Virus record (IMG/VR): IMGVR_UViG_3300044638_003367 | Coordinates: 1 to 24,515 of that record | DNA from: a virus | Strand: one strand, 5' to 3' | DNA length: 24,515 nt | Shown: piece after piece, positions 1-24,515 of the stretch | Numbering within the stretch: the stretch's first letter is position 1 | Layout of the letters: every line of letters starts with the position of its first letter | Notes under the pieces: generated by a model | The model's input: the letters and a program-made list of their open reading frames with translations, nothing else | Told to the model about the DNA's origin: nothing | Databases searched by the model: none | Position numbers and translations under genes: made by a program

Positions 1-410
1 CCACCAACGGTAAGCGCACCACCCATAGAGATGCCACCCGCAGTAGTAATGCCTCCCACATACAGCCCACCACTAACACCAAGACCACCCGCCACAGTAA
101 GAGCAGCAGCACTAGTGGAAGTAGCAGAGGTAGCATTCGTTATTCGTGTTATACCACTAAAGGTAATACCGCCAGCAGCAGAAATCCCTTCACCAACAAT
201 AAGATTTTTACCAATTCCTACACCACCCGCCACAGTAAGAGCACCAATACCTGTAGTAGTGGATGAGGTTCCATTCGTTACTCGTGTTAACCCGCTAAAG
301 GTAATACCACCAGCAGCAGAAATTCCACCACCAACGGTAAGGTTTTTAGCAATTCCCGCACCACCACCAAGAGTGAGTCCACCTGTGGATAGGGATGTGG
401 AATCTGAAGC
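1..410 (-). repeat. 138-bp tandem coding repeats in the tail fibre shaft
   Basis: Three consecutive units of 138 bp (46 codons) lie at 273-410, 135-272 and 1-134, the last cut by the window edge. On the plus strand the shared core ggtaatacc begins at 300 and again at 162, exactly 138 bp apart. Each unit encodes a segment like LTVAGGxGIxKNLxVGxGIS followed by AAGGITFSGxTRxTN. The units differ at many third positions, so they are old duplications and not recent slippage. Such repeats usually form a trimeric beta shaft, and copy number may set fibre length. Confidence 0.85.
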
Positions 411-1934
411 GGCAGCAATGTTCACTTGACCAGCACTGTCAATGGAGATTACTTCTGTATTCGATGCGCGAATTTTGTAATTAGATGCTCGGAAATCAAG
501 AGTATTGAATACTCCCCCACTTCGATTGTATGATTGAATAATATTCTCATTTAAAGTATTTGCAGGAATAAATTCAAATCCCTCGGCACCACTATTAGAC
601 ACAACAAACTTATACTGTGGAGTAGTTGTTCCGATACCTAAACTTCCTGCATTGGTCAACCGCATCCGCTCTACACCACTGCTACCGTCATTGGTCTTGA
701 ACACCAATGGTTCGCCGCTGCCACCTGGACGCAGTGTGCCGTCCCGCAGATCGCCCACAAGCAGACTGGTGTACGGAATGTCGATGCCGTCAATGATTGC
801 AGCGCGTGTGTACGGCGAGGCTTTAATGATATACCGCACCACGGTGTAAGGGGGCAGATTGGGAAGCAATCCACCAATAGTTGCCGAAGTTACAAATGCA
901 GCACTTCCCGCACCAACACCTGTATTCGCAACAGTGGATTCTTGTCCACCCGCAGATCCAAGCGAATAGATGCCAGAGATGGCAGAATTTATTGTATTCG
1001 TAGGGAACTCACCATCAGTATCAAGGATTGCTCCTGTGTTTACACCAAGAGCAACTCGCCCACGCAGGTCTGGAGTATTAAAGTGAGTGATAGCCACTGC
1101 GGTGATCGACAAGCCCGTGCCATCACCTGATCCTTCAAATATAAAAATATTATTACCAGCAGCAAATACAGTATTGTTTACAACAAAGTTTTTATTAGAA
1201 GAACTATAAACAGGAACGGTCTGAACAATGTAAGATGTTGTGGTAGTCGCAATTATCTTTGCACGAACTTCGGTTGTAGAACTGCCCTGCAAAACAGATG
1301 AACCAATGTATGATGCGTTAGGTGTAGTTGAGGAAGTCAACACAGCAACATGACCATACAACGGAACACGATCACCGCTGCTGTACTGCAACTTTGAGTA
1401 CAGATACGGATACGCACCCACCGCATACGAATTACCGTTGCACTCCAACCACGAATCAGGAATGGTTGAACCCGCAAACGGAACCACCGTGCCCACAGGC
1501 TGAATCTCGTCAATGGCAACAGTGGACGAACCGCCGATCTGTGTGCCAAGATAATTGGTAACAATATACCCTGTACCATTTGTAGTTTTGGTCATCACAG
1601 GCTTCACAACTGTTCCAATAGCACTCGGAGGAGAAGCAGTCAATCCACCCGCAGTAGTGGAATCCAAGAACAGAACAGGAGCAGAAATACCAGCAAGAGC
1701 AGGAACACTAATGTATCCTGAGTAAGTAACATCAAATGATGTTGTGCTAGAACCAGAAACTACTCCAGCAACTTCTGAATTTTCAGCACTATCGGCTTGT
1801 GCCTTTACCCATGTGGAGGTAGCCGTATCATAACGAAGAACATCTCCTTCTACAAAAGTATTTGCTTGTGAAAAAGTTTCCACAATGCTTTTTGGAGTAC
1901 TGCTTCCGCCTTTTAGGTTTAGTGATGATCCCAT
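1..1934 (-). CDS. Tail fibre protein with phage tail-collar domain and GG-rich repeats (partial, C-terminus off the window)
   Basis: An open frame runs from ATG at 1934 to the left edge without a stop, giving 644 residues. An AAAGGC-type ribosome site lies about 10 nt upstream, and the start is 12 nt after the previous stop. Residues 20-132 form a beta module beginning near SEVAGVVSG. A phage tail-collar domain follows: its first half (GTVVPFAGSTIPDSWLECNG, 148-167) and second half (FNTPDLRGRVALGVN, 285-299) are split by an insertion of about 100 residues. The collar region ends with NLPPYTVVRYIIKA (359-372), the usual close of such domains. Residues 424-445 (MRLTNAGSLGIGTTTP) start a shaft typical of phage fibres. 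From 509 onward there are 46-residue repeats of the type LTVAGGVGIGKNLIVG. By family, this is a distal or short tail fibre or other host-adhesion protein. A C-terminal chaperone or receptor tip would lie beyond the window. The adhesion role is inferred. Confidence 0.88.
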   Translation of the reverse strand, partial: MGSSLNLKGGSSTPKSIVETFSQANTFVEGDVLRYDTATSTWVKAQADSAENSEVAGVVSGSSTTSFDVTYSGYISVPALAGISAPVLFLDSTTAGGLTASPPSAIGTVVKPVMTKTTNGTGYIVTNYLGTQIGGSSTVAIDEIQPVGTVVPFAGSTIPDSWLECNGNSYAVGAYPYLYSKLQYSSGDRVPLYGHVAVLTSSTTPNASYIGSSVLQGSSTTEVRAKIIATTTTSYIVQTVPVYSSSNKNFVVNNTVFAAGNNIFIFEGSGDGTGLSITAVAITHFNTPDLRGRVALGVNTGAILDTDGEFPTNTINSAISGIYSLGSAGGQESTVANTGVGAGSAAFVTSATIGGLLPNLPPYTVVRYIIKASPYTRAAIIDGIDIPYTSLLVGDLRDGTLRPGGSGEPLVFKTNDGSSGVERMRLTNAGSLGIGTTTPQYKFVVSNSGAEGFEFIPANTLNENIIQSYNRSGGVFNTLDFRASNYKIRASNTEVISIDSAGQVNIAAASDSTSLSTGGLTLGGGAGIAKNLTVGGGISAAGGITFSGLTRVTNGTSSTTTGIGALTVAGGVGIGKNLIVGEGISAAGGITFSGITRITNATSATSTSAAALTVAGGLGVSGGLYVGGITTAGGISMGGALTVG

Positions 1935-1946
1935 TTGGTATTGCCT

Positions 1947-3911
1947 TTAAGAAATTCTCTGACAGAGATGATAAGCAGTTGTTAGACCCCCAGCGATTGC
2001 GCGATCAAGCGCACGACCACGGGTTTTCCATGTTCCGTTCATTGTGATACCTGTAGTGCTTGCACCAAGATATATTCCGTACTCGCCACTCAACCCACCG
2101 CTATTGTGGTAGTACAGGGTGACTCCCACATTTGGGGATAGCGTTGAGCCTGTTGTACCCATAACAATACTGCCTGTAGGAAGATCAGCGTATGCAGCCA
2201 ACGAGCCTGTGTATCCTGTAAACGAAGACTGTCCTGCATTGTTTACATCACCACGATATGAGAGAATTTGTGCTCCAATAGTACTAACAGAAAATACAAG
2301 TGGCTTTCGAACATATCCAATTTCTGTTGGTGGTGTATCCGTGAACGAAGGAGCGGGGTTGTCGTCTAGTGCGGTAAAAGGAACTCCTCCTGTTCCAGCA
2401 CAATCCTTATTCAAGAAGTACTGAACACCAGCAACCATATTTCCTGGAGTTCCTGAATTGGTTGCAGAGACTCCGCTAACAGAAGAAAAGTATCCATTAG
2501 TAGCCATAGTGAACTTAGAGTTCACTCCTGTGGGTGTTGATCCCGCTCCCACTAATATCTCGTTGATATCTGTAACAATTCCGATTACTTCGGCTGCGCT
2601 TGGATCGTTTGCCTGAGCCTTTACATAAATTCCAGTATCATATGTTGCGTATGTGTTGCCAGCAACACCTGTATACGCATACGAAAGCCCCTGAGATCCA
2701 ACTAGAAACCGAACAGCAGTTCCAATTTTAAATTTGTTGTACTGATTGACTTGTGTTCCAACTGTGGTGGCAGTAATAACAGTGGTATCATCCACCAACA
2801 AACCACCAGTAAACGGAATCACCAATGCGCTTTTACTGCTTGTGGCAACAAACACTGCTTTATGAACTGTTCCCGATGCCTTTGATGGTGTTGTATTAAG
2901 TTTTCCAGGAAGTGTAGACAGGTAATACACTCCACCTGTTGCAAGCGTGGACGATGCTGAGAGTAGAGCATTTGTAAAATCTCCAAATACTTCACCAATA
3001 AAGGTGACTTCAAATGTGTTTGCGTCCACACGAGTAGACACAACACCAACAATCTCTGCCTTGTCCACATCAGTGCAGTCTGCTGCAATGTAGAGTCCAG
3101 TGCCGTTCACATACACAGGAGTACCGAAAGACAGTCCGTGAGCCACCTGTGTCACGCGCTTACGGTTTGCACCATTTCGAATATTTACAAACGGCTGTGC
3201 GCCGTATGTTGTGCCGTTCAGCACTTCCATGAAAACCGTTGCGCCTGTTGGGGAGTAGCGGCTAAATTCAATTGCTCGGTTGGTGGTTGCTCCTGCTGCT
3301 CCACCCGTGTTTGTCAGACTAATATTAAGCCCGTGATCAGAGATTGCTCCACCGTCAAGACGAATGGCAAGACCGTGAACAGGCAAGGTTCCACCGTCAG
3401 CAGGGTACAACCCGCTTGTGGCTCCGCTAAAACCAATGTGTGTGTTTGCACGCCACACACCTGTGATACCGTGAACTCCAAGATTTTGCCAGAGCCACTC
3501 TGCTGTTGCACCGCTTCCAAGATTCAAGATCAAGCCACCGCCGCCAGCAGCAGAAATTCCTGCGGCAGATGCGCCAGCAAGATCACCAAGCACAATATTG
3601 TAATCATCAATGGTAACCGTCTGTGCGTTCATGGTCACAGTGGAACCGTTGAAGGTAACTACACCACCAAAGTTAATATTACCAGTAAAAGTGTGACCAG
3701 TGGTAATGGTTTCAATCAGTTCAACAGAAAGAGTTCCACCCGTGCTTGTTGTAAGTGAAATACTTCCACTACTAATACCTTCATACAACTTCAGTTTATT
3801 TATTTTGTAGACGGCAGTATTGGTGATGTCACGCCATGTGTTAAAAGTATCCCCAAGTGCGACTTCGGGGATCTGATAGGTGTTTACATCTGGTCCTGTG
3901 TTTGCTGCCAT
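1947..3911 (-). CDS. Tail-fibre-like virion structural protein, 654 aa
   Basis: The N-terminus (residues 10-45, around IPEVALGDTFNTWRDITN) is the type seen at the start of fibre-like structural proteins of T4-like cyanophages. Residues 74-110 (FTGNINFGGVVTFNGS, then VTIDDYNIVLGD) resemble a beta-structured fibre attachment segment. A glycine-rich stretch and a WLWQNLG to WRANTHIG motif follow (118-160). Two related beta modules occupy about 253-370 and 395-554; each has an EIVGVVS or EVIGIVT start and a YYLS or YFLN core. A third copy lies at the start of the next gene. The C-terminus (GTWKTRGRALDRAIAGGL) is compact. The ATG at 3911 follows the previous stop by 4 nt with only a weak ribosome site, which suggests translational coupling. 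It is likely a peripheral fibre or fibre-attachment protein. The exact T4 counterpart is not clear. Confidence 0.8.
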   Translation of the reverse strand: MAANTGPDVNTYQIPEVALGDTFNTWRDITNTAVYKINKLKLYEGISSGSISLTTSTGGTLSVELIETITTGHTFTGNINFGGVVTFNGSTVTMNAQTVTIDDYNIVLGDLAGASAAGISAAGGGGLILNLGSGATAEWLWQNLGVHGITGVWRANTHIGFSGATSGLYPADGGTLPVHGLAIRLDGGAISDHGLNISLTNTGGAAGATTNRAIEFSRYSPTGATVFMEVLNGTTYGAQPFVNIRNGANRKRVTQVAHGLSFGTPVYVNGTGLYIAADCTDVDKAEIVGVVSTRVDANTFEVTFIGEVFGDFTNALLSASSTLATGGVYYLSTLPGKLNTTPSKASGTVHKAVFVATSSKSALVIPFTGGLLVDDTTVITATTVGTQVNQYNKFKIGTAVRFLVGSQGLSYAYTGVAGNTYATYDTGIYVKAQANDPSAAEVIGIVTDINEILVGAGSTPTGVNSKFTMATNGYFSSVSGVSATNSGTPGNMVAGVQYFLNKDCAGTGGVPFTALDDNPAPSFTDTPPTEIGYVRKPLVFSVSTIGAQILSYRGDVNNAGQSSFTGYTGSLAAYADLPTGSIVMGTTGSTLSPNVGVTLYYHNSGGLSGEYGIYLGASTTGITMNGTWKTRGRALDRAIAGGLTTAYHLCQRIS

Positions 3912-3915
3912 TTGC

Positions 3916-4110
3916 TTATTCGCTCTGCTGTGTGTGGTTTAATACAGATATGAGTTGCTGTACTTGCTGCTTTAGAGTATTTATCTCTGCTTTCAGTGCT
4001 TCTACATCTTCTGCTAAAGTCTTTTTTTGCTTAAAAGCATCAATTGTCTGTGCATCTGCCAGTAGTACTGCACCTGTGGCACTGTCGCGGATGTATCTTA
4101 CTCCACTCAT
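3916..4110 (-). CDS. Small coiled-coil protein, 64 aa
   Basis: A 64-residue protein whose ATG directly abuts the stop codon of the upstream DUF4815-type gene (0 nt gap) and whose stop lies 4 nt before the next gene. No strong ribosome site is visible, so translation probably depends on coupling. Residues 1-20 (MSGVRYIRDSATGAVLLADA) form a short beta-type head. Residues about 30-58 (LAEDVEALKAEINTLKQQV) show a clear leucine/isoleucine heptad pattern for a parallel coiled coil. I recognise no named family. Its place between the DUF4815 protein and two fibre proteins suggests a small oligomerising connector or assembly factor; this is inference. The reading frame is well supported by its exact fit between genes and by its composition. 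Confidence 0.72.
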   Translation of the reverse strand: MSGVRYIRDSATGAVLLADAQTIDAFKQKKTLAEDVEALKAEINTLKQQVQQLISVLNHTQQSE

Positions 4111-7100
4111 TTATTGAATGAAACTCACTGTACGGATGTTTCGTGCAGCAGGTGTTTTGAAATATGTAGAGTTTGGTGCCGCAGAAGTCATTACAACCTG
4201 TATCTGATACGAGGTAAATGCTCCTGAAGGCACAGCAACACGGAACGCGGCTTCTCGGAAATCAATTTCCGAATTACTAGTAAATGAAGGACTGATTTGT
4301 GGCATGGGCAGGAATCCCTTGGAGAATATATCGGTTTCCCCACTCAGGCAGTATCGGTAATTCACCGCAATAGCAGATCCTGTTGGAATATTTGCGTCCA
4401 CAAACACAGCAATTCCGTTTGATGCCGTGGATTGTGGCAACTCCACTACTCGCGAAACATATTTAGATGTTGGAGTGCTACTAGTGGCGTACATGGTAAC
4501 ACTAGCAGCGAACAGCGCAGAAACATCAATCACAGGAGACACTGATGTGTTTGCTCCTCTTGTTAGGGAGTATTGCAGATCTGGATTACTTGAAATAATA
4601 GTCTTCAAATATACAGATTCGTTGTTCAAGAAGTTTTCACCATTAACAGTGCGGGAAATGGTGCAACTACTTGGAACAATTTCTGGAGCGTAGAACTTTA
4701 AAATTTGAGCATTGGTGCAATTACTGATTCCACTGTATTTAATATTACCAGTTGAAACAAACGAACACTGATTCAAGGTGAACATAAGATCTGTGGTGTT
4801 GTTTTGTACTGTTGAACCAATTCCTTGTGGTGTAAACAAGGTTCCAACCAACTGATTGTTTCCTGCGCGACCCGCAACAGCCGAATTATTGTTGATGGTA
4901 TTAATTGCACTCTCAGCAGCAAACAATTCGTATTTATCGCTGTTTGCCAAAATACAGATAGCGTATTCACCTGGTTCAAGATACACAGGACTGCTAAAGG
5001 TGAAAGTTGTTGCTGTTGGTGATGCAGAATTAGCCATTACCTCTGCTGAGTTTTTCACCACTGTGCTGAAAGGCATTACCACAGAAGGGGATGGATATCC
5101 AGAAACCGTTGGACGAATCTGAACCGTTACTGGTAATGTGGAATCCTTTGCAGCAAAATAAAGGTCTGCGCTACTAAGGAATATGCCATCAGGGTTTGCT
5201 TTCTTATCAACCAAGAATGTTTGTGATACAGGATCGCTCCAATGGTTGTTCTCAACAGAATCAATGTCTCGATTGAATGGATCCTTTGCAATGCTTTCGC
5301 TTGCAGCAGTTTGACGGCGCAGTTCAGGTGGACGAGTAGAGTACGAACCAGAATCGCGTTGCTCCAACAGACCCGTGCAGTAGTAGACTGCTTCCGCTGC
5401 AATGGTGGCATTAGCCGTAACAGCAGAATCAGCAATACGAACAGTTCGTTGTCCTGCCAAGAATGTGCCAGCAGAAATTCCAAAAGATACGGTGCATGAG
5501 CCGTAAGTATCCGTGCTAATACCACTCTTGACTACTTCTCCGTCAAAATACAGAGAAAGATTTGTGGAATTGGGTTTCAAGCCGTCAACCGTTGCAGTCA
5601 CCGTATTAAGCGGAATATAAGGAACCACACTACGATCAATTACCCGTGAACCAATGCGATGCTTGATACGGTTCTTTAGTTGACGAGCACTAATAAAATT
5701 GCTGTTCTTCTGATCAATGCTCTGCACCTTACGAGAAACACCAACTCGAATGCTGCCAGAGTTAACCGATGGAATTGCAGATGTGGATGCCACATGGGGA
5801 AGTTCAACAATACGCTTCTGTATATCGTCTTGTTCTTCTTCAACCTGATCTATGCCTGTCCATATGCTTTCCCATTCATTCCACTGCGTACCAAAGCCAC
5901 GCTTGTTGTTTGCATCAGATGAAATCCAATTGTCATTTTCTGAAAGTGCATTGGTCTTAACAGCAGGACGATATCCTGTGTCATAGAATGGTTCAACCGA
6001 AGTAGACAATTTCATAAACCCAAGCCAATTAACCGTGTTGGACGGATTAATCTTAATTCTTTTTGTGTACTGCTTGTTTTCAATATAAGCAGGAGTGGTG
6101 TAATCAAGAGTAACCAATCCATCTGGAGAAACCACAGTATCGTTTGTGATTGGGGGATTAATTGAAATTTCTTGAGTTGTGAAGAATGGACGCAATTCGC
6201 CACGCTCAAAATCAATAGAACAAGAATTAGAGTAATCAGTAACATCAGAAATCGAGTGTCCGTAGAACTCATCAGAGAAGATGGAAGTTTTCAAAGGTTC
6301 CGTAGCAGTAAAGGTTCCACGAAGAGATCGTGCTTCTATTTCAGATTCTGACAGGGAGAGTTTAGCAAACACTTCAACTTCATCCACTCGCTTCTGAATC
6401 TTGCCAATATCTGCCATAGTGAATCGTTTGGTGTCTACAGGAGTAACCACTACATCACTTGCGTTGTGTGTGTACGCAGGAACAGTTACGGTAGCAAGCA
6501 CAAGAGCATCAGCAGGATCAGGTGGAGCCGAAGGCGAAAGGTCAGGAGTACCTTCCACAAAGAAGAATAGTGCAGATCCGTCTTCAGAATCAGCCTTTAC
6601 ACACAATTTATCAATGCGAGGCAGATAGTGATTGTATGACGCAGTGGTGAACGATGGAACCACAACATCAGTGGCACCATAGGGCTTCAGCATTGGAGTG
6701 TCTGAGGTCAATCCAGAATGACGGAAGTCCAAGCAGTTTGCCAAAGACACAGTTTTACCTGTACGCGGATTGGTGTACAGTGGAATCTGAGCATACGGGA
6801 ACGCAGAACCATCAGAAGCAAGGTATGAGTGCTTGCCGATAAATGGCGCAGCAGCCAATCCACCGTGAACAAAATATGAGTAGGTAACACGAAGGTCCGC
6901 GTTGGTTAATGAAGAAGTATATACAGGCTTGGATGCTGCACTATCCTTGATATACAGACGAGAATTTTCGTAGTGAGTTTCTCGCTGACCATTATCCAAT
7001 TCAAAATCATCGGTATAATCTATTGCTGCACTGGTTTGATTAACAACCGAAGCAACAGCGTACACATCACGATTAGGAATAGTGAAGTACTTACGACCAC

Positions 7101-9027
7101 CTTCTGATGTGCTTAAATTGGAAGTAAAATTAACCGTAGTTGTTGTCGAAGTTTTGGTTCTGTATGTTGTATTATCACTAATAGTGGGAGTATACACCAC
7201 AGGTACCATTGCTCGCAATTGTGAAGAAGCGAATCCTGTTGGCACATTGGAAGCCACTACAGTCATACTTGATTGGGAATAAGCAGTAATAGTTCCACTA
7301 CTAGGAGTGAATGCAGTGGGCGAATTGCCCACAAAAGATATTTGACTGGCTGCTGGTGGTGTAGCAGGGAAATTAAACACACTAGAATTGCCAGTAGAAA
7401 TAGTATCCTGAAAATGTGCCTTGGTAATCGTATAAGATGTTTGATTGGTGGTTGGAGTATTAGGAGATGGAGTAATGGCAACAGCAGTACCAGCACCACC
7501 CATCAGTCTACAAGGAACAGACAGAAAAGAAATTTGGTCAACCGCATACCCTGGCTGCAATTCGTAAACCAGAGATGAATTATCTGTGCCTGATGCAGAG
7601 AATCCTAAAGCAATTTGTGGCGTAAAGGATCCAATGGTAAATCCTGTAGTATTACTGTAGATAAACCCTGTTGTACCACTCGAAACAGAACCACTCAATC
7701 CGTACACATACAACCGATAGTGGTTTCCTGCGAATCCACCAAGACCAGATTGTTGAGGAGTAGGAATCGCACCATGAACATAACCAGTAGCCACTGTAGC
7801 GGTATTGGCTGCATTTCTGAATTGCACCAGTGCAGATCCAGAACTAACAGTGGTTAGATTGGTAGCAAATGTTTCGCCAAATCCAGATGCCGTATTACCC
7901 ATGCATACACCAATAAAGTTTCCAGTGCTAAACGGAAATATTATATTAGATTCAGGTTGAACTGTTCGTGATTTGCTAAAGGGAACGGTAACTGGATGCT
8001 GATTCTCAACATCATATCCAAGCACATACGCCTTGCCTTCGCCAACAGACATATTTAATTGTGTGTTAGAATACCCTTTAACAGTAAGATCAAACGGACG
8101 AACCGTATAGGATCCCGACTCATCGTAGGTGCGAAGAGCAAGTGCCTTTTGAATCTCTCCGTAGGTGATTCGCTCAATTTTCTTCGTGACTTTTCCGCCT
8201 TCAAACCTAAGCAGTTCAACAAAGTCATCAGGAGTTTCGCTCAACTCAGCCTGAGCAAGCGAAAGAGTAACTTTATAGCGATCTGCTCCAGGAGCATTGT
8301 AGTTGTAGGATCCAATTGCAGGATCCCGCAGAGTAGAGTTTTCCTGCTCTGTAACATTGTCACGACCAATCGCAAATCCAATTTTCTTGGATAGTGTGGA
8401 GAATGTGGTGAAGTTTAGATCACGATATCCCGTTTCTGCGGTGTATGGAGTGAACTGCTGTGTCTCGGTTCGAACAAAGAATCCGTCCACATAGAAGATA
8501 CCATCAGAAACCGTAACCAGTTTGCAGTTACCTTTACCAAACGAATCAGAAATAACACTCAGACCAGAAACCGTGAATGAATCCTTAGTTAAATTAAAGG
8601 TACTAGCAAACGAAGTTCCCGACACAAAATCAACAACAAGAATCAAGTACCCGTCTGTATTCACATCAGGAGCAATATAGTGAACCACCGTTGCTTGTGT
8701 TGTGTCTGTGGTATTGGTGGGTGTAAGAATTCCGCCAACAAGGGTGGAGTAGTCGGTGACTCCCGCAAGAGGAGTACCAACACCAGCATCAACCATTAAA
8801 AATGAAGAATTGCGAACACTAATACCACCACCAATAATGCGAGATCCGTCCTTGAACAAATGATCGCCGATTCGGGACAGTTGATCCTGTAGGATGGACT
8901 GCAATTGCGTGGCTTCACGGGCTTGCAGGGCGTATCCTGGCTTGAACAGAACACGCAAAAACCCGTTGTCCGCAGAAAAATCATCGTAGTACGGACTGAT
9001 ATTAAAGATGCTAGGATCGTATGCCAT
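4111..9027 (-). CDS. DUF4815-type baseplate or tail fibre structural protein, 1638 aa
   Basis: The N-terminus (YYDDFSADNGFLRVLFKPGY, then ALQAREATQLQSILQDQLSR) matches the start of the DUF4815 family found in large structural proteins of T4-like and jumbo phages. The domain covers roughly the first 350 residues. A long beta-rich middle follows. Near residues 1255-1400 there is a conserved block (DPVSQTFLVD, then SSADLYFAAKD, then TVQIRPTVSGYPS, then PVYLEPGEYAICIL), a signature I associate with this group. The C-terminus (YQIQVVMTSA, then RNIRTVSFIQ) also fits. ATG at 9027 has AGAGGAA just upstream and lies 9 nt after the gp8 stop. It occupies the position that genes 9 and 10 hold in T4, so a role as peripheral baseplate or fibre-bearing component is likely. 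That functional link is inference; the family call is from recognised motifs. Confidence 0.82.
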   Translation of the reverse strand: MAYDPSIFNISPYYDDFSADNGFLRVLFKPGYALQAREATQLQSILQDQLSRIGDHLFKDGSRIIGGGISVRNSSFLMVDAGVGTPLAGVTDYSTLVGGILTPTNTTDTTQATVVHYIAPDVNTDGYLILVVDFVSGTSFASTFNLTKDSFTVSGLSVISDSFGKGNCKLVTVSDGIFYVDGFFVRTETQQFTPYTAETGYRDLNFTTFSTLSKKIGFAIGRDNVTEQENSTLRDPAIGSYNYNAPGADRYKVTLSLAQAELSETPDDFVELLRFEGGKVTKKIERITYGEIQKALALRTYDESGSYTVRPFDLTVKGYSNTQLNMSVGEGKAYVLGYDVENQHPVTVPFSKSRTVQPESNIIFPFSTGNFIGVCMGNTASGFGETFATNLTTVSSGSALVQFRNAANTATVATGYVHGAIPTPQQSGLGGFAGNHYRLYVYGLSGSVSSGTTGFIYSNTTGFTIGSFTPQIALGFSASGTDNSSLVYELQPGYAVDQISFLSVPCRLMGGAGTAVAITPSPNTPTTNQTSYTITKAHFQDTISTGNSSVFNFPATPPAASQISFVGNSPTAFTPSSGTITAYSQSSMTVVASNVPTGFASSQLRAMVPVVYTPTISDNTTYRTKTSTTTTVNFTSNLSTSEGGRKYFTIPNRDVYAVASVVNQTSAAIDYTDDFELDNGQRETHYENSRLYIKDSAASKPVYTSSLTNADLRVTYSYFVHGGLAAAPFIGKHSYLASDGSAFPYAQIPLYTNPRTGKTVSLANCLDFRHSGLTSDTPMLKPYGATDVVVPSFTTASYNHYLPRIDKLCVKADSEDGSALFFFVEGTPDLSPSAPPDPADALVLATVTVPAYTHNASDVVVTPVDTKRFTMADIGKIQKRVDEVEVFAKLSLSESEIEARSLRGTFTATEPLKTSIFSDEFYGHSISDVTDYSNSCSIDFERGELRPFFTTQEISINPPITNDTVVSPDGLVTLDYTTPAYIENKQYTKRIKINPSNTVNWLGFMKLSTSVEPFYDTGYRPAVKTNALSENDNWISSDANNKRGFGTQWNEWESIWTGIDQVEEEQDDIQKRIVELPHVASTSAIPSVNSGSIRVGVSRKVQSIDQKNSNFISARQLKNRIKHRIGSRVIDRSVVPYIPLNTVTATVDGLKPNSTNLSLYFDGEVVKSGISTDTYGSCTVSFGISAGTFLAGQRTVRIADSAVTANATIAAEAVYYCTGLLEQRDSGSYSTRPPELRRQTAASESIAKDPFNRDIDSVENNHWSDPVSQTFLVDKKANPDGIFLSSADLYFAAKDSTLPVTVQIRPTVSGYPSPSVVMPFSTVVKNSAEVMANSASPTATTFTFSSPVYLEPGEYAICILANSDKYELFAAESAINTINNNSAVAGRAGNNQLVGTLFTPQGIGSTVQNNTTDLMFTLNQCSFVSTGNIKYSGISNCTNAQILKFYAPEIVPSSCTISRTVNGENFLNNESVYLKTIISSNPDLQYSLTRGANTSVSPVIDVSALFAASVTMYATSSTPTSKYVSRVVELPQSTASNGIAVFVDANIPTGSAIAVNYRYCLSGETDIFSKGFLPMPQISPSFTSNSEIDFREAAFRVAVPSGAFTSYQIQVVMTSAAPNSTYFKTPAARNIRTVSFIQ

Positions 9028-9036
9028 ATGTTCCTC

Positions 9037-11370
9037 TTAGAAGCCCAATCGAACTCTAAATTCTTCCTGTTGACCAACAGTTCTTTGTATAGGTCTTACA
9101 TTGTCTATGTATAAGATTTCGCCCGAAGTTCTGTCGATCTCTGGCAGGTCCACATTGGTCACAATGTACGCACCAAGCGTGGAACCCGACAGCCCATCAA
9201 CAGCAACACTCTTAAAAGAACCCACCACATTGGTCAAGTAGAGTTTTCCATAGGAATTATTGATAAATTCCCAATGGTACACCTGACCCGTAGCGTAGTT
9301 TCCATAGGTTCCCGTGACTCCTTGCGTCACCAAGTCTCCATTAGAAAACGAATTCTGAGTGAGTGAAGCAGAAGTGGTGTCCACAACACCCACCGCAGAA
9401 TTCAAACTAGTACCAAGTTCCATAACATGAACACCCCTGTATGCAGGAGTGCTGTCTAGATCAAAATACGCTTGTCCTGCTTCCACAACCTTATAAACAT
9501 TTTGAGTACCACCCCTACTCAAAAATGTAGCAGAGGAGTTAACTGTATCAGTAACCCATACAGACTCCCCATATGATGGAGCCACAGAAGAAATAGTACC
9601 AGTAACACCAGAAAGCAAACCCACAATAGGAAGATCAGCCTGATTAATAAAGTTTCCACTACTAGTAACACGAACACCCAATGCAGTTCCATTTGTATAC
9701 AGAACTCGTCCTTGAGTGGTTATAGAAAATGCAAGTGTAATAGATCCTAGAACTACGCCAGCAGGAATAGTCTGCTCTACAGTTTCTCCCACTTGGAAAT
9801 CCACAGACGGATCCGCAGTAAGCGTAAGTACATAATCATTTATGCGGTCTTGCTTGGTAATAAATCTTCCGCTGGCGTTCAGGGTTTTAAGAGTAATTTC
9901 GGAAGAATTTGTTGATTTCACACCAACAACTTTAGAAGAGGAGTATGTCTCGGTTCCAATTATAATATTTGCTTCTCCTGAACTAAAATCAGAAGAAAGC
10001 GCAGAACCGCTAGTACTAATAAGAGAAATGTCACGATAGTACAAGTCTTCTCTTCCTGCCCCGATTCCGCTTCCGTCTCCAAGCAAAGGATTCTTGATTA
10101 TTCCAAACTGTCTATAAGATCCACCGCCTATAATTTTGACGGCATCATCTTCTGTGATCTTTACAATGATAAGAATATCTTTGGTATTTAATTCTTTTAA
10201 TATATTGCTGCCGTGTCCTCCCTTGGGAGACAAAACCGCAGTCAAGGTTGGGTGATTTGTAACTGCTGATTTGGGACTTGCTACTTCAACGAGTGCAGCA
10301 GAGTAATTGCGTCCACCGTTCACAACCTCAACAGCAGAAATTTGTCTACTGGCGTTCATTTTTGGAAAGGCATACGCTCCGCTACCGTTTCCCACAATTT
10401 TGATGTACGGTACAATCTCAACAGAGGCAATCTTTCCGTTTCCAGATGGAGTAACAGTAAAATCCACAACATCGTTTTGAAGAGTAAATGTAAAACTATT
10501 GGTGGTAGACGCTGCACCAGTAATGATTGCGTAGTTGTTTACTTCGGTTGGATTTGTATCAGTGAAATTATCAACACGCAAAACATATCCGATATATTTT
10601 GAAATATCAACACCAGCAAAGTTTAATAGTCCTCTAGAACCGTCATCTGTAGTAGTTACTGTATTCGTTACGGGATCAAAATTTGTGACATTGATTGTGT
10701 ATGAAGCGTTACCACCAATTAGATTATTAGTGATAGCGTTCGTGTACACACCAGCAGAAGCACCCGATGAGTTTACCAAACCAATTCGGGTAATTGAACC
10801 ATTCACTGCACTAATCTGCGTGTTGTACTGATTACTCGTTTCCGTGTCTGTGCTACTAGTAGCAAAATCTACAGGAATATAATCCGTTAACTGGTAAGGA
10901 AGATCGCCTTCCTTTATAGTGGCAATATACTGCCAAATATATCCATCATCCAAACCAAACGGAGAAGTCAGAACAAGACTTGGTTTACTAGTGGAGGGAA
11001 CTCCACCGTTGTTGCTCAAGCACTTGTAGATGTTATTCTGATCTGTAACCACATAGAAAATCTTTGGGTTGGTATCGTCAAACAGGGCATCGGTGTCGTT
11101 GTACTGATTGTAAACTGTATTACCAAGCCACTCGTATCGAGGCAAGGCAAAAACAATGTTCTGTGGGTTGAGTTTCTTGTAACCAATAATGTCATTCATT
11201 ACCTGATATTCGGATCCCACGCTGTCAACATAGGCAGTTGGATTTGGTTCAGTACTCCAAGCAGTACCCTTACTAATAAAAAAGAAGTACTGATTATCGT
11301 TGCGCTCCAAATCCGCCAAAAAACTTTCGGCGTATGAGCGTTGAATGGATGCCTTTAGGTAACTAGCCAT
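9037..11370 (-). CDS. 8: Baseplate wedge subunit gp8 (enlarged), 777 aa
   Basis: A homologue of T4 gp8, the wedge protein that assembles on gp7. The first 170 residues carry the family pattern: YFFFISKGTAWSTEPNP (28-44), ALPRYEW (75-81), the IYKCLSNNGG segment (114-123), DDGYIWQYIATI (141-152) and DYIPV (163-167). These align with GDGYVWEYLFEI and NEYIVV in T4 gp8. The C-terminus (SGEILYIDNVRPIQR, then EEFRVRLGF) parallels SGEMIYMENRPPI and EEINILFTF of T4 gp8, confirming the match at both ends. T4 gp8 is 334 residues; here about 500 extra beta-rich, threonine/serine-rich residues lie between the conserved halves. ATG at 11370 is preceded by AAGGGG and follows the upstream stop by 11 nt. The T4 comparison is from memory. 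Confidence 0.93.
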   Translation of the reverse strand: MASYLKASIQRSYAESFLADLERNDNQYFFFISKGTAWSTEPNPTAYVDSVGSEYQVMNDIIGYKKLNPQNIVFALPRYEWLGNTVYNQYNDTDALFDDTNPKIFYVVTDQNNIYKCLSNNGGVPSTSKPSLVLTSPFGLDDGYIWQYIATIKEGDLPYQLTDYIPVDFATSSTDTETSNQYNTQISAVNGSITRIGLVNSSGASAGVYTNAITNNLIGGNASYTINVTNFDPVTNTVTTTDDGSRGLLNFAGVDISKYIGYVLRVDNFTDTNPTEVNNYAIITGAASTTNSFTFTLQNDVVDFTVTPSGNGKIASVEIVPYIKIVGNGSGAYAFPKMNASRQISAVEVVNGGRNYSAALVEVASPKSAVTNHPTLTAVLSPKGGHGSNILKELNTKDILIIVKITEDDAVKIIGGGSYRQFGIIKNPLLGDGSGIGAGREDLYYRDISLISTSGSALSSDFSSGEANIIIGTETYSSSKVVGVKSTNSSEITLKTLNASGRFITKQDRINDYVLTLTADPSVDFQVGETVEQTIPAGVVLGSITLAFSITTQGRVLYTNGTALGVRVTSSGNFINQADLPIVGLLSGVTGTISSVAPSYGESVWVTDTVNSSATFLSRGGTQNVYKVVEAGQAYFDLDSTPAYRGVHVMELGTSLNSAVGVVDTTSASLTQNSFSNGDLVTQGVTGTYGNYATGQVYHWEFINNSYGKLYLTNVVGSFKSVAVDGLSGSTLGAYIVTNVDLPEIDRTSGEILYIDNVRPIQRTVGQQEEFRVRLGF

Positions 11371-11381
11371 TGATTTTCCCC

Positions 11382-11900
11382 TTATAGACCGACACTATCG
11401 TATGTATCCTCTGATAAAACATTTCCCGTAGACTTATATGTACCATCTGGAAACAAGGAGAAATCTTCCAATACTATATCGCCAAAAGAAAGATTCTGCC
11501 ACAGTCCTGGTATGCCCTTGGTGTTTGGGTGGTGTTCAATATTCCAAAAAGTCAAACCACGAGCATATGCACTTGGATGGGATGCCGCATAGGTATCAGG
11601 AAGTTTGGTGTCCATGCCGTACTTACGAGACAGGTAGCCGTACACCTCTTGGCGTTCTTCTTCTGTTAGTTTACGATCAAACACCAGTACCTCTGAGATA
11701 ACACCAGTGAAAGAATACGAAGTGGTATTTTGAAGAATAGAGGCTATCCATGCCGCTGATCCTACCGTGCCGCTACCAGTTGCGGCAGGACTAATATTCG
11801 AACCAATTCTACCAACAACAATATCAGCACTATTGTACTGATCAGGTGCAGCAGCGTAACCGTTCTCTAGTTGTGGAAGAAATACATCTCCATCAGGCAT
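11382..11900 (-). CDS. LamG-end (concanavalin-like) protein, 172 aa
   Basis: ATG at 11900 lies 15 nt after the gp7-like stop, with AAAGGA upstream, so it should be translated. Residues about 23-95 (ADIVVGRIGS, then FTGVISEVLVFDRKLTEEER, then YGYLSRKYGM) form the typical last strands of a LamG/concanavalin-like glycan-binding domain of the phage type. The front half of that fold is missing. The remaining 75 residues (GLTFWNIEHHPN, then LSFGDIVLEDFSLFPDGTYK) match nothing I recognise. It may be a short accessory adhesin, a capping module for the baseplate, or the surviving C-terminal piece of a larger LamG protein. Its neighbour upstream also carries LamG modules, which suggests local duplication or recombination. 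The membership call is confident for the motif and weak for function. Confidence 0.7.
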   Translation of the reverse strand: MPDGDVFLPQLENGYAAAPDQYNSADIVVGRIGSNISPAATGSGTVGSAAWIASILQNTTSYSFTGVISEVLVFDRKLTEEERQEVYGYLSRKYGMDTKLPDTYAASHPSAYARGLTFWNIEHHPNTKGIPGLWQNLSFGDIVLEDFSLFPDGTYKSTGNVLSEDTYDSVGL

Positions 11901-11915
11901 GACAGTATCCTTTCG

Positions 11916-14900
11916 TTATACTCCGAATCTGTTGCGAGTGGAGTTAAAGTTTTGCTGTATTTCTGCTTTTGTTAAGGCGCGATCATACACACGAACCATT
12001 GCAATACTACTATTAAACTCGTAGTCTGTACCCATATAGGTGTAGTGATCTGTTAGGTTTGCACGATTACCAATGTTTACTGATGGTAGCGAATACCTTT
12101 CATTTCCAGTATATGTTACCGTGGTTACATTTGTTCCGTTTGCATAGATTTCATACCGTGTATTATTTGCTGTTGCATTGTAAGTGGACACAAAAACCAA
12201 ATGTATCGGCTTACCATTAAAGGTTCCCCAACTAGACGGAACACTCCATGTGACATTTGTTTGTGCACCCGAAGTATTTTGCGACCACAATACCACACTA
12301 GTCGAAGCAATTGAAAAATACGGAAGACCACCAGCACCACAGAACATATTGGTACCAGTAGTGGATGGGGGTGCTGTTACCCACACCTCCCATGTCTTGG
12401 TTCCAATATTACTAATATCAGAAAATACAGAACCCGATGTAATAATCGCGTGCGACTTGCCGTTGAACACCAACTGACCACCGTTTACGGAACTGTATTG
12501 TGGTTTTCCTATAACCGAACTAATAGAACCAGTCGTACTCAAATCGTACACAGTGTTTGGAGTATTGTTCAGCAAATCCTCAATGCTTGGCTCAGTGCCG
12601 TCCACCAAATCAATACGAGGACGCAGGAATTGCACTTCTGTTCCTGGAGTACTGCTGCCGTACAGGAATACTCTCATAGCAAGTTGTCCTAAAGTTCCGT
12701 CAAAAATATAATCTGCACTCGTAGAAGAGGAGGTTGTAGCGTAAGGAGCAGTACCATCAGCAATGGTGTAATATCCGCTTGCTGTATCATTAGCACCAAT
12801 TGCAGTTCCTAATGGATGCACATGACCAACCACAAGAACCCAAGTATTTTGTTTACCCGTATATGCAGTACTACTTGTTCCGTCTGCTGCGAAATAAGGA
12901 TTTGTCTCTACTACTCCTGTTGATTTGGTTTTCAATCCAGTTGATCTTGGTCCAAAGTACACAGTGCCGCTACCAAGAACTTTTCGATTTACCCAAACAG
13001 AAAAACGATACTTTTTAGTCATATCAACAGCAATAGGTGTGGTATCAAACCCTCCATTGGGGTTGTATACGATATTAGTAGCGTTGGAGGAATGATTTTT
13101 TCCCCTCCATCCTAGTTCAACATTTCCCCAAGGATTAGTTAACCGTTCCACTGAATTGGCGTTTGCTGTTCCCAATTTATTCCACGGAAACGGGTAACTA
13201 GAATTGGTTCGTGTGGCGGTGCCAGCAATATCACTGGTGACATGATACGGAAGAAGTTGTACTCGACCAATTCTGTATTTTACCCCTGCTCCCAAACCAC
13301 TCAAACCAACAAGTGTGGCTGGTGTTGCGGTTGGAGTAGTTCCAGGTTCAGTTTTTACTCTAGTAATTTTATACCATCCACCCCCAAGATCCTCAAATCC
13401 CGTTGCTGGTTGCTGGTCGGGAGTGCTGCTTGCTGTGTAAATATACACATTAGGACGAGTTATAACTTCACCATCATCCCTACGAATAGTGGCAGTAAAT
13501 GTCCATGTTGTGGATGTTAGTGTGGAATTCTCCCATGCAGGATTTGGTAGTGAACTATTACCAAGATATAGATTTCCACTGCTACCAGTTGTTGCTTCAA
13601 AAACTTCATCTGTACCTAATCCCACACCAGTTTGGGTAACAAGGGTTACCGAATCCACTAAAGGACTGGCTGGTATAGTATCTCTTCTCCACATTGATGG
13701 AGTCAGGGGAGCAAGCACATTGATTGGGGTTGGAGTCATCTGATACTCACGAAGAATATCAGTACTAATTCCGTCTTTGTAAGAACCAATAGACGCAGTT
13801 TGTCCAGCGTCAAAAGCGTAAATAAGATTTTTAGAAACAAGCCACTCGTTTCCTGATGGTGGACTGATTGAAGCAATCTGTCTGCCTGTTACTCTAGATC
13901 TATTCAATCCCTCATCACCATTCAAGAACACCCCAATCTTGTTTGAAGAGTCTCGAACGGCTTCTCCAATACAAACTCCCAAGCACGCCCCCGAAACATG
14001 GGGATCGTAAACAATAGAATTCTGTCCAGCAGCAGTATTGTCTCCACAAGGACGGAATCCAAAAGCACCAGCAGGAGGAAGTGATGCACCAGGATACATG
14101 AGTTTTCCGTTTGGAAGAATCGTATAGTAAGCACCTGTCTGCTGCGATAGAGTTCTGTCCTGCTGATTATACGAACGACTGAACAGCACAGAGTCAAATC
14201 GCAAAGATGGAGTTGCAGACAAGTCACAATTTGTATTACGAGAAGCAAGCAGTCCGTATCCGTAACTCAACCCATCAATAGTTGATTTATACACAACAAA
14301 TATATCTGCATCATCAGTAACGGTTAGAGGTTTGGTAAGGTACATATGCTGACCAGTAAGAACTGCCGCAGCACTGCTGCCTGTTCCTGTGGTGTATCCA
14401 AGACCAACCACCGAACCAAAAGTTACTCCTGCGTAAGTTGAAGCAGGAGAAAACACTAGTCCTCCGTTAAACGAAACTCCCGTAACTCCACCGTATCCTG
14501 CTGTTTGCAGGGTGGGGCGAAGTTTGTCAAGCGTGACTCCTGCGTACACACGAGCATTCATATTTGCAGTAGACACAAAATTCGGGACAACAGGATTTCC
14601 GTTATACGAAAGATCCAAAAGAGTAACTGATGTTTTTGGATCACTAGAAGAGGCGGTTGCATAGAATGAAGAGTCAAAGTAGAATGTGCGTCCATACCCT
14701 GCAAAAACGGTTCGCTTTACAACTCCATCAACCCGATACACGATATTTGGGTCAATGTACTCTACCTCACAAACAGTATTATCGTAGGCAGAATAGTTAC
14801 TTGCCCCATTAGTAATCGAATTGCGACTATTACCCGATTCATACACATAATATTGCCTTGGTATGGTATACTGCGTACTGTTTGACCCATACGAGTACAC

Positions 14901-16754
14901 AGCGTAGTCGATATTGTCATAGTAATTACTTGCAGCAGGATTGGCGGCAAGTCCCATCATAAACAGACGACCGTGTGTGAACCCCCCACACAATCCGTTT
15001 GCCACGAAAGCCAATTTAGTTACTGGATTTGTGGAGCGAACAGATTCTGAAAAATATCCACCTGCGGCTGTTTGTGTAATATGTGCAATACCGTTCCATT
15101 TGCTCCATGTTGGGGGGACAGCGTGATTGCCACTCTTGGAAGCATCTCTCCAAATATCCATGCTTGCACCATTAGCAACTGAGCCGACCACGCCAATATT
15201 TTCAGGCTTGAGCCACAAGACAAGTCCATCCATACCCGCAGGAGTAAGATTGCTTTCTCTGTTACGATAGAATGCACCAGTGCTGCCAAGAGGAGCACCA
15301 ATAGGATTGTGTGAGGTACGACCACCTTCAGGCACATAGCAGTAGGTGTACCCCAAAGAGGTTCCCACAAATACTGTTCCTACAGGAGTGGTCTGTCCGT
15401 TTGGTCCTACTTCAGTGGTGCTACCAATATACGGGTTGTATCCAAGTGGATACAGGTCACCTGTGGCTCCAAGCCAATATCCAGACAGCGTATTGCCGTT
15501 GGCGCGAAGATCCAATGTGGTTCCACTCGTATACGGAGTGTATCGTCCAATAAGAGGAATCTCATAGAAAGTGGCTTGGGATGATGTGGTGAGAGCATTA
15601 TCAATAGATCTATTCAGGAGGATAGAACCAAACATCCGCATACCTGTAGGATGAATAATGTTTTTCAATACACCAAAATATATGTCCAAGGATACCGCAG
15701 ACTTGAGTTCATATGAAAAATCCTGATAGTAGTGACCGTCTTGAATCTTCTTGTTTGAAGACATCTTGCCGCGATTTCCTGTAAAGTATCCAGGATAATT
15801 TGTAACAGCACTACGCAAACCAATCACCTTTGCGGTTCGTGATCCTGTTTCACTAACAATGTTAAGAACAAGATCTCCTGTGTAGTTTACACCCGAATTG
15901 GAAATTCCAATCTTCTTAACCCCGCCAGCAAGACCTACTTGATCAATCTTGGCAGAAAATCCTGTGCCTCTAGAATCAGTAACCGTTACCAAATCACCCA
16001 CACGATATCCACTACCAGGAAGTTCAACGAAAAACTCACCAATAACAGGATACGCTGTTTCTGTCCACTCGGTGCCGTCTTTGGAAAGAACAACATTAGC
16101 ATTAGGAGAAAATTCACCAGCGATATCAGTAATAAAGAACTCAGTGATTGGAACTCCGTTAAAGGAGTACTGCACCACCGAATTAACAAATGCACTTGCA
16201 GTTAACTGCACGCCGCTGAATTGGTAGATGTTTCCGTTTACAGCACCAAACAGATCAGTTCCGTTTTGCACAGTGGTTTTAATGGATCGTGGTTCTGTCC
16301 ATACACCATCAGACACCTTGAGAATATCGTTCTTGGGGTAATAGAATTCCAGATCACTGTCGTATAGAATACGAAACAGGAACTTGTATGAACTCTCTGT
16401 GCCCTTGTTTCCGTAGAAGTCACGAATCTTTTTCAGCAGTGTTTTTTTGTTTGGCTTGTTACCGCTGGCATTTTCTGCAAACATTTCAGGAAACGAATCA
16501 AGATAGGTGTTCTTGAAATGGGAGTAAAACTCATCAAGGTTCAGATCTACATCCCATACCGTGTCCAACTTGGATGTTAAGTACCCAACATTGCCTTCCT
16601 TTTCCAACCACTCGTAGTACGCCTTTATAAACAAAACTAGTTTTGGATAGTCTGTCTGCACAAACAACGGAAACTGCTCCTTGATGAAAGGAGACAGCAG
16701 ATCTTCTAGGGCTTCTGCTTCAGTGTTTAAAATAATATTGTTTATAGCAGCCAT
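11916..16754 (-). CDS. 7: gp7-like baseplate wedge protein with C-terminal carbohydrate-binding modules, 1612 aa
   Basis: The first ~390 residues correspond to the C-terminal part of T4 gp7, which joins wedge to hub. FPLFVQTDYPKLVLFIKAYY (28-47) corresponds to the region before it, KGTESSYKFLFRILY (117-131) aligns with KGIEASYKFLFKVLY of T4 gp7, and KNIIHPTGMRMFGSILL (about 365-381) aligns with the VHPVGFGFIAITLL segment. The long N-terminal part of T4 gp7 is absent. From about 508 (MDGLVLWLKPENIG) a LamG-like region begins. Two jelly-roll modules follow: about 1065-1180 (TWTFTATIRRDDG, then GGGWYKITRVK) and about 1240-1410 (KYRFSVWVNRK to PRIDLVDGTEPSI). A terminal LamG domain at about 1425-1612 ends in AMVRVYDRALTKAEIQQNF. 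ATG at 16754 is 1 nt after the gp6 stop, with AAGGG upstream. The core assignment is firm; glycan binding by the modules is inferred. Confidence 0.87.
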   Translation of the reverse strand: MAAINNIILNTEAEALEDLLSPFIKEQFPLFVQTDYPKLVLFIKAYYEWLEKEGNVGYLTSKLDTVWDVDLNLDEFYSHFKNTYLDSFPEMFAENASGNKPNKKTLLKKIRDFYGNKGTESSYKFLFRILYDSDLEFYYPKNDILKVSDGVWTEPRSIKTTVQNGTDLFGAVNGNIYQFSGVQLTASAFVNSVVQYSFNGVPITEFFITDIAGEFSPNANVVLSKDGTEWTETAYPVIGEFFVELPGSGYRVGDLVTVTDSRGTGFSAKIDQVGLAGGVKKIGISNSGVNYTGDLVLNIVSETGSRTAKVIGLRSAVTNYPGYFTGNRGKMSSNKKIQDGHYYQDFSYELKSAVSLDIYFGVLKNIIHPTGMRMFGSILLNRSIDNALTTSSQATFYEIPLIGRYTPYTSGTTLDLRANGNTLSGYWLGATGDLYPLGYNPYIGSTTEVGPNGQTTPVGTVFVGTSLGYTYCYVPEGGRTSHNPIGAPLGSTGAFYRNRESNLTPAGMDGLVLWLKPENIGVVGSVANGASMDIWRDASKSGNHAVPPTWSKWNGIAHITQTAAGGYFSESVRSTNPVTKLAFVANGLCGGFTHGRLFMMGLAANPAASNYYDNIDYAVYSYGSNSTQYTIPRQYYVYESGNSRNSITNGASNYSAYDNTVCEVEYIDPNIVYRVDGVVKRTVFAGYGRTFYFDSSFYATASSSDPKTSVTLLDLSYNGNPVVPNFVSTANMNARVYAGVTLDKLRPTLQTAGYGGVTGVSFNGGLVFSPASTYAGVTFGSVVGLGYTTGTGSSAAAVLTGQHMYLTKPLTVTDDADIFVVYKSTIDGLSYGYGLLASRNTNCDLSATPSLRFDSVLFSRSYNQQDRTLSQQTGAYYTILPNGKLMYPGASLPPAGAFGFRPCGDNTAAGQNSIVYDPHVSGACLGVCIGEAVRDSSNKIGVFLNGDEGLNRSRVTGRQIASISPPSGNEWLVSKNLIYAFDAGQTASIGSYKDGISTDILREYQMTPTPINVLAPLTPSMWRRDTIPASPLVDSVTLVTQTGVGLGTDEVFEATTGSSGNLYLGNSSLPNPAWENSTLTSTTWTFTATIRRDDGEVITRPNVYIYTASSTPDQQPATGFEDLGGGWYKITRVKTEPGTTPTATPATLVGLSGLGAGVKYRIGRVQLLPYHVTSDIAGTATRTNSSYPFPWNKLGTANANSVERLTNPWGNVELGWRGKNHSSNATNIVYNPNGGFDTTPIAVDMTKKYRFSVWVNRKVLGSGTVYFGPRSTGLKTKSTGVVETNPYFAADGTSSTAYTGKQNTWVLVVGHVHPLGTAIGANDTASGYYTIADGTAPYATTSSSTSADYIFDGTLGQLAMRVFLYGSSTPGTEVQFLRPRIDLVDGTEPSIEDLLNNTPNTVYDLSTTGSISSVIGKPQYSSVNGGQLVFNGKSHAIITSGSVFSDISNIGTKTWEVWVTAPPSTTGTNMFCGAGGLPYFSIASTSVVLWSQNTSGAQTNVTWSVPSSWGTFNGKPIHLVFVSTYNATANNTRYEIYANGTNVTTVTYTGNERYSLPSVNIGNRANLTDHYTYMGTDYEFNSSIAMVRVYDRALTKAEIQQNFNSTRNRFGV

Positions 16755-16755
16755 C

Positions 16756-18582
16756 TTATCCCTTTAGATTTTGCTTGCGAGATACTTGTGACTGCAACGA
16801 GATACTAACCGAATCAGCATAACCTCGACTCATGCGAAGAATCTTGTTCTCGAATACAAAGATGTCGGTATTATCTGGTTGCACCGTAATCGTGAAGAGA
16901 GGAGACACAGAAGTGGGGGCAAATGCAGTATTGAATCTCACTGTTCCATTTGCATAGTCCACTACACCAATATTTGGGTATACCGTGCTTTGCGATCCGT
17001 TTGCATCAGTGGTAACTAGATTGATTTTGCCGTAGCCGTCATCGGTTGCGTACACATCATTCACAATTACCCCATCGGTATTTTTATGTGATATAGTGCT
17101 TGATCCCAAGATAGGAGAGTGTCCTTCATGGGGATGCAGAAGTGGATTCTTAAAATCAATAGCGAATCCTTTAGAGGCAACAAGTTTGGCAAGGTTAACT
17201 GTTTTACGAAGACTAACAGTTGTCTGATTACTAAGAATACTAGCACTCACCGAGTTCATGCCTTGTGAGAGTTGCGACAGGTAAAAGTTTGCACCAAAGG
17301 TTTCGAGTGCAGTTGCCGAATAGGTAAAGGCGTATGCAACGAGTAGTGCCTTGATGGTTCCTGCTCCAATCGAAGCCAAGTTTGGATCGTAGGTAACAAT
17401 GGAATCAATCACTAAATCAATATAATCAGCATCCACAATTTCGGGAGTAACAGTAACAACCGAACGATTCTGACGCAGTACTCGTGCAAGACTAATTTTT
17501 TCATCAGTAGTAAGAGCCGATCCCGACTTGGGCTTTACAGCAATAAACACTTTGCCGTACTGAGGAGGCACAACAGTTTCTCCACCGTAAACATAAACAG
17601 AATCCGCATTAGGATACTCTTTAATTACTGCGGCGGTGTAGTCGTCTTCTGTTACTGCACGATTCTGTGACTTATAGAATCGAGGAGCCAAGAACTTGAT
17701 GCGGGAAACACTTTCTTCTAGTGCGCCACCTGCGGACACAGTATTAACCGTGATTGCGCCAAGACCGCTAACCGTACTACTGAATGCTGATATTCCGTTT
17801 GCATCATCTGCATTGGTTTCCATGTACTCCACAATAACAATACTGCCAGACGCTGGTTTCATTCCAAGAAAGTCGTCTCCAAAGAACAGTTCGTACATAC
17901 CTGTTTCTTTTTCCTGCAAGAAAAACACCTTGGATGTGGGAGTCAAGTCAATATACGAATCAGCGTATGACCACACATCTTCAATGCCTGTACTGTCAGC
18001 AGCAGAAGCCTTGACACGAACCTTGATGGTGCTTGTATCAATCTTATCATTGGGAATAAGAAGAACCGATCCCAATTTTTTATTTGAATTGTACACATAA
18101 CTCATGCGCCGAAGAGTGCCTTCGTATACTTCAATAGATGAAAACTTTGGATTTGCTGCATCACTTATATTTGCATACACTGTATCAAGCAGAATGAATC
18201 GGTACTGTGTTCCCGCAGGATTCACCCCCGTAAATTCTGTACCACGAGACAGGTAGGTGCTTGCTCCTGCTCCTGCCGCCACAACACTCAGAACAGCCTT
18301 AGAAGCACGGCGTGATGAGGGAACATATCCCAGTGCCTTTGCATGGGAAACCACCGATGGACGCAGTACAGCACTATCCAAGAACATCTCATTAGCAACC
18401 ATGTTTGTATGGAAAGCCTGATAGTGGGTGTTGTAGGCAAGCACATCCAAAACAGTGCTGAGAACCGATCCATCAAAGTTGTAGTCTTTCAGAGTGTCCT
18501 GTGACTGCAAGAAAGTTTGCAGCGAAGCCTTTGCCTCATCAAAGTCAAGACCAACAATATTAAAACTGTTCGAATTAGACAT
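16756..18582 (-). CDS. 6: Baseplate wedge subunit gp6, 608 aa
   Basis: A homologue of T4 gp6, which forms the continuous inner ring of the baseplate and binds gp25 and gp53. The N-terminus carries the strongly conserved block LKDYNFDGSVLSTVLDVLAY, NMVANEMFLDSAVLRPSVVS and AKALGYVPSSRRASKA (about 30-97). Further family segments are the FFGDDFLGMKP region and RFYKSQNRAVTEDDY, which resembles the shared J-like baseplate fold. It is 608 residues, slightly shorter than T4 gp6 (about 660 from memory). ATG at 18582 shares one base with the gp25 stop (TGATG) and has AAAGGG upstream. The gp25-gp6-gp7 order agrees with other T4-like marine phages. Confidence 0.95.
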   Translation of the reverse strand: MSNSNSFNIVGLDFDEAKASLQTFLQSQDTLKDYNFDGSVLSTVLDVLAYNTHYQAFHTNMVANEMFLDSAVLRPSVVSHAKALGYVPSSRRASKAVLSVVAAGAGASTYLSRGTEFTGVNPAGTQYRFILLDTVYANISDAANPKFSSIEVYEGTLRRMSYVYNSNKKLGSVLLIPNDKIDTSTIKVRVKASAADSTGIEDVWSYADSYIDLTPTSKVFFLQEKETGMYELFFGDDFLGMKPASGSIVIVEYMETNADDANGISAFSSTVSGLGAITVNTVSAGGALEESVSRIKFLAPRFYKSQNRAVTEDDYTAAVIKEYPNADSVYVYGGETVVPPQYGKVFIAVKPKSGSALTTDEKISLARVLRQNRSVVTVTPEIVDADYIDLVIDSIVTYDPNLASIGAGTIKALLVAYAFTYSATALETFGANFYLSQLSQGMNSVSASILSNQTTVSLRKTVNLAKLVASKGFAIDFKNPLLHPHEGHSPILGSSTISHKNTDGVIVNDVYATDDGYGKINLVTTDANGSQSTVYPNIGVVDYANGTVRFNTAFAPTSVSPLFTITVQPDNTDIFVFENKILRMSRGYADSVSISLQSQVSRKQNLKG

Positions 18583-18989
18583 CAGCGCACCCTTTCTAGG
18601 ACAACCGAGATTCTATCTTGTTTGCCAACGGCTTGTATGGCGTATTCCACCACAACCGTATAGTAGTTTTCGTTTGGACTTGCGGTCACATCCACCACCA
18701 CCTGACCAACTCGTGGCTCGTGGTTGCGGATAGTCATCAAAATTCTGTCGTGAATTTCCATTGTGGTAATGGCATCAATTGGTTCAAACAGTAGTGAGCG
18801 CAGCGATCCACCAATGGTGGGTTGAAACAACCGTTCACCGAAAGCGGTGGACATCAAATTGCGTATAGATGTGCGGACAGCCAAATCATCCCTGATGGTG
18901 AGCAGATCACCTGTCTTGGGATTCTTTGTAAAGGTGGGATCTATATCAGTAAATATAGGTTTCCCGCTGCCTGTGATCTGTAGTGCCAT
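18582..18989 (-). CDS. 25: Baseplate wedge subunit gp25 (GPW/gp25 family), 135 aa
   Basis: A homologue of T4 gp25, the small lysozyme-like-fold wedge protein that triggers sheath polymerisation. It is found in nearly all contractile injection systems. The motif NHEPRVGQVVVDV (about 89-101) contains the conserved EPR signature. The upstream segment with AVRTSIRNLMSTAFGERLFQ and PTIGGSLRSLLFEPID also fits the family. At 135 residues it is close to T4 gp25 (132). Its ATG at 18989 overlaps the preceding stop by one base (TAATG), without a strong ribosome site, so it is probably translated by coupling. It should bind gp6 and the first sheath ring. Confidence 0.95.
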   Translation of the reverse strand: MALQITGSGKPIFTDIDPTFTKNPKTGDLLTIRDDLAVRTSIRNLMSTAFGERLFQPTIGGSLRSLLFEPIDAITTMEIHDRILMTIRNHEPRVGQVVVDVTASPNENYYTVVVEYAIQAVGKQDRISVVLERVR

Positions 18990-19657
18990 TAGTTGTGTTC
19001 TACTTTGTATGAAAGGTGTGTGTTTATTTCGTGGACGCTGCTGTCAATTACTTCTTCTAGGGTTTTTTGCTTTATTCCCTCTGCCTCAATTTCATCTAGT
19101 TGGTCTGCCCCACACCAATGGCAGCACAAGAACCCAAGTGGAGTCAGTCCATCAGCGCATCGTAAAGGGGTAATACTAAAGAATTCCACATTATTTATCT
19201 CAAGTCCAGAACGAAAAGACGATGGGGGTAGCGTACTTACTGATATAATTTTACTTGCAGACTCATCCATGACCCGAATTATGTCAACATAACGAGTCAG
19301 CAGCACATCCTGTGACTCCAATATCATGCTGATGATTCCTGATACACACGATTCGTGAGTAACAGAAAACCGCTTGATTGATGTGCCGTCTGAAAAATTA
19401 CCACCATTGTGGAATTGAAATACTAGGCAACGGGATGCCCGAACCGTTACCCGTAGTTCGGTAAGCAGTTCATGTATTTGGCTGTGGCGATGGACAAACT
19501 TCTGTTCTTTTGACAACGACCACTTGAGTGAAATCTTCTTTCGCCGAATCACTCCAACTACACCCAAAACTAAACCCACAGCAAAAACACCCGCAGACTC
19601 CCCTATGGTTACCCATATATCTCTAGCCGCTGATATATTTTCGGAACTAAGCATCAT
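18989..19657 (-). CDS. Single-pass membrane protein with GAF-like cytoplasmic domain, 222 aa
   Basis: One hydrophobic segment (about 16-37, ESAGVFAVGLVLGVVGVI) is followed by RRKK. By the positive-inside rule this predicts a short N-terminus outside and the rest in the cytoplasm. Residues about 60-200 contain IHELLTELRVTVRASRCLVF, QFHNGGNFSDGTSIKRFS and THESCVSGI, a pattern resembling GAF-type sensory domains with a QFHNG signature. No catalytic output domain is present. The gene starts in an ATGA overlap with the previous gene (ATG 19657), with GGAGG 12 nt upstream. It ends overlapping the gp25 start. It is unlike a baseplate component. It could be a membrane-located assembly, lysis-timing or superinfection factor, or a conserved phage protein of unknown role. 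The GAF-like call is from pattern recognition only. Confidence 0.68.
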   Translation of the reverse strand: MMLSSENISAARDIWVTIGESAGVFAVGLVLGVVGVIRRKKISLKWSLSKEQKFVHRHSQIHELLTELRVTVRASRCLVFQFHNGGNFSDGTSIKRFSVTHESCVSGIISMILESQDVLLTRYVDIIRVMDESASKIISVSTLPPSSFRSGLEINNVEFFSITPLRCADGLTPLGFLCCHWCGADQLDEIEAEGIKQKTLEEVIDSSVHEINTHLSYKVEHN

Positions 19658-20448
19658 CGGTTGCTAGTGCCTCCACCGCCAAAGCCAGCATTGTTGACGG
19701 TATTTAAAAATTCAGGACTCACTAGACTACCGTTCAGAGTGCTTCCAAGTTTAAAACACGGATCAGTACTAGCCTCATTAATCAGATTTGCAAGGGAGTT
19801 GATACTAGTATACTTTGCGATAAATGCCGCTGCTTCTGCCTGTGAGGCAGCGGCTTCATCCATTATGCCATTTAATTTACTGTTTGCTTCGTCTATTGCC
19901 GCAAACGCACTATCCAATCCCGACTGCAAATCCTTTACCTTGTCAGCAAGATCTGATCCTGATCCATCACTAAATTTGTTCAGGACTTTTTCAAGATCAA
20001 CATTGGCATTCACTGCATAGTCAATGGAAAATTGTCCGTTGTTGTTCACCACATTTAATCCCACTCCAATATCAAGTCCCTCAATACCAAGAGCGCAATT
20101 CAGTTCTCCAAACAGGCTCATGGAACTAATAATGCTCGTCAGGTATCGAGGATCGGTAAAGCGAGCAGATTCTGCTGCAAAAGCATCAACAATACCTGCT
20201 TGTGAGTCCATAGAGGTTTTCATGCGCTGTAGAGACGGTAGTGCGCTCGTCAATGCACCTGTTGGATCTAAAGGAGCCGCTGCAATCAAATCAGCCAAGC
20301 GACCACCATTCCTGCCACCTAGTTGTCGTGCAAGTCCTGCTGCTGCTGCGTTGGGATCCTTCAACATATCCTTGGTCAAGCCAAAGTTAAGAACTCCCTT
20401 TTCGCCATCAGTTAATGTTTGCTTGCATGGACATTCTGGATTTGCCAT
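19654..20448 (-). CDS. Unrecognised structural-type protein with helical segment, 264 aa
   Basis: ATG at 20448 has AAGGAG 5 nt upstream, a strong start. The N-terminus has a Cys-Pro-Cys motif (MANPECPCKQ). A predicted helical part spans 20-60, and another around 70-115 (LQRMKTSMDSQAGIVDAFAA). A conserved-looking beta stretch follows: GLDIGVGLNVVNNNGQFSID (about 124-143). Residues 150-215 (LADKVKDLQSGLDSAFAAID) are alanine-rich and look helical or coiled coil. The tail is rich in glycine (GFGGGG). I do not recognise a named family. Its position between the PAAR spike protein and the gp25-gp6 wedge block suggests a hub-associated or baseplate assembly role. This is inference from context. Its stop overlaps the next start by 4 nt. 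Confidence 0.7.
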   Translation of the reverse strand: MANPECPCKQTLTDGEKGVLNFGLTKDMLKDPNAAAAGLARQLGGRNGGRLADLIAAAPLDPTGALTSALPSLQRMKTSMDSQAGIVDAFAAESARFTDPRYLTSIISSMSLFGELNCALGIEGLDIGVGLNVVNNNGQFSIDYAVNANVDLEKVLNKFSDGSGSDLADKVKDLQSGLDSAFAAIDEANSKLNGIMDEAAASQAEAAAFIAKYTSINSLANLINEASTDPCFKLGSTLNGSLVSPEFLNTVNNAGFGGGGTSNR

Positions 20449-20500
20449 ATGTACTCCTTATAGAATAGGTATATCCAATATTGTTGTGTTGCACGATTGC
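20449..20500 (-). other. Largest intergenic gap (52 nt), with ribosome site
   Basis: This is the only gap above 15 nt in the window. On the minus strand it holds an 8-nt palindrome (CAATATTG), an AT-rich stretch ending TATTCTATAAGG and the AAGGAG ribosome site at 20454-20459. The AT-rich part resembles the T4 late promoter TATAAATA only loosely (CTATAAGG), so I do not call a promoter. It might hold a weak late promoter or mRNA-processing site for the gp25-gp6 block. Confidence 0.3.
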
Positions 20501-23500
20501 CTAACTTGGCAAGCCGTGAACCAATCCGATGATGTTTTTGCTGTAATAATCGTTTGGATAAGTGGCTCCTGCCCAACCTTCCGCTACGGCAGAAACAGGG
20601 GCGGCAGTAGCGGAAAACGCATCAAGCATTTGAATAAATGCATCAAAAGACGGCTGCATAACATTGTTTACCCAAAAATTACGCCCCTCCATCGTCCAAT
20701 ACTTCATTCCATTTATAGAGTTTTCTAGATATGCGGTTGGTCCAGCCGCCCATTGATCTACATTAAAGGTTAGTCCATTCCAAGGCGGGAAAGGACCCCG
20801 ATTTCCCCCCTCCACTCTAATTTGTGGATTCGCAGTAAGCAAATCTGTTCTATAGGTATGAATCGAAGGATCGCTTGTATCGTGCACAGATTTTTCAGTA
20901 TAAGCAAACCAATTTGGATCAAAAACAATGGTATTATAGTTATTCAACCTCACACCAACCTCAGTGGGACGATTGGGCTGTAGTAGATTTTTATAGTGCC
21001 GATGATGATCGGAAAGTCCATACAGATAGAATGTTGCGGCATGAGGAGAATAGTATGTGTAATCGTCAGGCATTCCCCACATATCGTGAGCAGTTGCACC
21101 GTTTACGGTGGAATGCCACGCACGATACGGATCATTGGTTATGCCACTGCTCGTCATATAAAAAGACTGCCAGTCTAGGCGATGTATTTTTGGAGATTCT
21201 GTATTACTGACCATTTCGTCTCTAGCACCAAGCCACGCAACAGTTGCGGGAAGAGCAGTTTTTGTAAGTTGGTTGCTTGTCCACAAATAGTGTTCGGTGG
21301 ATGTAAAATTGTTATACAACAATCCACTACTTACAATTGGACCAGCACTTCCTGCTATACCACTTATTTCGTAGATTATTCGATTATGTCTCTTTGGATA
21401 TCTTGCTTCTAGATACACATCTATGTCTGCCTCTTTAAGTTTGGTCAGCACATACCAATCACTAAGTTCTAGCGCATCGGAAAGATAAGACGCATCACGA
21501 TCTGTTCCCGCCGAAGAACTTGTATCCACAATGCTTCTATACAAGGTAATACTGTCTGGTGTTGCAATATTAGAACCAACGTCCATACCAATAGTCAATT
21601 TGCCGCCGTTTGGTATTTTGCTTTTCATGCTCTTGAAGGTATCAATCATGCCGTCTAGTTTTAAGTAATAGGTGGCATCTTTTTGAGCGGGTGTTCCTGA
21701 TAAAGATCGCCAATATTTGCAAGCCTTTCTGCGATAATCGTAATATGCCACATTGGTAGGAACATATAGAAACACATTACATGGTTCAAGTATCTGTGTC
21801 TTGTTAGTTTGAGGAGTCATGTTTGCATCAACAGGAATCATTTTTCCTTCAATCAATGAATTGATTGTTTCAGAGAATCCTTTCCATCTTGCAGGATTGG
21901 TGTGCGTTACTCCTGGAGTGCTCGCAGTATAGGCATCCTTTTGTATTTGGTAAGAAAGAAAGAATGATCCTGCGTTTCCGTTTGCGTTATTTGCGCTTTC
22001 TGCACCATATGAGCCATACGGAAAATGAAAATGAAAACTTCTTGCACCCCACCTATACCATGTAATCACAGATTCATATATGGCATTATGCCAAGGGCTA
22101 GAAACGGATGGATTTGCAGGATTGTTTTCCCAAGGAAATGCTCGGATTCCTTGTCCGCTTCTGGGATTTCCTTGAAAATAAGAAATAAAGTCTAGTGTCC
22201 AATTACTCCATGTTATTCCTTGAGGATCCGTTGGATCTGCAACTGCGGGAATACACACAGCGTAATACTGATTTTTGTAGTTTTGTGTTATGGAATCTAT
22301 AGGAGGTGTTATTGAATATTGTGGAATATCTGAAGTATTTGTTCCAACCCAAGCCCCACCATCGGAATCAACAGCAAGGGCATTTCCCGCGCTGTCGTAC
22401 AGAACAACACCTGGTTTTGGTGTTACTCTCCAGACATATTTTTTATTTGCGGTGGGAGATCCACTCACCACATAAGAGGTCAGAAAATCTATTCTAGTTT
22501 TATTCAATGAATGTATACGGAATCCACCAGTCCGATCATTTATATCTCGGATAATGGTATTCATCGTACTTAAAAAGTTATTTGTTTTTCCTGTGGTATC
22601 ATTCCCACCATCCCAAATGTGCAACATCTCGCATCCAGTAAGAATGATGTGCCTTATGTTTTCCCAGTACAATTTTCTACCGATGGTTTCGCCAATGCTT
22701 GTATCGGTAATCCACTTTGGATTGAATGCTGCTCCTCCTTGAGTCCATTCAGGAGAAACAACCCACGGTCGTATAGGAACAGTGGGAGATTCGTTTTTTG
22801 CAATTCTAATGTTAGTAAGAAGTAAAAGAAACTGACTCCACGCATCCGCGGTAATTCCTGAAACGGTTGATCCAGCATTCGTTCGGATTATTCGTGTTGT
22901 GTCTGTTCTAGAAATACCGTACACATTAGGAAAATTCCATCCCGCATACAACGCTGGAGAAATAGCATCACCAACATACGATGGATATATCATAGGATGT
23001 CCATTTTGTTCATACAAGTCAGCAGTTTCTCCAGCCACCACAGAATTAAAATTGCTGAATTTTGTCACGCCCCATTGCTGCTTTAGCGTGTTGTAGACAA
23101 ATTGGTTCAAAAACTCTGTTTCAATACCAAAGACTGCACGATTCCAATACAAATACTGTCTGTTTAATTGAGGATGGAATACTCTGTTTTTAATATCGTC
23201 AAACGATAAACCGTATTTGCCGTTGACAGTATATAAGTTATTAAAACTTGGAGAGTTATACCACGGTGCATTTGATCGGGGATCGTTTGTTATTCCAGGA
23301 AGAGTTTTGCTCCAGTTTGCACCATCAAAGAACCCGAATGGGAGATATTCTCCAGGAGGCATATCGCCAATCACATAATCTGGCTGACATCCTTTTAGTT
23401 TTAGATCAGATATAACTCTTGTGAGTTCATTGCTCAGGCTGATCCCTGAGTTTTCAGCCCACAAAATCTGACTGCCCGACCAAGCATCGGTTCCGCTAGG

Positions 23501-24172
23501 ATATCTGTCACGGATATCCTCATAAATTGGACCCTGATCATACCGATACAAACGGATTGCTCTCTTGCCTTGAGGCAAAGCATTTATTTTTTCAGGAATT
23601 GCTTGATACCGAGTAGAGGCAAACATCTGATCTACAGTATCATAACTATAACCAAGATTCCCCCGTGTTCCCATGATGGAAATCATAGGCTTTACATATT
23701 CGTATTTGTTTACATCTCCATACGATTCGGTTGCATAAAATGGAACAGGTGGTTGAGTATCAGTTAGTGTACCGTTGTCTGTTGCTCCAAAATACGCTGC
23801 CCAGACAGGAATCGCACGGGTCGCTGCTGCGGTTGAACCAAGAGAAGAAATTGGGTTTGCGTACACACGACTGCCTCTTCGTGTTTTAGTTGATGGACCT
23901 CTTGCACCAGACCCAACACCAAAACTAGAAGAACTAGTTGCAAAATGTCCGCAACTTGCTTGACTTGTTGTTGTGCATACAGGGATTCCATTCACAACAA
24001 AATTTGGACTACCTGCAACCATGACCGCGTTATTGTGTGGGCTGTCTCCGTGAGACTGCACAGGATTTCCTTCGACCGCAACAGGAAACCCATCCAAATA
24101 AAAATTTGGATTTCCTACAAGTATAGTTCCACCAGCAGTATCAAGATATGCACGCAATATTCCATTTGCCAT
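20501..24172 (-). CDS. PAAR-domain spike-tip protein with large aromatic-rich (TIM-barrel-like) extension, 1223 aa
   Basis: Residues 1-90 form a PAAR domain, the zinc-stabilised cone that caps the central spike of contractile tails (T4 gp5.4 type). It shows the paired motifs VGNPNFYLDGFPVA and AGSPNFVVNGIPVC. H41, H46, C74 and H76 are candidate zinc ligands. The start at 24172 is chosen because GAGGAG lies 6 nt upstream; a frame-compatible ATG at 24214 lies inside the previous gene. After a short linker come about 1100 residues with more than 30 tryptophans. Several helix-then-strand units end in acidic or aromatic residues: PDYVIGDMP, RPWVVSPEW (about 467-475), HIILTGCEMLHIWDGG and RSFHFHFPYG. 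This pattern suits a (beta/alpha)8 glycoside-hydrolase-like barrel, with a beta-sandwich insert near YVWRVTPKPG. I recognise no specific enzyme family. The PAAR call is firm; the enzyme idea is inference. Confidence 0.84.
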   Translation of the reverse strand: MANGILRAYLDTAGGTILVGNPNFYLDGFPVAVEGNPVQSHGDSPHNNAVMVAGSPNFVVNGIPVCTTTSQASCGHFATSSSSFGVGSGARGPSTKTRRGSRVYANPISSLGSTAAATRAIPVWAAYFGATDNGTLTDTQPPVPFYATESYGDVNKYEYVKPMISIMGTRGNLGYSYDTVDQMFASTRYQAIPEKINALPQGKRAIRLYRYDQGPIYEDIRDRYPSGTDAWSGSQILWAENSGISLSNELTRVISDLKLKGCQPDYVIGDMPPGEYLPFGFFDGANWSKTLPGITNDPRSNAPWYNSPSFNNLYTVNGKYGLSFDDIKNRVFHPQLNRQYLYWNRAVFGIETEFLNQFVYNTLKQQWGVTKFSNFNSVVAGETADLYEQNGHPMIYPSYVGDAISPALYAGWNFPNVYGISRTDTTRIIRTNAGSTVSGITADAWSQFLLLLTNIRIAKNESPTVPIRPWVVSPEWTQGGAAFNPKWITDTSIGETIGRKLYWENIRHIILTGCEMLHIWDGGNDTTGKTNNFLSTMNTIIRDINDRTGGFRIHSLNKTRIDFLTSYVVSGSPTANKKYVWRVTPKPGVVLYDSAGNALAVDSDGGAWVGTNTSDIPQYSITPPIDSITQNYKNQYYAVCIPAVADPTDPQGITWSNWTLDFISYFQGNPRSGQGIRAFPWENNPANPSVSSPWHNAIYESVITWYRWGARSFHFHFPYGSYGAESANNANGNAGSFFLSYQIQKDAYTASTPGVTHTNPARWKGFSETINSLIEGKMIPVDANMTPQTNKTQILEPCNVFLYVPTNVAYYDYRRKACKYWRSLSGTPAQKDATYYLKLDGMIDTFKSMKSKIPNGGKLTIGMDVGSNIATPDSITLYRSIVDTSSSAGTDRDASYLSDALELSDWYVLTKLKEADIDVYLEARYPKRHNRIIYEISGIAGSAGPIVSSGLLYNNFTSTEHYLWTSNQLTKTALPATVAWLGARDEMVSNTESPKIHRLDWQSFYMTSSGITNDPYRAWHSTVNGATAHDMWGMPDDYTYYSPHAATFYLYGLSDHHRHYKNLLQPNRPTEVGVRLNNYNTIVFDPNWFAYTEKSVHDTSDPSIHTYRTDLLTANPQIRVEGGNRGPFPPWNGLTFNVDQWAAGPTAYLENSINGMKYWTMEGRNFWVNNVMQPSFDAFIQMLDAFSATAAPVSAVAEGWAGATYPNDYYSKNIIGLVHGLPS

Positions 24173-24178
24173 ATGGTA

Positions 24179-24184
24179 CTCCTC
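24179..24184 (-). promoter_or_regulatory. Ribosome binding site that fixes the PAAR gene start
   Basis: The minus strand reads GAGGAG, then 6 nt, then ATG at 24172. This is a strong site with standard spacing. It favours the start MANGILRAYL over the in-frame ATG 14 codons earlier, which lies within the coding end of the upstream gene and has no such site. Confidence 0.85.
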
Positions 24185-24485
24185 AAATATCAGTCGATCC
24201 AACAAACTCACCATTCGGAATAGACTTTGTAAAGGTATATGCAGATTTTACCTCATTCATTCCCGCAGCATCAATGACAGCAGGGGCAAACCACACATCA
24301 AAATCAAACACAGTGATGGTTCTTTCATCAAGAGGAACCTTATTGTCTATTCTTGCTTGTTCAGAAACATAGCCATCCAAAAGAACTGTACCTGTCTTGG
24401 CGGTATGATTTAGATTCAAAGTACGAATCTTCCAATATTGCGAATAGGTTCCTGTTGGATGTTGAATAATTTGTTGTAGTGCCAT
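24183..24485 (-). CDS. Small virion-associated protein, 100 aa
   Basis: ATG at 24485 is preceded by GGAG about 8 nt upstream, and the stop lies 10 nt before the PAAR start. The protein looks beta-rich: YWKIRTLNLNHTAKTGTVLL (18-37) and TITVFDFDVWF form strands. The C-terminus AYTFTKSIPNGEFVGSTDI resembles the ending 'AY..lK..pEF.gatDv' that I associate with small phage tail-region proteins. No function is established by the sequence. Its position directly ahead of the spike-tip gene suggests a small tail, fibre or baseplate accessory protein. The preceding 30 nt (24486-24515) hold only its ribosome site and nothing else that I can identify. Confidence 0.68.
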   Translation of the reverse strand: MALQQIIQHPTGTYSQYWKIRTLNLNHTAKTGTVLLDGYVSEQARIDNKVPLDERTITVFDFDVWFAPAVIDAAGMNEVKSAYTFTKSIPNGEFVGSTDI

Positions 24486-24515
24486 TAGGTTGACTCCAAT
24501 ACTGATACGATGATA

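Follow-up and report, generated by a model that had tools for sequence, protein, structure and literature searches.

A phage PAAR spike-tip protein with two large C-terminal modules, exchanged as a whole-gene cassette and possibly directed at host glycans

The spike tip of a phage tail is usually viewed as an inert point, and fusions of PAAR proteins to cargo are regarded as an invention of secretion systems. The window analyzed here, i.e., a stretch of 24,515 nucleotides comprising positions 1 to 24,515 of the IMG/VR virus record IMGVR_UViG_3300044638_003367, raises the question of what a phage does with a PAAR domain that is followed, in a single open frame, by about 1,130 further residues (residues 93–1223). 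The start codon of this gene (Table 1) is supported by a GAGG Shine–Dalgarno sequence 6–7 bases upstream and by the upstream gene, which terminates immediately before it. An alternative in-frame start at 24214, which would give a protein of 1237 residues, was judged less likely. A preliminary description of the gene, made from the DNA letters, had proposed a PAAR spike tip fused to one putative carbohydrate-active enzyme of TIM-barrel type.

Table 1. Positions of the fused gene, its parts, and its surroundings in the window
Feature	Position	Strand	Remarks
PAAR-M1-M2 gene	20501..24172	−	1223 aa; ATG at 24172, stop ending at 20501
PAAR spike-tip domain, residues 1–92	23897..24172	−	PF05488, phrog_281, 6p1z; plain sister PAARs stop at ~87–92
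Linker, residues 93–120, fast-evolving	23813..23896	−	dN/dS 0.48 vs L002; low pLDDT at M1 start
Module M1, residues about 121–622	22307..23812	−	Alignments, model, Foldseek/VIA; predicted α/β part and C-terminal β-sandwich
Conserved acid D270	23348..23365	−	D-x-E in 9/12 relatives; D-M-P-P-G-E275 in window
Conserved M1 motif E504-x-x-R507-H508	22646..22663	−	Alignment of M1 copies
Module M2, residues 623–1223	20504..22306	−	601 aa; homologs in L088, L165, L166; without family match
3′ edge of exchanged block	20448..20449		~94% identity to plain-PAAR L003/L026 starts here, at next gene's start
Small upstream gene, phrog_5084	24183..24485	−	Common to window and fused-PAAR phage L013

Three independent libraries identify the N-terminal domain. 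Pfam PF05488 matches residues 12–75 with 35.6 bits (gathering cut-off, 27 bits; E 1.1e-8), phrog_281 matches with an E value of 7.8e-12, and the phiKZ gp163.1 spike tip (6p1z) matches residues 4–87 with an E value of 6.8e-14. Judged from sequence, residues 1–92 are a true PAAR domain, and this part of the preliminary description, a spike tip with a giant extension within one 1223-residue gene, is confirmed. His41, His46, Cys74, and His76 are invariant in the fused PAAR copies and are candidate zinc ligands; His76 is replaced by Asp in some plain relatives.

The window covers part of the genome of a T4-like contractile-tail phage, in which gp25, gp6, gp7-like, and gp8-like wedge genes come after the PAAR gene; the best named phages listed share less than 40% identity with the window gp6. 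The gp5 gene lies outside the end of the window; its features were therefore read from related contigs (L002 and L012). The gene order in the relatives is gp5 OB hub, a small gene, and PAAR, followed further on by gp25 and gp6. With gp5 placed by these relatives, the PAAR gene adjoins the gp5 hub and the gp25/gp6 wedge genes, a gene context like that of gp5.4. The small upstream gene is not the same throughout, since L002, L003, and L005 carry another one in the position that phrog_5084 occupies in the window and L013. In L002 and in the sister phages, including those with an unfused PAAR, the gp5 hub has an OB domain and lacks a lysozyme region. These hubs consist of about 370 residues with an OB domain and a β-helix (L012:4799–5905, L002:4662–5780, and L003:6534–7637), unlike those of T4 and Caulobacter phage Cr30 (702 residues), which have the lysozyme region.

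Other features of this region are variable as well. Extra genes lie between gp5 and PAAR in L008 (4475–7707) and L087 (1289–5499), encoding a collagen-like (G-x-y) protein and then a protein of 811 or 964 residues with no family assigned; these genes make the spike-tip locus look like a general site of insertion. Between PAAR and gp25, the window (18989–19657, minus strand) and the sister phages retain a 222-residue protein of phrog_14038 that is GAF-like in appearance and has a membrane segment at its N-terminus, which is odd for a baseplate operon. The gp7-like wedge protein (window 11916–16754, minus strand; 1612 residues) carries a C-terminal concanavalin/laminin-G-like lectin domain (PF13385, residues 1451–1600). 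It varies greatly in length and content among the sister phages, which gives this baseplate a second variable site of host contact.

Sequence searches with residues 93–1223 gave no match in Pfam, NCBIfam, or PHROGs and nothing credible in the PDB, but homologous loci reveal how these residues are organized. Both the window and L002 encode PAAR with the longer extension, whereas L011, L012, L013, and L087 encode PAAR with about 570 additional residues. The shorter extensions align with window residues ~121–622 and end there, which defines module M1; its relatives share 30–92% identity. The remainder, M2, was located in only three other contigs, L088 (61% identity), L165, and L166 (about 30% each), where it follows M1. 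Profile comparison shows no similarity between M1 and M2. The order of strands and helices suggested that M2 might be a repeat or a circular permutation of M1, but comparisons with doubled and reversed M2 profiles gave nothing above noise. M1 occurs without M2 in L011–L013 and L116, and the reading of the extension as one enzyme of 1,100 residues is therefore rejected. Taken together, the alignments divide the extension into two unrelated-looking modules. The single domain envisaged earlier does not stand; the preliminary description had recognized neither the two modules nor the presence/absence polymorphism, nor the exchange of the cassette. The tryptophan richness noted then is genuine, at 3.2–3.3% in either half of the extension. 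M1 matched no named GH or CAZy family in Pfam, NCBIfam, PHROGs, or PDB profile searches. Neither module has relatives among 50,697 named phage records searched with tblastn, none were confirmed in bacterial genomes by two scans of 84,980 species with limited sensitivity, and anti-phage defence families gave no match.

The fold of M1 was approached by structure prediction. A first, weaker AlphaFold model gave mixed structural matches, and a second one was built from ten sequences. The latter is a low-confidence model (pLDDT 57.7, pTM 0.56), in which the blocks with pLDDT above 80 are the C-terminal β-sandwich and some helices. Strands alternate with helices, although not all eight strands of a barrel are present, and the β-sandwich follows. 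In a Foldseek search against the PDB, ranks 1–27 are all occupied by barrel-type carbohydrate-active enzymes, including PslG/GH39, GH51, GH30, GH13, GH36, and GH5 members, with a best E value of 0.045, so that none is significant. Likewise, all 50 rows returned by VIA-align are barrel-type carbohydrate enzymes, with a best Z score of 6.6, which is below the level for trusting single matches; a BFVD search gave no significant match. Such a uniform list is unlikely by chance, but since no single match is significant, a glycoside-hydrolase-like, probably (β/α)8-like, fold is considered likely rather than established. The TIM-barrel carbohydrate enzyme proposed earlier is thus supported weakly, and for M1 only; M2 gave no family match.

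Conservation within M1 points in a similar direction, though less clearly. Asp265, Asp270, Asp402, Asp424, Glu504, Arg507, and His508 are conserved in all M1 copies reaching them, among twelve copies with identities down to 30%; four of these, Asp270, Asp402, Asp424, and Glu504, answer the preliminary concern that acidic residues might not be conserved at the candidate site. The same description had seen helix-to-strand units ending in acidic or aromatic residues. The alternation is indeed found in the M1 model, but Asp270 alone among the conserved acids lies at a predicted strand end, Glu504 being in a predicted helix. Moreover, the D-x-E motif is altered to D-x-P, with Glu at +5, in the window, L002, and L116. 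Catalysis by the window copy of M1 is accordingly uncertain in this model-based view, and a role restricted to binding is the main rival.

M1 is not confined to PAAR proteins. In L088, it belongs to a 1438-residue protein whose gene has gp5 on one side and a separate 95-residue PAAR gene on the other; the gp5 hub of this contig (L088:3444–5240), which adjoins the M1-M2 gene and the separate PAAR, has a Ser/Thr/Pro/Ala-rich, probably disordered C-terminal tail of ~250 residues. In L089, a gp7-like wedge protein carries M1 in its C-terminal part, where it splits another module, M3. In L113, one protein has M1 first and M3 after it. M3, of ~830 residues and unassigned family (L113:3710–7837 and L089:2701–7641), either pairs with M1 or hosts the M1 insert before its last ~70 residues. 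L116 encodes M1 as a stand-alone 525-residue gene between a sheath stabilizer gene and terminase-looking genes. The record of L024, a phage with a plain PAAR, contains a very distant M1, L164, which occupies the C-terminal half of a protein that begins with a long repeat-rich region. This protein (L164:1048–4674 in the 150-kb L024 record) has up to 1208 residues and a probably fibre-like N-terminus. Apart from it, a search of partial records from 32 related phages yielded no further M1.

How the fused gene came to its place is apparent from related loci, which were collected with gp6 relatives as landmarks. The majority of the sister phages carry a plain PAAR gene (48 related loci, 86–94 residues), ending within a few residues of the point where the window extension starts. 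Compared with L003 and L026, the window is 93.6–94.7% identical from the start codon of the next gene onward, but only 71% identical over the PAAR domain, and the 3.4 kb beyond PAAR have no match. Compared with L002, 90.8% identity begins at the ATG of the PAAR gene itself, and the upstream gene differs. In the PAAR tree, the fused PAAR domains group together (88/84, which is not decisive), whereas in the M1 tree the window M1 has the stand-alone copy of L116 as its closest neighbor, and the M1 of L011–L013 and L087 lies nearest to that of L088; a single clade for the M1 of fused PAARs is rejected (AU p 3.9e-6). Since grouping is seen for the fused PAARs and not for their M1s, and DNA identity stops at gene borders, the PAAR-M1-M2 gene is an exchangeable whole-gene cassette that is swapped between phages. 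The mosaic of the two trees indicates at least two events in which M1 inside the cassette was gained or replaced.

The breaks in identity to sister phages at gene borders are also what a chimeric assembly would produce, with a PAAR gene joined to an unrelated gene. Yet genes combining PAAR with M1, or with M1 and M2, occur in seven other independent contigs, and the gene is hence not an assembly accident. One of these, L002, has the same fusion behind a different upstream gene, its copy being truncated by the contig end, and PAAR-M1 is present in the six others. Furthermore, dN/dS against the 91% identical L002 copy is 0.06 for PAAR and 0.26 for M1, against 0.48 for the linker, i.e., PAAR and M1 are under purifying selection, which is weaker on the linker. 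With these low values and the independent contigs, a chimera is highly improbable.

We favor, at a probability of roughly 0.55, a PAAR-tip protein whose M1 cuts or at least binds glycans of the host envelope and which is exchanged whole. Judging from homology and gene order, the PAAR domain would cap the gp5 spike, and a flexible linker would hang M1 and M2 at the distal front of the tail axis. M1, most likely a GH-like barrel with a C-terminal β-sandwich, could then cut or at least bind a glycan of the host envelope, capsule, or wall when the baseplate contacts the cell, with M2 as a putative accessory module that often accompanies it. The cassette would represent an allele of the spike tip that replaces the plain PAAR when phages exchange it. 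T4 gp5 carries the tail lysozyme within gp5, placing a cell-envelope enzyme on the spike. Here, gp5 lacks this region, as read from the relatives, and the module sits on PAAR instead; any envelope-degrading activity would therefore come from elsewhere. Replacement of the missing gp5 lysozyme was considered as the role of the extension, but the plain-PAAR sisters lack the lysozyme region too, and the extension is thus not a simple substitute.

Among the other explanations, the most serious is that M1 and M2 have a hydrolase-like scaffold but no catalytic activity and serve as adhesin-like, glycan-binding modules, so that the spike tip would bear a receptor-binding head. The altered D-x-E of the window copy fits this view, as do the abundance of Trp and Tyr in M1 and M2 and the movement of M1 among baseplate and fibre-like proteins, in the manner of host-range modules. 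The retention of Asp270, Glu504, Arg507, and His508 in every M1 copy reaching them would be expected of an active site, though of a structural core as well, and we regard a purely adhesive role as unlikely. Less probable still is an effector that is injected and exerts its action in the host periplasm or cytoplasm. It is suggested by analogy with the cargo layout of type VI secretion, where the "evolved" PAAR, an N-terminal PAAR domain followed by a large extension, is standard (PMC8651086). The preliminary description had pointed to such fusions as well. Yet no toxin family matches the extension in Pfam or NCBIfam, two modules of 500–600 residues would be a large cargo, and M1 is also found on a wedge protein and a repeat-rich protein, from which injection is unlikely. 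A purely structural extension with no glycan role, such as a spike stabilizer or a baseplate plug, would agree with the lack of an assigned enzymatic family. However, the extension is missing from most close relatives sharing the baseplate genes, is exchangeable, and has its M1 on unrelated carriers, so that this explanation appears quite improbable.

The preferred glycan-directed protein can be placed among known systems. It resembles T4 gp5.4 and phiKZ gp163.1 in its PAAR fold, as judged by sequence, and in its proximity to gp5, gp25, and gp6 genes; these proteins have about 90–100 residues, whereas the window protein has 1,130 more. In a survey of jumbo phages, PAAR was found only as a stand-alone protein, unfused to any effector domain (PMC7824862). 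The PAARs in the inspected records of Dolphis, Psa21, and Cr30 likewise stand alone (86–90 residues), and searches of an open-access literature library gave no counterexample of a PAAR fusion in a phage. With evolved-PAAR effectors of type VI secretion, the window protein shares the C-terminal extension of PAAR, but it is encoded in the baseplate operon of a virus record with no secretion system, and its extension has no recognized toxin domain in Pfam or NCBIfam and is probably glycan-directed. The window protein is thus a phage-encoded PAAR fusion with a layout known from type VI secretion, while the phage PAARs in the survey and in the inspected records are stand-alone proteins. The best structural neighbors of the M1 model are barrel-type glycoside hydrolases with a C-terminal β-sandwich (PslG/GH39, GH30, GH51, GH27/36, and GH13), which differ from M1 in having no sequence similarity to it and match its model below significance in every case.

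A broader proposal, to which we assign slightly less than an even chance, is that contractile-tail phages have "evolved PAARs" of their own, in which the plain PAAR is swapped, as a whole-gene cassette, for one with large glycan-active modules from a mobile M1/M2/M3 toolkit on which wedge and fibre-like proteins draw as well. Neither of the large families M1 and M2 matched anything in the named phage records or protein-family libraries covered by the searches. If phages do load and swap modules on the tip, the fusion principle would exist on both sides of the relationship between phages and secretion systems. In that case, host range would be determined at the spike tip, and the tail axis would be a place to seek host-range determinants and new polysaccharide-acting enzymes.
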